Assembly: GCA_030377895.1 (NCBI GenBank)
Contig: JAUCGB010000009.1
Coordinates: forward strand, 1-64,000
Direction of reading: 5' to 3'
Length of the DNA: 64,000 nucleotides
Source: Anaerolineales bacterium HSG24
GTDB taxonomy: Bacteria; Chloroflexota; Anaerolineae; 4572-78; J111
The position numbers and the translations under genes are program-made. Positions 1-64,000 of this stretch are shown here, one piece after another. Under the pieces are notes generated by a model. That model was given only the letters and a program-made list of their open reading frames with translations. It did no database searches and was not told the origin of the DNA. How positions within the stretch are numbered: the first letter of the stretch is position 1; every line of letters starts with the position of its first letter.

Positions 1-252
1 TGAAGTAGCGGTAGGTGATGGTATTGGAGTAGGTGTTTTTTCCGGCAAAGATATAACTTGCATTTGGAATATATTCGGCAAATAAATGGTTGAAACCGGT
101 GTGAAAGTCAATTGAACTACTGGTTTTTGAGAGATATGATCGCTTTGATATATTTCGATATCCTCTCTGCTTGCGAGGCCAGGGAAAGCCAACACACTGA
201 ACAAAAATATGGAAACTGTGATTAACATCGTAATATGTGATATTTTTGACAT
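1..252 (-). CDS. Secreted protein, N-terminal fragment (runs off window)
   Basis: An open frame of 84 codons begins with ATG at 252 and runs off the left edge. The start MSKISHITMLITVSIFLFSV is a basic N-terminus plus a hydrophobic stretch, followed by a small-residue region (LAFPGLAS) suited to signal peptidase cleavage. The mature part soon enters a Thr/Pro-rich stretch (KTPTPIPSPTATS), the linker type used by several other exported proteins in this window, such as the hydrolase at 54934. It is therefore probably exported and modular, but the functional domain lies outside the window. No function can be given. Confidence 0.6.
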   Translation of the reverse strand, partial: MSKISHITMLITVSIFLFSVLAFPGLASREDIEIYQSDHISQKPVVQLTFTPVSTIYLPNIFQMQVISLPEKTPTPIPSPTATS

Positions 253-425
253 AGATTACACCTATTAAATATTATTTTAACGACAAAATTCATTTGGCAA
301 AAACTGACACGCGGCTCAAAGGCCAACCTGTTTTTTGCGGTACGAAAATACTCCTATTAACTAAAAAATCAAGTGCAATGACCAGTTAATTAACCGTCGG
401 AGATACCCGCTCCGAACCATTGCCG

Positions 426-848
426 CTAACAACCGTCACTACCTCTTTTAAGATGGCTATTTAACCAAGCAATAAACATGTCAAAAGTCATAAAATCGGT
501 CAAAGTAACCTGACGTTGAGCATTATGCTGATGAGGAATCTCTTCATCTTGGTGAGTCTGCCATTGCTCACCATATTTCAGTTTAATCGCATATTTATCT
601 CGGTGATTATCAAATCCTTGAACTAACTGGTTATTTTTATCTAAAACATAATAAGAATACCGAATTGTACCATCAGTTCGATGTACTTCCGTAATAATAA
701 TACGATAGGTTCGCCATGTGCCTTCTAAGTCAATTAAGCCGAGTAATGACTCACTGTCATGAAGTTCACGCAAAATACGAATGGATGAAAAATATTTTTT
801 GGCCGTATCAATTAGGCGTTGGATATGTTCGCCAGTCGCGTTTGCCAT
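426..848 (-). CDS. TumE-like toxin (DUF6516 family)
   Basis: A 140-residue protein resembling the DUF6516/TumE toxin family. Supporting points are its size, a central beta-rich segment (RYSYYVLDKNNQLVQGFDN), a His-containing EIPHQHN stretch and a C-terminal helix after VTLTDF. It overlaps the upstream gene by 37 nt, the arrangement expected when toxin and antitoxin are translationally coupled. The start ATG at 848 lies inside the antitoxin coding region. Family membership is judged by eye, so toxicity is an inference; a small unrelated protein is the alternative. Confidence 0.5.
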   Translation of the reverse strand: MANATGEHIQRLIDTAKKYFSSIRILRELHDSESLLGLIDLEGTWRTYRIIITEVHRTDGTIRYSYYVLDKNNQLVQGFDNHRDKYAIKLKYGEQWQTHQDEEIPHQHNAQRQVTLTDFMTFDMFIAWLNSHLKRGSDGC

Positions 849-1141
849 GCCTTTAATTCCTCAATCGTGTACAGCCAAATATTCGAGTCACGCTCCCATA
901 AAAAATCAATCGTCTCAATGTGCTGAATAAACGATTCATCGGTAGCAACGTTTCGTTCAAATTTTTGGTACGACAGTCCATATTTTTTTTCGTACAAGTC
1001 AATATCATTCTGCAATGCTTCAATTTTTTGCTGGGTCTGCTCTAGCACATAACGATGAACTAAAGTTTGTAACAACTCTTGAATATCACCGAACTGTTCT
1101 AAAATATCAACATGTTGTTTATCAAGGGTTAAGGTGGTCAT
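812..1141 (-). CDS. TumA-like antitoxin candidate
   Basis: A helical protein of about 109 residues lies directly upstream of, and overlaps, the TumE-like gene. An ATG 21 nt further upstream exists, but the ATG at 1141 (MTTLTLDKQHV) has an AGGGG ribosome site at proper spacing, so it is preferred. The N-terminal half predicts amphipathic helices (DILEQFGDIQELLQTLVHRY) and the C-terminal half has acidic/aromatic segments (IETIDFLWERD, LYTIEELKAW). This fits an antitoxin with an N-terminal DNA-binding or dimerisation part and a C-terminal toxin-wrapping part. The role is inferred mainly from the neighbour. Confidence 0.5.
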   Translation of the reverse strand: MTTLTLDKQHVDILEQFGDIQELLQTLVHRYVLEQTQQKIEALQNDIDLYEKKYGLSYQKFERNVATDESFIQHIETIDFLWERDSNIWLYTIEELKAWQTRLANISNA

Positions 1142-1257
1142 AATTCCCCTATATTTAGGCATTAACCTAATGATTATAGCAATAGAAATACTACTGCCTT
1201 ATTATATCAGAAGCGGCTACCCCTCCAAACATGATCATGCCATCCTCCGTTCCAAAA

Positions 1258-2268
1258 TCAAATCAGTCGCGCCGGGCCGCCGGGGCCGCTGACCAAAACA
1301 TCTTGCACTTCGGGCAGTTGTTTCGCGGCCTTGACCACCGCCTGAACATGGGCCGCTTCACAAATCAGGTGGACATTTGGCCCTGCATCAATCGTAAAAT
1401 AGACCGGCAACCCCTTCGATCTCCACTGTTGCGTCGCTTGGATAATCCGCATCGTTCCGGCATTCCAATAATATAACGGTGGATGACTACTCATCATGAC
1501 CCCATGCATAATCACCGTGTCCTCCTCGATGATAGCTCCCATGCGGGCTAAATCACGAGCCAACAACGCCTCTCGACAGGCATTAAACCGGCTCTCTGCT
1601 CCGACCACGCGGGCGGCTTGCAGACTACTCGTATCAGCCAATTGATGCCCCCCTGTTGAGCCGACGGTCTTATGTTCTTGGCTGACCACCACCACCACAT
1701 CTTGCAAATCCCAATAGTCGGGCGGAGCAATGCTGACCGCCACCGAATCGACATCGTTGCCCAACGTCCATTCGCAATAACCCGTCGGCACAGAGCGGCT
1801 GGCCGAGCCTGACCCCCGTCGAGCCAACTGGGATAGTTGTGCCTCTGTCAAGGTCAGCCCCGCTGCCGCGCTACTCGCCACACTCAAGGCGGCAAACGCG
1901 GCGGCAGAGGAGGCAATCCCCGACCCGACCGGAAAGTTACTACTCGACTCAATCCGAGCCGAAGTAGCGATATTGGCCCACTCTCGCACAATATCCACAT
2001 GATGGCATACGCGCTGATAGGCTGGCTCATCAGAGGCATAAGTTTGTTGATTGATGGTCAATAAATCGTGTTGGAGGCTATCATCAAATGTGACAGTGGT
2101 TTGGGTATGCAAAGCTCCTAAATTCATGGAAAGAGAGGGGTTTACGGGCAAACGCAAGGCATGGTCTTGGTTGCCCCAATATTTAATAAAGGCAATGTTC
2201 GGATGGGCCAAGGCGGTGGCTTGCCGAACTTGGGTCGCTTTTTTTCGGAGTTCGATTTGGTTTAACAT
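1258..2268 (-). CDS. mvaD: Diphosphomevalonate decarboxylase
   Basis: A GHMP-family enzyme that converts mevalonate 5-diphosphate to isopentenyl diphosphate with ATP, the last step of the classical mevalonate pathway. Its 336 residues match the family length. Visible motifs are NIAFIKYWGN near residue 24, the phosphate-binding loop VGSGIASSAAAFAAL near 108, RRGSGSASRS near 149, and the catalytic aspartate in FTIDAGPNVHLIC near 283. ATG at 2268 is preceded by AGGAG. The gene starts 11 nt after a response regulator gene, so the two are probably cotranscribed, an unusual pairing. The type 2 IPP isomerase at 45708 supplies the next step. Confidence 0.93.
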   Translation of the reverse strand: MLNQIELRKKATQVRQATALAHPNIAFIKYWGNQDHALRLPVNPSLSMNLGALHTQTTVTFDDSLQHDLLTINQQTYASDEPAYQRVCHHVDIVREWANIATSARIESSSNFPVGSGIASSAAAFAALSVASSAAAGLTLTEAQLSQLARRGSGSASRSVPTGYCEWTLGNDVDSVAVSIAPPDYWDLQDVVVVVSQEHKTVGSTGGHQLADTSSLQAARVVGAESRFNACREALLARDLARMGAIIEEDTVIMHGVMMSSHPPLYYWNAGTMRIIQATQQWRSKGLPVYFTIDAGPNVHLICEAAHVQAVVKAAKQLPEVQDVLVSGPGGPARLI

Positions 2269-2279
2269 CAGGTCTCCTG

Positions 2280-2909
2280 CTATTCCTTATCCACATTCGG
2301 GTAAAGCCGAGCCAAGCAGTCGGGGCAAAAGCCATGACTAAATTTGATGTCTGTATGCTCTTGAATATATTTTTCAACCTCTTGCCAATACCCATCATCA
2401 TCCCGAATCTTTTTGCAAGAGGCACAAATTGGCAACAAATTAGACAAAGCATTGACCTTAGCCAAAGCTACCTCTAGCTCTTCGTTCCGAGTCTCTAGCT
2501 CTTTGTTCAAATGACGCACGGTCATCATATCTTCAAAACGAGCCATAGCAATGCTAATGGAACGCGTCACTTCTTGCATATTCAGCGGTTTGGTCAAATA
2601 GGCTCCGGCTCCGGCTTCGGTAGCCTGTTCTATCAACTCTGACGATTCATAAGCAGTCAGCATGACCACTGGCGTGGGGCAACGTTCATAAATCAGCTTG
2701 GTGGCTTCGATACCGTTCATGCCCGGCATGCGAACATCCATCAACACAATACTCGGTTTAAGCGATTCGGTCATCTCAACCGCTTCCTCGCCATTAACCG
2801 CCTCCCCGATTACCGTGTAACCAATCTGTTCCAACAACCCTTTTATCATCATGCTGACCAAATAATCATCTTCGGCGATTAAAATTTTAATTTTATGATA
2901 ATTTTTCAT
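2280..2909 (-). CDS. Response regulator with Cys-rich C-terminal domain
   Basis: A 209-residue protein. Residues 6-125 form a CheY-like receiver: acidic pair in IAEDD, phospho-acceptor Asp58 in VLMDVRMPG, Thr in MLTAY and Lys in YLTKPL. A coiled coil follows (about 130-160, NKELETRNEELEVALAK). The tail has LLPICASCKKIRDDDGYW and ends FCPDCLARL, so two CxxC pairs may bind metal. This tail is seen in receiver proteins of environmental bacteria and has no assigned function. There is no helix-turn-helix or enzymatic output. A PAS-GAF kinase gene lies downstream-side neighbour at 2997 and mvaD follows 11 nt later. Confidence 0.88.
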   Translation of the reverse strand: MKNYHKIKILIAEDDYLVSMMIKGLLEQIGYTVIGEAVNGEEAVEMTESLKPSIVLMDVRMPGMNGIEATKLIYERCPTPVVMLTAYESSELIEQATEAGAGAYLTKPLNMQEVTRSISIAMARFEDMMTVRHLNKELETRNEELEVALAKVNALSNLLPICASCKKIRDDDGYWQEVEKYIQEHTDIKFSHGFCPDCLARLYPNVDKE

Positions 2910-2996
2910 TTATCTGTTCCTGTATATATAGATATCCGATTTAACCTTCCTCGAAGCCCAAAAAACTAGATTTATAAGGAAGGTCAAATTTTTTGA

Positions 2997-4577
2997 TTAA
3001 CTCGCTTCTTGTTTGAAACGAATTTCTATCACCATACTTTGTTGTTGATGTAAGGAGATTGTCCCCTGTAGATTTTTTTCAATAACCCGCTTAATTTGTT
3101 GAAACGCGGTGGACTGCTTAAGGTTCGCGATCAGATTGAAGGGATTGAAGGAATTGAAGGGGGCAGTCGAGGTTAGGTTCATGTTGACTCGATAATCGAA
3201 GCCGATGGTCTGAGCATCGGTGACGATATAAATTGCCAACTCAGTTTTGACGGGGTTAGACAACTCTGCTTGTTTCAAGAAAAATATGGTTAATTCATTG
3301 ACGACTAAGGCTAAATTATGAGCTTGATCAGCCGTTATCAACGCGGTTGACGGTGTAATCGTCACCGTAATATTATGACCCGATGCGAACGCCTGAATGG
3401 TACTGTATATGATTCGCTCGATAATGTCATATATTCGTATCGGTTGCCAAACAGAGGCAGATAACAGGCTATGAACAGCGGCTAACCCATGTATTCGGCT
3501 GATAAGGTTCCGCAACACATCTTGGTATACATCCCGATTATCCTCGTGCGCTTTGCCTTGTTCGCTGTACAACAAACCGATAATAGCCGACAAGTTGTTT
3601 TTGACCTGATGATCCATCTCATCAAGGAGAGCCGCTCTGGTTTCGGCATCTTGTCTGACTTGTTCATAAAGGCGATTATTTTCAATGGCGATGGCAATTG
3701 TGACTGCTAACGGCTCTATCAATCGCAAATCAGTCTCATTAAAATGGTTGACGTGACTATCCATCAATTGAAGTACGCCCAACACTTGGGGAAGCGTTTC
3801 TTCTGAGTCATCGACCTGTTTGCGTTGCAGTGGCACACTCAACATAGAGCGAACGGTGAGGCCCAAAGTTTGGTTAAACTGAGGCTGATACCTGTCGTCA
3901 GTAGCTGTATTCGCAATAATAACTGGCTGGTTATGTTCAGCTACCCAGCCCACCAACCCTTCGCCAAGGGCTAATTTCCAATCAGCAAACTGGTTCTGAC
4001 GATTATCGACCGCCTGCCAGCAGAACAATTCACCTGTATTCGGCTCGATAAGCCAAATAGTATAAATACTTACCTCTAAAAAGCGGCAGACATCTTCTAA
4101 TATTTCATAAAGAATCTGTTCAAGGTTAAAGGTAGTGATAAATTTTTGGCTGACTTGATTCAGTAGAGACAGCTCTTGGTTACGCTGTAGTAAAGCTTTT
4201 TCTAGTTTTTTGCGATGAGTAATATCAAACATTACCCCATGCAATAAAAACCCATGCTGATTGGTATCTGGCACCACCGTCGCTCGATCCAAAAGCCATA
4301 GCAACCGCCCATCCGCATGGCGCACCCGATATTCAGCCTGAAAAGGCGCGCCAGTGTTTTGGCTTTGCTGTAAGGCTTGGCGAATCGCCGGATAATCATC
4401 GGAGAATATCCAACTACGCCAACTCGTTATATCGAGTTGAGGCTCATAACCTAAAAGGGATTTTACTTGCGGGCTGATATATCGCAGGGTGTTATGCTCT
4501 CCAAGTTCGGCGATATAGGTAATAACTGGAATTTGCTCCACCAAGGCTTGATATGTTGTCTGTAAGTCCTGTTTCAC
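2997..4577 (-). CDS. PAS-GAF histidine kinase, HisKA_2 type, ATPase domain degenerate
   Basis: A soluble 526-residue sensor. Domains are PAS (about 10-125, ending FDITHRKK), GAF (about 140-305) and a HisKA_2-like helix pair with LLDEMDHQVKNNLSAIIGLL (phospho-acceptor His about 325). The C-terminal region resembles an ATPase start (LALVVNELTIFFLKQAE), but the DxGxG and GxGL boxes expected in a working HATPase are not visible. The kinase may therefore be inactive or act as a phosphotransfer or ligand-reading protein. The start codon is GTG at 4577, as no early in-frame ATG exists. It sits 87 nt before the response regulator at 2909, a likely partner. Confidence 0.8.
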   Translation of the reverse strand: MKQDLQTTYQALVEQIPVITYIAELGEHNTLRYISPQVKSLLGYEPQLDITSWRSWIFSDDYPAIRQALQQSQNTGAPFQAEYRVRHADGRLLWLLDRATVVPDTNQHGFLLHGVMFDITHRKKLEKALLQRNQELSLLNQVSQKFITTFNLEQILYEILEDVCRFLEVSIYTIWLIEPNTGELFCWQAVDNRQNQFADWKLALGEGLVGWVAEHNQPVIIANTATDDRYQPQFNQTLGLTVRSMLSVPLQRKQVDDSEETLPQVLGVLQLMDSHVNHFNETDLRLIEPLAVTIAIAIENNRLYEQVRQDAETRAALLDEMDHQVKNNLSAIIGLLYSEQGKAHEDNRDVYQDVLRNLISRIHGLAAVHSLLSASVWQPIRIYDIIERIIYSTIQAFASGHNITVTITPSTALITADQAHNLALVVNELTIFFLKQAELSNPVKTELAIYIVTDAQTIGFDYRVNMNLTSTAPFNSFNPFNLIANLKQSTAFQQIKRVIEKNLQGTISLHQQQSMVIEIRFKQEAS

Positions 4578-4651
4578 TAGTTCAGTCTATTTTATGACCT
4601 TTGGTATAAGAAACGTGGGTAATGGTGCAGAAGTAGTGATAAGGATCCGTT

Positions 4652-4684
4652 AGCTACCCGCAAGTTCTAAACTTGCGGGTAGCT
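4652..4684. repeat. Palindrome, family G
   Basis: A perfect inverted repeat with core CCCGCAAGTTctaAACTTGCGGG and AGCTA/TAGCT flanks. The same core is found inside the 100-bp E elements at 11907, 31463 and 43479, and in a variant at 35997-36019. It lies downstream of rnc and upstream of the PAS-GAF kinase. Confidence 0.7.
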
Positions 4685-4707
4685 GACCACTACCTATGCA
4701 GGACTAC

Positions 4708-4770
4708 CGAAACGTGAAACGTGATTGTCCATGAAGTATCATGTTTCACATTTCACGTATTCACGTTTCA
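4708..4770. repeat. GAAACGTGA-type repeats, family D
   Basis: Alternating direct and inverted copies of a GAAACGTGA/TCACGTTTC unit. They recur at 7979-8033 and, greatly expanded, at 25981-26163. They lie just past the end of the RNase III gene. Confidence 0.6.
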
Positions 4771-5637
4771 TACTGATATATCTTCTGGCTGTTCTGCAAT
4801 CTCATTGCCATTTTCCGTATCAAACTGTTCCATTTCTAGGTCAACAATCTCACCGATTTCTTGATATACAATCGCTAACTCTCGCCCTGCTGTAGCTTTG
4901 ACGGTAGTTTTTTGTCGAGCCAACTCGTCAATCTCTTGATGTAGATTTTCCAACGCCTTTTCTGCCGCGGCTTGAGCGGCTGTCTGTTTACTCAGGCCAA
5001 GCCCCTGCCCGTAGGCTTTCTCACCCACCAGAGCCTCAACCGTAAACTCTTTGGCATGGTCAGGGCCGGTCTCTTGTACTGTTCGATAGGTTGGAGTAAG
5101 GTGACAATGGCTTTGGGATAGCTCTTGCAACATACTTTTGGCATCTTTATCGGCATTGGTGGCGATAATCTCCTCTAATGCTGGCTCAATGGTGACATGG
5201 ATAAATTGGCTGGTGGCCTCGATTCCATTGTCAAGATACATGGCCCCAATGAGGGCTTCGTAAGCATCACACAGTAAGGCCATGCGATTACGTCCCCCGC
5301 TTTCGGCTTCGCCTCGGCCCAATAACAGATACGACCCCAAACCCATATCACTGGCAAACTGGGCTAACCGCTCCGTCCGCACTAAGGCCGAGCGCAGGTT
5401 GGTTAATCGACCTTCCGGTAGTTCTGGATAACGATGATACAGATATTCGGCAGTCACAAAATCTAACACTGCATCGCCCAAAAACTCTAATCGTTCGTTA
5501 TCTTCTAGCGGATAGTCGGGAGTTTCGTTGATAAATGATCGATGGGTTAAGGCACGTTGTAGTAGTTCTTTATCAGAAAAACTCAAATTTAAGGCTGTTT
5601 CAGCCTCGACAATATTAATCTCTGGCATATCTTCCAT
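4768..5637 (-). CDS. rnc: Ribonuclease III
   Basis: A double-strand RNA endonuclease that processes rRNA and mRNA. The N-terminal RNase III domain carries the signature ERLEFLGDAVLDFV (about residues 48-61) and the second metal-binding acidic motif DAYEALIGAMYLD (about 123-135). A dsRNA-binding domain follows (about 165-235, ending QTAAQAAAEKALENL). At 289 residues it is about 50-60 longer than typical bacterial enzymes; the extra part is an acidic tail (EIGEIVDLEMEQFDTENG). ATG at 5637 is used here; an in-frame ATG three codons later is nearly as plausible. Confidence 0.95.
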   Translation of the reverse strand: MEDMPEINIVEAETALNLSFSDKELLQRALTHRSFINETPDYPLEDNERLEFLGDAVLDFVTAEYLYHRYPELPEGRLTNLRSALVRTERLAQFASDMGLGSYLLLGRGEAESGGRNRMALLCDAYEALIGAMYLDNGIEATSQFIHVTIEPALEEIIATNADKDAKSMLQELSQSHCHLTPTYRTVQETGPDHAKEFTVEALVGEKAYGQGLGLSKQTAAQAAAEKALENLHQEIDELARQKTTVKATAGRELAIVYQEIGEIVDLEMEQFDTENGNEIAEQPEDISV

Positions 5638-5974
5638 AATAGTAGGTAGTCAACCTGAATACAGACATACAAGTGTATAAAACTTACTGGGAGCGCAGGC
5701 ATCCTGCACGTAGCGCGGACGTTGGTAGTAGTGCAAAGGAGTGCAAGGCTTGCCTTGCATGCAAAGCAAGCTTTGCACTCCGGATTTCCCCATCTGTACC
5801 ACTACCCGAAACGCGCAACTTATTTAATTCCGACACCTAAAGGTTTTAGAAACCTTTAGGGTCTGTCCGTCCGAGTGAAAAACTTTACCTGAAAAACTGT
5901 AGCCTGCGGCAGGCTGGAAGCTTGCTCCCATTTTTGGCCTATCTTATACCATTGTACCTATATATTGAGGATGT
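5638..5974. repeat. Intergenic repeat cluster with A element
   Basis: 337 bases without a gene. It contains GGGAGCGCAGGC-type sequence near 5689 (also near 30482), an A-family palindrome at 5738-5781 (GGAGTGCAAGGCTTGCC...CTTTGCACTCC) and a second palindrome at 5832-5861 (CCTAAAGG...CCTTTAGG). No RNA gene was recognised. Confidence 0.65.
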
Positions 5975-6661
5975 TTAATCTGTTTTAGTTGGTAAATAAT
6001 CTCCTTCAATCCATTCTGAGCCATCTAAGCCGATCTCTTTTTTCCAAATCGGCACAATCTGTTTGAGTCGGTCAATGGCATACCGACAGGCTTCAAAACA
6101 GCCGTCACCACGATGGGCACAAGAGACGGCTACGATGACAGCATTTTCGCCGACCTCTAAATGCCCAATCCGTTGCACAATGGCAATATCGACAATATTC
6201 GGCCATTTTTGCCGAGCTTCCTTCGCAATCTGCTCTAGCTTCTCGACGGCCATAGTGGTATAGGCTTCATATTCTAAATGTTGCACCGCTTTGCCCGCCG
6301 TATTGTTCCGCACCATGCCCCCAAAAACGGCCACAGCCCCACAATCAGGGTGAGTCACTTTGGTCGCCATCACATCAAGGCTGATGGGGTCATAGGTCAC
6401 GGCAAACTTATCATCTCCGCCCCCACTGACTGGCGGAAAAAACGCCACCTCATCACCATGTTGAAGTTCCGTCTCCATGTCGGCAAAATCTCGATTGACC
6501 GAGATAACAGTTTGGGGCACATGTTGCCCTAACGCCGGATAGTCGATCTGCAACTGCTCAACCAAGGCCGAGACGTTATGACCATCGGGGAAATTATAGG
6601 TTAAGTTGTTATGTCCGATTATTTCACGAAAACGGGCAAAAAATTTAATGGTGATTTCCAT
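5975..6661 (-). CDS. MoaD-MoaE fusion, molybdopterin synthase
   Basis: Both molybdopterin synthase subunits in one 228-residue chain. Residues 1-82 are the ubiquitin-like sulfur carrier MoaD, ending FFPPVSGGG. Residues from about 83 are MoaE, the catalytic subunit (VAVFGGMVRNNTAGK, LEYEAYTTMAVEKL, VAVSCAHRGDGCFEACRYAIDRLK, IWKKE). The MoaD Gly-Gly that must carry the thiocarboxylate is internal (80-82), so proteolytic release or an alternative geometry is needed. ATG at 6661 has a GGAG site. It starts 11 nt after moaC, in an operon order yqeB-moaC-moaDE. Confidence 0.92.
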   Translation of the reverse strand: MEITIKFFARFREIIGHNNLTYNFPDGHNVSALVEQLQIDYPALGQHVPQTVISVNRDFADMETELQHGDEVAFFPPVSGGGDDKFAVTYDPISLDVMATKVTHPDCGAVAVFGGMVRNNTAGKAVQHLEYEAYTTMAVEKLEQIAKEARQKWPNIVDIAIVQRIGHLEVGENAVIVAVSCAHRGDGCFEACRYAIDRLKQIVPIWKKEIGLDGSEWIEGDYLPTKTD

Positions 6662-6672
6662 ACTTACTCCAA

Positions 6673-7164
6673 TTATAATTCATAAGTCCAATCGCCGCTT
6701 TTGCCACCCGTCTTTTTGACCAATCGCACGGCATCGAGGCGCATGCCTCGGTCAACGGCTTTGCACATGTCATAAATCGTCAAACCAGCCACGGTGACGG
6801 CAGTCAGAGCTTCCATCTCCACGCCGGTTTTGCCAGTCGTCCGCACCGTGCCAGTAATCTCGATGTAGGCGGACGGATCCGCCTCATCGGGCAAGTGGGG
6901 CAAGAAATCGAGGCTGACTTTGGTCAGCATGAGCGGATGGCACATGGGCACAAGGTCATGGGTTTTTTTTGCGGCCATGATCCCGGCCACTTGAGCTACC
7001 GCCAAGACATCACCCTTGGGCAAACCATCCACCTGAATTAGGCGCAATGTTTCGGCTTGCATGCCCATGCGTCCTGTGGCGATGGCCTCCCGTTGGGTTT
7101 CATCTTTATGGCCTACATCGACCATGTGGGCGCGACCATGTTTATCAAGATGAGTTAAGCTCAT
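6673..7164 (-). CDS. moaC: Cyclic pyranopterin monophosphate synthase
   Basis: With MoaA it converts GTP to cyclic pyranopterin monophosphate, the first stage of molybdenum cofactor synthesis. The 163 residues match the family. Conserved segments are MVDVGHK near the start, [18 protein letters not shown] (about 66-83), [20 protein letters not shown] (about 113-132) and [20 protein letters not shown] at the end. ATG at 7164 lies inside the end of the yqeB-like gene (20-nt overlap), indicating translational coupling. No moaA is found in the window. Confidence 0.96.
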
Positions 7165-7966
7165 AATTTTTTACCTTATAATCTAAAATAGCTTCTAAAA
7201 CACCGCCACTAATAGCTAAAGATTTATCACTGATGGTAAAACAATGTTGAATACTATTTCGAGGGTCAAGGTCGCCAATCTTATAACCGGGTTTGACCCA
7301 CACATCAGGATGGATGAGGCCGCGCAACACGCCAGCAAATGAGGCTTCTACCGGCTGATTGTCAATCATGGCGATCAGGTCGCCTTGGTTCAGCAGCGTG
7401 CCAATCTGTACCACCGGAATTACATGGCCTTCGCTAGAAGCACGAAGCACCCGACCAGCGGTGTGTCCGGCGATCCGCCCCGGTTGACCAGTGTTTGGCT
7501 CCGCCTCGCCCTCGTAAATCACTCGCCCCAACCAATGCCCTCGTTTAGTTTCGATGACGGCATGACAATTGACTTCGGCCTCGAAGCCAGGGCCTAAGCC
7601 AATAACTAACGGGGCATCGTTGAGGGTCGTACTGTTGTTTTTCTTCAACATAATCGCATCGACCAGAACAACAGGACTCAAGGTCAACAGAATCTTGGCC
7701 TCTGGATCAATCAAAATCGGGATCATGTCGGTATTAGAAAGCTGGCGCGCCTCAGCCGAGGTATCAACAAGGCGCGCCGTAATGCCCTCAATTTTGACCT
7801 CGCGACTATACACCGCCTCGCCATACGAAACGGCGCGCCGAATGAAAGTCGGTTGAGGTTGTTCGGTCATAATAAGGGGGAATCCGGCTCGTTTGAGCCG
7901 ATAGGCAATGCCACTGGCTAAGTCGCCAGCCCCTTTGATTAGTACTAAGGTATCTGTAAATAGCAT
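7145..7966 (-). CDS. YqeB/EF2563-like molybdenum hydroxylase accessory protein
   Basis: A protein of about 273 residues from the EF2563/YqeB family found with molybdenum cofactor and selenium-dependent molybdenum hydroxylase genes. The N-terminus is a Rossmann-type turn ([23 protein letters not shown]); further family-like stretches are [23 protein letters not shown] and [16 protein letters not shown]. An open frame continues 15 codons upstream, but that part lies in D-family repeat sequence, so ATG at 7966 (MLFTDTLVL) is chosen. Overlap with moaC supports a shared operon. The exact biochemical role of the family is unsettled. Confidence 0.85.
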
Positions 7967-7978
7967 AGAATTCGTGAT

Positions 7979-8033
7979 TTGTGAAACGTGAAACGTGATG
8001 TAAAAATTCACGCATCACGTTTCACGCTTCACT
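7979..8033. repeat. GAAACGTGA-type repeats, family D
   Basis: A short inverted-repeat run (GTGAAACGTGAAACGTGATG facing CGCATCACGTTTCACGC) fills the gap between the luciferase-like gene and the yqeB-like gene and could form a hairpin in their transcript. Confidence 0.6.
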
Positions 8034-9037
8034 TAATTATAACCGTCTGAGAAAACCTCTATCATCAAATATGGGTCGCCCAGCGGGTATAAAATCGGAC
8101 AGGTACAGCCGTTAGCGATATATAGACGCACTTTCGCTTTAACCTCTTCGGGAGTACCACTGGCGGTAATACGTTGCACCAATTCGTCTGGCACGAGGGG
8201 CATGGCCTCTTTAATCTGTTCTTTGGTGGCCGGCCAGCCCAAGATATTCTGAATCTGTTTGACCACATCTTGGCTGACGTTACTGGCTTTGGCAATATGC
8301 GGCTGTTGGGCTAAATATTGAGTCAGCAACCACCGCGCTCCGTCTAGCGCCTTGGCCTTATCCATGTCAACAGAGCAAACGACCAGTTGCGGTCGGTCAA
8401 TATCGTCGAGGGTACGGCCTACTCTTTCTGCCCCGATTTTAAGCCGGTCTAACGCGCCATGATTGTATTCGGGGGCGACGCAGTAGTTCAGGACAGCCCC
8501 GTCAGAGATTTCGCCGGTCAGTTCCATCATTTTTGGCCCAGTTGCGCCAATCATCAACGAAACATTACGAGGCTCGCGCCGACCATGCACCACATCCAGT
8601 TCAATTTCTTTAACTTGATGAAACTCACCATCATAAGTGACCCGCTCCATGTTCAACAAGCGGCGCATCACTTCAATCGTTTCGCGCATGGCTTTTAACG
8701 GTTTACGTCGCTTGATCCCCACATTCGCGGCCAACGGATCCCACCATGCTCCGATACCGCAGATAACGCGGTCTGGAGCTAAATCGTCTAAGGTTAGAAA
8801 TGTTGCCGCTAACAGGCCGATATTGCGGGTCCAGTTGTTGATGACTCCTGAGCCGATTTTGATGTTTTCGGTGACGGCGGCGAAGGCGGCCATCGGGACA
8901 ATCGCATCCCGTACAAGGCGACTTTCGGCTTGCCATACTGCTTCAAATCCATTCTTTTCGGCATGTTGAGCCAATTTCATGCCCTCACGTAACTCGTGGG
9001 CATCTTGCAAATATAAAGCTACTCGATCTTTACTCAT
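8033..9037 (-). CDS. LLM-class flavin/F420-dependent oxidoreductase
   Basis: A TIM-barrel oxidoreductase of the luciferase-like family, 334 residues. Visible family features are the N-terminal [41 protein letters not shown] and the cofactor-binding stretch [26 protein letters not shown]. The latter resembles F420-dependent methylene-tetrahydromethanopterin reductase relatives, so F420 is as likely as FMN. ATG at 9037 is preceded by AGGGAG; a longer frame reaching 9148 translates a B-family repeat and is rejected. The substrate is unknown. It lies 66 nt upstream of the molybdenum operon and may be cotranscribed. Confidence 0.88.
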
Positions 9038-9096
9038 TTGTAAACTCCCTTGTTTTATGGTGATGGTAGTCGGTGAACATAAATTTTGCGTAGCAT

Positions 9097-9198
9097 GGCT
9101 ATCAACGTAAGCCGAGACATGTAGCACATGCTTCAGCCTGTGCCGCACAGTCTAAAGACTGTGTTACGATATTATCTGTCGCACGTTAAGTTGGTAGC
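9097..9198 (+). mobile_element. MITE-like element, family B
   Basis: An element of about 102 bp bounded by GGCTATCAAC and GTTGGTAGC inverted ends. It contains internal dyads (CACAGTCTaaAGACTGTG). Near-identical copies are at 47665, 50203 and 54688 (inverted), with an interrupted copy at 11860 and an amplified one at 32531. Confidence 0.7.
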
Positions 9199-9419
9199 AT
9201 CATCTTTAGATTGTGCCTAAAGTTTGGGCAAAACTTTTGCTCAGGTATACCATCATTATTTATTGATATAAACTAACAGGTTGATTTTAACGATTTTCAC
9301 TGGCAGAGGCAAATATTCGGTACTCTTGCATAGGCAGCCCCCTTGTTCCCAAATTAGTTTTGGCTAACTTTTCTGTCGGGTACTGAGCCTATGTAAAACT
9401 TTTGATCGTTATACTTGTT

Positions 9420-9564
9420 ACCCGACAAAGTAGTTTAGGAAAGGCTAAAACAGGAACACGGAGTTTCACAGAGATGCACAGAGGGACACAGAGGAAAAAA
9501 TAAATCGCTTTTTCTCTGTGAAACTCTGTGCTAATTAGTTCAGGGTAAAAATTTTTGTCGGGTA
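9420..9564. repeat. C-family repeat (CACAGAG element)
   Basis: An inverted-repeat element bounded by ACCCGACAAA and TTTGTCGGGTA. Its arms consist of irregular CACAGAG / TTTCACAGAG units that pair with CTCTGTGAAACTCTGTG. Other copies are at 11690, 30297 and 63695. It lies downstream of the B element in the 536-bp gap before the phosphatase stop; no gene is seen in that gap. Confidence 0.65.
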
Positions 9565-9573
9565 GTGAGATCG

Positions 9574-11631
9574 TTAGATCCGAATCACTACAATCGTCAC
9601 ATCATCATGCGGTTCAGCCATTTGTACAAAGGCCGACAGTTCTGCTTCAAGATAAGCGAGCATAGTTTTTGCGCTGTCGGTGGGACCATCACTCATAATT
9701 TTGGCTAAATAGTCAAATCCTAACATTTCATTATTGGGATTGTTGGCCTCGACCACACCATCGCTGGTCAAAATCACCAAATCGCCTTGGCTCAACTGTC
9801 GGGAAATCTGCTGATACCCTAGCTCGGAGCCTAAGCCTTGGCCAAGGGCAAATCCGCCGATGTCTGGCCACTCGTCGGGCGCGTTGGCCCGCCGAATGTA
9901 GGGCGGAATACATCCCGCATTGACGATTTGTAACGAGCGCTGGGGCATGATTAGTTCAACATAACACATGGCACAATTTTGTCGTCGGGGCTTGGCATAA
10001 GGGGTTAACCGCTTATCCAGATAGACCAATCTCTCGGCAGGCGTGGGCGTATAGGTCTGAGCAAAACTGGCATCAAGTTGAGAAATACTGGCCGCCATCA
10101 GCAAGGCAGCTGAGATTCCTTTGCCAGAAATATCACCAACCGCTATCCCATAACGCTCCGTGTCACCCGTGGTTGATGACGTAACTGGGTAACGATGGTA
10201 ACTGTAAAAATCGCCGCCCACTTTACGAGCCGGAATATTATAACAGATTACCTCAATATCAGGCCAATCAGGGACGGGTGGGGGCAAGAGATTTTGCTGA
10301 ATATCTTGGGCGATATTCAACTCTTGCTGAATCGTAGCCAGTTTTAACCGTTCATGTTGTGAGGTGGCTCTAGCAATTGCCACTGCTGACTGATCGGCCA
10401 TTGCGCTCATTAACTCAACGTCGTCGTTAGTGAAGTCAGGTTGATCAACGAATTGAGAGGCGGTTAATGTACCAAGGAGGTGATCTTGGTCTTGAACTGG
10501 CACCACAATGATTGCCCCAGTGCGGTTGTTTTTGCGACGTTTTTGAACCTGTTTACTTTCATGGTCTGACTCTCCTTTAAGCGATAGAACTGGTTTTTTA
10601 TGTTGGATAACCCAGCCCGTTAAACCATCCATTAGCTCTTCGTAGGGGATAATATACTCAATCGTATTAAAGGATATTATCTCTTTGGAATAACGAATGG
10701 TTCCACCATTAACATAATGAATTACTTTTTCTTTGTCAAAATCAAAAATAATCAGAGAACTGGCTTGGGCTGGTAAAGCAAGAACCACACCGTCAACAAT
10801 CGACTGAAGCACCTCCTGCAAATTGGTCGAGACACTTAACATCCTCGTCACTTTATAAAGCGCCTCTGTCTTGACCAGATTGGCCTCAGACCGTTCAAAC
10901 AAACTCCGATAACGATTCTCTGAATCTTGCAACTCGGCGGTGCGGGCCAGTACCCGCGATTCTAACTCGTCATTGGCTTTGCTCAGTGCAGATTGAGCCT
11001 CGGCGAGGCGATAATTCGAGGTTTCAAGGGATTGATTGACTTTCTTTAGCTTTTGTTCATTGTCGAATAGCTCGTTACGTCGTTTTAAGCGACGCTGTCC
11101 GATTGTTGTTGTCCAATTTTGGAGATGGATAAAATGAGAGGTATAAAATGAGAGAATAAGGGCCAAAAGTGAGGACAAAAACATGACATGTGCCCATACA
11201 TATAAAATGTCGGGTTTGAAGCCCCAAAAAATACCTATCGTGAATAAACTGGTCGTAGCGCATGCGGCAACGACGATGTAAGGGGTACTTGGCACAAGCA
11301 ATCCTGACGATAACGCGACTGCCAGTAGAAATAAATAGGGGTAAAACGAATCAATAGCACCCGGCATGACCAATAATATATCCACAGCCACAATATAACT
11401 ACCAATTAACAGTCCGTAAGCCAGCCAAACGTTATATCGCCTAAGAACAGCACGACTAGCCAAAGTGGCGAAGCCCATAAGGAAGAGGGCGCTGAACATA
11501 TTAAGCTGATTGGCAGGAGTCATAATTATTCCCATAACCATCCATAAAATCGCTTGGATGATGCCTGAGAGTTGGCTAGTTACCCAGAATACATCTTCTT
11601 GTAAAGCTTCTTGATTATCCTGTTCTTGCAT
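9574..11631 (-). CDS. Membrane GAF-SpoIIE (PP2C-type) phosphatase
   Basis: A 685-residue protein. Residues 20-185 form about six hydrophobic segments; a coiled coil follows (about 185-265, EQKLKKVNQSLETSN), then a GAF domain (about 270-430) and a SpoIIE/RsbU phosphatase (about 440-685). Phosphatase motifs are DIQQNLLPP, KVGGDFYSY, GIAVGDISGKGISAALLMA, LVILTSDGVVEANN and EPHDDVTIVV, retaining the metal-binding aspartates. Such proteins dephosphorylate anti-sigma antagonists in partner-switching pathways. No anti-sigma kinase or STAS protein is visible nearby. ATG at 11631 has AAGGAT. It is the last gene of the minus-strand signalling block. Confidence 0.9.
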   Translation of the reverse strand: MQEQDNQEALQEDVFWVTSQLSGIIQAILWMVMGIIMTPANQLNMFSALFLMGFATLASRAVLRRYNVWLAYGLLIGSYIVAVDILLVMPGAIDSFYPYLFLLAVALSSGLLVPSTPYIVVAACATTSLFTIGIFWGFKPDILYVWAHVMFLSSLLALILSFYTSHFIHLQNWTTTIGQRRLKRRNELFDNEQKLKKVNQSLETSNYRLAEAQSALSKANDELESRVLARTAELQDSENRYRSLFERSEANLVKTEALYKVTRMLSVSTNLQEVLQSIVDGVVLALPAQASSLIIFDFDKEKVIHYVNGGTIRYSKEIISFNTIEYIIPYEELMDGLTGWVIQHKKPVLSLKGESDHESKQVQKRRKNNRTGAIIVVPVQDQDHLLGTLTASQFVDQPDFTNDDVELMSAMADQSAVAIARATSQHERLKLATIQQELNIAQDIQQNLLPPPVPDWPDIEVICYNIPARKVGGDFYSYHRYPVTSSTTGDTERYGIAVGDISGKGISAALLMAASISQLDASFAQTYTPTPAERLVYLDKRLTPYAKPRRQNCAMCYVELIMPQRSLQIVNAGCIPPYIRRANAPDEWPDIGGFALGQGLGSELGYQQISRQLSQGDLVILTSDGVVEANNPNNEMLGFDYLAKIMSDGPTDSAKTMLAYLEAELSAFVQMAEPHDDVTIVVIRI

Positions 11632-11689
11632 CGTTATCCTTGAGCAAAAGTTTCGATGTTTGATGAATCAATAAACTTTTGCTTGATTA

Positions 11690-11850
11690 TTCATAGTTTT
11701 ATCTCTGTGAAACGTATTGCGTGGTTTAGGGAAGGAACACAGAGGGGCACAGAGATGCACAGAGGGGCACAGAGGAAAAAATTAAACGCTTTTTCTCTGT
11801 GAATCTCTGTGTTCCTCTGTGAAACTCTGTGCTAATTAGTTTTGGCTAAC
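11690..11850. repeat. C-family repeat, partial
   Basis: CACAGAG-type arms (CACAGAGGGGCACAGAG... paired with CTCTGTGTTCCTCTGTGAAAC). The outer ends are less clear than in other copies; its right side abuts a disrupted B element. Confidence 0.6.
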
Positions 11851-11859
11851 TTTTCTAAC

Positions 11860-12038
11860 GTAAGCCGAGACATGTAGCACATGCCACAGCCTAAAGGCTG
11901 TGCTACAGTCTTTCAGATAATGGTTTTCAATTCAAGACCAACCTTCCCGCAAGTTCTAAACTTGCGGGAAGGTAACGGCTGAAAATGTTTATCTGAACAT
12001 CTATACGATATTATCTGTCGCATGTTAAGTTGATAGCC
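11860..12038 (+). mobile_element. B element interrupted by an E element
   Basis: The left part (ACGTAAGCCGAGACATGTAG) and the right part (GATATTATCTGTCGCATG... to TTGATAGCC) match a B element. Between them, at 11907-12006, sits a complete 100-bp E element, so E inserted into an existing B copy. The B middle here is a shorter variant (CACAGCCTAAAGGCTGTG). Confidence 0.7.
11907..12006 (+). mobile_element. 100-bp E element, copy 1
   Basis: It begins AGTCTTTCAGATAATGG and ends TTATCTGAACATCTATAC, with imperfect inverted ends and an inner hairpin CCTTCCCGCAAGTTctaAACTTGCGGGAAGG. TAC is present on both sides, consistent with a 3-bp target duplication or with insertion beside TAC. The length is the same 100 bp as in copies 2 and 3. 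Confidence 0.75.
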
Positions 12039-12059
12039 GCCATGTTTCGATTTCATATC

Positions 12060-14210
12060 CTACGTCCCACGCCCTACGCCCGACATCGTAAACCAAAACT
12101 CAGAGCCAACGCCCTCTTCGCTCTGCACGCCAATCTCTCCACCATGTAACTCAACTAACTGCTTACAAATCGTCAAACCTAACCCCGTGCCACCATAAGA
12201 GCGGGCATCCGACATATCGGCCTGCTGAAAAGAGACAAAAATGGTATCCACTTTATCCACCGGAATTCCTATGCCGGTATCTCTTATTGAGAAACGAATT
12301 TTAGGCGTGTCCACCATATTTTCTGCTTCTTGTCTCACTGAAATCGTTATGATTCCCTCTTTAGTGAACTTGATGGCATTACCTGCCAAATTCAACAATA
12401 TCTGTTTTAAGCGCGTTTGGTCAGCATAAACTGACGGTAATGTTTCGGGAATATCCGTCACAATTGAAATCGGCTTATCTTTGACTGATGGTCGCAATGA
12501 TTCCAAGACAGCACCGATAATCTCCATCGGGTCTAGGGATTCGGGAGCTATCTGAATCTGTCCTGATTCCATCATCGAGATGTCCAGAATACCGTTTATT
12601 AATTCCAATAAATGTTGTCCATTATTATATATAAGTTGTACATCCCCCTGAGCCTGACTCGGCAATTCTCCACTAATACCAAGCATCAATAGTTCAGAAA
12701 AACCGTTGATGGCGTTCAAAGGTGTTCGTAACTCATGGCTCATCATGGTTATAAACTGTGATTTGGCTTGGTCTACTTCCTGTAATTTAATAATTGTAGC
12801 CTGTCTTTCGGTCAATAGCCGAACATTATCAATCGCTACCGCCGTCTGGTCAGCCAACGATTGTATCATGGATACATCTTCGGAAGTAAAATGGTCAAGT
12901 TGCCGACTTTGAATATCCAATACTCCTAGCAGTTTCCCAGCTTTACGCAAGGGAACAGCCAGTTCTGATTTGGTATCGGGTATCAGGGGAATATGAATAA
13001 AAATATCCGTTTCTGCAACATTATTACTCATAAAAGGTTTGTTGGTCGCGGCCACATGTCCGATAATACCTTGCCCGATTGACAAACGATACTCTTGTTC
13101 TTTAAGCTTTTGCCCTACGTCACCCGCGCCTTCTGCGATAACCAGTTCACCCGTTTCTCCTTCTCCTTCTCCTTCTCCTTCTCCTTCCAGCAGATAAACA
13201 TTCGCATAATCGAAACCAAAGCCCTCCATAATTTGACTGACCAATTCAGTTAAGAGTTGATTAACATCAAGAATCATGTTGAGCAGTCCACTAAGGGTGG
13301 CAATAGATTCTAACCGATAAGTACGGTCAACCACAAGTTTCTCCAAGTTGTGACGATACGCTTCTAACTCTATCTCTGCTTGTTTACGCTCGGTAATATC
13401 GGTAGTAATGCCCCCAATGGCATAAATCTCGTTCTGAGCGTCATAAATTGGAAATCTAGTCGCCAGATATGATTTATCACCATCAGAGCTAATCTCCTCA
13501 AATTCAAGGGCTTCACCAGTGGCATAGATACGTTGCTCATGCTCGCTCCACCTCTGGATTGTCTCTGCTGGGAACAGTTCAACGTCTGTTTTACCAACCA
13601 TCTGCTGAGGAGAAAGGTGGGCTATTGAGGCCATTTGTTGGTTAACCAATAAATAACACCCTTCGACATTTTTGACAAAAATAGCCGACGGTAGATTATC
13701 GATAAAGGCACGTAACATAGCTCGGCTTTGCCGTAGTGTTGCCTTTATATTCTCACGCTCGTCGGCTTCCTGTTGCAACTGTTTGTAGGCCTGGTTGAGA
13801 GCTTGATTCTTTATTTCTAACTGTTTTTGAGCTGTTCGCAATTGGATATGGACCTTGATTCGAGCTAAAACCTCTTCTTGCTGAAACGGTTTGGTAATAT
13901 AATCCACCGCGCCCATTTGAAACCCTTTGACTTTGTCTACCGTGTCAGACAAAGCACTCATAAAAATAACCGGAATATCTTGCGTAGCGGGGTTATTTTT
14001 TAGTCGCCGACACATTTCATAACCATCAATATCCGGCATCATAATATCTAGCAGGATCAAATCAACATGTTGTCTCTGTAACAGTTTCAAAGCCTTTTCC
14101 ACATTCTTGATGGGAAATGTCTTAAACATTCTTAAGTAATTAAACAAAACACCTAGATTAGTAGGGTTATCATCCACGATTAAAATCGCAGGTTTGTTTT
14201 CATCGTTCAT
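12060..14210 (-). CDS. Receiver-PAS-GAF hybrid histidine kinase
   Basis: A soluble 716-residue kinase with the receiver first (about 8-125; phospho-acceptor Asp55 in [10 protein letters not shown], Lys in YITKPF). Then come a coiled coil, PAS (about 165-285), GAF (about 305-465), HisKA ([19 protein letters not shown], about 490) and HATPase with N box GNAIKFT, DTGIGIP and GGTGLGLTI. The GAF holds a Gly-Glu run encoded by a hexanucleotide repeat. It starts 3 nt after the upstream kinase stop (TAG TTT ATG), so the receiver probably accepts phosphate within the same operon. No DNA-binding output is present. Confidence 0.93.
13153..13190. repeat. Hexanucleotide repeat inside kinase gene
   Basis: At least five TTCTCC units (plus strand) encode the alternating Gly-Glu run in the GAF domain. 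Because the unit is 6 bp, copy-number change keeps the frame and alters only loop length. Confidence 0.75.
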
Positions 14211-14213
14211 AAA

Positions 14214-17200
14214 CTATTCTCCAATATGGGGTTCAATCAACTGACAAATTTCATCCCCATCAAATGTCTCTGTTAATGCTTCTATTTTATTGATAAAAGG
14301 AATATATTGCTCATTGGTTGTTTTTAGGGCAGTTAGCCAAGTTTCAATTTCGGCAAAATCATGGAATTCAGCGAACTGATACAGCACCATTAGGTCGGAC
14401 TTTGACGGGAAAACCATGACCTCTGGTGTTACCGCTTCATCAGGCGGTTCGTCTTCGACAATCCATTCCAGCCCCACATGTAAACGGATTTTATCTAAAA
14501 GCAAAGGAATATTGACCGGCTTTTGTAGATAATCATCGCTCCCTGTTTCTTTTTGTACATCCACCAAAGCTCGTGATGAACTGGCTGACACGATAATTAC
14601 CTTTGTATCGGGCAGATTCTTCTTGATATGTTGGGTCGATTCAAACCCATCCATAACTGGCATAATCAAATCCATCAACACCAAGTCGGGCTGAAATTCA
14701 ACGGCTTTACGAAAACCTTCCTGACCATCCTTGGCGGTTATTACTTCAAACCCCAACGGCTCCAAAATATTAACTAATACCCCTTGATTATGAATTATAT
14801 CATCTACCACCAAAACGGTTCGTTTTTCACCTTCAAAGCCAATAATATTTTGCTCCTTCACGGCTTGAGGGTCTTGCCATGCTTCCACTTCGTCAAGATT
14901 CAAATCAAACCAAAAAGTACTACCTTCCCCAAGCTGACTTTTTACATGTAAGTCGCCCCCTAATAGTTTAGTCAATTTACGACTGATAGCCAAGCCAAGC
15001 CCCGTCCCTTCGATGGTTAAGGCTTCTTCGCCCACCTGTTTGAAGGGGGAAAAAATATCGGCTAATTTATCTTGCGGGATGCCGATACCTGTATCGGAAA
15101 TTTGAAAACGAATCTTTCCGGCCCTCCCCTCAGTCCCCCCCAAAGGGGGGGAAGCTAGTTCCTCCTCCTTTATGCCCGAATGGGTGCTTTGGGAGGGCGC
15201 GGACGCGGGGAGGGCTGGGGGGCCACTCTCTGCTCGGCGATGAACCGAAAAGGTCACGCCACCATGCTCAGTAAATTTAATGGCATTATTGAGCAAATTG
15301 ATAATAATTTGGCTCAATCGTTTTTCATCACTATGAATGGCAATCGGCAAATTGGGACCAGCTTCAAAGTTAAGCAATAGATTTTTCTTATTGGCTCTAA
15401 CCTTAACCATTGCTAAAATATTTTCGACGAACGGTATGAAACTAAAACTACTTTCAAAGAGTTCCATGCGTTCGGCTTCCATTTTAGAAAAGTTCAAGAT
15501 ATCATTGATAAGATTGAGCAGATGATTGCCGCTTTGTTGAATAACAGCCAATTTATTTTTATGACTATCATCAAGCGATTTATCCCGTTCCAAAATCTGA
15601 GCATAACCCAAAATACCATTAAGCGGGGTTCGCAACTCATGGCTCATGCTAGAAATAAAAATTGTTTTCGCTTGATTGGCAGATTCGGCAACTTCTTTGG
15701 CTAATCGTAATGTCTCCATCGCTTGTTTGCGCTCGGTGATGTCATGGGCGATACCGACAATAAGTTCTTCTCCAATCGGAATAATTGTCAAGATTGCAAT
15801 CCGTTCTGTGCCATCCGCTCTTACATAAGTGACTTCGCCAAATTCTTTAGTTGTTTCAACTGTTTTTGTATTACCAAGCCTTTGTTCTGTTCTGGCGGGG
15901 GTTAAATCCTTTGTTGTTTTTGTTTTAATCTCGGCCAAAGAAAACCCTGTTAACCGTTCTGCGGCCTGATTGGCATTGATATATCGTCCTGTCTGCTTAT
16001 CGACTAGGAAGATAGCGTCATTGGAACGTTCAAATAAGGTACGGTAACGTTCCTCACTCTCCCGCAAGGCCGCCTCCGCCCGTCTACGCTCGGTGATGTC
16101 TTCCAACAACCAGATAGAACCTTCTTCTAATTTTGTCGGATTCACCGCTTTTCCAGAAAGTAAGCACCAGAACAGCGATCCGTCCTTACGCTTCATTTGC
16201 CACTCACCTTGGTATGTTTTATCCATAGCCAGTATTGGATAGGCTTTAACCCCAAGTCGTTGATGATTTTCGACATAAGGGTAGATTTTTTCCGTAGAAA
16301 TTCCTCTCATCTCGTCCATGCTATAGCCAAACATAGAGACCATCTTTTGATTTATCCAGATAAACTTCCTATCTTTTAAAAAGGCAACCCCTACAATCAC
16401 ATTATTCAGGATGATGGTTTGCTCCTGAAGAATCTGTTTTAGCTTTTCCTCCGTGGATTGCAGTTCTTCATTATTCACAACAAGTTCTTCTTTCGCGTGT
16501 TGGTGTCCCTCAATCTCAGTCTGCAATGCCTCAATCATATCCTGCAAATTTTGGGTCATGGTATTAAATACATCAGCCAATTGACCAATCTCATCGACAT
16601 GCTCTATCGTGGCCCTGGCTTGTAAATCACCCTCGGCCATACGTTGCACAGTTTCGGTTAGATTGGATATTGGCTTGGTCAAAAAGTATCCCATTCCAAA
16701 GGTCACGCCAGCAAAAACAAAGCCAATCACCGTTGCTAAAAAGGTGATAATTTGGGTTTGGGTATTGGCTGGGGCCAGGAAAACATCTTGCGATTGGGCA
16801 AAAACAACCAACCAATCATGCTCTGTCAATGTGACTACGGCGGCTGAGGCTACTCTTTCATCGGTGGCAACGAGGGGCGTGGTGAAAAAAGGTGAGTCGC
16901 TTTCGACCATGCTCAAGCCTGCTTCAAAATCAGAAAAATTGGTTGAAAGTTCATCAGAAGGCAAATCAGGTAAACGCTTTTTGGCTTTTAATTGGGCTAA
17001 TTGTTCATGTTCCAAAGGCACGACAGATTGCCATATCAACTCAGGATATGTGCCATGTGCAAGGCGGATATGGTGGTCATCAAGTAAAATAGCAAAACTT
17101 TCTTCACCAGCCAAATCGTTGCTTTGCGCGACTATATCTTGAAGAACAGCGGCTTTATAGCGAACGCGAAGCAACCCAATAGTTTCCCCCTCATCATTAT

Positions 17201-18239
17201 ATACCGGATGGCTAAAATAAATCGCATATTCACCAGTGGTGTCTGAATAACGAGCCTGTGAAACATAGGGCGTGTGGGTTTCCATTGGAGTTTGAAAATA
17301 GTCACGGGTAGACTTATCCACGCCGATATCAGCGGTATACGTGTCTAGCACATCAATTCCATGCCTATCTAAAAGAGCATAGGAAGATATGAAGGTTTCA
17401 TCATAATTTTTGAGGATGTCAAGCACCGCAATAACTTTTTTTTCAAATTTCGTACCTACTCGTTGGTCTTGTGGCAAGTTTAAGTAATCAACAAAAGCAG
17501 GCAATTGTGATTCTATTTGAATGGTGTGCAATTGATGTTTAATAAATGAATCCAGTTCCAAAGCGGTTCGGGATGCGGCTGAAAACAAGGCTTGATTGGC
17601 ATTATCATCAAGGGTACGTTGGATAAATAAATTGCTGGTTACGGACATGGCAAAGAGAGAGAAAATCCCCAATGGTACGAAGACGCTGACCAATTTGATT
17701 TGAATGGAATAGCTATTAAATTGATAGACAATTAGGACAAGCAAAGCCATTAATCCTACTCCTGCGACAAACGGGATAAAAGTTTGAAAAATGGGAACCG
17801 TTAAACGATAGGGCGGCAAAAACAGATCAAACAGGGCCATGATAACAGCACCGATAACGGCAATTGTAATTGCCCGGAAGGTCTCTTTTTGGGTGAGCGT
17901 TTGCCCCGATATGACAATAGTTCCGCCAAGCAATGCCAGGCCCAATATCAACCCAACATCTGTGACTAATAATGGAACACCTACCATACTAATTGGCAGA
18001 GTCACCATGATAATTTTAACCACTAATTTGGCCTGCCCACGCCGGCTGATAAAGGCACTTATAAAATAAATGATGCTATAAAGGGATACCCAACCCGTTA
18101 AGGTAAACATTTGCCAGACTTGTATTTGTAAAGTAAGATACAAATAAAATGAACCACTGACTAGGTATGTGACACCTAGGATCATGGCGATTTTAGAGAC
18201 AATATCGGGATCAACAGTAATTTGTTTTCGTTTATTCAT
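14214..18239 (-). CDS. CACHE-HAMP-PAS-PAS hybrid histidine kinase
   Basis: A 1341-residue membrane sensor. An N-terminal block of about six hydrophobic segments (15-205) is followed by an extracytoplasmic double-CACHE region (about 215-490, STRDYFQTP, YFSHPVYNDEGETIG), a transmembrane helix (ITFLATVIGFVFAGVTFGMG), HAMP (KPISNLTETVQRMAEGDLQ), a coiled coil and two PAS domains (about 600-840). HisKA ([20 protein letters not shown]), HATPase ([32 protein letters not shown]), a receiver ([14 protein letters not shown]) and a helical tail (about 1280-1341) follow. The ATPase carries an in-frame palindromic insert at 15120-15231. ATG at 18239 has AAAGGA. It is the second-last kinase of the operon-like block. 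Confidence 0.93.
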   Translation of the reverse strand: MNKRKQITVDPDIVSKIAMILGVTYLVSGSFYLYLTLQIQVWQMFTLTGWVSLYSIIYFISAFISRRGQAKLVVKIIMVTLPISMVGVPLLVTDVGLILGLALLGGTIVISGQTLTQKETFRAITIAVIGAVIMALFDLFLPPYRLTVPIFQTFIPFVAGVGLMALLVLIVYQFNSYSIQIKLVSVFVPLGIFSLFAMSVTSNLFIQRTLDDNANQALFSAASRTALELDSFIKHQLHTIQIESQLPAFVDYLNLPQDQRVGTKFEKKVIAVLDILKNYDETFISSYALLDRHGIDVLDTYTADIGVDKSTRDYFQTPMETHTPYVSQARYSDTTGEYAIYFSHPVYNDEGETIGLLRVRYKAAVLQDIVAQSNDLAGEESFAILLDDHHIRLAHGTYPELIWQSVVPLEHEQLAQLKAKKRLPDLPSDELSTNFSDFEAGLSMVESDSPFFTTPLVATDERVASAAVVTLTEHDWLVVFAQSQDVFLAPANTQTQIITFLATVIGFVFAGVTFGMGYFLTKPISNLTETVQRMAEGDLQARATIEHVDEIGQLADVFNTMTQNLQDMIEALQTEIEGHQHAKEELVVNNEELQSTEEKLKQILQEQTIILNNVIVGVAFLKDRKFIWINQKMVSMFGYSMDEMRGISTEKIYPYVENHQRLGVKAYPILAMDKTYQGEWQMKRKDGSLFWCLLSGKAVNPTKLEEGSIWLLEDITERRRAEAALRESEERYRTLFERSNDAIFLVDKQTGRYINANQAAERLTGFSLAEIKTKTTKDLTPARTEQRLGNTKTVETTKEFGEVTYVRADGTERIAILTIIPIGEELIVGIAHDITERKQAMETLRLAKEVAESANQAKTIFISSMSHELRTPLNGILGYAQILERDKSLDDSHKNKLAVIQQSGNHLLNLINDILNFSKMEAERMELFESSFSFIPFVENILAMVKVRANKKNLLLNFEAGPNLPIAIHSDEKRLSQIIINLLNNAIKFTEHGGVTFSVHRRAESGPPALPASAPSQSTHSGIKEEELASPPLGGTEGRAGKIRFQISDTGIGIPQDKLADIFSPFKQVGEEALTIEGTGLGLAISRKLTKLLGGDLHVKSQLGEGSTFWFDLNLDEVEAWQDPQAVKEQNIIGFEGEKRTVLVVDDIIHNQGVLVNILEPLGFEVITAKDGQEGFRKAVEFQPDLVLMDLIMPVMDGFESTQHIKKNLPDTKVIIVSASSSRALVDVQKETGSDDYLQKPVNIPLLLDKIRLHVGLEWIVEDEPPDEAVTPEVMVFPSKSDLMVLYQFAEFHDFAEIETWLTALKTTNEQYIPFINKIEALTETFDGDEICQLIEPHIGE
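15120..15231. repeat. Palindrome-bearing in-frame insert in HATPase coding region
   Basis: About 110 bp rich in G/C runs with a dyad CCCCCCcaaaGGGGGG lies between the segments encoding VTFSVHRRAES and KIRFQISDTGIG. The homologous kinase genes carry a different palindrome at this exact place. The translation is low-complexity (Pro, Ser, Ala, Glu). Confidence 0.6.
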
Positions 18240-18298
18240 TATATAATCCTTTTTTGTATTGCGTGAGGCGTGAAGGTTTTTCCTCTATCCTCTATCCT

Positions 18299-21200
18299 CT
18301 ATTCTAAAAATCCCTTCACAAATTCACAAATATCATCCGCATCAAATGTTTCTACAAATTGCTGGACATGGGCTACAAATGGTTTATATTTTTCATCCAG
18401 GCCCTTTATGCGTTCTAACTCTGCTTCCATCCCTATGAAATTAAACATATCTGCCATTTCAAAAAGAGTCTCTAATTCGGCCAGGGGTGGGGGGATCATA
18501 TCGGCTGATTCGGTTGATTCAATGGAATCAGATTCCTCATAAATCAAAGTTATGTCTAAATGGGTCTGTATTTTGCTGAAAAGTTCGGCCAAACGAACCG
18601 GCTTTTGCAGATAATCATCACTTCCTGCTTCCTCTTGCACTTCCTCTAAAGCTTGCAATGAACTGGCCGATACGATAATCACTTTGGTATCGGGTAGCTT
18701 CTTCTTGATTTTTTGGGTCGATTCAATGCCATCCATGACCGGCATAATCAAATCCATCAAAACCAAGTCGGGCTGAAAATCCAAGGCATTACTCAACCCT
18801 TCCTGACCATCATTGGCGGTTATCACATCAAACCCCAACGGAACCAAAATATTGACCAATACCCCTTGATTGGTTGGCACATCATCCACCACCAAGATTG
18901 TTCGTCTTTCACCTTCAAAACCGATAACAATTTGTTCCTCCACGATTTGAGTATCTTGATCTTGCCATGCTTTCACCTCATCAAGATGCAAATCAAACCA
19001 GAAGGTACTGCCCTCACCAAGCTGACTTTTTACATGTAAGTCGCCCCCTAATAGTTTAGTCAATTTACGACTGATAGCCAAGCCAAGTCCCGTCCCTTCG
19101 GTACTTAAGGCTTGTGCCCCCACTTGTTTGAAGGGGGTGAATATGTCGGCTAATTTATCTGGCGGGATGCCGATACCAGTATCGGCAATTTGAAAACGGA
19201 TTTTTTCGGCATTAGAGTTCGGAAGTTTAGAAACTTCCGAACTCTTTTCTGCCTCCTTACTCTCTGCTCGGCGATGCACCGAAAAGGTCACGCCACCATG
19301 CTCAGTAAATTTGATGGCATTATTGAGCAAGTTAATAATGATTTGACTCAACCGTTTTTCATCACTATGAATGATCGTCGGCAAATTGGGGCCAAATTCA
19401 AAATTAAGGCGTAAATTTTTCCTGTCGGCTCGGAGCTTAACCATTGCCACAATATTTTCGACGAAAGGTAAAAATGCAATATTACTTTCCAAAAATTCAA
19501 TGCCATCAGCTTCGATTTTGGAAAAGTCCAAGATGTCATTAATAAGATTGAGCAGATGATCACCACTTTGTCGAATAACAGCCAGTTTGGCCTTATGATC
19601 TTTATCTAGCTTTTTATCCCATTCCAATAATTGGGCATAACCCAGAATACCATTGAGCGGGGTGCGTAGTTCATGGCTCATGTTGGCAATGAAACTGCTT
19701 TTGGTTTGATTAGCAACTTCGGCGACTCTTTGAGCTTCCTCCGCGATATTTTTCGCCTCTTTGAGTGCTTGTTCTGCCTGTCTATACTCAATAGTTTGGC
19801 CCAGGCGTTCAGCCAGCGCGTCAAGCAACCATCGTTCTTCTTTTGAGAATGGTCCCTCATCACGTAGTGGTCTTTCTGCCGTATACCCCACTTCTAGGGA
19901 GCCAAACGACTGACCATACACGATAATATCCGCTTTTTGCTGCCATGATGTCATGCTGAAGTTCTTTGTTTGGTACTCTTGATCATCAAAAACAACTCTG
20001 GCACAGGTGATGTCTGGGTATTGCCATGCGGGTGGGATAAGTTCGACGATGCCTTGTAAAAGATTATCGAAAGAAATATCTGCGGTTTCCACTAATTGTG
20101 ATAGTCCATACAGACAGTTCAATTCTTTCACCCGTTCGCCAAGTTCGTCTGTTTTCTCCCGTAGCACCTGCTCCGCCCGCTTACGCTCGGTGATGTCGTG
20201 AACAAATCCGATAAAATGTGCAAAATTTCCTTCTGAATCATACGCTACCGTTGCAAGTAATTCAATTGGAACAACACTGCCATCTTTTCGGATATACTCT
20301 TTTTCAAATAGCACGCTATCTTTGCCGCTGAGCACTTCATTCATTTTTTCCGCTTCGATGTCGTTCCATTTTGAAGGGGTTAGGGTTTTATTCCAGTCAA
20401 TCGTTTGCAACTCTTCGAGCGTATAACCGGTGAGTTCTGCAAAAGCGGCATTACACTTTTCCATACGGCCGTCAGGATAGCCAATGGCTATGCCCATCGG
20501 TGCTGAACGTACAATATCCGCCAGCGTTTTTTCTCGTTTTTCACTCGCTATTCTTAACTCCTCGGCCTGCTTACGTTCGGTGATGTCGTGCGTGGAGATG
20601 ATTGCCCATATAACTTCACTCCGATCTCCGAATATCGGCCCGATAGTTGATAAGTAATCCGATTGTCTACCACTTGGCCCAATACCTCTGGTCTCGTATT
20701 GGCTGGGCTTTCCCTCATCAAACACAACCCTGACATGTTCTTTTACTAATTCATAATAATCAGACTCCATCAGGGTAAACATATTGGTTCCGATGATCTG
20801 ATCAAGGTCTACTCCATCAGGGGCGTGATTCATATACAGGATGTCCCCATCACGATTAATCGTGAACACTATGTTTGGTGTGTTTTCAGTAAAAGATCGA
20901 AACTTGCTCTCGCTCTCCCTCAGAGCCTCCTCCATCTGCTTGCGCTCGGTAATATCCTCAAAAATAGTGGCGAATTGCCCCTGATGGGGAGAAGACACGG
21001 AGATGCTGAAATATTTATCCATTGGCTGGAAATATGCCTCGAACCGAGTGGGTTTACTGGTTTCTACTACCTGATTATAGATATCAAAATAGGGCGGCGG
21101 CTCCGTGCCATAAAGTTCAGATGCTTGCTTGCCAACCACGTCTTCTGGCACAAGACCTGTGTGTACCTCATAAGCCGGATTTACATCTATCACCACATAG

Positions 21201-23887
21201 TCTACCGGAGCGCCGTTTTTATCGTAGATAACCTCATGGAGAGCGACTCCTTCGGTCATCATATCGAACAAGGAGCGGAAGCGATTTTCGCTGTTCCGCA
21301 GGTTCTCCTCCATCTGCTTACGCTCGGTGACATCTATAATTTCGGTTAATATAACCTGTTTATTGTTGACTTGAATAATCGCCGCTGATACTTGAACATC
21401 TATTATTCTCCCGCTTTTTATGCGACATTGGACCTCCTCGTTTTCCAACATTCCTGCCTCAACCAATCTTTTCGCAACCCTTTTTCTCTCGTCTTTGCTG
21501 AACCAGATATTCAAATCTAGAGATGTTTTTCCTTCGACTTCATCTTTTGTATAACCGAATATTTTAGTAAAACTCTGGTTTATATCAAAAAAATTTCCGT
21601 CCTCAATACTGGATAATGAAAACGCAATGGGGCTTAGTTTGAAAATAGTCGAAAACTTTTCTTCAGATTCTTTCAGCGCCTCCTCCATCTGCTTACGCTC
21701 GGTGATGTCAGTCGCAATTTCCAGTCTGACAAGCCTTCCGTCGGGCCAGCGTATCGCTTGATCTCTCAATTGATACCAGTGTTGGGTGATGGTATTTTGA
21801 AATTCCCACACATACGGCTCGTTAGGATGTCCCTTTGCATCGAGTAGTAAATGATTCGTACAAAAATCACATGGTCTTGTTTGCCCTTTTTGCATCACAG
21901 AATAACATTTTTCACCTATTTTGTTCCCAACTAAATTATTACAAGTTTTATTTGAAAATACAAGTTCGTAGGTTTTCATATCCGCCACATACACGATGGC
22001 ATCCATGGCATCCATGGCGGTTTGAAAACGGAGGTATTCTGCGTGTAATTGCTTTTGCGATCTGTTTCTTGCTATGAACTGCCCCAGGTCATGGGCGATG
22101 CCCCCCAGGAAATTTTGCTCTACCGAATCCCATGCTGTTGCGGACAGACAATTATCGAACCCGATAAACCCGATAAATTCTTTCTCCGACATGATTGGAA
22201 TCATAAGAATGGCCTTTATGCCCTGCGGTTCCAGAAGCCGTTTCTCATCTTGAGGAAAATCTTCAATTATCCCGCTGATGATGTCACCCCGATATAATGT
22301 TCTATACAACCTTTCATACGATTCATCCCCTAAATTTTGAAGTTCGGGATTCTCGATTTCCGGTGTGATCCCCTCGGCGCAATATTCCGCTCTCTGGCTC
22401 ATCAGAACGTTGCCGTTTTCATCTGTATGATTGATGAAAATGTATGTTCGGCTGGCCAACGAAACGGGACCAATAATATCGACAACCTGATGAAACATGT
22501 GCTCCGATTCGGATACAAGCAGAATTTCTTTGATCCGGTTCAGCGCGGAAAGATAATTTTCTCGCTGTCGTAATTTTTCCTCCGCCTGTTTGCGCTCGGT
22601 AATGTCCTGGATAGTGCCATACAGTCTGACGGTTGTTTCTCCTTTGTATTGGGCCTGTCCCATGGCGCGCACCCAGATATGCCGACCTTCTGCTGTGATG
22701 AACGGAAGCTCAAGATCAAAAGATGTCCCGTGTTCGATGGCCTCTTGAACAGCCTGCTGAATGGTGTCGCGAGCCTCCGATGCGTAGAATTCTAGCACCT
22801 GTTTTATCGGTGGCGGGGATGTTGGGGGAAGCCCGTAGATGCGGTAGGTTTCTTCTGTGAAAAAGAGCGTCATAGTGGTGAGGTCAATATCCCATCCGCC
22901 TATTCTGGCTAAACGACCGGTCGTATTCAGCAATTCCTCGCTCCGTTTCAAGGCTTTTTCCGCCCGCTTGCGCTCTGTGATGTCACGGCTGATGCCAAGG
23001 ATGCCAAGCATCTCACCATTTGGCCCCCAAAAAGGAGTTTTTAAAGTATCTATTAATATTTTCTTGCCATCAGGATATGTGATCCACTCATCGTTGTGAC
23101 GTGGTTCACACCTTTCCAGCATGAGTTTGTCATTTTTACGAAAGAAGTCAGCAACTTCTCTATCGAACAGATCATAATCTGTTTTGTTTTTAATTTCTTC
23201 TTTGGGCCTACCGAGAAGCTCGGCAAATGGTGTATTACAACCGAGATAGACCCCATCTGTATTTTTATAGAAAATGATGTCAGGTATCGAATCCAATAAG
23301 GAGGAAATTAAACCGCCTTGTCGTTCAATCTCCTCCTCCGCCTGCTTGCGCTCGGTGATGTCTACAGTAACCATGCCCAGGCCATTACCTGTTTTGAAGG
23401 CTCTGACCTCCAGATGCACAGCCCCAAATTTGGGGTGCGGAATAACATCGGCGAGATACAAGGGTTTTCCGGTCCTGATAACATCCATATACCGCTCGTA
23501 TCTGCCTGTTTCCTTGAGATTTGGGGCCAGTTCCAAAAAGTTTTTCCCTATCAAATCCTCTTTTTTGGTCCCAACCGGCCACCAGGCCAAGCCAGCTTTG
23601 TTGATCTCGACAAGGTTGAGTTCTGAATCGTAAATGCCAAAACTCTCAGGCGCTGAGTTCATAAAAGAGGCTAGTTTTTCTTCACTTTCCCGCAACGCTT
23701 CGTTTTGGACATGCAACTCTTCTTTTTGTCTTTCTAGCTCATCCTGAAGTTTTTTGAATTGGACCGTCAAAAGATGCTCTGTACCCACAATAACATCCAC
23801 TTCACCAGCTCGGAGGGCTTCGATAGTCTCCTCTGCTTGTTTGAGACGAGTTTTCAGTTCTTCGTAAGTTGGTTCTTGCTTAGTCAT
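18299..23887 (-). CDS. Eight-PAS, two-GAF hybrid histidine kinase downstream of kaiBC
   Basis: A soluble giant of about 1862 residues. A coiled-coil start (EELKTRLKQAEETIEALRAG) is followed by three PAS, a GAF-like region (about 455-610), five PAS (to about 1235; eight DITERK/DVTERK ends mark the PAS domains), a second GAF-like region (about 1245-1380), HisKA ([20 protein letters not shown]), HATPase ([19 protein letters not shown]), receiver ([14 protein letters not shown]) and a helical tail. The fourth PAS has a Cys cluster (EKCYSVMQ, PCDFC). The ATG at 23887 is preferred because AAGGAG lies 7 nt upstream, whereas it is only 1 nt from the ATG at 23893. The start overlaps kaiB by 8 nt. A KaiB/KaiC output role is inferred. 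Confidence 0.92.
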   Translation of the reverse strand: MTKQEPTYEELKTRLKQAEETIEALRAGEVDVIVGTEHLLTVQFKKLQDELERQKEELHVQNEALRESEEKLASFMNSAPESFGIYDSELNLVEINKAGLAWWPVGTKKEDLIGKNFLELAPNLKETGRYERYMDVIRTGKPLYLADVIPHPKFGAVHLEVRAFKTGNGLGMVTVDITERKQAEEEIERQGGLISSLLDSIPDIIFYKNTDGVYLGCNTPFAELLGRPKEEIKNKTDYDLFDREVADFFRKNDKLMLERCEPRHNDEWITYPDGKKILIDTLKTPFWGPNGEMLGILGISRDITERKRAEKALKRSEELLNTTGRLARIGGWDIDLTTMTLFFTEETYRIYGLPPTSPPPIKQVLEFYASEARDTIQQAVQEAIEHGTSFDLELPFITAEGRHIWVRAMGQAQYKGETTVRLYGTIQDITERKQAEEKLRQRENYLSALNRIKEILLVSESEHMFHQVVDIIGPVSLASRTYIFINHTDENGNVLMSQRAEYCAEGITPEIENPELQNLGDESYERLYRTLYRGDIISGIIEDFPQDEKRLLEPQGIKAILMIPIMSEKEFIGFIGFDNCLSATAWDSVEQNFLGGIAHDLGQFIARNRSQKQLHAEYLRFQTAMDAMDAIVYVADMKTYELVFSNKTCNNLVGNKIGEKCYSVMQKGQTRPCDFCTNHLLLDAKGHPNEPYVWEFQNTITQHWYQLRDQAIRWPDGRLVRLEIATDITERKQMEEALKESEEKFSTIFKLSPIAFSLSSIEDGNFFDINQSFTKIFGYTKDEVEGKTSLDLNIWFSKDERKRVAKRLVEAGMLENEEVQCRIKSGRIIDVQVSAAIIQVNNKQVILTEIIDVTERKQMEENLRNSENRFRSLFDMMTEGVALHEVIYDKNGAPVDYVVIDVNPAYEVHTGLVPEDVVGKQASELYGTEPPPYFDIYNQVVETSKPTRFEAYFQPMDKYFSISVSSPHQGQFATIFEDITERKQMEEALRESESKFRSFTENTPNIVFTINRDGDILYMNHAPDGVDLDQIIGTNMFTLMESDYYELVKEHVRVVFDEGKPSQYETRGIGPSGRQSDYLSTIGPIFGDRSEVIWAIISTHDITERKQAEELRIASEKREKTLADIVRSAPMGIAIGYPDGRMEKCNAAFAELTGYTLEELQTIDWNKTLTPSKWNDIEAEKMNEVLSGKDSVLFEKEYIRKDGSVVPIELLATVAYDSEGNFAHFIGFVHDITERKRAEQVLREKTDELGERVKELNCLYGLSQLVETADISFDNLLQGIVELIPPAWQYPDITCARVVFDDQEYQTKNFSMTSWQQKADIIVYGQSFGSLEVGYTAERPLRDEGPFSKEERWLLDALAERLGQTIEYRQAEQALKEAKNIAEEAQRVAEVANQTKSSFIANMSHELRTPLNGILGYAQLLEWDKKLDKDHKAKLAVIRQSGDHLLNLINDILDFSKIEADGIEFLESNIAFLPFVENIVAMVKLRADRKNLRLNFEFGPNLPTIIHSDEKRLSQIIINLLNNAIKFTEHGGVTFSVHRRAESKEAEKSSEVSKLPNSNAEKIRFQIADTGIGIPPDKLADIFTPFKQVGAQALSTEGTGLGLAISRKLTKLLGGDLHVKSQLGEGSTFWFDLHLDEVKAWQDQDTQIVEEQIVIGFEGERRTILVVDDVPTNQGVLVNILVPLGFDVITANDGQEGLSNALDFQPDLVLMDLIMPVMDGIESTQKIKKKLPDTKVIIVSASSLQALEEVQEEAGSDDYLQKPVRLAELFSKIQTHLDITLIYEESDSIESTESADMIPPPLAELETLFEMADMFNFIGMEAELERIKGLDEKYKPFVAHVQQFVETFDADDICEFVKGFLE
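19214..19246. repeat. Palindrome inside HATPase coding region
   Basis: AGAGTTCGGAAGTTT and AAACTTCCGAACTCT form a near-perfect hairpin in frame, encoding [10 protein letters not shown] between two ATPase strands. The same palindrome is at 27065-27096 in another kinase gene. Confidence 0.75.
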
Positions 23888-24185
23888 CTGCATGCTCCTT
23901 TTTATTCAAGTTTAAGGCGGTTAATACCTTGTCGGTATCATTCAAATTACCCATAATTTTAACCTCAATCTGTCCAAAAGAGGCGATCAGCATCGGCGTG
24001 ATGATAATTCCGTTGTCAAACGCCACTTGGATATCCTCCAGAATATCAAATACTTTAATTTCATAAGATTGTTGCTGAAGGTATGTATGGCAAATTTCTT
24101 CAAGGTTTTGCCGAGCCAGTCTTGAATTTAGTTCGTCTCCGGCCACAAACAATCTTAGAATATATCGCGAATCAGTGGTTATCAT
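23880..24185 (-). CDS. kaiB: KaiB-like circadian clock protein
   Basis: A 101-residue thioredoxin-like protein that in cyanobacteria binds the KaiC CI ring and gates SasA/CikA. Its length equals KaiB, and the sequence follows the family: YILRLFVAGDELNSRLARQN at the start (compare YILKLYVAGNTPNS), EIKVFDILEDIQVA, IIITPMLI with the cis-Pro position, and IMGNLNDTDKVLTAL. ATG at 24185 shares a base with the kaiC stop (TAATG), with the ribosome site GGAGG inside the last kaiC codons. No kaiA is present, as expected outside cyanobacteria. Whether it switches fold or supports rhythm cannot be told. Confidence 0.9.
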   Translation of the reverse strand: MITTDSRYILRLFVAGDELNSRLARQNLEEICHTYLQQQSYEIKVFDILEDIQVAFDNGIIITPMLIASFGQIEVKIMGNLNDTDKVLTALNLNKKEHADD

Positions 24186-25957
24186 TATTTACCTCCTTGG
24201 TCGTCAACCTGATTATCACTATCACTATCACTATCATTAGCCGTCAATCGGTTGCTGTTGGGATCTTCACCGCGCATACTACCTCGTATGTTGCGGCCCT
24301 GTATCAGTCGTTCATCTTCCAAGCGCAGTGCATTTAATTCTATCATGTCCGCTTCGAGTTCAGCCTCCAACCTAGCACTCTCTCCTATCACGAAGATTTG
24401 TTTTTGGTTTACCTCGAACTCTTTCTTTTTAATAGCCTGCTCTCTGAGTCGATCTTCAATGGCTTCTGCGGCCTCTTTTTCTTGTCTGGCCACGCCCGTC
24501 AGCACCTCACCCTTACCAACATAGACATCCAGCAGGTTGATACCGTTATCGGTGATAAGAAACTCGCGGTATTGATTAGAATGGTTAGAGCCGCGCGACT
24601 TCATGACCAACAACAGCCGATTCAGTTCTCCACCCGTATCTTTATAGCGCAAAAAAATCACGGTGTCCATGAGCGATGAGATACCGAGATTGGTAATCGA
24701 TTGTATCCTCCTCTCAAATCCGGTTGTTTGATTAATCAGAAAACAGGTGACACCCCATTCTTTACATTTATTTATCAGGCGGGTGGCATACTCGGTGGCC
24801 GCCTGTTCCGAACCTATCCGCCGAGCGGCAGAGATAGCATCCACAATAACGTGGTCTGCCTGAAAACTGGTGATGGCTCTTAGGGCACGCAACAGATGCT
24901 CTTCAGATCCCATCGACTCCGGCATAGCGGTCAATAAATGTAGCCTATCCGCTTCTATAGCTGGACGCAGGTCAATACCCGCCCCGAGCATACTAGCTAC
25001 TAGCGCGGTCTGTGATTCTTCAAAGCTAATGTAAATCACCTTTTCGCCTCGTTGGTAGGCCGCTTGGACAAAGGTGCTGGCTATGGTTGTTTTGCCGGTG
25101 CCGGACGAGCCGCCAATCAGGATACTGGTTCCCTGTCGGTAGCCACCAGCCAAAATAGAATCAAGACGAATCTGACCACTAGATATTTGGGGGCCGGGTG
25201 CTTGATGGTTCAGAGAGGTGGCGGTGATGGGAATAATACTAAGGCCTCCCTCATCAATGACATAAGGGTACTCATTGCGGCTAAAACCTGAGCCACGATA
25301 TTTGACAATTTGCAGGCGGCGGGTGGTAATCTGGTCTACACTGTGCTGGCCAAGACGAATCACACAATCGACCATAAAATCAAGAAACTCGTAGCGAGTG
25401 ACAAGGGCCTCTTCTCTGACCGTTTTGGCCGTTATTATGGAGGTCATCTGTTGGTCAAGGAGCCAATTGTGGAGGGCGTACAGTTCATTACGTTCACGGG
25501 CTGGGTCGTCAAAGACCCGCAAGAGTACATCTATGGCATCGATGACGATACGTTTAGCCCCCATTGCGCTGGCTTTGGCTTCCATCATAGCCAGCAAGCC
25601 TGTTAAGTTGAAGTTGCCAGAAATGATGATTTCCGGGTCTAGGTTAACGGCCATAATAAAAAACTTCTCTTTTTGTTCCAATGGAGCCAGATTCCAACCC
25701 AAGGTCAGAGCGTTGCTACGCACGGACTCGGCTCTTTCTTCAAAGGTGACAAAGATACTCGGCTCTCCGGTCACCGCGCCACGATACAAAAATTCTAGCC
25801 CCATGATGCTTTTGCCACAACCCGGCCCACCCACAACTAGTGTGGTTCGACCCTGAGCTATTCCGCCATGTAAAATTTCATCGAGACCGTATATCCCCGT
25901 TTTGATTTTTGGGATAGATACGGCCTTTGCTGTAGATAGTTCTGTTTGCTTGGTCAT
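24185..25957 (-). CDS. kaiC: KaiC, double-ATPase clock protein with extended C-terminus
   Basis: A RecA-fold protein with two KaiC domains, 590 residues against about 519 in Synechococcus. CI has P-loop GGPGCGKS (43-50) and catalytic Glu pair 73-74 (TFEER). CII has P-loop GGSSGTGKT (282-290) and Glu pair 313-314 (SFEES). The autophosphorylation dyad (Ser431/Thr432 in Synechococcus) aligns with Ser427-Ser428 in GISSLMDTVIFL. Residues about 490-590 form a charged coiled coil ending in a DSDSDSD run encoded by a hexanucleotide repeat. ATG at 25957 has AGGAG. It leads the kaiC-kaiB-kinase operon. Autokinase and ATPase activities are likely; rhythmicity is unknown. Confidence 0.95.
   Translation of the reverse strand: MTKQTELSTAKAVSIPKIKTGIYGLDEILHGGIAQGRTTLVVGGPGCGKSIMGLEFLYRGAVTGEPSIFVTFEERAESVRSNALTLGWNLAPLEQKEKFFIMAVNLDPEIIISGNFNLTGLLAMMEAKASAMGAKRIVIDAIDVLLRVFDDPARERNELYALHNWLLDQQMTSIITAKTVREEALVTRYEFLDFMVDCVIRLGQHSVDQITTRRLQIVKYRGSGFSRNEYPYVIDEGGLSIIPITATSLNHQAPGPQISSGQIRLDSILAGGYRQGTSILIGGSSGTGKTTIASTFVQAAYQRGEKVIYISFEESQTALVASMLGAGIDLRPAIEADRLHLLTAMPESMGSEEHLLRALRAITSFQADHVIVDAISAARRIGSEQAATEYATRLINKCKEWGVTCFLINQTTGFERRIQSITNLGISSLMDTVIFLRYKDTGGELNRLLLVMKSRGSNHSNQYREFLITDNGINLLDVYVGKGEVLTGVARQEKEAAEAIEDRLREQAIKKKEFEVNQKQIFVIGESARLEAELEADMIELNALRLEDERLIQGRNIRGSMRGEDPNSNRLTANDSDSDSDNQVDDQGGK
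24213..24237. repeat. Hexanucleotide repeat at the kaiC 3' end
   Basis: Repeated ATCACT units (plus strand) encode the acidic Asp-Ser run near the KaiC C-terminus. The unit length preserves frame. Confidence 0.65.
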
Positions 25958-25980
25958 GATTATTGCTCCTGTAATTATTT

Positions 25981-26163
25981 ATGAAACGTGAAGGCGTGAG
26001 ACGTGAAGACGTGAAACGTGAAAACGTGAAGGCGTGAAGGTGTGAAACGTGAAAACGTGAAGGCGTGAAGGCGTGAAGGCGTGAAGGTGTGAAACGTGAA
26101 AACGTGAATCACGCATCACGCATCACGTTTCACGTTTCACCTTTCACGTCTCACGCATCACGT
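25981..26163. repeat. Expanded D-family repeat between propeller kinase and kaiC
   Basis: About 180 bp of GTGAAACGTGAAAACGTGAAGGC-type direct repeats followed by the inverted form (CACGCATCACGTTTCACG). It fills the whole gap upstream of kaiC and extends into the end of the propeller kinase gene, so any kaiC promoter here would lie in or beside it. Confidence 0.7.
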
Positions 26164-29100
26164 ACTCCTTCACAAATTCACAAATATCATCCACATCAAA
26201 TGTTTCTACAAATTGCTGAACATGGGCTACAAATGGTTTATATTTTTCATCCAGGCCCTTTATGCGTTCTAACTCTGTTTCTAGCCCCATGAAATTAAAC
26301 ATATCTGCCATTTCAAAAAGGGTCTCTAATTCGGCCAGGGGTGGGGGGATCATATCGGCTACTTCGGTTGATTCAATGGAATCAGTTTCCTCATAAATCA
26401 AAGTTAAGTCTAAATGGGTCTGTATTATGTTGAAAAGTTCGGCCAAACGGACTGGTTTTTGCAGATGATCATCAGCCCCTGCTTCCTCTTGCACTTCCTC
26501 TAAAGCGTGCAATGAACTAGCCGATACGATAATCACTTTGATATCGGGTAAATTCTTCTTAATTTGTTGGGTCGATTCAGTGCCATCCATGATCGGCATA
26601 ATCAAATCCATCAACACCAAATTGGGCTGAAATTCAACAGCTTTACTAAAACCTTCCTGACCATTCTTGGCGGTTATAACCGCAAACCCCAACGGCTCCA
26701 AGAGATCGACCAAAACCTCTTGATTGTTCAAGTTATCATCCACCACCAAAATTGTTTGTTTCTCACCGATAAAGCCGATAACATGTCGTTCTTCCACGCC
26801 TTGGATATCTTGCCATGCTTCCATCACCTCATCAAGATTCAAATCAAACCAAAAGGTACTGCCCTCACCAAGCTGACTTTTTACATACAGCTCGCCGCCC
26901 AATAGCCGCGTTAATTTGCGACTGATGGGTAAGCCAAGCCCCGTCCCTTCTGTGGTTAAGGCTTGTTTGCCTACCTGTTTGAAGGGGGAAAAGATGTCGG
27001 CTAATTTATCTGGCGGGATGCCGATACCAGTATCGGCAATTTGAAAGCGGATTTTTCTGGCAGTAGAGTTCGGAAGTTTAGAAACTTCCGAACTCTTTTC
27101 TGTCTCTGCACTCCCTGCTCGACGATACACCGAAAAGGTCACGCCACCATGCTCAGTAAATTTGATGGCATTATTGAGCAAGTTAATAATAATTTGGCTC
27201 AACCGTTTTTCATCACTATGAATGGCAACAGGCAAATTGGGGCCAGCTTCAAAATTAAGCAATAGTTTTTTCTTATCGGCTCGAACTCTAACCATTGCCA
27301 CAATATCTTCGACGAAGGGTATGAATCTAAAATTACTTTCAAAAATTTCCATACGTTCCGCTTCCATTTTGGAAAAGTCCAAAATATCATTGATAAGATT
27401 GAGTAGGTGATTGCCGCTTTGTTTAATGACACGCAGTTTATTTTTATGACTGTCATCAAGTGACTTATCCCGTTCCAAAATCTGAGCATAACCCAGAATA
27501 CCGTTGAGCGGGGTTCGCAATTCGTGGCTCATATTGGATAGAAATTCGCTCTTGGCCCGATTAGCGACTTCGGCTTTTTCTTTAGCTACCTCGGCCTCTT
27601 TTTCGGCTAAGATAGCTTCTTCGCTGGCTAATTCTGCCCTTTCTCGTGCGGTTTCGGCTGATTCTTTAGCAACAATTAGCTGTTCATTCGATTTTGCTAA
27701 CTCTTCTGTTCTTTCGACCACCTGAATCTCAAGTTGTCGCCTCTGATTCTCAATTGCTGTGATACGCCAACGATATCCGCCAAATACTAAACCTATCACC
27801 AAAAGGCCCATCAAACTCCGAAACCAGATTGTTTCCCACCAAGGAGGTATAACGATAATACCAATCGATGCTCCTTCCTCGTTCCATATTCCATCGTTAT
27901 TAGAAGCCTTGACTCTAAAGGTATATTCACCCGCATCTAAGTTGGTATAGGTGGCAAAGGTGTGATTACTACCTATGTATGTCCAATCTTGATCAAAACC
28001 TTCCATTATGTAGGCATATTGATTCTTTTCAGGGGCGCGGTAATTCAAGGCGGTAAACTTAAAGCTAAACACAGATTGATCATGGGACAAGGTGATTTGA
28101 TCAGCCAGATTAATATGCTGTTGCAAGGGGGAGTCCTCCCCAATAGCCACCGGATGATTGAAAAGCTGAAAGTCGGTCAAAACAACGATGGGGACATTCG
28201 GATTATCGGTCAACTGGTCGGGATAGAAGGCGTTAAAGCCATCCACCCCACCAAAAAATAGCTCCCCGCTACTACTTTTGTAGGCTGAATGTGTTAAAAA
28301 CGAGTTGCTCTGCAAACCATCACCCACATCATAGTTTCTGAATGTCTCCTGTTGGGAGTCAAACCTCGATAGTCCATTATTTGTACCAACCCACAGAATC
28401 CCTTGATTATCCTCCAAAATTCCATTCACCCCATTACCGGCTAAACCTTGTTTGTCATGGTAACTAGTAAATGTTTCGGTTGAGCTATCGAATTTGCTCA
28501 AACCGTGGTTTGTTCCAAACCAGATTATACTTCTACTATCTTCATAAATAGTAAAAATAGTTCCATTTCTCAGGCTGGCCGGATTGTGTTCATCAGATAC
28601 ATAATGGGTGAATATTTCGCTCTCTGGGTCAAACCGACTTAAGCCTGCTCCTTCAGTTCCAACCCACACATTGCCCGTAGAATCAATATAAACAGTTCGA
28701 ACCCACTGCGAAATGAGACTATCGGGATCACTATCATCATGAATGTAATGCTTAAAGGTTTCGCTCTGAGGGTCAAAGCGATCCAAGCCCCCACCCAACA
28801 TACCAATCCATAAAATCCCAGCCGAGTCTATATCAATATCCTCAATATCATTATTACCTAGGCTGTTTGGATTGTCTGGGTCGTATTGATAATGGGTAAA
28901 AGTTTCACTAACCAGATCAAACTTATTCAAGCCGTTTATTGTACCTAACCACAACGTTCCACTGTTATCCTGCTGAATAGCCATGATGTCATTGTCACTT
29001 AAACTGTTCGGATTATTTGCCTCTTTTTGATAGTGGACAAAGGTATCACTGGCTCTATCAAATTTATTAAGACCGCCTCCTTTTGTACCTACCCAAATTA

Positions 29101-30256
29101 TGCCCTCATTATCTTCATAGATAGCACTGACTACATTCTCGCTCAGGCTGTTGGGTTTATGGGGGTTGTGTCGATAAAGGGCGAACCGTTCATGCCCAGG
29201 GTCATATTTGTTCACTCCATTCTCTGTAACGGCCCACAACGTGCCTGTATCATCTTCAGCGACCTGCCACACTACGTTATTGCTCAGGCTATTCGGGTCT
29301 GTGGGGTCATTCATATAATGGGTAAACGTTTCACTAATCGGGTCAAATTTATTCAGACCACCATACGTGCAAGCCCATATTATCCCAGTATGGTCTTCGT
29401 AAACACACGTAACGGTAGGATCACTCAAACTGTTAGGATTTGCTTCATCATGCAGGTAACGAGTGAAGGTTTCACTGACCGAGTCAAATCTATTCAACCC
29501 ATCCTCTGTGCCAAGCCACACCATCCCGTTACTATCTCCATAAACGTACCAAATAGAATCGCTACTCAAGCTATTGGGATCATCTGGATCATGCCGATAA
29601 TGGGTAAAAGTTTCACTGATCGGGTCAAATTTGTTCAGGCCACCACCAAACGTACCAACCCACAGATTTCCAGCTTGGTCTTCGTAGGTCCGGGTAGAAC
29701 TGTTATGACTCAGGCTTTGCGGGTTGTCTGGGTCATGTTGATAACGGACAAACGTTTCGTTGATCGGGTCAAATTTATTCAATCCGCCTTCAGTAGCCAC
29801 CCACAATCCGCCTTTACTATCCTCAAAAATAGACCAAACTAGGTTATTACTCAGGCTGTTAGGGTTATCTTCATCATGCTGATAATGGGTAAATCTTTCA
29901 CTAGCCGGATCGAACTTATCCACGCCGCTCCCCCAAGTACCAAGCCACAATATGCCCTTACTATCTTCAAAAACGATCCAAGCAAAGTTATCGCTAAGAC
30001 TATCTGGGTTATCTGGATCATGGATATAAGTCGTAATCTCAGACCCATCATATTTATTCAAGCCATTTCTCGTCCCAAACCACATAAAGCCCTGACTGTC
30101 TTGTAAAACATTCATAGTAGAGTTACTTGACAGTCCATCTTCAATCGTTAGATGTTCAAATTTAACATCACCTGTCTGAGCCTGACCATATTGGGTTGCC
30201 CTTGACATAGCCATCAATACAAACATTACAACTAAAACGATTCTTAAAGTTCTCAT
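26144..30256 (-). CDS. Fourteen-blade propeller hybrid histidine kinase
   Basis: A sensor of about 1370 residues. A signal peptide or anchor ([18 protein letters not shown]) precedes 14 propeller repeats (about 25-670; each W-x-GT-x-x-GL then a DPDNPNSLS-like turn), i.e. two seven-bladed propellers. A Y_Y_Y-type domain (about 700-780), a transmembrane helix ([15 protein letters not shown]), a long coiled coil, HisKA ([20 protein letters not shown]), HATPase ([19 protein letters not shown]), receiver ([14 protein letters not shown]) and a helical tail follow. The layout resembles polysaccharide-sensing hybrid systems of Bacteroidetes but lacks the AraC output. ATG at 30256 has AAGGAAG; a TTG frame 7 codons upstream is rejected. 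Confidence 0.93.
27065..27096. repeat. Palindrome inside HATPase coding region, second copy
   Basis: The same hairpin as at 19214, in frame and at the same place in the ATPase domain (between [10 protein letters not shown] and [10 protein letters not shown]). Confidence 0.75.
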
Positions 30257-30296
30257 TTTGTTTCTTCCTTTGGTCAAAGGTCAAAGACCATCTTAG

Positions 30297-30440
30297 TATC
30301 CGACAGCCTGAACTAATTAACACAGTTTCACAGAGGAACACAGAAAAAAAGCGAATTATTCTTTCCTCTGTGTTCCTCTGTGCGTCTCTGTGAAACTCTG
30401 TGTTCCTGTTTTAGCTTTTCCCAAACCAGTTTGTCGGGTA
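30297..30440. repeat. C-family repeat
   Basis: Bounded by TATCCGACAG and TTTGTCGGGTA, with CACAGAGG/CCTCTGTG arms. It lies upstream of the propeller kinase start. Confidence 0.65.
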
Positions 30441-30564
30441 GCAAGAAGACCATAACCGAATCGGGATTGCGTTTTTGATAGGGAGCGCAGGCTTCCAGTC
30501 TGCCGCAGACATCCTGTCTGCGCCTCGTCCCTGACACGTTAATTAATACTCGTTTCTTAATAAA

Positions 30565-30602
30565 AAATCGCCTCACATTCAAAACAAGGTGTGAGGCGAT
30601 TT
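30565..30602 (-). terminator. Rho-independent terminator-like hairpin
   Basis: AAATCGCCTCACA and TGTGAGGCGATTT form a 13-bp stem. On the minus strand it is followed by a T run. No gene upstream of it on that strand is recognised, so it may be a stray element. Confidence 0.45.
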
Positions 30603-30820
30603 GGTAGTCCTGCACAAGTAGCGATGGGGAAATCCGGAGTGCAAGGCTTGCCTTGCAGGCAAAGCAAGCTTTGCACTCCGGATCACATCTGCACCACTAC
30701 CGGAATTAGGAATGAGTCCTAAAAATAAGTTGCGCGTTTGGCAATCGTAGGGGCGAGGCAAGGCGGCGCGGTGCCGGTTTAAAATCAGAACTCCAATCCG
30801 CCTTGCCTCGCCCTGAATCT
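30603..30820. repeat. A element followed by K element
   Basis: 30603-30701 is an A-family copy (GGTAGTCCTGCACAAGTAG... ending CACCACTACC). 30708-30820 is a K-family copy (AGGAATGAGTCC, GCGAGGCAAGGCGG facing CCGCCTTGCCTCGCC). The second K copy is at 39678. Confidence 0.65.
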
Positions 30821-30939
30821 ACCTCATTCGTTTTATTCGTTTCAACCGACCCTACCGACCCTATTCGTTGCTCCCTAAATTTACTGTTCTATTCTCAACC
30901 TACAGATTTGACAATTCACAAACTTCGCTTATACTTAAC

Positions 30940-31209
30940 ACACTTAACAACTTTAACTTTTGGATGGAGTTACTCCCCACAATGAGGAGCAGACTCCAAA
31001 CTCCACGCGGTGGGAAGACCACCGAGAGGCGAGACGGATTATAACATTGTGTTTGGTTTTTGGCATGATGTCCATCTACCCTGTACGTCAAGCAAAACGG
31101 GTATCTCAGCTATACTCATCTGCAACGGCAGGGCGGTTCGACAAACAGCCAACCCTACTCAATGACGAACTCTACACCTCCCGGTGCATGCCACCGTGGA
31201 GGTTTTTTT
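30940..31209 (+). ncRNA. Possible structured RNA ending in a terminator
   Basis: About 250 bases without a convincing coding frame that end in a strong intrinsic terminator (31176-31209). Local pairings such as GGAGTTACTCC, GGTGGGAAGACCACC and TTGTGTTTGGTTTTTGGC are visible. It matches no RNA family recognisable by eye (6S, tmRNA, RNase P, SRP and T-box were considered). It could also be the 3' end of a short untranslated transcript. Left boundary is a guess. Confidence 0.25.
31174..31209 (+). terminator. Rho-independent terminator
   Basis: The stem ACCTCC-cGGTG / CCACCg-tGGAGGT is followed by seven T on the plus strand. No plus-strand protein gene precedes it, which is why an RNA gene is suspected upstream. 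Confidence 0.7.
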
Positions 31210-31408
31210 ATTACATTCAGGTACATATTCAGGCACATCAAGATGGAGGTTTATAAAATTATAAATGGTGAATGGTGAATTATAAATGGTAAATTGCGTT
31301 TTTCTGTCAAGGATTGGCATTGAAAACACGGCAGAGTTAATTATAGTCGTCTAAAATACTACTTGCGCTCATTTACCATTCACCCATGATCGTCAACTTA
31401 AGAAGTTC

Positions 31409-31562
31409 GTAGTAGGCACTTTAGCACTTTAGTGCCTCAGAGGGCGATAAATCGCCTACTACAGTCTTTCAGATAATGGTTTTCAATTCAAGACCAACCT
31501 TCCCGCAAGTTTAGAACTTGCGGGAAGGTAACGGCTGAAAATGTTTATCTGAACATCTATAC
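31409..31562 (+). mobile_element. Palindromic element with E element copy 2 (31463-31562)
   Basis: 31409-31462 is a small palindrome with GTAGTAGGC and GCCTACTAC ends. The 100-bp E element follows directly after TACTAC and ends CTATAC. It is nearly identical to copies at 11907 and 43479, with a two-base change in the hairpin loop (TTTAGAA). Confidence 0.7.
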
Positions 31563-31668
31563 AAACGTTAAGGCCAAAACCAAACAGCACATGGCAAAGC
31601 ACTCCGGCGATTCGCTCAATCTAAAATCGGCAATCGCCAATCAAAAATCAAAAGGAGGTGATTCCATA

Positions 31669-31962
31669 ATGGGCACCGAACCCGCCAGAGAGTTATTGAA
31701 AAAGTGGAAACTGCGTAACCTGACTGTCGAGATGGCCACGGGGCATACCCTGCAACATCTGGTGATGCTGTACGAGGCCGATAAACAGGCCAACATCCAA
31801 TGCTTGCAAATTATCAGTGCGTTGGGTGAGATTGAAACCAGCCTGCGTAGTTTACGGCATGATGTGGATGCGTTGATAGCTCACACGAGCATGCCACTGC
31901 CGCCACCGCCAAAACCAAAACCAAAACGGGGCAGGCCGAGAAAAAATGCAAGCAAGCTGTAA
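31669..31962 (+). CDS. Small helical protein with AT-hook-like tail
   Basis: 97 residues; ATG at 31669 sits 8 nt after AAAGGAGGTG, so an upstream extension is rejected. Residues 1-75 are largely helical (ELLKKWKLRNLTVEMATGH, ALGEIETSLRSLRHDVDALI) and probably form a coiled coil. The tail is Pro/Lys-rich and contains KRGRPRK, the core of an AT-hook minor-groove motif. The next gene (32040) is a clear paralogue without the tail. The function is unknown; a DNA-associated role is suggested only by the tail and by the tandem DNA array 570 bp downstream. Confidence 0.75.
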   Translation: MGTEPARELLKKWKLRNLTVEMATGHTLQHLVMLYEADKQANIQCLQIISALGEIETSLRSLRHDVDALIAHTSMPLPPPPKPKPKRGRPRKNASKL

Positions 31963-32039
31963 GGATTGCTCAGTTCTAAACCGTCACCAGCATTATTTCT
32001 CAAGTACAATGTCCAAAAATCTAACAGGAGGTAATTCTC

Positions 32040-32282
32040 ATGGATACAATTCCAGCCAAAAAGCTATTAGACGAGTGGGAACAAGAGCAATTGACCGTCG
32101 ATGTAGCAACAAGGCATACTTTGCAACATCTAGAGTCGTTGCACAAAACCGATAAGCAAGCTAACATCCAACGCCAGCAAATCATCACTGCGTTGGGTGA
32201 GATTCAAACCAGCTTGCGTAGTTTACGGCATGATGTGGATGCGTTGATAGCTCACACGAGCATGCCGCTTCGTGAGGCGTAA
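32040..32282 (+). CDS. Small helical protein, paralogue without AT-hook tail
   Basis: 80 residues, preceded by ACAGGAGGTAATTCTC. It aligns along its length with the gene at 31669: KKLLDEWEQEQLTVDVATRH, HTLQHLESLHKTDKQANIQ and a shared stretch ending SLRSLRHDVDALIAHTSMPL. It ends where the first protein begins its Pro/Lys tail. The pair, 77 nt apart, looks like a tandem duplication in one operon. A heterodimer with the AT-hook protein is possible. No known family recognised. Confidence 0.75.
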   Translation: MDTIPAKKLLDEWEQEQLTVDVATRHTLQHLESLHKTDKQANIQRQQIITALGEIQTSLRSLRHDVDALIAHTSMPLREA

Positions 32283-32379
32283 GGGCAACCCATTACGGGT
32301 CGCCCTCACAATCTAAAATCGGAAGTCGTCAATACCCAAAGGTACGATATCTAAAATCAAGTAGTCGACTCCAAGCAAT

Positions 32380-32414
32380 AAGGCGCAGGGGAAAAACCTG
32401 CGTCTTATTCTTTT
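32380..32414 (+). terminator. Rho-independent terminator
   Basis: The stem AAGGCGCAGG / CCTGCGTCTT (one G-T pair) with loop GGAAAAA is followed by ATTCTTTT. It lies about 100 nt after the small paralogue pair and fits their transcript end. Confidence 0.6.
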
Positions 32415-32530
32415 GTCATGATACGGTTTGGTGAGGATTTAGTCAAATTCTGACTCATTAGGAGTTCCCGCGCAAAATTCTGGTGATACTCTCGCAAAGG
32501 AGCGAAGTCGCAAAGAACAACATAAAAACT

Positions 32531-33314
32531 GGCTATCAGCGCAAACCGAGACATGTAGCACATGCTTCAGCCTGTGCCGCACACAGTCTAAAGACTGTAC
32601 TACGATATTATCTGTCACGACATGTAGCACATGCTTCAGCCTGTGCCGCACACAGTCTAAAGACTGTACTACGATATTATCTGTCGCGACATGTAGCACA
32701 TGCTTCAGCCTGTGCCACACACAGTCTAAAGACTGTACTACGATATTATCTGTCACGACATGTAGCACATGCTTCAGCCTGTGCCGCACAGTCTAAAGAC
32801 TGTACTACGATATTATCTGTCGAGACATGTAGCACATGCTTCAGCCTGTGCCGCACAGTCTAAAGACTGTACTACGATATTATCTGTCGCGACATGTAGC
32901 ACATGCTTCAGCCTGTGCCACACACAGTCTAAAGACTGTACTACGATATTATCTGTCACGACATGTAGCACATGCTTCAGCCTGTGCCGCACAGTCTAAA
33001 GACTGTACTACGATATTATCTGTCGAGACATGTAGCACATGCTTCAGCCTGTGCCGCACAGTCTAAAGACTGTACTACGATATTATCTGTCGCGACATGT
33101 AGCACATGCTTCAGCCTGTGCCGCACACAGTCTAAAGACTGTACTACGATATTATCTGTCGAGACATGTAGCACATGCTTCAGCCTGTGCCGCACAGTCT
33201 AAAGACTGTACTACGATATTATCTGTCGAGACATGTAGCACATGCTTCAGCCTGTGCCGCACAGTCTAAAGACTGTACTACGATATTATCCTGTCGCACG
33301 TTAAGTTGATAGCC
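32531..33314 (+). repeat. Tandem array of 11 B-element units (67/69 bp)
   Basis: The B element is amplified internally. Eleven copies of the unit starting ACATGTAGCACATGCTTCAG lie at 32551, 32620, 32689, 32758, 32825, 32892, 32961, 33028, 33095, 33164 and 33231. Periods are 69 or 67 bp according to whether CACACAG or CACAG is present. The array is framed by single B ends (GGCTATCAGC at 32531; TTGATAGCC ending 33314). There are no spacers, so it is not CRISPR. Confidence 0.9.
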
Positions 33315-33353
33315 TATGATCCTTTCTTAACTTCGATTATGAAAATTTACACT

Positions 33354-33653
33354 TCAAGCCACTTGAGCAATATTCACAACATCCGCCATCGCTGATGCTA
33401 TAACCTCATCTTTTACCCCATATCTTTTCAGGCTCTCCACCAACAACATGACTTCGGGATTTTCCTCCAATTGCGCCAAATCAGCGCGCAACCCTTGCCC
33501 AATATAAGCCCGAATTAAAGGCTGATAGCCGGAAAAGCCGAGTTTGGGAGCCACATACTTCAAATCTTTTACCACATCTTCGGGTATCCGCAGGCTTATC
33601 ATGGTCATGGGACGCTCTTTTCGTAACCGTTCTCTCAACTCACTGTTCTTCAT
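33354..33653 (-). CDS. Ribbon-helix-helix DNA-binding protein
   Basis: 99 residues. MTMISLRIPEDVVKDLKYVA (about 16-35) gives the beta-strand plus first helix of a CopG/Arc-type fold, and the next helix follows after GFSGYQPLIRAYIGQGLR. Such proteins bind DNA as dimers, often as antitoxins or plasmid-type repressors. A further helical C-terminal part (EVMLLVESLKRYGVKDEV) may mediate oligomerisation or bind a partner. No toxin gene is adjacent. ATG at 33653 has AGAGAGGAT. It is transcribed toward the B array. Confidence 0.75.
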   Translation of the reverse strand: MKNSELRERLRKERPMTMISLRIPEDVVKDLKYVAPKLGFSGYQPLIRAYIGQGLRADLAQLEENPEVMLLVESLKRYGVKDEVIASAMADVVNIAQVA

Positions 33654-33702
33654 ATTGTATCCTCTCTATTTTTGTTGCTAATCTGGCAGAGATAATTCGG
33701 CT

Positions 33703-33875
33703 GATGCTAACTTTTTCTTTTGTTAGCCGGAATCAACACTACAACGGATACTTAACTACGGAACGGATGGTTTTCATCCATATAATCACTGTAAATAATA
33801 AAATTTCTCGTTATTGGCGAAATATATCCGTTAAGTTTTGAAGTATCCGCTGTAGTGTTCCCGCCAAAGATTCCG
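33703..33875. mobile_element. I element, copy 1
   Basis: About 170 bp with inverted ends (AACACTACAACGGATACTT facing AAGTATCCGCTGTAGTGTT) inside GATGCTAACTTTTTC and CCGCCAAAGATTCCG flanks. Copy 2 at 46940-47116 is about 90% identical by eye. There is no coding content. A palindrome (TTCCGGCAGG/CCCTGCCGG) follows to 33899. Confidence 0.7.
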
Positions 33876-34107
33876 GCAGGAACTTATCACCCTGCCGGAG
33901 CAATCGTTTGACTCAATTCGGTTGGTTATGTCGGTTGTAGGGCTGATGTTGGGGGGCTGTTGCTCTGGAGGCGGACATAAAGCAACTCTCCGGCGAGGAC
34001 GATTAATTAATTCTGCATGCTCTGGAGCGCGCAACTTATTTAGAACCCATTCCCAACCAACGTAAGGGCAGAGAACGCAGATAGATATCTGCATCATGGA
34101 ACTCAAA

Positions 34108-34140
34108 ACGGCCTCCCAATTATTCATCGGGAGGCCATTT
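34108..34140. terminator. Terminator-like hairpin
   Basis: GGCCTCCC and GGGAGGCC flank a 10-nt loop, with T runs on both strands (ATTTTT plus; GTTTTG minus). It lies just past the end of the ATPase-nuclease gene and is likely its terminator on the minus strand. Confidence 0.6.
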
Positions 34141-34172
34141 TTAATTCTTAATTCTTAACTGATAATTTATCA

Positions 34173-35900
34173 TCATCCCCACACAATTTCGGTTGCCATA
34201 CCAATTTCATGCTCCTTACATACCTTCCGCGCTGGGTCACTAAAACCACCCAACGACAATATCGCGGGCAAAATAATTCTGTCTGGATGTTTCTCTCGAT
34301 ATAAAACCACCTTCTCCATGAAATCCTCCGCGTCGGTGGCGCTAATTTTCGTCTGCCATTTCTTCACCTCAACCAACAGTACTCGGCCACAACTCGACTC
34401 CGCTACGACATCTAACTCTTGTTTCTTACCGTCCGGTCGTTGTTGCGGCACACGCGTCTGCACATTCACCATGTTCAATCGGCTATCATCAACCACACCC
34501 TCAAAATAGGCCGATAGAGAAAACCGTTTTTTGCTCCGAAACTGCGTGGCTAACTGATACTCCGCTATTTTGCCCGTCATGTTTCTCAACATCCCCTGCA
34601 AGCGAGATTTATCAGCCTGCAACTGCTTCACCTCGGCTCGGAAATCTACCCGTAAATCGGGCGCGTAGTTGGTTATCTCCTCCTCAAACCGATTTCGCAA
34701 TATCAGATAAAGTGTACCATCTTGCAAGCCCCGATACCGAATATCAGAACCACCCTTATCCAACACATCGGCCTCGACCATCAGTTGCATCTTGCGCTGA
34801 ATTTCCTCAAGGGGCATGTCCAACTTCAACGCTTCTTGCACCTCTTTCGAGGTCCACTCTCGGTCATTATGCTTACTCAAATGCAACAAAATATGCTTGC
34901 TATTAACATCGTTTATCTTGGGCAAGGTCAGAGCGATATATTCTCCCCAAGTCATCGACATCTCCGAGCGGTGATGGGTGATCTCGTAATTAACCGTGTT
35001 GATGACTCCTTCCTCCGTATCTAACGCCCTCTCCTCATAAAAACTCTGCACCACACAAGAGATAAAAAATGGGTCAGACATGCATAGTTGATTGATGAGA
35101 ACCGCAGTCTCATTGGTGATTGGCTCGCGGTACAGTTCCGCATATTTGTAAACAGCCTGCAACCCTTCCTCTGGGATCAAGTAAGGAGACATGTACCATT
35201 GAGACAAACGACCCGCCTCCAGATATTTCATGGCAATATCGAGCAACCAACTCAGGTATGACCCTGTCACCAGCATAGGGGCTACTTTCGATTCCACCAC
35301 AGTGTGGAAACTACCGGGCATGCTCTCTATTGGGTCAAGTTGATAATATTGGTCAGGATAGATATAATTCGACAAATATTGGAACTCATCAATAATCACC
35401 AGAACGCGCTGGTCATACACGCCAGCAAAACGGTGGGGCGCAGTGTGGGCTATGTTCCACATCAGGTCATGCCCAACTCCCATCTCACTTTGCAATTCAT
35501 TCACATCATCCACCAACAATCTTATTGAGTTGGCTTGACCATATTCCTTTATCGCATTCAATGAGAGCAATTGTCTGACCCACATTGGTTCTCGTTCTAA
35601 AAAAGAGATGTATTGGGAAGCAAAGGTGCGATAATATTCAATTGCAAATAAGGGATACCATATCTTCCTTTCGGGCATGCTGAAATAAAATGGTATCACC
35701 TGACCATTCTGACTCCACAGTTGATTGAAGATACGTTGCACAAAAGCCGTTTTGCCACTCTTACGCCGAGCCAATATCACCCGCGATTTCGATAATTTGC
35801 GCGGGATATTCTCCAGCCAACGATTGAAACTTTTGAATTCCTTTCCACGACCAACTAATAGGTCTGGATAGCCTATTTTTTCTATTAAGGGATATTCCAT
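34173..35900 (-). CDS. ATPase fused to PD-(D/E)XK-like nuclease domain
   Basis: A 575-residue protein. The N-terminal STAND/archaeal-type ATPase has a Walker A variant ILARRKSGKTAFVQ (about 42-55) and Walker B RVLVIIDEFQYL (about 165-176). A winged-helix region follows (about 340-400, REWTSKEVQEAL), then a helical segment. The C-terminal domain (about 445-575) has the order expected of restriction-type nucleases: Glu in TGKIAEYQLA, Asp in QELDVVAES, and E-x-K in RVLLVEVKKW. Related solitary ATPase-nuclease genes occur in environmental bacteria, and a defence or mobile-element role is possible but unproven. ATG at 35900 has GGAG. Confidence 0.8.
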   Translation of the reverse strand: MEYPLIEKIGYPDLLVGRGKEFKSFNRWLENIPRKLSKSRVILARRKSGKTAFVQRIFNQLWSQNGQVIPFYFSMPERKIWYPLFAIEYYRTFASQYISFLEREPMWVRQLLSLNAIKEYGQANSIRLLVDDVNELQSEMGVGHDLMWNIAHTAPHRFAGVYDQRVLVIIDEFQYLSNYIYPDQYYQLDPIESMPGSFHTVVESKVAPMLVTGSYLSWLLDIAMKYLEAGRLSQWYMSPYLIPEEGLQAVYKYAELYREPITNETAVLINQLCMSDPFFISCVVQSFYEERALDTEEGVINTVNYEITHHRSEMSMTWGEYIALTLPKINDVNSKHILLHLSKHNDREWTSKEVQEALKLDMPLEEIQRKMQLMVEADVLDKGGSDIRYRGLQDGTLYLILRNRFEEEITNYAPDLRVDFRAEVKQLQADKSRLQGMLRNMTGKIAEYQLATQFRSKKRFSLSAYFEGVVDDSRLNMVNVQTRVPQQRPDGKKQELDVVAESSCGRVLLVEVKKWQTKISATDAEDFMEKVVLYREKHPDRIILPAILSLGGFSDPARKVCKEHEIGMATEIVWG

Positions 35901-35996
35901 TTCTTTTACTCCTCAAACTGTGGCAAACACAATTTCGGTTGCCATACCAATGCTCCTCACAATGTAGTAGTCAGAAAAGTTTTGGGCAACAATCTG

Positions 35997-36165
35997 CCCG
36001 CAAGCTCTGAGCTTGCGGGTAGATGCTTCGTCAGTATGTAGGTCACGCTTGTAGCGTGACAAAACGGTGCCAGTTGTTCAGTATAATCGTGACGCTACAA
36101 GCGTCACCTACAGTAATTTGATTGGATATGGACGTATGGAGTAGGTCACGCTTGTAGCGTGACAA
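35997..36165. repeat. Palindromes G and H in gcvP downstream gap
   Basis: 35997-36019 is a G-type palindrome (CCCGCAAGCTctgAGCTTGCGGG). 36038-36111 is an H element (GTAGGTCACGCTTGTAGCGTGAC facing GTGACGCTACAAGCGTCACCTAC). 36141-36165 is a half copy of H. The 307-bp gap holds no gene. Confidence 0.65.
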
Positions 36166-36207
36166 GTTGTTCTCGTTTCATGCAATACACCCCACGCAAT
36201 ACGCAAT

Positions 36208-39060
36208 TCATGCCGGAATACAGGCACAGAACAGATGCCGGTCGCCGTACACATTGTCGACGCGGGCAACGGGCGGCCAGAACTTGGCCGCTTTGATCCA
36301 TGCCGTCGGGTAGGCTGCCTGCTCTCGTGAGTAAGGTCGATTCCAACTGTCAGAACTAACGGCGGTGGCTGTGTGTGGCGCGCCGGTTAGGAGGTTGTTT
36401 TTCGGATCGACCTCGCCAGTTTCGATAGCTCTAATCTCGGCTCGAATGGCAATGAGGGCCTCGCAGAATCGGTCTAACTCGGTCAGCGATTCGCTCTCGG
36501 TTGGCTCAATCATCAGCGTTCCGGCGACCGGCCAAGACATGGTCGGAGCATGGAAACCGTAATCCATCAACCGTTTCGCCACATCATCCACAGTCACAAA
36601 CTCCTTCAAGCCCCGCAGGTCGATAATACATTCGTGGGCCACTCGATCATTCGCCCCTTTATACAGCACCGGATAATATGGTTCTAATCGTTGGGCAATG
36701 TAGTTAGCGTTGAGAATGGCAAATTTTGTCGCCTTAGTCAATCCCTCCTCACCCATCATGGCGATGTAGGCGTAAGAGATGGGCAGGATGCTCGGACTGC
36801 CCCACGGTGCGGCAGAGACCGCGCCAGTTGCCTCCGACCCACCGACTTGATCAACCACAGTATGACCGGGCAGAAACGGAGCCAGATGCTCGGCCACGCC
36901 AATTGGCCCCATGCCCGGCCCGCCGCCACCATGCGGAATAGCAAACGTTTTATGCAGGTTCAGGTGGCACACATCAGCCCCAAAATCACTAGGACGACAC
37001 AGGCCAACCAGAGCATTCATGTTGGCTCCATCCAGATAAACCTGTCCGCCATGCTCATGGATAATCTGGCAAATTTCGACGATACCCGCCTCAAACACGC
37101 CATGCGTCGAGGGATAAGTAATCATTAGGGCAGCCAGTTCAGCCTGATGTTTTTCGGCCTTGCTCCGTAAATCGGCAATGTCGATGTTGCCATCCTCATC
37201 ACAAGCAACCACCACCACCTTCATGCCAGCCATAACCGCGCTAGCCGGATTAGTGCCGTGGGCAGAACTCGGAATCAGGCAAATATGGCGATGACCTTGC
37301 CCTTGAGTCTGATGATAGGTACGAATCATCAGCAAACCCGTATACTCCCCTTGCGAACCAGCGTTCGGTTGCAGAGAAAAAGCACTAAAGCCAGTGATTT
37401 CGACTAGCCACTCCTCCAAGCGTTTGAACATGGTCTGGTAGCCTTGGGCCTGCTCCCGCGGCACAAAAGGATGAATCGCTCCAAACTCCGACCATGTAAC
37501 CGGAATCATCTCTGTAGTGGCGTTCAGTTTCATGGTGCATGACCCTAGCGGAATCATCGAGTAGGCCAGCGACAGGTCACGGGTTTGCAACCGATAGATA
37601 TAGCGCAATATCTCGGTTTCACTGTGGAAACTATTAAAAATGGGATGGGTCAGATAGTCACTATTGCGAGCATGGGGAGCGGCATAATTTAGGTCTATGG
37701 TCTCGGCGACAGCATCAATATCTACCGAAGCCCCAAAAGAAGCCCCAAATACGGCCAGTAAATCGTGCAGGTCAGCCACAGTGGTCGCTTCATCAAAAGA
37801 GATGCCAACCGTGCCATCGGCAAAATCGCGCAGGTTGATATGATTTTGTTTGGCCTGTTGCCGAATCTCATTTGATGAGAGTTTACCCGCCCCGATTTTG
37901 ATTGTATCGAACACTGGCCCATTGACCTCGTATCCCGCATCAACCAGCCCTTTGGCTAACAGTTGGGTCAGCAGTTGCACCCGTTGAGCAATCCGCTTTA
38001 AGCCAGCCGGGCCATGATAAACCGCATACATGGCGGACATAATCGCCAGCAAAACCTGCGCCGTGCAGATATTACTGGTAGCTCGGTCACGGCGGATATG
38101 TTGCTCACGGGTTTGCAGAGCAAGCCGATAGGCCGGATTCCCCTCCGCGTCTTTCGTGACTCCAATCAGGCGACCGGGGAGTAACCGTTTATAGGCATTT
38201 CGTATCGCCATGAATGCCGCGTGCGGGCCACCGTACCCCATCGGCACGCCAAAACGCTGACTGTTGCCGATGGCAATATCTGCCCCAAATTCGCCCGGTG
38301 GACGTAGTAATGTTAGAGCCAACAAATCGGTTGCCACAACAACGACGGCTCCGGCCTCACGCGCTTGTTGACAAAAACTCTCATAATCGAGGATTGTGCC
38401 GTTTGTGTCAGGATATTGGAGTAATACCCCAAAAGTCAGTTGATTGAAGTCGTAGCTGTTATGGTCGCCAACCACCAGTTCATATCCTAACGACTTGGCC
38501 CTCGTCCGCACCACATCAATCGTTTGGGGATGACATTTCTCCGAAACGAAAAAGATATTGGCCTTGGAGGTGCGTTTCTGTGCCCGTTTACAGAGGGTCA
38601 TGGATTCGGCGGCAGCAGTCCCTTCATCGAGCATGGAGGCATTGGCTATCTCTAGGCCAGTCAACTCAGCCACCATAGTTTGGAAGTTAATCAACGCCTC
38701 CAAGCGGCCTTGAGAAATTTCCGGTTGATAGGGCGTGTATTGGGTGTACCAGCCGGGGTTTTCCATGATGTTTCGCAAAATGACCGGCGGAACTAGGCAG
38801 TTGTAATAACCTTGCCCCAGATAGGAGCGGTACATCTCGTTTTGTTCTGCTAAATCGCGCAACTCAGCCAGCACCTCAGATTCGCCTCGTGCCTCGCCCA
38901 AATTCAGCCGCCCACTCATACGAATTGACTCGGGGACGGCTGAATCGATTAGGGCATCGAGGGAATCAACTCCCAAAGCATCTAACATCTTGGTTACATC
39001 CTGCGAACTAGGGCCAAGATGACGATGTATAAATTGGTCTGTCGATTGTAATAAATCCAT
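36208..39060 (-). CDS. gcvP: Glycine dehydrogenase (decarboxylating), P-protein
   Basis: The PLP-dependent P-protein decarboxylates glycine and passes the aminomethyl group to lipoyl-GcvH. At 950 residues it is the single-chain form, not the split gcvPA/gcvPB type common in Firmicutes and many thermophiles. Visible features are the N-terminal [37 protein letters not shown], the PLP lysine in [20 protein letters not shown] (about 700-720) and the C-terminal [13 protein letters not shown]. It follows gcvH by 102 nt with an intervening hairpin. ATG at 39060 has only a weak ribosome site. Confidence 0.97.
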
Positions 39061-39071
39061 ATATTTTAGAC

Positions 39072-39155
39072 TCTACTAGGATATTCCGTGCAAGACGAAT
39101 CCTGTTTTATTAAGTGGAAAAATCCCTAGAATTTTGCACGGAAACTCCTAGTGAG
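39072..39155. repeat. Inverted repeat between gcvH and gcvP
   Basis: CTAGGATATTCCGTGCAA faces TTGCACGGAAACTCCTAG across about 45 bases, filling the gcvH-gcvP gap. It could form a hairpin in the message or be a small palindromic element. Confidence 0.55.
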
Positions 39156-39162
39156 GCATATT

Positions 39163-39540
39163 TTACTCCATTACTTTTTCATACGCATCCACTGATAGCA
39201 GACTATCCCATTCTGATGGGTCAGCCGGCTTAAATTTAATCATCCAGCCCGCGCCAAACGGATCACTGTTGACCAACTCAGGCTCGTCGTCCAACGCTTC
39301 GTTGATTTCGACGATTTCCCCATCCATCGACATGTTGAGGTCGCTGGCCGCTTTAACCGATTCAACTACACCAAAAATATCTCCTTTTTTGAGCGTGTCT
39401 CCCACAGAAGGAAGTTCTACATAGACCACATCGCTCAGGCTATCTTGAGCAAAATCGGTGATACCACATACAATCAAGTCACCCTCTTGGCGTGACCATT
39501 CGTGACTTTCTTGATACTTAGCATTTTTATCGACGTTCAT
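39163..39540 (-). CDS. gcvH: Glycine cleavage system H protein
   Basis: A lipoyl carrier protein of 125 residues. The lipoylated lysine is Lys63 in VVESVKAASDLN, and the family segments HEWSRQEGDLIVCGITDFAQ and FGAGWMIKFK are present. It shuttles the aminomethyl intermediate between GcvP and GcvT. ATG at 39540 has AGGAG. It is the middle gene of gcvT-gcvH-gcvP, with a 369-bp gap to gcvT occupied by a K element. Confidence 0.97.
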   Translation of the reverse strand: MNVDKNAKYQESHEWSRQEGDLIVCGITDFAQDSLSDVVYVELPSVGDTLKKGDIFGVVESVKAASDLNMSMDGEIVEINEALDDEPELVNSDPFGAGWMIKFKPADPSEWDSLLSVDAYEKVME

Positions 39541-39677
39541 GATATATCTCCTATGATTTTAGATTTTTAGAATTTGGATTAGCCGCGTTATACACATCTA
39601 CGACTAAGAAAACTGCCCTATTTTACTATAGATATCAAAAATGGTGAAATCATGCCTCACATACCACGTACCACGCT

Positions 39678-39909
39678 AGGAATGAGTCCTAAATAAGTTG
39701 CGCGTTTGGTAATCGTAGGGGCTAGGCAAGGCGGTGTAGCGTTGGTTTGAAATCAGAACTCCAATCCGCCTTGCCTCGCCCTGAATCCACGGAATGACGG
39801 GCGAGGCAGGGGCGGAGCGGAGATGGTCACACATTCCAAGTCTAGACCGCCCTGCCTAGCCCCTACCATAATCTCCAACGCAAATGCACATGTTAATTAA
39901 TGCCCATTC
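39678..39909. repeat. K element, copy 2, between gcvT and gcvH
   Basis: It begins AGGAATGAGTCC and ends CATTCCT. Inside are two dyads, GCTAGGCAAGGCGG/CCGCCTTGCCTCGCC and GCGAGGCAGGGGCGG/CCGCCCTGCCTAGCC. The first half matches 30708-30820. It interrupts the glycine operon. Confidence 0.65.
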
Positions 39910-41016
39910 CTAATATGTCGGTTTGTAAAAAGGTCGCTTAGATACGACCGCGGCTTTCGGTTTATTACGGATCAAAATATTCAATTCGGTGCCAACTTTG
40001 GCATATTCTGGCGGCACAAAGGCATGGCCGCAATATCTGTTGACGGTGGGCGCGTACAGCCCTGTGACCACTTCGCCAATCGTTTCCCCGTTGACGTTAG
40101 TCACGGCATAACCTTGTCGAGGCATGCCCTTTTTAGTTAGCTCAAAGGCAATCAGTTTCCTGCTCAAACCGGTCTCTTTCTGTTTGAGTAGGGCGGCCTT
40201 ACCGATAAAATCACTCTGAAACTTGCACGCCCAGCCCAAATTCGCCTCTAGCGGGGTGATGTCAGCAGTGATTTCATGGCCGTACAACGAGAAACCCGGC
40301 TCAAAGCGGAGGCTGTCGCGAGCGGCCAAGCCGATGGCGTTGGCTTCGATTCCGGCGGTGTGCGCGATGTGGAGGATACCCTCCCACATCTCCAGCGCAT
40401 TTTCCGGCGGGAAAAACAGTTCCACCCCATCCTCGCCAGTGTAGCCGGTGCGCCCGACGACGGATGGAATATCGCCCACGTCAGTTTCCATAGCGGTAAA
40501 ACGCCGGAAGCCAAGCAGATCAACATGCACCAGCCGTTGCAAAATATCCATAGCCCTTGGCCCTTGCAGGGCGATCATGTAGGTCTCACTGGAAACATTG
40601 GTCAAGGTGACATCATAACTGTCGCGATGGTCAGTCATCCATTGCCAATCTTTATCCAGATTATCGGCATTAATCACCACAAACCAACGCTCCGGCAACC
40701 GATAGATAAACACATCATCAACCACGCCACCATTTTCATAACACATCAGCCCATAACTAGCCTGATATTCGGTCATTTTGCTGACATCAGCCGTCACCAG
40801 ATTGTTCAGGTAGGCCGTTGCCTCTGGCCCGGTGATGGTAATCTGCCCCATGTGATTAATATCAAACAGACCAGCCGAGCGGCGGGTGATGTGATGTTCT
40901 TCGACTGGGCCAGCGGGGTATTGAAGCGGCATCTCCCATCCGGCGAAGGGAACCAAGCGCGCTCCTTGATCAACATGCCATTGATAAAGCTCTGTTCGTT
41001 TTAAGGTTTTGTCCAT
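39910..41016 (-). CDS. gcvT: Glycine cleavage system T protein (aminomethyltransferase)
   Basis: It transfers the methylene group from aminomethyl-lipoyl-GcvH to tetrahydrofolate, releasing ammonia. 368 residues. Family motifs are FAGWEMPLQYPAGPVEEH (about 25-42), GLFDINHMGQITITGP, GYTGEDGVELFFPPENA (about 190-206), ARDSLRFEPGFSLYGHEI and the C-terminal barrel with GMPRQGY. ATG at 41016. It is the first gene of the glycine operon. No glycine riboswitch pattern was recognised upstream; the leader instead holds an A element. Confidence 0.97.
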   Translation of the reverse strand: MDKTLKRTELYQWHVDQGARLVPFAGWEMPLQYPAGPVEEHHITRRSAGLFDINHMGQITITGPEATAYLNNLVTADVSKMTEYQASYGLMCYENGGVVDDVFIYRLPERWFVVINADNLDKDWQWMTDHRDSYDVTLTNVSSETYMIALQGPRAMDILQRLVHVDLLGFRRFTAMETDVGDIPSVVGRTGYTGEDGVELFFPPENALEMWEGILHIAHTAGIEANAIGLAARDSLRFEPGFSLYGHEITADITPLEANLGWACKFQSDFIGKAALLKQKETGLSRKLIAFELTKKGMPRQGYAVTNVNGETIGEVVTGLYAPTVNRYCGHAFVPPEYAKVGTELNILIRNKPKAAVVSKRPFYKPTY

Positions 41017-41052
41017 AGATTATCAGTAATTGTAAACGACCGAATCTAAGAC

Positions 41053-41100
41053 ACGGAGTGCAAAGCTCGCTTTGCCTGCAAGGCAAGCCTTGCACTCCGG
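41053..41100. repeat. A element upstream of gcvT
   Basis: CGGAGTGCAAAGCTCGC... to AAGCCTTGCACTCCGG, an A-family palindrome. Flanking GTAAACGA and TCGTTTAC at 41031 and 41147 form an outer inverted repeat. The gap to 41372 holds only this and a terminator. Confidence 0.65.
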
Positions 41101-41209
41101 ATTCTGCCATCACTAAAAGCTGTGCTACATCCGTTATGATTTTATCGTTTACAATTGTATAAAAGATATTCCTCCATCGTGGAGTATTTGATTATTGTGC
41201 TTAATAATG

Positions 41210-41243
41210 AAAAAAAAACGGACGCAGAAAGGTTGTGTCCGTT
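41210..41243 (-). terminator. Rho-independent terminator
   Basis: On the minus strand, ACGGACAC...GCGTCCGT forms an 8-bp stem (one G-T pair) followed by eight T. It ends the sugar dehydrogenase/isomerase operon at 41373-43366. Confidence 0.75.
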
Positions 41244-41372
41244 TTGTGTCGGTGAGGAAACTAGCTCCGCAAAACAAGATTGTTTGAGAGCGTTTGTTTA
41301 ATGCAGTTGGTAAATTAGCGTATTTACATCATGAATATAGTGTAACATGCGGGAGGGACATTGTCAAAACAA

Positions 41373-42449
41373 TTATAACGCCACCTCGCACCCCGTTTCA
41401 GCCGAGTTATAAATCGCCTCGACGATTTGCAGGGCCATCAACCCTTCTTCGGCGGTGGCGGTGGGAGGCAATCTGTTTTGCACACAATGAACAAACTCCC
41501 GAATGGCGTAGGTGTGGTCGTTCTCACCCACTTTTTTGATCAACGGTTTGGTGGCGACGGGCACTCCGCCCAACTCGGTGTAAAAGGTCAAAGTATCCTT
41601 ATCCGTGTAGTTGGCAACATACCACTCCACCGTGCCTTTGCTCCCATGCAGGGTGATGTAGAAATCATCTAGGCCCGGTCTAGCGTGGGAGGCCCAGCTT
41701 GCCTCTAAGGTAAAGGCGATGTTGCCGGTCAACCGAATAAAGGCCAAGGCGGAATCCTCAACCGTGTATTGGGGATTAGGATTGTCCACTTTCCAATAGG
41801 TTTTGGTTCCTTGAGGGCCAAAATTGGTGTGGGTCATACCGCTGACGGTCAGGGGTTTGGGAAAATCGATCAGCCATAAAACCGCATCCAACATGTGAAT
41901 CCCCAAGTCAATGAGCGGGCCACCTCCGGCCACTTTTTTATTAGTAAACCAGCCTCCCCAACCCGGAATACCACCCTCGCGCACCCAACCAGCTTTGATT
42001 TGGTAGATGTCGCCGAGCAGATTCTCCTGCAATGCTTGTTTGATCCATAACAGGTCGGGCCGATAGCGTCGGTTATAGGTCATCATAAATATGCCATCGG
42101 AGTTGGTCGCGGCTTCCACCACCTGTTGACCTGCGCTCACGGTGTCGGCGAGTGGTTTTTCACCCAACACGCTCAACCCGGCCTCTAGGGCTGAGATGGC
42201 GAGGGGAGCATGCAAATGGTTGGGCAAACAAAGGCTGACCGCCTCTATTTTGCCGGAACGGAACATGGTTTCGGCATCGGTATATCGTTCAGGGATGTTG
42301 TACAGGTCGGCAGTTTCGGTTAATCGAGCCTCGTCCACGTCACACAAGGCCACGAGTTCAACAGAATTCGGTAATTTTAGGTAGGATTCAATATGGATCG
42401 CGCCAATTCCGGCTCCGACCACCCCCACTTTTAAGCGTGATTGACTCAT
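41373..42449 (-). CDS. Gfo/Idh/MocA-family oxidoreductase
   Basis: A 358-residue NAD(P)-dependent sugar or inositol dehydrogenase. The N-terminal Rossmann fold has VGVVGAGIGAIHIESYL and VALCDVDEARL; the catalytic Lys is in GEKPLADT (about 97), and a His/Asp pair is in LGIHMLDAVLWL (about 183-194). The C-terminal part is the usual beta-sheet domain. ATG at 42449 shares a base with the stop of the upstream isomerase gene (TAATG), so the two act together in a sugar route whose substrate is unknown. Confidence 0.92.
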   Translation of the reverse strand: MSQSRLKVGVVGAGIGAIHIESYLKLPNSVELVALCDVDEARLTETADLYNIPERYTDAETMFRSGKIEAVSLCLPNHLHAPLAISALEAGLSVLGEKPLADTVSAGQQVVEAATNSDGIFMMTYNRRYRPDLLWIKQALQENLLGDIYQIKAGWVREGGIPGWGGWFTNKKVAGGGPLIDLGIHMLDAVLWLIDFPKPLTVSGMTHTNFGPQGTKTYWKVDNPNPQYTVEDSALAFIRLTGNIAFTLEASWASHARPGLDDFYITLHGSKGTVEWYVANYTDKDTLTFYTELGGVPVATKPLIKKVGENDHTYAIREFVHCVQNRLPPTATAEEGLMALQIVEAIYNSAETGCEVAL

Positions 42450-43366
42450 TAACTAGCTCCTCCGACCAGTTCTTGCAGATGTTTCAGCCCCAAGGCCAGT
42501 CCTTCTTTAGTCTTTTCGACAGAGCCTTCAAACTCAGGGTCTTCATGCTCGATGCTCAACACGCTGTCATAGCCGCTATCTTGCAGAGCCTTGACAAACG
42601 CGCCAAAATCAATCTCGCCCAAGCCGGGCATGCGATAACGCCACCAGCCGCCATGCACCGGATCCATGATGCCTCGGCGATACAGTTGTTCTTTCATAAT
42701 TTCGGTATCTTTGGCATGAGCTAAAAAGGTTTTGCTGGCATAGTCGGCTGCTGCTTGAATCGGGTCGATGCCCAACCAGTGCAGGTGCGATGGATCGAGA
42801 TTGATACCAAAATTGTCGTAAGGTAAGCGACTAAATAGCTCATCCCACACATTCGGCGAGTGGGCGACATTGCCGACCAAACCTTCAATTTGCCAGCCCG
42901 GCATAGGGCAATTTTCGACACAAAAGTTGATGTTATGCTCTGCGGCTTGCTCTACGAGGGGCTTGAACACCTCTCCGACCAACTCAAGATTTTCAGCAAT
43001 GGTTTTGCTTGCATCTCGCCCGATAAAGCCACACACCGTATCGACCTTGAGCATAGCCGCGGCCTCAATCACTTTGCTGAGATGTTGCAATTTGGTCTGA
43101 CGTTGGCTCAAATTTTGATGTAACATGTTGTCACAGTAGGTCAAACAGGCCATCTCGATTTGGTTCTGCTCGAACAGGGATCGAATTTCATCCGCTCGGC
43201 CCTTGGTCAGGGTGGCTACATCGACTTGAGTGGCGCTATAGTCGCGAGTATTGTCTAACGGCCAACAGCCTAGCTCTAAGGTGTCGAAGCCAGTCTCTGC
43301 TGCCCAAGTGACAATGTCGTTCAGAGGTATAGAACTCAAACTAACGGTTAAAAATCCTAATTTCAT
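42449..43366 (-). CDS. Sugar phosphate isomerase/epimerase (AP endonuclease 2-type TIM barrel)
   Basis: A 305-residue xylose-isomerase-like TIM barrel. Probable metal ligands are Glu in FCVENCPMPG (about 152), Asp and His in INLDPSHLHWLG (about 190-200), His in FLAHAKDTE and Glu in LSIEHEDPE (about 280). Enzymes of this kind often pair with Gfo/Idh/MocA dehydrogenases in inositol or rare-sugar breakdown, as here. ATG at 43366 is preceded by GGAG. The substrate cannot be read from sequence. Confidence 0.9.
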   Translation of the reverse strand: MKLGFLTVSLSSIPLNDIVTWAAETGFDTLELGCWPLDNTRDYSATQVDVATLTKGRADEIRSLFEQNQIEMACLTYCDNMLHQNLSQRQTKLQHLSKVIEAAAMLKVDTVCGFIGRDASKTIAENLELVGEVFKPLVEQAAEHNINFCVENCPMPGWQIEGLVGNVAHSPNVWDELFSRLPYDNFGINLDPSHLHWLGIDPIQAAADYASKTFLAHAKDTEIMKEQLYRRGIMDPVHGGWWRYRMPGLGEIDFGAFVKALQDSGYDSVLSIEHEDPEFEGSVEKTKEGLALGLKHLQELVGGAS

Positions 43367-43405
43367 GATGTGGTTGCTCCATTTATCGCTATAAATTACA
43401 AGGTT

Positions 43406-43593
43406 GGTAGTGATCCGGAGTGCAAAGCTTGCTTTGCATGCAAGGCAAGCCTTGCACTCCGGATTTCCCCATCACTACAGTCTTTCAGATAATGGTTTTC
43501 AATTCAAGACCAACCTTCCCGCAAGTTCTAAACTTGCGGGAAGGTAACGGCTGAAAATGTTTATCTGAACATCTATACTTGTGCAGGACTACC
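43406..43593. mobile_element. A element interrupted by E element copy 3 (43479-43578)
   Basis: The A element runs GGTAGTGATCCGGAG... to CCATCACTAC (43478) and resumes TTGTGCAGGACTACC (43579-43593). Comparison with uninterrupted copies (30603, 63928), which read through CACAAGTAG without the insert, shows that the 100-bp E element was added after TAC. E here is nearly identical to copies 1 and 2. Confidence 0.8.
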
Positions 43594-43769
43594 GAGAATT
43601 TGGGCATGATACATCGAACTGCCTTTTACGCAAATCTCAGTATCTGATGATAAACGAAACTTACGACAACACTTGCACGAAGCGTGATGTGGTGTAAAAT
43701 CAAACGGTTTTGAACGATATTCGATTTTTCGATTTTCGATTTTTAAAACTAACTCACAGGAGAAATCTA

Positions 43770-45377
43770 GTGCTACACAAACTTAAAATAACAACATTTA
43801 TAATCGTCATGGCCCTGATTGTGATCGGCTGTAATAAATCTCAACCCCAAACGGATATTAAACCGATTGCCGATGAGGTTGCCCCCGCGACGCTGGTTGA
43901 GACCAATCAAAACGGTACCGAGCCATCTGATACGGAGGCGGAAAGCTCAGGGCAAGTTTTAACCTTTAATTTGACCGGTGGTCCGATTGAGTTTTGTGAC
44001 ACCTTAACCATCGCCGAAAATGGCGAATTTTTACTGTCACAACCATGTAAGAATAATAATCTATCCGGGACGCTGGTCGGTTCTGATTTGAATTCGTTTC
44101 AAACATGGGTTAAGGAGTTGGGCAATATCAACCTCACTCAGACCAGCGATGTTGATGAGGGACAAATTAGCTCCTCACTCCAGTTTCAAGGTCAGGGCAG
44201 TCAGGCTGATGCAACTCAAGAAGCTACGGTATTTAATTGGGTTAATGGACTAGTTATTCGCATGCAACCTCCACCGAGGGTGGAGGCCCCGCCGACTCCA
44301 GTGGAGATTGGGGCCGAAGGGCTTTGTCCGAGTATCAGCAAACCAGCTATTTTGGTTGACAATTATGATAGCCCCTACCAAATTATCGCCATTGATGCCA
44401 CAACTGGTGAAACATGTGATATTGTGTTGAACCAATCTCCCACAGGTAAGATGATCAGTGTCGGAGCAATCTATTATCCTGTTTTTGATGAGGTTGCCAA
44501 AACCATCACTATCTGGCGGGTTGGCGCAGACGGAAGTCAAACGCCACTAGAGTTCACCACCGTCAACATGGCGGAGGGGTTTTTGCCTTTTAATTTTGTC
44601 CTGTCTGCTGACGGTTCTAAAATCGCTTGGACGCGCACCGAAATTGATGTTGCATCCAATCCTGAAACGCCGCCTTATCGCAACGATTTGTGGGTAGCCA
44701 ATATTGACGGTTCCGAGTTGGTTACGGTGCTGGATCAGGTTGAAAATAGCCAAGCCCTTTATCTAGCTCCGATTCGATTTTCGCCCGATGTTAGTATGCT
44801 TTATTATGCCTTACAACCGAACAATTTAAGCAACACCGACTCGGCTTTTGCCGGACGGTACGACAGTCTGTACGCTATCTCGACCAATGGCGGAGAGCCG
44901 GAACAGCGTTATCTCTGTGTCGAAGAAAATGCCCGATTTTGTGTGGGCGATATTTCACCGGATGGTACGGTTATCGCTTATGTTGACTTAGAAACCCGAA
45001 CGGTCAATCTTTTAGGAGCAGATGGAGTCATAATTAACAGCTTTACCGCCCCCGGCAACGATTATGTGGGTCAACCGACCTTTAGCCCCGCCGGTAATCT
45101 GGCCTTTGTCTCTTTAACGTTTAATACGGAGAGCGAGCAGTTCCCACCACCAGTCAAACCGGGCTACCTGAGCATGGTTTCGCCGCCCTATTCCGACTCG
45201 GCGCAAACCATTTTGACCGATGACCATGTAATTCGGCTGTGGGAATGGGTTGACGATAATCATTTGGCCTACGGCGTGACCACCGAAGACACCTTTAGTA
45301 TTGGGGTAGGCGTGGTCTCGTTGACTGGTGAGACGAATCAACTGACCCCCAACTTCCCATTGGGCGTGTGGCGATAG
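43770..45377 (+). CDS. TolB-like propeller lipoprotein
   Basis: About 535 residues, starting at GTG 43770 with CAGGAG 7 nt upstream; a longer frame from 43710 lacks such a site. The N-terminus is a lipoprotein signal (FIIVMALIVIGC, lipobox VIGC). A Thr/Glu-rich linker and a beta domain follow (about 55-180). From about 190 to the end there are WD40/TolB-like repeats (LSADGSKIAWTR, IRFSPDVSMLYY, DISPDGTVIAYVD, FSPAGNLAFVS). It is probably a surface protein on the outer face of the membrane. No ligand or partner is evident. Confidence 0.8.
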   Translation: MLHKLKITTFIIVMALIVIGCNKSQPQTDIKPIADEVAPATLVETNQNGTEPSDTEAESSGQVLTFNLTGGPIEFCDTLTIAENGEFLLSQPCKNNNLSGTLVGSDLNSFQTWVKELGNINLTQTSDVDEGQISSSLQFQGQGSQADATQEATVFNWVNGLVIRMQPPPRVEAPPTPVEIGAEGLCPSISKPAILVDNYDSPYQIIAIDATTGETCDIVLNQSPTGKMISVGAIYYPVFDEVAKTITIWRVGADGSQTPLEFTTVNMAEGFLPFNFVLSADGSKIAWTRTEIDVASNPETPPYRNDLWVANIDGSELVTVLDQVENSQALYLAPIRFSPDVSMLYYALQPNNLSNTDSAFAGRYDSLYAISTNGGEPEQRYLCVEENARFCVGDISPDGTVIAYVDLETRTVNLLGADGVIINSFTAPGNDYVGQPTFSPAGNLAFVSLTFNTESEQFPPPVKPGYLSMVSPPYSDSAQTILTDDHVIRLWEWVDDNHLAYGVTTEDTFSIGVGVVSLTGETNQLTPNFPLGVWR

Positions 45378-45410
45378 AAAAGATGAAAAGATAGAAGACG
45401 TGGTCAGAAA

Positions 45411-45695
45411 GTCGCTCCCCTCGTTCCCAATCTCCAGATTGGGAAAGTATTTGCCATAGAAACTCTGTTTCTGGCATGTTGCAAGTCGCAAACAGAGTTT
45501 GCTTGAGCAATTGTGTTCCCAAACCCAGTTTGGGAACAAGTTTGTCGGGTAAAGTCGCTCCTCCTCGTTCCCAATCTCCAGATTGGGAAAGTATTTGCCA
45601 TAGAAACTCTGTTTCTGGCATGTTGCAAGTCGCAAACAGAGTTTGCTTGAGCAATTGTGTTCCCAAACCCAGTTTGGGAACACGTTTGTCGGGTA
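45411..45695. repeat. Two tandem J elements
   Basis: Two copies (45411 and 45554, period 143 bp) of a sequence with GTTCCCAATC/GATTGGGAA, AACTCTGTTT/AAACAGAGTTT and CCCAAAC/GTTTGGG dyads. Each ends TTTGTCGGGTA, the same end as C elements. They fill the gap between the lipoprotein and fni. Confidence 0.75.
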
Positions 45696-45707
45696 GCAAG
45701 TACGCCC

Positions 45708-46730
45708 TTACACTCGTTTCAATCGATTGGTTTGTTGCAGTTTGGCGATTGAGTCAACCCCGATGCCAAACATGGCGACTCGTAGCTCTTTGTGGATAAT
45801 CTCAATCTCATCCAGAATTGTTTGGTAAGAATTGTCTGCCGCTTGCAAAAACGGGCCGGCCATGCCACCGACCGTAGCTCCAAGGGCGATGGCTTTGGCA
45901 ATATCTAAACCATCCCGCAACCCACCACTGGCGATAATGGGCGTGTTGGGCGACGTGCCTCGCTTGGCCGCTAAAATCGCCTCCGCCGTGGGGATGCCCC
46001 AATCAATAAACGTGGCCGCTACGCGACGTTGAATCTCGGTTTGAGTGCGATACATCTCTACCTGACTCCAACTGGTGCCACCGGAGCCTGCCACATCAAT
46101 CGCGGCGATACCGGCGTTGCTCAACTGCCGGACGGTATCTTCGGCAAAGCCCCAACCAACCTCTTTGGCGATCACGGGGACTGATATTCGCTGGCAGACC
46201 TGTTCAATTTTTTGGAGCAGTCCGGCAAAGTTGGTATCCCCCTCAGGCTGAACCGCTTCTTGAATGGGGTTAAAATGCAAAATCAAAGCGTCCCCCTCAA
46301 TCATTTCGACGGCCTGCTGACATTTTTCGGGCGTGTATCCATAGTTAAGCTGGACAGCCCCCAAATTCGCCATCAAGACCGTAGTTGGGGCAAAGTCACG
46401 AATATGGAAGGTATAGGCTAAATCGTCATCAGCTAACGCGCCCCGTTGTGAGCCAACGCCCATCGCGATTTGATGATGTTCAGCTGCTTCGGCTAATAAG
46501 CGGTTAATCTGATAAGCAGATTCGGTGCCTCCGGTCATGGAGGAGATGAGCAGAGGTAGGCGCAGAGTCTTGCCCAAAAAATCAACCGAGGTGTCGATTT
46601 GGCTTAAATCTATCTCTGGCAAGGCCTGTGGTAAAAAGCGATACGTTTCTAACCCAGTGGTAATCGCTTTAAAATCAACATCTTTTTCTAAATTAATGCG
46701 GATATGATCCGACTTTCGTTTTTCATGCAT
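45708..46730 (-). CDS. fni: Isopentenyl-diphosphate isomerase, type 2
   Basis: An FMN- and NADPH-dependent enzyme interconverting IPP and DMAPP, unrelated to the type 1 isomerase. About 340 residues. Family stretches are RKSDHIRINL at the start, ISSMTGGT (about 64), AMGVGSQRGAL (about 89), LILHFNPIQE (about 150), PVIAKEVGWG (about 187), AIDVAGSGGTSW (about 211) and ASGGLRDGLDIAKAIALGA. ATG at 46730 is chosen over an upstream TTG at 46754; both have weak ribosome sites. It completes the mevalonate-derived isoprenoid route with mvaD. Confidence 0.95.
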   Translation of the reverse strand: MHEKRKSDHIRINLEKDVDFKAITTGLETYRFLPQALPEIDLSQIDTSVDFLGKTLRLPLLISSMTGGTESAYQINRLLAEAAEHHQIAMGVGSQRGALADDDLAYTFHIRDFAPTTVLMANLGAVQLNYGYTPEKCQQAVEMIEGDALILHFNPIQEAVQPEGDTNFAGLLQKIEQVCQRISVPVIAKEVGWGFAEDTVRQLSNAGIAAIDVAGSGGTSWSQVEMYRTQTEIQRRVAATFIDWGIPTAEAILAAKRGTSPNTPIIASGGLRDGLDIAKAIALGATVGGMAGPFLQAADNSYQTILDEIEIIHKELRVAMFGIGVDSIAKLQQTNRLKRV

Positions 46731-46939
46731 GATGTAATTGAAGCGAATGTTCAAATGGCAAATATATAAATATGCGATACTATTGTCGCTGTTATTCGCA
46801 TATTAGCTATTCATTATTCGCACATTCGCTTGCGGAGTGTACCAACTGACGATACCTGTGTCAAGCCATTGACAGTTTTTATCGACGTTGGTACAATGCG
46901 CTAAGTTTTTTGTCGATTCGTCGAGCTACAGATTTTAAG

Positions 46940-47116
46940 GATGCTAACTTTTTCTTTGGTTTAGCCGGAATCAACACTACAACGAATACTTAACTGCGGA
47001 ACGGATGGTTTTCATCCGTATATAATCACTGTAAATAGCAAAGATGTCACGTTATTGGCGAAATATATCCGTTGAGTTTTGAAGTATCCGTTGTAGTGTT
47101 CCCGCCAAAGATTCCG
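46940..47116. mobile_element. I element, copy 2
   Basis: The counterpart of 33703-33875 with the same order of segments (GATGCTAAC, AACACTACAACG, CGTTATTGGCGAAATATATCC, GTTGTAGTGTT, GATTCCG). It lies upstream of acpP. Confidence 0.7.
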
Positions 47117-47254
47117 TTAGCGTCAGAGATTTTAAGGATACGGATTAATGGATAAATCGCGTTTATCCGTGTCCAGAATCTAAGCTTGTTGAGAAACGAT
47201 AAAACCATTTGTTTTTTTAGTTCAGTATAGATTACTTGTAAGGAGAGTATATAA

Positions 47255-47500
47255 ATGACCAAAGATGAAGTTTTTGCAAAAGTAAAAGATATTATCGTTG
47301 AACAGTTGGGTGCAGAAGACTATAATATCCGCATGGAAGACAGCTTCCGAGAAAATTTGGATGCAGATTCTCTCGATTTAGTCGAACTAATTATGGCCTT
47401 TGAAGAAGAGTTTGGCGGTGAGATTTCAGACGAAGAAGCACAAGAAATCACCACTGTTGGCGCGGCGGTAAAATATCTTCATGCCCGCAGCCCTGCTTAA
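47255..47500 (+). CDS. acpP: Acyl carrier protein
   Basis: An 81-residue, very acidic four-helix protein. The phosphopantetheine attachment site is Ser39 in [21 protein letters not shown] at 47255 follows AGGAG with good spacing. It carries acyl chains in fatty-acid synthesis. It stands alone rather than in a fab cluster. The rnc gene, often next to acpP in other bacteria, lies far away at 4768. Confidence 0.96.
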
Positions 47501-47573
47501 GCAGGTTTCTGGTCAGCATAAGATTTCGATTTCACCTTAGGGAGTTCCAAGAAAATAAATCTCTCAGTAGCTC

Positions 47574-47623
47574 ACGGAGGGCCGGCTTCCAGCCGACATG
47601 TTGGCTGGAAGCCAACTCTCCGT
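47574..47623. repeat. Palindrome after acpP
   Basis: Nested pairs ACGGAG/CTCCGT and GGCTTCCAGCC/GGCTGGAAGCC form a long hairpin that could end the acpP transcript, although no T run follows directly. Confidence 0.6.
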
Positions 47624-47664
47624 TTGGGAGGTTTTAAAAGTTGGAACAGCTTTATGCAAAACGC

Positions 47665-47767
47665 GGCTATCAACGTAAGCCGAGACATGTAGCACATGCT
47701 TCAGCCTGTGCCGCACAGTCTAAAGACTGTGTTACGATATTATCTGTCGCACGTTAAGTTGATAGCC
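47665..47767 (+). mobile_element. B element, 103 bp
   Basis: A complete copy from GGCTATCAACGTAAGCC to GTTAAGTTGATAGCC with perfect 10-bp terminal inverted repeats. Confidence 0.8.
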
Positions 47768-47818
47768 CAAAACGCGCAAACGCGCAGATTATTAAAATCA
47801 AAAAATCAAAATCCCGTT

Positions 47819-47861
47819 CCTTAGAGTTGGCAGGCTTGTATATAGCTTGTCAACTCTAAGG
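47819..47861. repeat. Inverted repeat upstream of mobA
   Basis: CCTTAGAGTTG and CAACTCTAAGG form an 11-bp stem around a 21-nt loop, ending 22 nt before the mobA start. It could influence mobA expression; it does not resemble the Moco riboswitch. Confidence 0.5.
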
Positions 47862-47883
47862 CTGGACGATTTACGGACAGGTT

Positions 47884-48492
47884 ATGGTTAGCGTTGCAAT
47901 TTTGGCTGGTGGTCAAAGCAAACGGATGGGGTTGAACAAAGCCTTTCTGAGAATGGGCGGCTTGACCATCATCGAGCGAATTATTACTCAAGTAACTTCT
48001 TTAACCGACGACTTATTCATTAGTACTAACTCACCAGAATTTTATGAACCGTTTGATTTGCCCCTAGTAGCAGATATATATCCCGACAAAGCGGCGTTAG
48101 GAGGGGTATATAGTTCGATTCGGGCCGCCAAATATGCTCAAGTTTTAGTAGTGGCTTGTGACATGCCCTTATTAAATCGTCCTTTGCTAGACTATTTGAT
48201 AACCTTAGCCCCTACCGCTGATATTATTGCCCCCCTGATTCATCCCTCTCAGCCAGAAACCCTCCATACTATCTACAGTAAAACCTGTTTGTCCGCCATA
48301 GAAAATTGTCTTTCAGTAAACCGATTACGTATCTTTGGCTTTTTTAACGAAATGTCAGTTCGATATGTTTCCCCCGCAGAAATCCTACCGCTAGACCCAC
48401 ATCTTCACTCATTCATCAACACCAACACCCCCGAAGAATGGAATGTTATAAAATCATTGGTCAATCAGCAAGACGAAGAAGGGGATAGTTGA
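47884..48492 (+). CDS. mobA: Molybdenum cofactor guanylyltransferase (MobA)
   Basis: 202 residues. It attaches GMP to molybdenum-molybdopterin, giving the MGD form used by DMSO-reductase-family enzymes. The nucleotide-binding signature LAGGQSKRMGLNKA is at residues 7-20, followed by ALGGVYSSIRAA (about 77) and VVACDMPLLNRPLLDYL (about 96). The C-terminus is typical (SFINTNTPEEW). ATG at 47884. It lies 38 kb from the moaC/moaDE operon. The downstream kinase has its own likely promoter. Confidence 0.92.
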   Translation: MVSVAILAGGQSKRMGLNKAFLRMGGLTIIERIITQVTSLTDDLFISTNSPEFYEPFDLPLVADIYPDKAALGGVYSSIRAAKYAQVLVVACDMPLLNRPLLDYLITLAPTADIIAPLIHPSQPETLHTIYSKTCLSAIENCLSVNRLRIFGFFNEMSVRYVSPAEILPLDPHLHSFINTNTPEEWNVIKSLVNQQDEEGDS

Positions 48493-48540
48493 AGCCCATA
48501 TCGAGAAAACAGGGCTGACTCCTACTTGCAGGCTGACTAT

Positions 48541-48548
48541 GCTATAAT
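48541..48548 (+). promoter_or_regulatory. Extended -10 promoter candidate
   Basis: TGCTATAAT is an extended -10 (TGnTATAAT), about 40 nt upstream of the GAF-PAS kinase start. No good -35 is seen, which extended -10 promoters can do without. Confidence 0.4.
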
Positions 48549-48588
48549 TGACAATTGAAGTTGATTATCACCGTAAACAGAGGTTATC

Positions 48589-50091
48589 ATGTCAGAAGAG
48601 TTAGGTTTACTCAATCGCATTAGCGAGGAACTGAACAAAGATTTGAACCCTGACCGAATGTTACGCCGGGTTCTCAATTTAACCGTCGTTCACTTTGACG
48701 CGAGCACAGGTAGTATTATGTTGTTTGATGAGCAACATCGAGTGACAGCATTTATTTTGCAGCAAGAGGATTTGAGTCGTGCCCGAGCCAGTCGTATTGT
48801 TGGGACGGTGCTGACCGAGGGGTTCGCCGGATGGATGCTAAAAAAACAGCAGGGCGACATCATCCATGATACCTATCAAGATGATCGTTGGATTGTGTAT
48901 GACAACCAACCCTATGATGTCCGCTCGGTGATTGGCATGCCCCTCCGACGGCGGCAACGGCTCGTCGGGATTTTGACCCTCGTGCATGACGAGGCCCACC
49001 ACTTTAAGCAGAATAACTTGTCTCTTTTGAACGCCATTGCCGGTCAAGCTGCTATCGCCCTTGAAAACGCGTATCTGTTTCGACAAACCGAACAGGAACG
49101 GATTAAACTGTCGGCCATTATCAACGGTACTCAGGATGCTGTGTTGGTGATTAGTCCTAAAAACGAACTGATCCTCTTGAATCCAACCGCGGAAGAGTTA
49201 CTTAAGGTGAACGGTTATGATTGGTATAATCAGCCGATTACTAGTTTGACCGATAATAAAGAACTACTTAAGTTTTTATCACCCGATGCACCGAGCACGG
49301 GTGAAGTGACCTTGACTGATGGGCGAGTGATGTGGGCCAGTGTGACCAAAACGTCTGCCCAAGACCGAGTGACCGTTTTACGCGATATTAGCTCCTATAA
49401 AGAGCTTGACCGCATGAAACGTCGCTTTGTGATCGCTTTTACTCATGATTTACGCACCCCATTAGCCACCGTTAAAGGGTATGTCGATTTACTTCGCATG
49501 GATGGGCCGGTGACGGAACTGCAAGAAGAGGATTTAGTTGGCATCTCCACTGCCACTCATGCCATGAAATCGTTGGTAGAGGATTTGTTGGAGCTAAGTC
49601 GCTTGGAACAGTTGGAGCATTTAACAGCTGAGGTAATTGATATGCAAGATGTTATCCAGTCGAGTCTGATTTACATGCGTCCCGCGGCCAAATCAAAACG
49701 AATCGAACTAATTGTCGGGGAAATCCCAACTGGGCTGATGGTGGAAGGCAGTAACGTCTTGTTAACCAGAGCCATCAGTAACTTTTTAGACAACGCCATC
49801 AAATATACCCCGCGTGGGGGGCAAGTTCGATTGCAAATGAACCAAACGAATGATCAAGCAAACGTTTCGGTTACTGATAATGGCCCCGGAATTTCGGCCA
49901 AAGACTTACCCCGTGTCTTTGAAAAATTCTTCCGTACCAGAGCCGAGGTTGATGAGAGTGTTCCCGGTACGGGGTTAGGATTGTCCATCGTCAAAACCAT
50001 TGTCGAACACCATCAAGGCGAGGTTTGGGTAGAGAGTAAACCCAACGAAGGCAGTACCTTCACCATGAGTTTGCCGTTGGTCATAGAATAG
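48589..50091 (+). CDS. GAF-PAS sensor histidine kinase
   Basis: A soluble 500-residue kinase. GAF (about 15-165, TGSIMLFDEQHR, GMPLRRRQRLVGILTL), PAS (about 175-265), HisKA with FTHDLRTPLATVKGYVDLL (phospho-acceptor His about 285) and HATPase (DNAIKYTPRGG, DNGPGISAKDLPRVFEKFF, GTGLGLSIV). The architecture matches Chloroflexota GAF-containing kinases. ATG at 48589 has AGAGGTT. No response regulator is adjacent; the nearest is at 54027. A strong terminator follows at 50118. Confidence 0.95.
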   Translation: MSEELGLLNRISEELNKDLNPDRMLRRVLNLTVVHFDASTGSIMLFDEQHRVTAFILQQEDLSRARASRIVGTVLTEGFAGWMLKKQQGDIIHDTYQDDRWIVYDNQPYDVRSVIGMPLRRRQRLVGILTLVHDEAHHFKQNNLSLLNAIAGQAAIALENAYLFRQTEQERIKLSAIINGTQDAVLVISPKNELILLNPTAEELLKVNGYDWYNQPITSLTDNKELLKFLSPDAPSTGEVTLTDGRVMWASVTKTSAQDRVTVLRDISSYKELDRMKRRFVIAFTHDLRTPLATVKGYVDLLRMDGPVTELQEEDLVGISTATHAMKSLVEDLLELSRLEQLEHLTAEVIDMQDVIQSSLIYMRPAAKSKRIELIVGEIPTGLMVEGSNVLLTRAISNFLDNAIKYTPRGGQVRLQMNQTNDQANVSVTDNGPGISAKDLPRVFEKFFRTRAEVDESVPGTGLGLSIVKTIVEHHQGEVWVESKPNEGSTFTMSLPLVIE

Positions 50092-50117
50092 AAGGTCATA
50101 GAATAGAAAGTTGAATC

Positions 50118-50178
50118 CGTTTTAGCAAAAAAAGGGTCTCTCATCAATTTGATGAGAGACCCTTTTTTTGCTAAAACG
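50118..50178. terminator. Strong bidirectional terminator
   Basis: A 61-bp near-perfect palindrome with stem GGGTCTCTCATCAA/TTGATGAGAGACCC, A7/T7 tracts and outer CGTTTTAGC/GCTAAAACG. It lies between the convergent kinase (plus) and dockerin gene (minus) and can serve both. Confidence 0.85.
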
Positions 50179-50202
50179 TCAATTCTAATGCTTACTTCTG
50201 AT

Positions 50203-50305
50203 GGCTATCAACGTAAGCCGAGACATGTAGCACATGCTTTAGCCTGTGCCGCACAGTCTAAAGACTGTGTTACGATATTATCTGTCGCACGTTAAGTTGG
50301 TAGCC
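50203..50305 (+). mobile_element. B element, 103 bp
   Basis: From GGCTATCAACGTAAGCC to GTTGGTAGCC, a full copy close to the one at 47665, next to the terminator. Confidence 0.8.
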
Positions 50306-50315
50306 CTTCTGATGC

Positions 50316-51884
50316 TTATTGCCAAGCGACCAACGGCCCTTGGACATTGTAGTTCCCAGCGGCTAAACTCAAATCAAAGATGTTGACTGTGCCATCATCG
50401 TTCAAATCGGCCAATTCGTTAGTCCCTTGATATTTGCTGGCAACGTAGGCTAAATCGAGAATGTTGATAATATCATCGTTGTTGATGTCTCCGGCCAAAA
50501 GGATGATGTGTCCCACATTTGTAGCAGTCACGTCACCACCAGCTATTTGAGCGGCAGTCCCAACTTCGGCTCGTGCGCTTATGTAACCGGCTTTTTTGAT
50601 CGTGACAGGTTCACCACCAGTCACGCTAAAGCTACCATCAGCCCCAGTAACCATCTCATCTCCGGTTGAGCCGACAACGGTCACGCCACTGTAGTCATTT
50701 TGACCTTCTAAGGCCACTGAGCCAGAAACGGTTGAGGCACAATCCACGCTAACGGTGACATTTCCGTTGCTCAACTCAGCCTCAATGGGGTTTCCATTCG
50801 GGTCGGATAAGGCAAAGGTGTTGACGCGAACTTGGCCCGTCCCTTGAGATTGCGGAACCCAGTCGATGGTGATGATGTTGGCTTTGCTACTAACTTGATC
50901 GCCCAATAGAGTAGCGGCAAAGTTAATCGTACCACTGCTAGTATCCACCTCATTTTCCACCACAAAACCGCTGGCAAAGGCCCCGTTGTTGTTGACTTGC
51001 ACCCCAGCTTTATCGAGGTCTGCATCGGCTACTTGAACAACAGAGGTATCATACATGATTTCCAACTCAAGCCCGACCAAATCAGTAATGCCGTCAACAG
51101 TTAAGACCATGCTCTCTTCGGCTGTACAACTATCGATGCTCAAATCGGCTGGCTCAAAGGCTAATGATGGGTCAGTCGGTTCAATCGTTGGTTGGGTGAC
51201 TGGGGTATTCGTTGGTTGGGTGACTGGAGTATTCGTTGGTTGGGTGACTGGAGTATTCGTTGGTTGGGTGACTGGAGTATTCGTTGGTTGGGTGACTGGG
51301 GTATTCGTCGGTTGGGTGACTGGAGTATTCGTTGGTTGGGTGACTGGAGTATTCGTCGGTTGGGTGACTGGAGTATTCGTCGGTTGGGTGACTGGAGTAT
51401 TCGTTGGTTGGGTGACTGGAGTATTCGTCGGCTCACCAGTCGGGTCAGTGCTAATATCGCCCACCAAAACGGCTTCACTGGTCGTACAAGCACTAAAATG
51501 TGCGCCGGTAGGGTCGCTAGCCGTCACATCAAAAATATATTGCCCGTTAACATCGGTGTAAGTATAAACTCCATCATACTCGCCTACTCGGTCTACGAGG
51601 CCAAAGCCTTCGGCCGTGCTGGCTTGTACGACATCTTTGGTGACATCGGCTCGCACCACGGCTCCGCCTAGCGGTGTACCTTGACTATCTGCCACTCGGA
51701 CGGTAATGAGAATCGCCTCATTAAGTTCGTACTGAGTCTGGTCAAACATAATGCTGGTGATTTCGCATGCAGGTAACGAACTATCCTGCTGGGCGAATGA
51801 TGTTTGGACAGGTGTTAACACGACTAACACGGTTAAAACCGCCACTAAGTTGTACAAAAACCATTTTTGTTTCAGGTGTTGCAT
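50316..51884 (-). CDS. Secreted protein with Ig-like, cohesin-like and dockerin domains
   Basis: 522 residues. A signal peptide (LVAVLTVLVVLTPVQTSFAQ) leads to an Ig-like domain (about 35-145) and ten TNTPVTQP repeats (about 158-238). A cohesin-like beta-sandwich (about 245-385, VGLELEIMYDTSVVQVADAD, ANIITIDWVP), a small carboxypeptidase-regulatory-like fold and a C-terminal type I dockerin follow, with two calcium loops (GDINNDDIINILDLAYVA and DLNDDGTVNIFDLSLAAG). Carrying cohesin and dockerin folds together suggests self-assembly or scaffolding at the cell surface. ATG at 51884 has AAGGAGG. Confidence 0.88.
   Translation of the reverse strand: MQHLKQKWFLYNLVAVLTVLVVLTPVQTSFAQQDSSLPACEITSIMFDQTQYELNEAILITVRVADSQGTPLGGAVVRADVTKDVVQASTAEGFGLVDRVGEYDGVYTYTDVNGQYIFDVTASDPTGAHFSACTTSEAVLVGDISTDPTGEPTNTPVTQPTNTPVTQPTNTPVTQPTNTPVTQPTNTPVTQPTNTPVTQPTNTPVTQPTNTPVTQPTNTPVTQPTNTPVTQPTIEPTDPSLAFEPADLSIDSCTAEESMVLTVDGITDLVGLELEIMYDTSVVQVADADLDKAGVQVNNNGAFASGFVVENEVDTSSGTINFAATLLGDQVSSKANIITIDWVPQSQGTGQVRVNTFALSDPNGNPIEAELSNGNVTVSVDCASTVSGSVALEGQNDYSGVTVVGSTGDEMVTGADGSFSVTGGEPVTIKKAGYISARAEVGTAAQIAGGDVTATNVGHIILLAGDINNDDIINILDLAYVASKYQGTNELADLNDDGTVNIFDLSLAAGNYNVQGPLVAWQ
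51186..51431. repeat. 24-bp coding tandem repeat, 10 units
   Basis: Ten copies of a 24-bp unit (plus strand GTTGGTTGGGTGACTGGAG + TATTC) encode TNTPVTQP. Units differ only at a few third positions, indicating recent expansion. Copy change would stay in frame. Confidence 0.9.
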
Positions 51885-51914
51885 TTGATAACCTCCTTAA
51901 GGTCAATGATTTTT

Positions 51915-52080
51915 GGTAGTGCTGACCCATTGACTGATAAGCCCCATATCATTCCGAGGTGTAGCGAAGTGGAACAGATGAATCCCTCAGCAGATATGCG
52001 TTTGAGGAACTTTTCTTTTCTTCCCTCTACTTCGTTACGTTCAGAGTGACATGGGCATCAGTCAACGTGGCAACACTACC
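51915..52080. mobile_element. L element, copy 1
   Basis: 166 bp with inverted ends: GGTAGTGCTGACCCATTGAC at the left, and GTCAACGTGGCAACACTACC at the right. Inner segments (GTAGCGAAGTGGAAC, CTACTTCGTTACGTTCAG) also pair. Copy 2 is at 53772. Confidence 0.75.
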
Positions 52081-52190
52081 TGAATTTTTAGTTGAGCATA
52101 GCGTAACATAATTAAGATATTGCCTCAACGGAGTTAATGCGGATAGTTCCTGAGTGAGAGTATCTATCATTAACTGCGTAGTAGCACGGA

Positions 52191-53525
52191 TTAGTTTTTC
52201 GTAAAACGAACCTCATAAGAATAATGGAACAGCGAGTTACCGACGGGGTTACCGCTTTCTTCGCATAACTGGTCTTCTGCAATATCAGGGGTTATTGGCC
52301 CGACAGTTTGACCGTTTCCGTCAAGAATTTCGACCCAATAACTTCCCTTGAACATGGGAAAATCGACTAAACCAAGATGTTCTCCTTTGAGGCCCGTGAC
52401 CACATCGACCCCATCATCGGGCCAAAAGACTCGGAGTTGTACATCAGGAATCCCATTACCCTGTTTATCCTCGACATAGATGAAGATATGGTGTTTGCCC
52501 TCATTCTCGCATGGGGTTAGTTGCCGCACGGAGGTAGTGTAATCGGCGTTGGGATTTGGGGTAACGGTTGCAGTCGGGGTGCTGTTGGAAATCGGCATCG
52601 GTGTCGCGGTCTGATTCGGTTCTGGGGTCGCATTGGGAACCTGGGTTCCCAAAAAGTTGCTAACCGTAACACGATCTAAGGTGATCTCAAACTGCTCATC
52701 AGAACAGTTGACGGCCTGAAAAATCAACTCGGCTGATTGTCCTTGCCATGCTGATAGGTCGATTACTCGTAGTTGCCACTCTCCATGTTGCCATAGTTCG
52801 CCCCATGGGATGAGATAGGCTGGTTGGTCGTCAATCAGGAGTACTACCTCAAACCATGCATAGTTAAACTGAGTCTGGCTGGTGTTGATCTGGTACATGA
52901 AGGATAAGCCCGGATTCTGTCCAGTGGGAATGGTGAGCGGTTGTTTGAGACTCCATAGTTGCCCTGACTGTTGATTTTGAGAGCAAGTTATCAACTCGGC
53001 TTCAGTATCGCCAAGTTTAGCTGCCGCGTTTCCATCAAACGATTCGGTGGTCAGTGACGCATTACCATTAAAGCGTTGCCAATTTTGCCAACGGTCATCG
53101 GTCTCAAAATCATGACTAGCAATAATGTTGGCTCTGGTGGCGACGGTCAATGTTATCTCGGTTTTTGATTCAACGGTTACTCGACGTGGTGACAACCAAA
53201 TGTCATGTTCAGGGTTGAGACTGATGGCGTACAAGCTGTATCCACCGACGGGTAGAGTATCAACCGACCACCGACCAGCATCGTTGCTGAGGACAGTATA
53301 TAAGGTTGCGTCTCCTCGAATAAAAACGGTACTGTTGGACACCGGACGACCGGCAACATCAAGCACCACGCCGGAGAGTTGAACCGAATCGGCGGGGCTG
53401 GCTCTAGCTCGATGTTGTACCAGCCCTAGACCTGTTATCAAAATGAGGGACAAACAGAATAAGATGAGTTGCCATATTGTCTTGTTAGGGTGCATACTAA
53501 AAGGCAAGCGTGATCCGTCGAGCAT
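52191..53525 (-). CDS. Secreted protein with carboxypeptidase-regulatory-like domain
   Basis: 444 residues. A signal or anchor segment (IWQLILFCLSLILITGLGL) precedes a carboxypeptidase regulatory-like beta domain (about 48-125, VQLSGVVLDVAGRPVSN). A jelly-roll-type domain follows (about 135-300, SHDFETDDRWQNWQRF, ELIFQAVNCSDEQFEI). After a Pro/Thr linker (ATPEPNQTATPMP) comes a C-terminal beta domain (about 340-444, HHIFIYVEDKQGNGIPDVQL). ATG at 53525 is used; ATG at 53495 is an alternative. It is probably exported and surface-attached. It follows the secreted dockerin protein on the same strand after an L element. Confidence 0.75.
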   Translation of the reverse strand: MLDGSRLPFSMHPNKTIWQLILFCLSLILITGLGLVQHRARASPADSVQLSGVVLDVAGRPVSNSTVFIRGDATLYTVLSNDAGRWSVDTLPVGGYSLYAISLNPEHDIWLSPRRVTVESKTEITLTVATRANIIASHDFETDDRWQNWQRFNGNASLTTESFDGNAAAKLGDTEAELITCSQNQQSGQLWSLKQPLTIPTGQNPGLSFMYQINTSQTQFNYAWFEVVLLIDDQPAYLIPWGELWQHGEWQLRVIDLSAWQGQSAELIFQAVNCSDEQFEITLDRVTVSNFLGTQVPNATPEPNQTATPMPISNSTPTATVTPNPNADYTTSVRQLTPCENEGKHHIFIYVEDKQGNGIPDVQLRVFWPDDGVDVVTGLKGEHLGLVDFPMFKGSYWVEILDGNGQTVGPITPDIAEDQLCEESGNPVGNSLFHYSYEVRFTKN

Positions 53526-53771
53526 GATTATTTGCTCTAATCATGGACAACCTATCACGAAAAAAGGATTGTGGTTTGATAGGTTGAGCTTATCATGACG
53601 GTGAGCTTTATTACAGGAGGTTAAGGCGGAACTTTACTCCGCAAAACCTTGCAGGTTAAGGTAGGTGTTAGACCCGATGGCGCGCTGTCATCGTTATCAG
53701 GGGGATGGTTTGACGATGATACTGATTTAGCATAGCATGAGAGGGATTAGAATTTTATCACAAGGAGATAA

Positions 53772-54017
53772 ACACTGCCCATTGACTGATGCGCTTCCCA
53801 TGCCATTCCGAGCGGAGCGGAATCGAGGAATCCTATACCCATATACAGCTCTTCGGAAAAAGATATTCTCGTGACGCTACAAGCGTCACCTACGATAATT
53901 GGAGGTCACGCTTGTAGCGTGACAATAACCTGAAAGACTGTAGACTCTTGGGGATTCTTCTCTCTACCGCGTTATGCTCAGAGTGACATGACCATCAGTC
54001 AACATGGCAGTACTACC
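53772..54017. mobile_element. L element copy 2, interrupted by H palindrome
   Basis: The left arm (CATTGACTGATGCGCTTCCCATG) and right arm (CAGAGTGACATGACCATCAGTCAAC... ending TACTACC) match L copy 1. Between them lies an H-type palindrome at 53871-53923 (GTGACGCTACAAGCGTCACC facing GGTCACGCTTGTAGCGTGAC), so one element inserted in another. Confidence 0.7.
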
Positions 54018-54026
54018 AAAAACAAG

Positions 54027-54680
54027 ATGTCATGTCGAGTTTTAATTGCGGATGATCAAGCATTATTCAGAGAAACGTATGTGCGGATTATTGAAGAGGA
54101 AGACGATCTTGAAGTTGTTGGAGCAGTAGAGAACGGGAAAAAAGCTGTCGAGATGGCTAAGAAGTTATTGCCTGATGTAGCTTTGTTAGATATCGACATG
54201 CCGAAGTTGAATGGCATTGAGGCCGCTAAACGTATCCGGGCCGAGAATCCCGACACGGCCATTGTTCTATTATCACACTACGCTGACAGACAATACGTGG
54301 AGGCGTTTTTGGGTAATCGAGATACGCGGGGTAAAGCCTATCTCTTAAAAACAACGCTCAATGATTCGTCGGAGTTAATCCGAGCCATTGAGGTTGTTGC
54401 TCGTGGTGGAGCTATGTTAGCACCTGAGATTCTGAGCGAGTTGACTCAGCTGATCTCAATCGACTCGCCGCTGAACGACTTGACCAAACGGGAGCGTCAA
54501 GTGTTGGAGTTGATGGCTCAAGGGTATACCAATACCATGATCGCCCGAAAACTAAGCATCACAGATCGGACGGTCGAGAGCCATACTAACAATATCTATA
54601 ACAAACTACTCCTGACCGAGGGGGAACAGCACAGTCCCCGCGTCATGGCGGTGTTGATTTATCTTGATGCGACGCAGTAA
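54027..54680 (+). CDS. NarL/LuxR-type response regulator
   Basis: About 217 residues. Receiver (1-125): acidic pair in LIADDQALFRETY, phospho-acceptor Asp in ALLDIDMPKLNG, Lys in YLLKTTLND. A C-terminal LuxR-type helix-turn-helix (about 150-215) has LTKRERQVLELMAQGYTNTMIARKLSI and TVESHTNNIYNKL. It binds DNA when phosphorylated. ATG at 54027 is chosen because the frame from 53988 begins inside an L element. No kinase is adjacent; the orphan GAF-PAS kinase at 48589 is a candidate partner. Confidence 0.92.
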   Translation: MSCRVLIADDQALFRETYVRIIEEEDDLEVVGAVENGKKAVEMAKKLLPDVALLDIDMPKLNGIEAAKRIRAENPDTAIVLLSHYADRQYVEAFLGNRDTRGKAYLLKTTLNDSSELIRAIEVVARGGAMLAPEILSELTQLISIDSPLNDLTKRERQVLELMAQGYTNTMIARKLSITDRTVESHTNNIYNKLLLTEGEQHSPRVMAVLIYLDATQ

Positions 54681-54687
54681 CGAGCAC

Positions 54688-54790
54688 GGCTACCAACTTA
54701 ACGTGCGACAGATAATATCGTAACACAGTCTTTAGACTGTGCGGCACAGGCTGAAGCATGTGCTACATGTCTCGGCTTACGTTGATAGCC
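54688..54790 (-). mobile_element. B element, inverted copy
   Basis: GGCTACCAACTTAACG to CTTACGTTGATAGCC, the reverse orientation of the copies at 47665 and 50203; 103 bp. Confidence 0.8.
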
Positions 54791-54850
54791 AACGAGCACA
54801 ATGGCTGACGGAGTGCAAAGCTTGTTTTTCGTTTTTCAACTGAACATGCC

Positions 54851-54892
54851 AACGCAAAAAGGTGGGAACCCAGGTTCCCACCTTTTTGCGTT
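54851..54892. terminator. Bidirectional terminator
   Basis: AACGCAAAAAGGTGGGAACC and GGTTCCCACCTTTTTGCGTT form a perfect palindrome with A/T tracts, between the converging response regulator and hydrolase genes. A smaller dyad (TTGGGAACCCGAGTTCCCAA) follows at 54909. Confidence 0.85.
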
Positions 54893-54933
54893 CATTTCGT
54901 TATCAGATTTGGGAACCCGAGTTCCCAACAACG

Positions 54934-56190
54934 TTACTCTATTTTGGTTGAGGTTTCGGTTCCCAACCTGACCTTATCAAAAAACTCGATGAGCCGTTTG
55001 GTGAACAGTTTATCACCCGCGCCTTCAAAAATATGGGGTTGACCTGGATAGGTAAAACAATCGGTCGGCTTTTCGATTCCTTTGAGTTGGTCACATAAGT
55101 CGATGCCCCATTTTATCGTTCCCCCATCAGCCTCGCCATTATGAATAGCAACCGGCCCAGTGATACGGTGCAGATGGAAGTTTGGTGAAACCTGCGCCAA
55201 AAAAGAGTCGGGCGTGACCAGCTCTCGATGACCGTATTTTCCGCCCGACCAACGCAGAATCTTCTCGTAGTTCCACCGCTCATTACCACTCATGGAGCTA
55301 TACAGTACCGTCGCAGAAATATCTTGATCAACCGTTGCCACTCGTAGGGCCACGCCGCCCCCCATGCTATGTCCCATCAAACCGATGAAGGATGGGTCAG
55401 CCTGTTCTAATGGGCCGGGCTGTCCGGTGGTGGCTTTGAGGATTCCAAGTAGATTCAGCACATCGGTCGCCACGCCAACCCGAAACCAGTCCATGCCATC
55501 ATCCGAAGGATAAAAACCGCGCATGTTTGGATGCAGGACAATGTAGCCCGACTCTGCTAAGGGGGCGGTATATCGACGAGTATAGGTTTGGGTATTGTAC
55601 AGATGTGGGGGCAGATGCCCATGCACTACCACCGCCACTGGATATGGATCCGTCGCATGTTTGGGGACATCCATGTAACCGTAAATCGTCAGACCATCAC
55701 TCGGATAGGTGTACAGATAGCGCGTGTATCCCTTCCGGTCTGCTAAAGTTTCGACAATCTCTAACTCGCCGCCACCATATTCCCGTTCTGATAAAGCTTG
55801 AATCGTTAAACTCGGATCGGTAATCGGAGCCGGTGAGGGGGTGATAGTTGGCGTTTCGGGCACAACCAAGGAGACAAACACTGGCGTTGAAGTACTTGTC
55901 GATGTCGGTGTCGATGTTGGTGGAATGATGGTCGGCGTATTGGTTGCTGTTACCGACGGCATTGGAGTCTGGGTTGCGGTTTGAGTATGCGTCGCGCTTG
56001 GTGAGGGTGTATAAGTCGCGGTGTGAGTCGAAGTTGCCGTTGCGGGTGGTGTATAGGTCGCGGTTGGCGTATCAATTGATGTCGGCAATGGCATGGCGAT
56101 TTCAAGTGGCTGTTGGGCGATAGCTTCGTTACAGCCGGTTAACAAAAAAAGTAGCAAGAAAACAAAGTAAATATGGTTTAAATTTTTCAT
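54934..56190 (-). CDS. Lipoprotein alpha/beta hydrolase
   Basis: About 418 residues. ATG at 56190 starts a lipoprotein signal (YFVFLLLFLLTGC). A Thr/Ser/Pro linker of about 95 residues follows, then an alpha/beta-hydrolase of the dienelactone hydrolase/prolyl oligopeptidase type (about 165-418). The nucleophile Ser is in GLMGHSMGGGVALRV, the oxyanion region in VAVVVHGHLPPH, and the catalytic His probably in YPGQPHIFEG. The enzyme is anchored outside the membrane and cleaves an ester or peptide; the substrate is unknown. A longer frame from 56244 lacks a signal-like start. Confidence 0.85.
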   Translation of the reverse strand: MKNLNHIYFVFLLLFLLTGCNEAIAQQPLEIAMPLPTSIDTPTATYTPPATATSTHTATYTPSPSATHTQTATQTPMPSVTATNTPTIIPPTSTPTSTSTSTPVFVSLVVPETPTITPSPAPITDPSLTIQALSEREYGGGELEIVETLADRKGYTRYLYTYPSDGLTIYGYMDVPKHATDPYPVAVVVHGHLPPHLYNTQTYTRRYTAPLAESGYIVLHPNMRGFYPSDDGMDWFRVGVATDVLNLLGILKATTGQPGPLEQADPSFIGLMGHSMGGGVALRVATVDQDISATVLYSSMSGNERWNYEKILRWSGGKYGHRELVTPDSFLAQVSPNFHLHRITGPVAIHNGEADGGTIKWGIDLCDQLKGIEKPTDCFTYPGQPHIFEGAGDKLFTKRLIEFFDKVRLGTETSTKIE

Positions 56191-57872
<1,682 letters not shown>

Positions 57873-57953
57873 TAAGAACAGCTGTACTAATGTCATTAGA
57901 GATAGATTCAATCTCGGCTAACTCAATGACATTGCCATACTAAATGGTTAAAA

Positions 57954-57997
57954 ACAAACAACACCGACAGATAATCGTCGGTGTTGTTTGTTTTTTT
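57954..57997 (+). terminator. Rho-independent terminator after eno
   Basis: ACAAACAACACCGAC and GTCGGTGTTGTTTGT form a 15-bp stem followed by seven T. An inner-upstream dyad GTCATT/AATGAC (57892-57930) precedes it. Confidence 0.85.
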
Positions 57998-58104
57998 GCC
58001 TCATGATTGATCTATAATTCAGCCCTGATTTCTCCCCTATCAACAAATTTGGTACAATTATAGGTATCTTAAATTCAATAATTTTGAGTTGATGAGTTAC
58101 AACA

Positions 58105-60540
58105 ATGCTGTGTAAATCGTCAATCCAAAAACCAAACCTAATGATGATTGGACCACGTTGGCGTAAACTATTTCGTGATTTATGGCTCAACCGAGCCAGA
58201 ACTATTTTGGTCGTATTGTCGATTGCGGTCGGTGTGTTTGCAGTGGGGGTAATTGCTAGTTCTCGCACGATATTATCAACCCAGCTAAATGAGGCCTATA
58301 CCTCTATCAACCCAGCGAGCGCATTTATTTTGACCTTTACCCCGTTTGACGAGGATGTGGTGGAGGCGGTGGAAAAGATGCGCGAAGTCTCTGCCGCTGA
58401 TGCTCGGCGCATGATTACGGTGCGGGTCAAAGTGGGTGAGGATGAATGGCAATCCTTGCAACTCAATGCCATCGACGATTACGATGATATTGAAGTCGAT
58501 AAGGTCGCGCCCGGTATAGGCAAATGGCCGCCCGATGAACAGGAGATGTTGATTGAACGCTCTGCTTTTCATTTGATTCAGGCTGAAATTGGCGATGTTC
58601 TGACCATCAAAGACCCCAACGGCAAAGAGCGACAGATAACGTTGGTCGGCACAGCGCACGATTTGTACGCTCAAATGTTCACCATGAGCGGCATGGCCTA
58701 CGGATATATCACCTTTGACACCTTAGAATGGTTTGGTGAACCGCGTGATTTTAACGACCTGCGTTTCACGGTGGCTAAAAATGGAGATGATCGAGAGCAT
58801 ATCAAACTGATCACCAATCTGGTACAGGACAAACTCGAAGCGAGTGGAGCGACAATCTGGTTCGCGGCAATCCCGATTCCGGGGCAACACCCCATGAACT
58901 TTATCATCCAGCCGATTTTGGCTCTACTTGGTGTCCTGAGTGTCTTAGCCTTGATACTCAGTCTTTTTCTAGTCATCAACATGATTTCAGCTTTGTTGAC
59001 CCAACAACAGAAACAAATCGGCATCATGAAAGCAGTCGGGGCGAGAACTCGTCAGATTATAATACTCTATTATACGGGAGTGTTGATATTTGGCGGATTA
59101 TCCCTGTTGATAGCTGTTCCACTGGGAGCGGTTGGTTCCTACTTGCTCTCGCAAGGATTAGCTAACTCCTTAAATTTCGACATCGACAGAATCTATCTCC
59201 CACAAGAAACGCTTCTGTTACAAATCGGCTTGGGACTAATAGTCCCCGTCCTCGCCGCCACCTACCCGATTGTTCGAGGCACACAGGTGACGGTTCAAGA
59301 GGCGATTAGCGGCTATGGCTTGGGTAAAGGTAAATTTGGCACAAACTTGATTGACCGCCTACTGGTCAATCTATATGCGGGCTTTTTAGCCCGCCCGACA
59401 ATTATTTCGTTACGAAATACTTTCCGACGGAAAGGTCGCTTAATGTTGACTCTGCTCACTTTAGTTATGGCGGGCGCGATTTTTATCTCCGTTTTTACGA
59501 TTCAAGCCTCATTACAAAACACACTTAACGCGCTACTCGAATATTTTCAATACGATGTGGCGATTCAGTTCACCCGCCCCTATCGGGTTGAGCAATTGAA
59601 ACGAGATATTCTGCCTGTCGAAGGGGTGGAGAATGTGGAAGGCTGGTGTTTTGGTAATGTGCGTCGAATACGCCCTGATGGCACAGAAAGTGATAACATC
59701 ATTACCTTATCTCCTCCAGCCGATACCAAACTGGTCAAACCAACCGTTATTGAGGGCCGTTGGCTCAGACCTGACGATACGAACGCGGTGGTCATCAACA
59801 CCCTGATGATCAACGATGAGCCGGATATCAAAGTGGGTAGTGAAATCATATTAAAAATACGCGATAAAGAGATGAAATGGCAAGTAGTAGGTATCGTTCT
59901 GGGCGGTGGGGTGATGGGAACTCTCTTCACCAACTATGACTACTTCTCTAAAGTATCGCGTAAGATTGGCAAATCAGAATGGGCCTTTATCCAAACCACG
60001 GATAAATCGCCCGAATTTCGTAAGAAGGTGCTAACCCACCTTGAACGGTACATGGCCGATGATGGCTATCGAATCGGCATGGGCATTACTGTCGATGAGG
60101 ATATTCAAAGCATGAAAACCATGTTTGCGGTTATCGTCGGTCTCATGTTATCTATGGCGGTACTGTTGGCCGTTGTCGGCGGTTTGGGGTTGATGGGTAC
60201 GATGAGCATCAATGTGTTAGAGCGGACTCGCGAAGTCGGTGTAATTCGAGCCATCGGCGCGTCTGACATCGCCGTGTTACAGATTGTGCTAATCGAAGGG
60301 GTACTGATTGGGATAATCAGTTGGGTGATTTCAATCTTGATTGCCCTACCTATCAGCAAAGTTATCAGCGACTTGATTGGTCGCCAGTTTTTAGGTGCAG
60401 AGTTAGCCTTCACTTTCTCAATCACTGGCGTACTTTTGTGGCTGGTGATGGTGATTGTCTTAGCCAGCATTGCCAGTTTTCTACCCGCTTGGAGTGCCTC
60501 TCGCCTGACAGTGCGTGAGGTGTTGGCCTATGAGGGATAG
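58105..60540 (+). CDS. FtsX/MacB-type ABC transporter permease
   Basis: 811 residues. The N-terminal membrane helix (ILVVLSIAVGVFAVGVIA, about 35-55) is followed by a large extracytoplasmic domain (MacB_PCD-like, to about 265), three helices of an FtsX domain (about 270-400) containing KQIGIMKAVGARTRQI, a second helix plus extracytoplasmic domain (about 440-670), and a final three-helix FtsX domain with REVGVIRAIGASD ending RLTVREVLAYEG. It is a duplicated-type lipoprotein-export or toxin-efflux permease. No ATP-binding subunit gene is adjacent. ATG at 58105; ATGs 12-13 codons later are possible. Confidence 0.9.
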   Translation: MLCKSSIQKPNLMMIGPRWRKLFRDLWLNRARTILVVLSIAVGVFAVGVIASSRTILSTQLNEAYTSINPASAFILTFTPFDEDVVEAVEKMREVSAADARRMITVRVKVGEDEWQSLQLNAIDDYDDIEVDKVAPGIGKWPPDEQEMLIERSAFHLIQAEIGDVLTIKDPNGKERQITLVGTAHDLYAQMFTMSGMAYGYITFDTLEWFGEPRDFNDLRFTVAKNGDDREHIKLITNLVQDKLEASGATIWFAAIPIPGQHPMNFIIQPILALLGVLSVLALILSLFLVINMISALLTQQQKQIGIMKAVGARTRQIIILYYTGVLIFGGLSLLIAVPLGAVGSYLLSQGLANSLNFDIDRIYLPQETLLLQIGLGLIVPVLAATYPIVRGTQVTVQEAISGYGLGKGKFGTNLIDRLLVNLYAGFLARPTIISLRNTFRRKGRLMLTLLTLVMAGAIFISVFTIQASLQNTLNALLEYFQYDVAIQFTRPYRVEQLKRDILPVEGVENVEGWCFGNVRRIRPDGTESDNIITLSPPADTKLVKPTVIEGRWLRPDDTNAVVINTLMINDEPDIKVGSEIILKIRDKEMKWQVVGIVLGGGVMGTLFTNYDYFSKVSRKIGKSEWAFIQTTDKSPEFRKKVLTHLERYMADDGYRIGMGITVDEDIQSMKTMFAVIVGLMLSMAVLLAVVGGLGLMGTMSINVLERTREVGVIRAIGASDIAVLQIVLIEGVLIGIISWVISILIALPISKVISDLIGRQFLGAELAFTFSITGVLLWLVMVIVLASIASFLPAWSASRLTVREVLAYEG

Positions 60541-60596
60541 TTTCGATTGCCGATTACGCAAAGATTCTCATCTCAAGGCAAAGGGAACTGTCAAAT

Positions 60597-63392
60597 ATGA
60601 GTAATCAGAACAAACACAACCGCAAAAAAGATGGCGAAAATCAATCGACTAACGCCGACCAAAATTTGTCATTCCATCAAGCTGACGACGAAGCGACCAA
60701 ACCCCTCTCCGATTTAGCTACCGACGCGCCATCAGACGAAACCATCATAATATCTGATTTGAGTGGAGGTGCAGATGACGACGACGGGCAGACCATCATA
60801 CTCTCCGATGCGGATTCCGACCATCATCGCACCACCGTCATTTCAGAATTACATCCCACAGATGATGACGACGACGGGCAGACGACCATGCTCTCCGATA
60901 CGGATTCCGATGATGGTCGTGCCACCGTCATTTCAGAATTACATCCCGCAGATGATGATGATGACGACGACGGGCAGACGATCATGCTCTCCGATACGGA
61001 TGATGATGACGACGGGCAGACAATCATGTTCCCCGATGCGGATTCCGCTGATGGTCGTACCACCGTCATTTCAGAATTACATCCCGCAGATGATGATGAC
61101 GACGACGGGCAGACAATCATGTTCCCCGATGCGGATTCCGCTGATGGTCGTACCACCGTCATTTCAGAGTTGCGTTCCGCAGATGATGATGAGAATGACG
61201 ATGGCAAAACTGTAGCCATTAGCGACACACTTGAAGAAGAATTTGGACATACCCTTGCCTTTGCTGAGACTGATCTGTCGGAGGATGCAGACGATGATGA
61301 ACTAACCGTCGATTTGTCCGACCTTGGTACACAGCCGGATATACGTTTCAAAAAGATCACCGCTTCGCTTGCCGACGAATTGAGGCAAACAAAGGTCGAG
61401 CGCGACACACAACCTACGCCTAAAATCATTCCCAAAAAATTGGCTATTAGTCGGGAAGGTACCATTCAAGAAGGAGAGGTGTTAGAGAATCGCTACAAGC
61501 TCAATAAAATTTTGGGTAAGGGTGGATTTGGCGCAGCTTATCTAGCGGAAGATATTCGACTGCATCGCGAATGTGTGGTCAAACAGATGCTGGTGCCACG
61601 CGGTCGCTCGGCCAAGCAGATCAAAATGTTGCAAGATAACTTTGAGCAAGAGGCCAACTTGCTGGCCCAGCTGAATCAACCCGGTCACCCCCACATTCCC
61701 GAAATTTATGATTACTTCTCCGATGAGACGGGCAGTTATCTGGTCATGAAATATATCGAAGGTAAAGATTTGCAGGATGTAATTAAAGAAAGTGATGGCC
61801 TCCTCCCGTGGCGTGAAACGGTGCGTTATATCATTGATGTCTGTGATGCTTTGAATTACATGCATACAAAAGGGGATACACCAGTGATGCACCGTGACAT
61901 TAAACCGGGTAACATCTTATTGGGGAACGATGGACGGCTGTGGCTGGTCGACTTTGGCTTGGCTAGTGCAGGAGGCGCGGAAAACGAAGCGAGCGGTAGT
62001 CCGGGCTATACCCCGCTCGAACAGTGGCTTGGCAATGCCGAACCGACCTCGGATGTGTATGCTACTGGCGCAACCCTACATTATATGTTATCTGGACTTA
62101 ACCCCCTAAAAGCGTTTGGTGGCAAAATCACTATTCCGAAAATTAAACAACTGCATAGTCAATTCACCCTCTTGGTTGACATGAGTGAACTTGAAGAAAA
62201 TCTACCGAAAGAACTTGATACGGTTATAAAAGGGGCCATTGCCGCCGAAACAACAGACCGACCGTCGGCTGACCAACTGAAACAGCAGTTAGAGTTATTC
62301 CTATCGGGCATGCAAAGTTCGGCCCTGTACACCTTTAATAACGGTGAATCGGCCCTGAGCATTAACCAACTGGTTGATTTATGTGATGCGTATCCCGAAG
62401 AAGCGCAAGACTATCTTTACAAGGGCGATTTTGAGCGATGGTTTGTGTTGATTGAGCGTCCTGATTTGGCCGAGTCGGCTCAAAAAGCAGTCGAGCAATA
62501 CCCCGAAAATCGGCCTAGTGGTCTACAACGATTTCTCAAAAATATAAAGCCGTATCTTCTGTTTTATCGCTTAAAAGTGGGGCGGAACATACGTCGCTGG
62601 GCCGCGGCGCTATTCTTAGTTGTTTTGCTTTTGCTTTGTCTAGCCTTTGGAGCGGCCTCGTATGGCAGTCGCTTTTTATTGCGATGGGGAATCGCTTCCT
62701 ACCCATGGAGTTTTTTGACCCTTAAAATGGACGAGCCGAACGAGTTTGACGAAGAATATCTGACCAAAAGTCTAAAGATTCTGGTCGAACCGAATATCGA
62801 AAATGCCAAAGTTGATGTGGTGCCACCCGACCAGATTAGTTTTGAAGGGAAAGTGACCAACTACGAATTCAGTTTCCCCATAATCATCAAATTAGAAGAG
62901 AAACAGCCTCGGTTGTATTTTGCCGAAACAAACTACTGGCTTCAATTTCTCTTGTTCGATAATCTCTCGACCGGAATTAATGAGGGAATTGATGATACCT
63001 TTAGCAATGCGCCAATTGATATTAAAGAGTTAATCGTGAATGATGAGGCCATTGTGTTTAATATTGAAGAGAGTAATCGCTCGCCATGGCTAACCGCCAC
63101 GCCGGGTCCAATCGCCACCTCAACCCCATTACCCACTCCGACCATGACCCCAACACCGGAAGGGCCAGCCTTAATCGTTGTTTACAACGACTTAAGTCAG
63201 AATATTATCCTTACTATTGAGGATGAAACTTGGAATATTGCGCCCAATGAAACAGAAGTGCTTGAGAAACTACCCGGAGTCTATGATTTTACTATCGTGT
63301 ATCAAGATAACGGACAATTAGCTGCTTCCGGGATCAAAACTTGGGAAGTTAAAGCCTATCGTTGGCACATTAATACTGATGAGTTGAATTAA
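60597..63392 (+). CDS. Membrane Ser/Thr protein kinase with acidic repeat N-terminus
   Basis: 931 residues. Residues 40-235 are imperfect Asp-rich repeats around GQTIMLSDTDSDDGR and TTVISELHPADDDD. The kinase domain (about 298-575) has glycine loop GKGGFGAAYLA (about 306), Lys in VVKQML, HRDIKPGNILL (about 430), VDFGLAS (about 450) and GSPGYTPLEQW. A transmembrane helix (ALFLVVLLLLCLAFGAA, about 670) leads to an outer beta domain, a Thr/Pro linker and a small C-terminal beta domain (about 855-931). There are no PASTA repeats. The Thr-rich acidic repeats are likely autophosphorylation or FHA-docking sites (inference). It starts 56 nt after the permease. Confidence 0.9.
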   Translation: MSNQNKHNRKKDGENQSTNADQNLSFHQADDEATKPLSDLATDAPSDETIIISDLSGGADDDDGQTIILSDADSDHHRTTVISELHPTDDDDDGQTTMLSDTDSDDGRATVISELHPADDDDDDDGQTIMLSDTDDDDDGQTIMFPDADSADGRTTVISELHPADDDDDDGQTIMFPDADSADGRTTVISELRSADDDENDDGKTVAISDTLEEEFGHTLAFAETDLSEDADDDELTVDLSDLGTQPDIRFKKITASLADELRQTKVERDTQPTPKIIPKKLAISREGTIQEGEVLENRYKLNKILGKGGFGAAYLAEDIRLHRECVVKQMLVPRGRSAKQIKMLQDNFEQEANLLAQLNQPGHPHIPEIYDYFSDETGSYLVMKYIEGKDLQDVIKESDGLLPWRETVRYIIDVCDALNYMHTKGDTPVMHRDIKPGNILLGNDGRLWLVDFGLASAGGAENEASGSPGYTPLEQWLGNAEPTSDVYATGATLHYMLSGLNPLKAFGGKITIPKIKQLHSQFTLLVDMSELEENLPKELDTVIKGAIAAETTDRPSADQLKQQLELFLSGMQSSALYTFNNGESALSINQLVDLCDAYPEEAQDYLYKGDFERWFVLIERPDLAESAQKAVEQYPENRPSGLQRFLKNIKPYLLFYRLKVGRNIRRWAAALFLVVLLLLCLAFGAASYGSRFLLRWGIASYPWSFLTLKMDEPNEFDEEYLTKSLKILVEPNIENAKVDVVPPDQISFEGKVTNYEFSFPIIIKLEEKQPRLYFAETNYWLQFLLFDNLSTGINEGIDDTFSNAPIDIKELIVNDEAIVFNIEESNRSPWLTATPGPIATSTPLPTPTMTPTPEGPALIVVYNDLSQNIILTIEDETWNIAPNETEVLEKLPGVYDFTIVYQDNGQLAASGIKTWEVKAYRWHINTDELN
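60775..61200. repeat. Imperfect coding repeat, acidic
   Basis: A unit of about 90-105 bp (GACGACGGGCAGAC, CTCCGATACGGATTCCG, GTCATTTCAGAATTACATCC) is repeated about four to five times, with GATGAT/GACGAC tracts of differing length between units. Confidence 0.75.
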
Positions 63393-64000
63393 TTATCTCG
63401 TCAAATAAGTACTGGTGATGCCGAAACACTATCTGGTTATCCGTGAATTACAATATAAATATCAGGGATTTATCGCTTGTCAACATGACGAGAGCTGTAA
63501 GGTATTTTTAGCGATAAATTTTGCGGTCTTGAGCAAAAAGTCGCTGCACGTATCCGTGAAGTTGAATGTCAAAACTTAACCCTCAGATTGGCAACTCTGC
63601 CTGCTGTAGGTATAATTTAGGCTTATTAAAAGTCAAAAGTTTATCGTTTTTCAAAAAGGTAAAAGATATGAATTAATGATGAAGGCATGCTTAGTACCCG
63701 ACAGTCTGAACTAATTAACACAGAGTTTCACAGAGGAACACAGAGTTTCACAGAGAAAAAGCAAATTATTTTTCCTTTGTATTACTCTGTGAAACTCTGT
63801 GTTCCTCTGTGAAACTCTGTGTTCCTGTTTTAGCCTTCCCTAAACCACTTTGTCGGGTAACAAGGAAGGGCATGAAGAAAATTTGTCTAAACTTATGTAA
63901 TCCTGTTGAAAAACAGTAAACTTATGAGGTAGCCCTGCACAAGTAGTGATGGGGAAATCCGGAGTGCAAGGCTTGCCTTGCATGCAAAGCAAGCTTTGCA
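63393..64000. repeat. Terminal gap with C and A elements
   Basis: 63695-63859 is a C element (TACCCGACAGTCTG to TTTGTCGGGTA). 63928-64000 is an A element (GGTAGCCCTGCACAAGTAGTG) cut by the window end. A 53-codon frame at 63418-63579 has no ribosome site. No gene is supported. Confidence 0.6.

Follow-up and report, generated by a model that had tools for sequence, protein, structure and literature searches.

How does the interior of a short mobile element come to be repeated eleven times while its ends stay single? This question is raised by a 784-bp element at positions 32531-33314 of the window, i.e., the whole 64,000-nucleotide stretch of Anaerolineales bacterium HSG24 that was analysed. 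The outer arms of the element are each present once, and they enclose 11 units of either 67 or 69 bp in tandem. Our preferred answer, to which we give a probability of about 0.75, is that it is a copy of a MITE whose interior was amplified by hairpin-assisted slippage or template switching, followed by unequal exchange.

Anatomy of the array and of its parent element

An earlier note on this DNA had described an eleven-fold middle with 67- or 69-bp periods between intact outer ends, which is confirmed both by TRF (32550-33297, 11.0 copies of 67 bp, score 1334, 95% matches) and by direct parsing, which gives start-to-start spacings of 69, 69, 69, 67, 67, 69, 67, 67, 69 and 67 bp. The left outer arm with its terminal inverted repeat (TIR) lies at 32531-32549 on the forward strand, begins with GGCTATCAGCGCAAACCGA and matches the left-end pattern of the family; the right outer arm with its TIR, at 33296-33314 on the same strand, ends with GCACGTTAAGTTGATAGCC. 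Both arms are intact, and unit 11 continues into the right one with one additional C. Each unit of the forward-strand array comprises an inverted pair of hairpins, with GTAG at both feet, and the inner right arm. In unit 1, hairpin A (a GTAG foot, then CACATGCTTCAGCCTGTG) was placed at 32555-32576 on the forward strand by parsing and a folding program, and hairpin B (GTAG-TACAGTCTTTAGACTGT) at 32583-32603 on the reverse strand by its pattern; both recur in every unit. Allowing up to three mismatches, the hairpin-B pattern matches the window 15 times, against 0.00 expected from shuffles. The dyads already noticed in the units are present as well: GTCTaaAGAC is perfect, and ACATGTAGCACATG coincides in part with the foot of CACAtGCttcaGCcTGTG, which makes the better hairpin.

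Units differ in the presence or absence of a CA dinucleotide (making them 69 or 67 bp long), in the G or A of CC(G/A)CACA, and in a junction dinucleotide that is AC, GC or GA. The array also holds an exact 269-bp repeat at an offset of 203 bp (copy 1 at 32651-32919, copy 2 at 32854-33122, both on the forward strand), in which a three-unit block is doubled, units 3-5 being the same as units 6-8. Together with the order of the unit variants, this repeat indicates that the array grew at least partly by multi-unit blocks. A GTACTACG substitution is common to all 11 units and private to them genome-wide (11/11 matches). The host element, on the other hand, looks old, because its left arm has three differences from the MITE consensus and it has no target duplication. 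In these relative terms (a private substitution in every unit, a long exact repeat and an older-looking host), and only in these, the expansion can be called recent, as had been suggested.

The parent element is a MITE: it is non-autonomous, carries no transposase gene and occurs in many copies. It has TIRs at both ends (GGCTATCAAC(G/T)TAA), and its left end occurs 184 times in the genome (85 forward, 99 reverse; the window array and array 2, described below, contribute to this count), against 0 for a reversed-pattern control. The genome assembly is 4.04 Mb in 206 contigs and 75% complete. Copies were compared in a set of 102 with both ends, 95 of them at most 140 bp long (the short copies) and seven longer, including two arrays. 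This set was drawn from the best BLAST hits, from TIR variants and from the first 100 of the 184 left ends listed, after removal or merging of copies whose flank was shorter than 12 bases or whose 12-base flanks were identical; ten left ends had no right end within 900 bp. Most members are 103 bp (59/102) or 105 bp (22/102) long. A target duplication of exactly 8 bp flanks 47 of the 95 sampled short copies, against 0.06 expected from swapped flanks, and a 9-bp direct repeat flanks 9/95. Nearly all copies with sufficient context (36/37) sit outside open frames of at least 150 codons. What had been called a MITE-like element is thus upgraded by its TIRs, its 8-bp target duplications and its 184 left ends, and the claim that it was amplified internally is supported.

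Within the window, single copies lie on the forward strand at 9097-9199, 47665-47767 and 50203-50305, the last two with 8-bp target duplications (CAAAACGC and CTTCTGAT, respectively), and on the reverse strand at 54688-54790, flanked by a 9-bp direct repeat. A broken forward-strand copy at about 11857-12038 carries a 104-bp repeat of a different family in place of its core. That repeat, which has the hairpin CTTCCCGCAAGTTCTAAACTTGCGGGAAG, occurs at 11903-12006 (inside the broken copy), 31459-31562 and 43475-43578. A further dispersed palindromic repeat, of the CCGGAGTGCAAGGCTTGCCTTGCATGCAAAGCAAGCTTTGCACTCCGG type, is found at 30618-30686, 5738-5799, 41054-41115, 43410-43478 and 63943-64000.

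Searches for an autonomous partner gave 0 matches to IS1595 (PF12762), ISL3 (PF01610) and DDE_Tnp_1 (PF01609) in this 75% complete genome; IS1595 and ISL3 were picked because of the 8-bp target duplications that these families make. TIRs with a different interior occur at 23 places, and none of those inspected is a transposon: they are MITE length variants, other small palindromic cores or stray matches. Same-orientation pairs of MITEs within about 170 bp occur on contigs C4, C31, C49, C53, C89 (twice), C139 and C172. The C31 and C53 pairs are tandem duplications that include the flank, and other pairs (e.g., C139) arose from two insertions, each with its own target duplication. Such close pairs indicate DNA prone to local duplication. 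Three of these loci (C89:32292-32536, C89:47543-47786 and C172:16201-16444) are paralogous and have similar flanks; in each, the two MITEs point the same way and are separated by 142 bp.

The core of the MITE consists of the stem-loop GTAG-CACAtGCttcaGCcTGTG and, on the opposite strand, the stem-loop GTAG-TACAGTCTTTAGACTGT, with the GTAG feet outside. In anatomy, this interior resembles a GTAG REP dimer (BIME) of the HH type. Among the sampled short copies, the feet are GTAG/GTAG in 34/95 and GTAG/GTAA in 50/95. Pairs that resemble the core but lack these TIRs are present in the relative from the same genus (L051) and in a genome from a different family (L046). This is consistent with a REP-like dimer around which TIRs form a frame. 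As DNA, a single MITE folds at -21.2 kcal/mol (z -4.57), and an isolated 67-69 bp array unit folds weakly better than its shuffles (z -1.05 to -2.05); as RNA, the energies for the two strands of a unit are -19.8 and -23.7 kcal/mol (z -2.7 and -2.6). Duplications of 8 bp flank the 103-bp unit as a whole, contrary to REP/BIME mobilisation, which proceeds without target duplication; Y1 enzymes are not known to make any. At L073:1501-1708, the same TIR (GGCTATCAACTTAA) stands beside a different GTAG-type dimer core (GTAGTAGGCGATTCATCGCC ... GGCACTAAAGTGCCTACTAC), and additional copies of that core adjoin MITEs elsewhere (L059, L076). It may be that TIR frames and REP cores are interchangeable modules.

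A single clear RAYT gene (NF047646, 144.1 bits, cut-off 80) lies in the genome at C9:18592-19588 (L034:1037-2033). It is flanked on both sides by many GTAG hairpins (GTAGGTCACGTTTGTAACGTGAC / GTAGGTGACGCTTGTAGCGTCAC), some of them reiterated in tandem at about 50 bp. This locus is a REPtron of another REP family: its GTAG repeat differs from that of the MITE, and no RAYT carrying the MITE's hairpin was found in the genome (75% complete).

Further arrays and their breakpoints

The element had been thought single elsewhere, and this is true of the window and not of the genome, where two further copies are internally amplified. They came to light when a two-unit query hit contig C121 of the same genome. 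In array 2 (C121:6343-6673), five 57-bp units lie within intact arms, and its 331 bp as a whole are flanked by a perfect 8-bp target duplication, AAACTGAA. Array 3 begins about 195 bp beyond it, at about C121:6868, without its TIR, and runs to the contig end at 7048. The end of C121 and the start of C104 share an exact 46-bp overlap containing a variant, TTTAGACTG, unique to these two ends, which suggests that array 3 continues at the start of C104; joined in this way, it would have at least five 57-bp units. Arrays 2 and 3 are adjacent, so they may not be independent events. Both adjoin GAF-type genes, which are unrelated to the genes beside the window array.

With a gapped junction pattern, the genome yields 10 junctions from the window array and 8 from arrays 2 and 3, 18 in all, whereas the 11 other family genomes searched yield none. 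The 67/69-bp junction, with up to two mismatches, has 10 matches, all within the window array. When 61 genomes were searched as relatives, matches were confined to the genome itself, to one congeneric genome (best identity of the longest match 78%) and to one of another family (core only), and the two-unit query matched 5 of 396 genomes of the class, including its own. In the genome_contigs collection, the MITE left end occurs in one record, Anaerolineales bacterium HSG25, and the array junction in 0, HSG24 itself being possibly absent from that collection; in viral_contigs, the left end has 0 matches. The gapped pattern matches 68 viral_contigs stretches, none of which holds either core hairpin, so the pattern is too loose and these matches are attributed to chance.

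Among imperfect direct repeats that bracket the hairpins, the best consists of TGTaGCAC at MITE position 24 and TGTcGCAC at position 81. Its offset of 57 ranks first among 50 direct-repeat offsets (score 6, next 4) and equals the period of arrays 2 and 3. The junctions of these arrays are hybrids of the two repeats, with CTGTA, CTGTC, ATGTA or CTGCC before GCACAT, and exchange within an imperfect repeat should give hybrids at several places. In array 2, even the right arm bears the left-repeat version (TGTAGCACAT). In the window array, CG at 17-18 is joined to CG at 84-85, an offset of 67 with 2 bp of microhomology, and this CG lies at a stem foot (the GACA/TGTC pair in the DNA fold). The GA junction (CGAGACATG) is what a simple CG/CG exchange would give, and AC and GC are one or two substitutions off. 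However, a 2-bp seed is short and offset 67 is absent from the best 12 of the 50 offsets, so the proposed slippage accounts less well for the first step of the window array than for that of the 57-bp ones.

The 69-bp form of the window unit matches a 105-bp subfamily (CCGCACA...TGCTAC, 8/95 sampled short copies), arrays 2 and 3 match another (GCGGCA...TGCTAC, 7/95), and the commonest (CCGCA...TGTTAC, 49/95) yielded no array, where shares in this copy set are not an unbiased census. With so few events, the pairing of subfamily and array means little.

Proposed slippage and its alternatives

In the mechanism we propose, the hairpin pair would become single-stranded during replication, and the polymerase would slip or switch template between short repeats flanking the hairpins, giving a first tandem duplication. 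The repeats used would be TGTaGCAC/TGTcGCAC for the 57-bp arrays and the CG dinucleotide at the stem base for the 67/69-bp array. The duplicate would then expand, homogenised by unequal exchange or further slippage. The structure, the breakpoints, the hybrid junctions and the block doubling are observed; the replication step is what we infer. Because the arms remain single, a TIR-recognising transposase did not make the internal copies. The amplification history is read from one assembled genome, in which single copies stand beside doublets and three amplified copies, the last with two kinds of breakpoint, so the sequence lets one follow the birth of a tandem array from a mobile element. The 57-bp junctions place the slip at an 8-bp imperfect repeat, which amounts to a testable rule.

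Could an enzyme have done this instead? A RAYT (TnpA_REP) is a Y1 transposase that would cut single-stranded DNA at the GTAG feet and join units head to tail, so that a MITE containing a GTAG dimer would be spread by one enzyme and amplified internally by another. We consider this unlikely. The genome does have one clear RAYT with its own reiterated GTAG hairpins beside the gene, the 57-bp unit spans GTAG foot to GTAG foot, and large GTAG clusters are reported to consist of dimers reiterated in tandem with flanking DNA (PMC3733652). However, the hairpins at the RAYT gene (GTAGGTCACGTTTGTAACGTGAC) are unlike those of the arrays, the 67/69-bp junction lies inside the arm, away from the GTAG foot, and hybrid junctions at multiple points of an imperfect repeat fit slippage better. 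All three arrays come from GTAG/GTAG-footed copies, but a restriction to such copies is not significant: both feet are present in 34/95 short copies, and three arrays, representing perhaps two events, are within chance (34/95 squared is about 0.13). A composite selfish element, in which the TIRs would be moved by a DDE transposase (hence the 8-bp duplications) and a captured BIME cut and re-joined by a RAYT, seems quite unlikely. If that reading were true, array growth would be an enzymatic RAYT product on a captured BIME, not passive slippage.

Selection for the array as a multi-site binding element, or as an RNA-structural element that regulates its convergent neighbours, for instance with the RHH protein as its binder, or terminates or stabilises their transcripts, is very unlikely in our view. 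The near-identity of the units could be taken as a sign of selection, but it follows from recent expansion. One neighbour (33354-33653) has a weak CopG/RHH match, and RNA from either strand of a unit folds with the energies given above; against this, the other arrays lie beside unrelated GAF-type genes, no junction occurs in the 11 other genomes of the family, and there is no terminator-like site within the array, the nearest on the upstream gene's side preceding it. The binding array suggested in the earlier note is not supported either, as arrays stand at unrelated loci, their units differ and the junction is restricted as described. Structural DNA, also suggested there, applies solely in that the unit forms hairpins, and a replication-slippage product is the best supported of the three roles it offered. 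It is highly improbable that the array or its unit number was made by the assembler: the units differ in an ordered way (AC/GC/GA junctions, 67/69 bp) and all share a private substitution, and two more arrays have another period, one of them complete with its target duplication. On the other side, the 269-bp exact repeat exceeds usual k-mers, the comparable C121/C104 array broke the assembly at its 46-bp overlap, and the unit count could be off, especially by multiples of three. The true number of units is therefore uncertain, given a fragmented assembly and a long exact repeat.

Two other readings were rejected. The units run head to tail with no unique spacers, so this is not a CRISPR array; and their lengths shift the frame (67 is not a multiple of three), so open frames across the array are mechanical and not coding.

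Known systems and neighbouring genes

Both minisatellites borne by bacterial MITEs and the tandem reiteration of REP dimers have been published before, so the array is a clear case but not an unprecedented one, and it leaves current ideas unchanged. We found no report of this MITE family or its host in the open-licence PMC literature. Among the closest precedents, BrickBuilt and MITE464/PgRS of Porphyromonas gingivalis (PMC4596501) are intergenic, non-coding MITEs with an interior tandem array of 23-nt or 41-nt units; as there, the window element has TIRs, a tandem interior between single outer arms, and a copy number that varies by locus. In BrickBuilt, however, the tandem repeat belongs to the element as defined, with 1 to 22.8 repeats of a short unit per copy, whereas here three amplified copies stand against 184 family left ends, the unamplified ancestor persists in many copies, and the unit of 57-69 bp contains the whole hairpin pair. 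Target duplications are irregular in BrickBuilt and 8 bp here.

GTAG REP dimers, the other close precedent (PMC3733652), are inverted stem-loops with GTAG outside (HH) that are reiterated in tandem with flanking DNA, and dimers inside longer palindromes are reported there as well (e.g., GTAG-15 of Anabaena variabilis). The window element shares the two inverted stem-loops, the outside GTAG and the reiteration with flanking DNA. It differs in that its dimer is bounded by TIRs and flanked by an 8-bp target duplication, one foot is GTAA in half of the copies, and the genome (75% complete) yielded no RAYT with this hairpin. In eukaryotes, MITE-derived satellites likewise originate as a tandem repeat inside a transposable element, which is attributed to slippage or unequal exchange between short repeats (PMC6947457), but the present case is bacterial, has only 5 to 11 units, and its array has not spread elsewhere.

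The array lies between two convergent small genes, a location that would tolerate such DNA. Upstream is an 80-aa ORF (32040-32282, forward strand) with no Pfam or NCBIfam match, and downstream a 99-aa ORF (33354-33653, reverse strand) with a sub-threshold match to CopG antitoxins (ribbon-helix-helix type). Rfam gives 0 matches in the window, and no terminator-like sites were found inside the array. Transcripts of the array would be chains of hairpins, and these predicted hairpins may affect the transcripts. There is no evidence of selection or of a binding-array function, and the array is probably neutral.

The upstream ORF and the one before it (31591-31962) are adjacent small paralogues, 84% identical in DNA over 178 nt; the latter has an AT-hook-like tail (KRGRPRK) and no Pfam or NCBIfam match. 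A start resembling theirs (MSTESIKKLLNKWQVE) lies beside the MITE pair of L006. The window also contains a tandem repeat of another kind, 10 x 24 bp at 51185-51428, within a reverse-strand ORF (50316-51884), where it forms a QPTNTPVT linker repeat in a secreted-looking protein.
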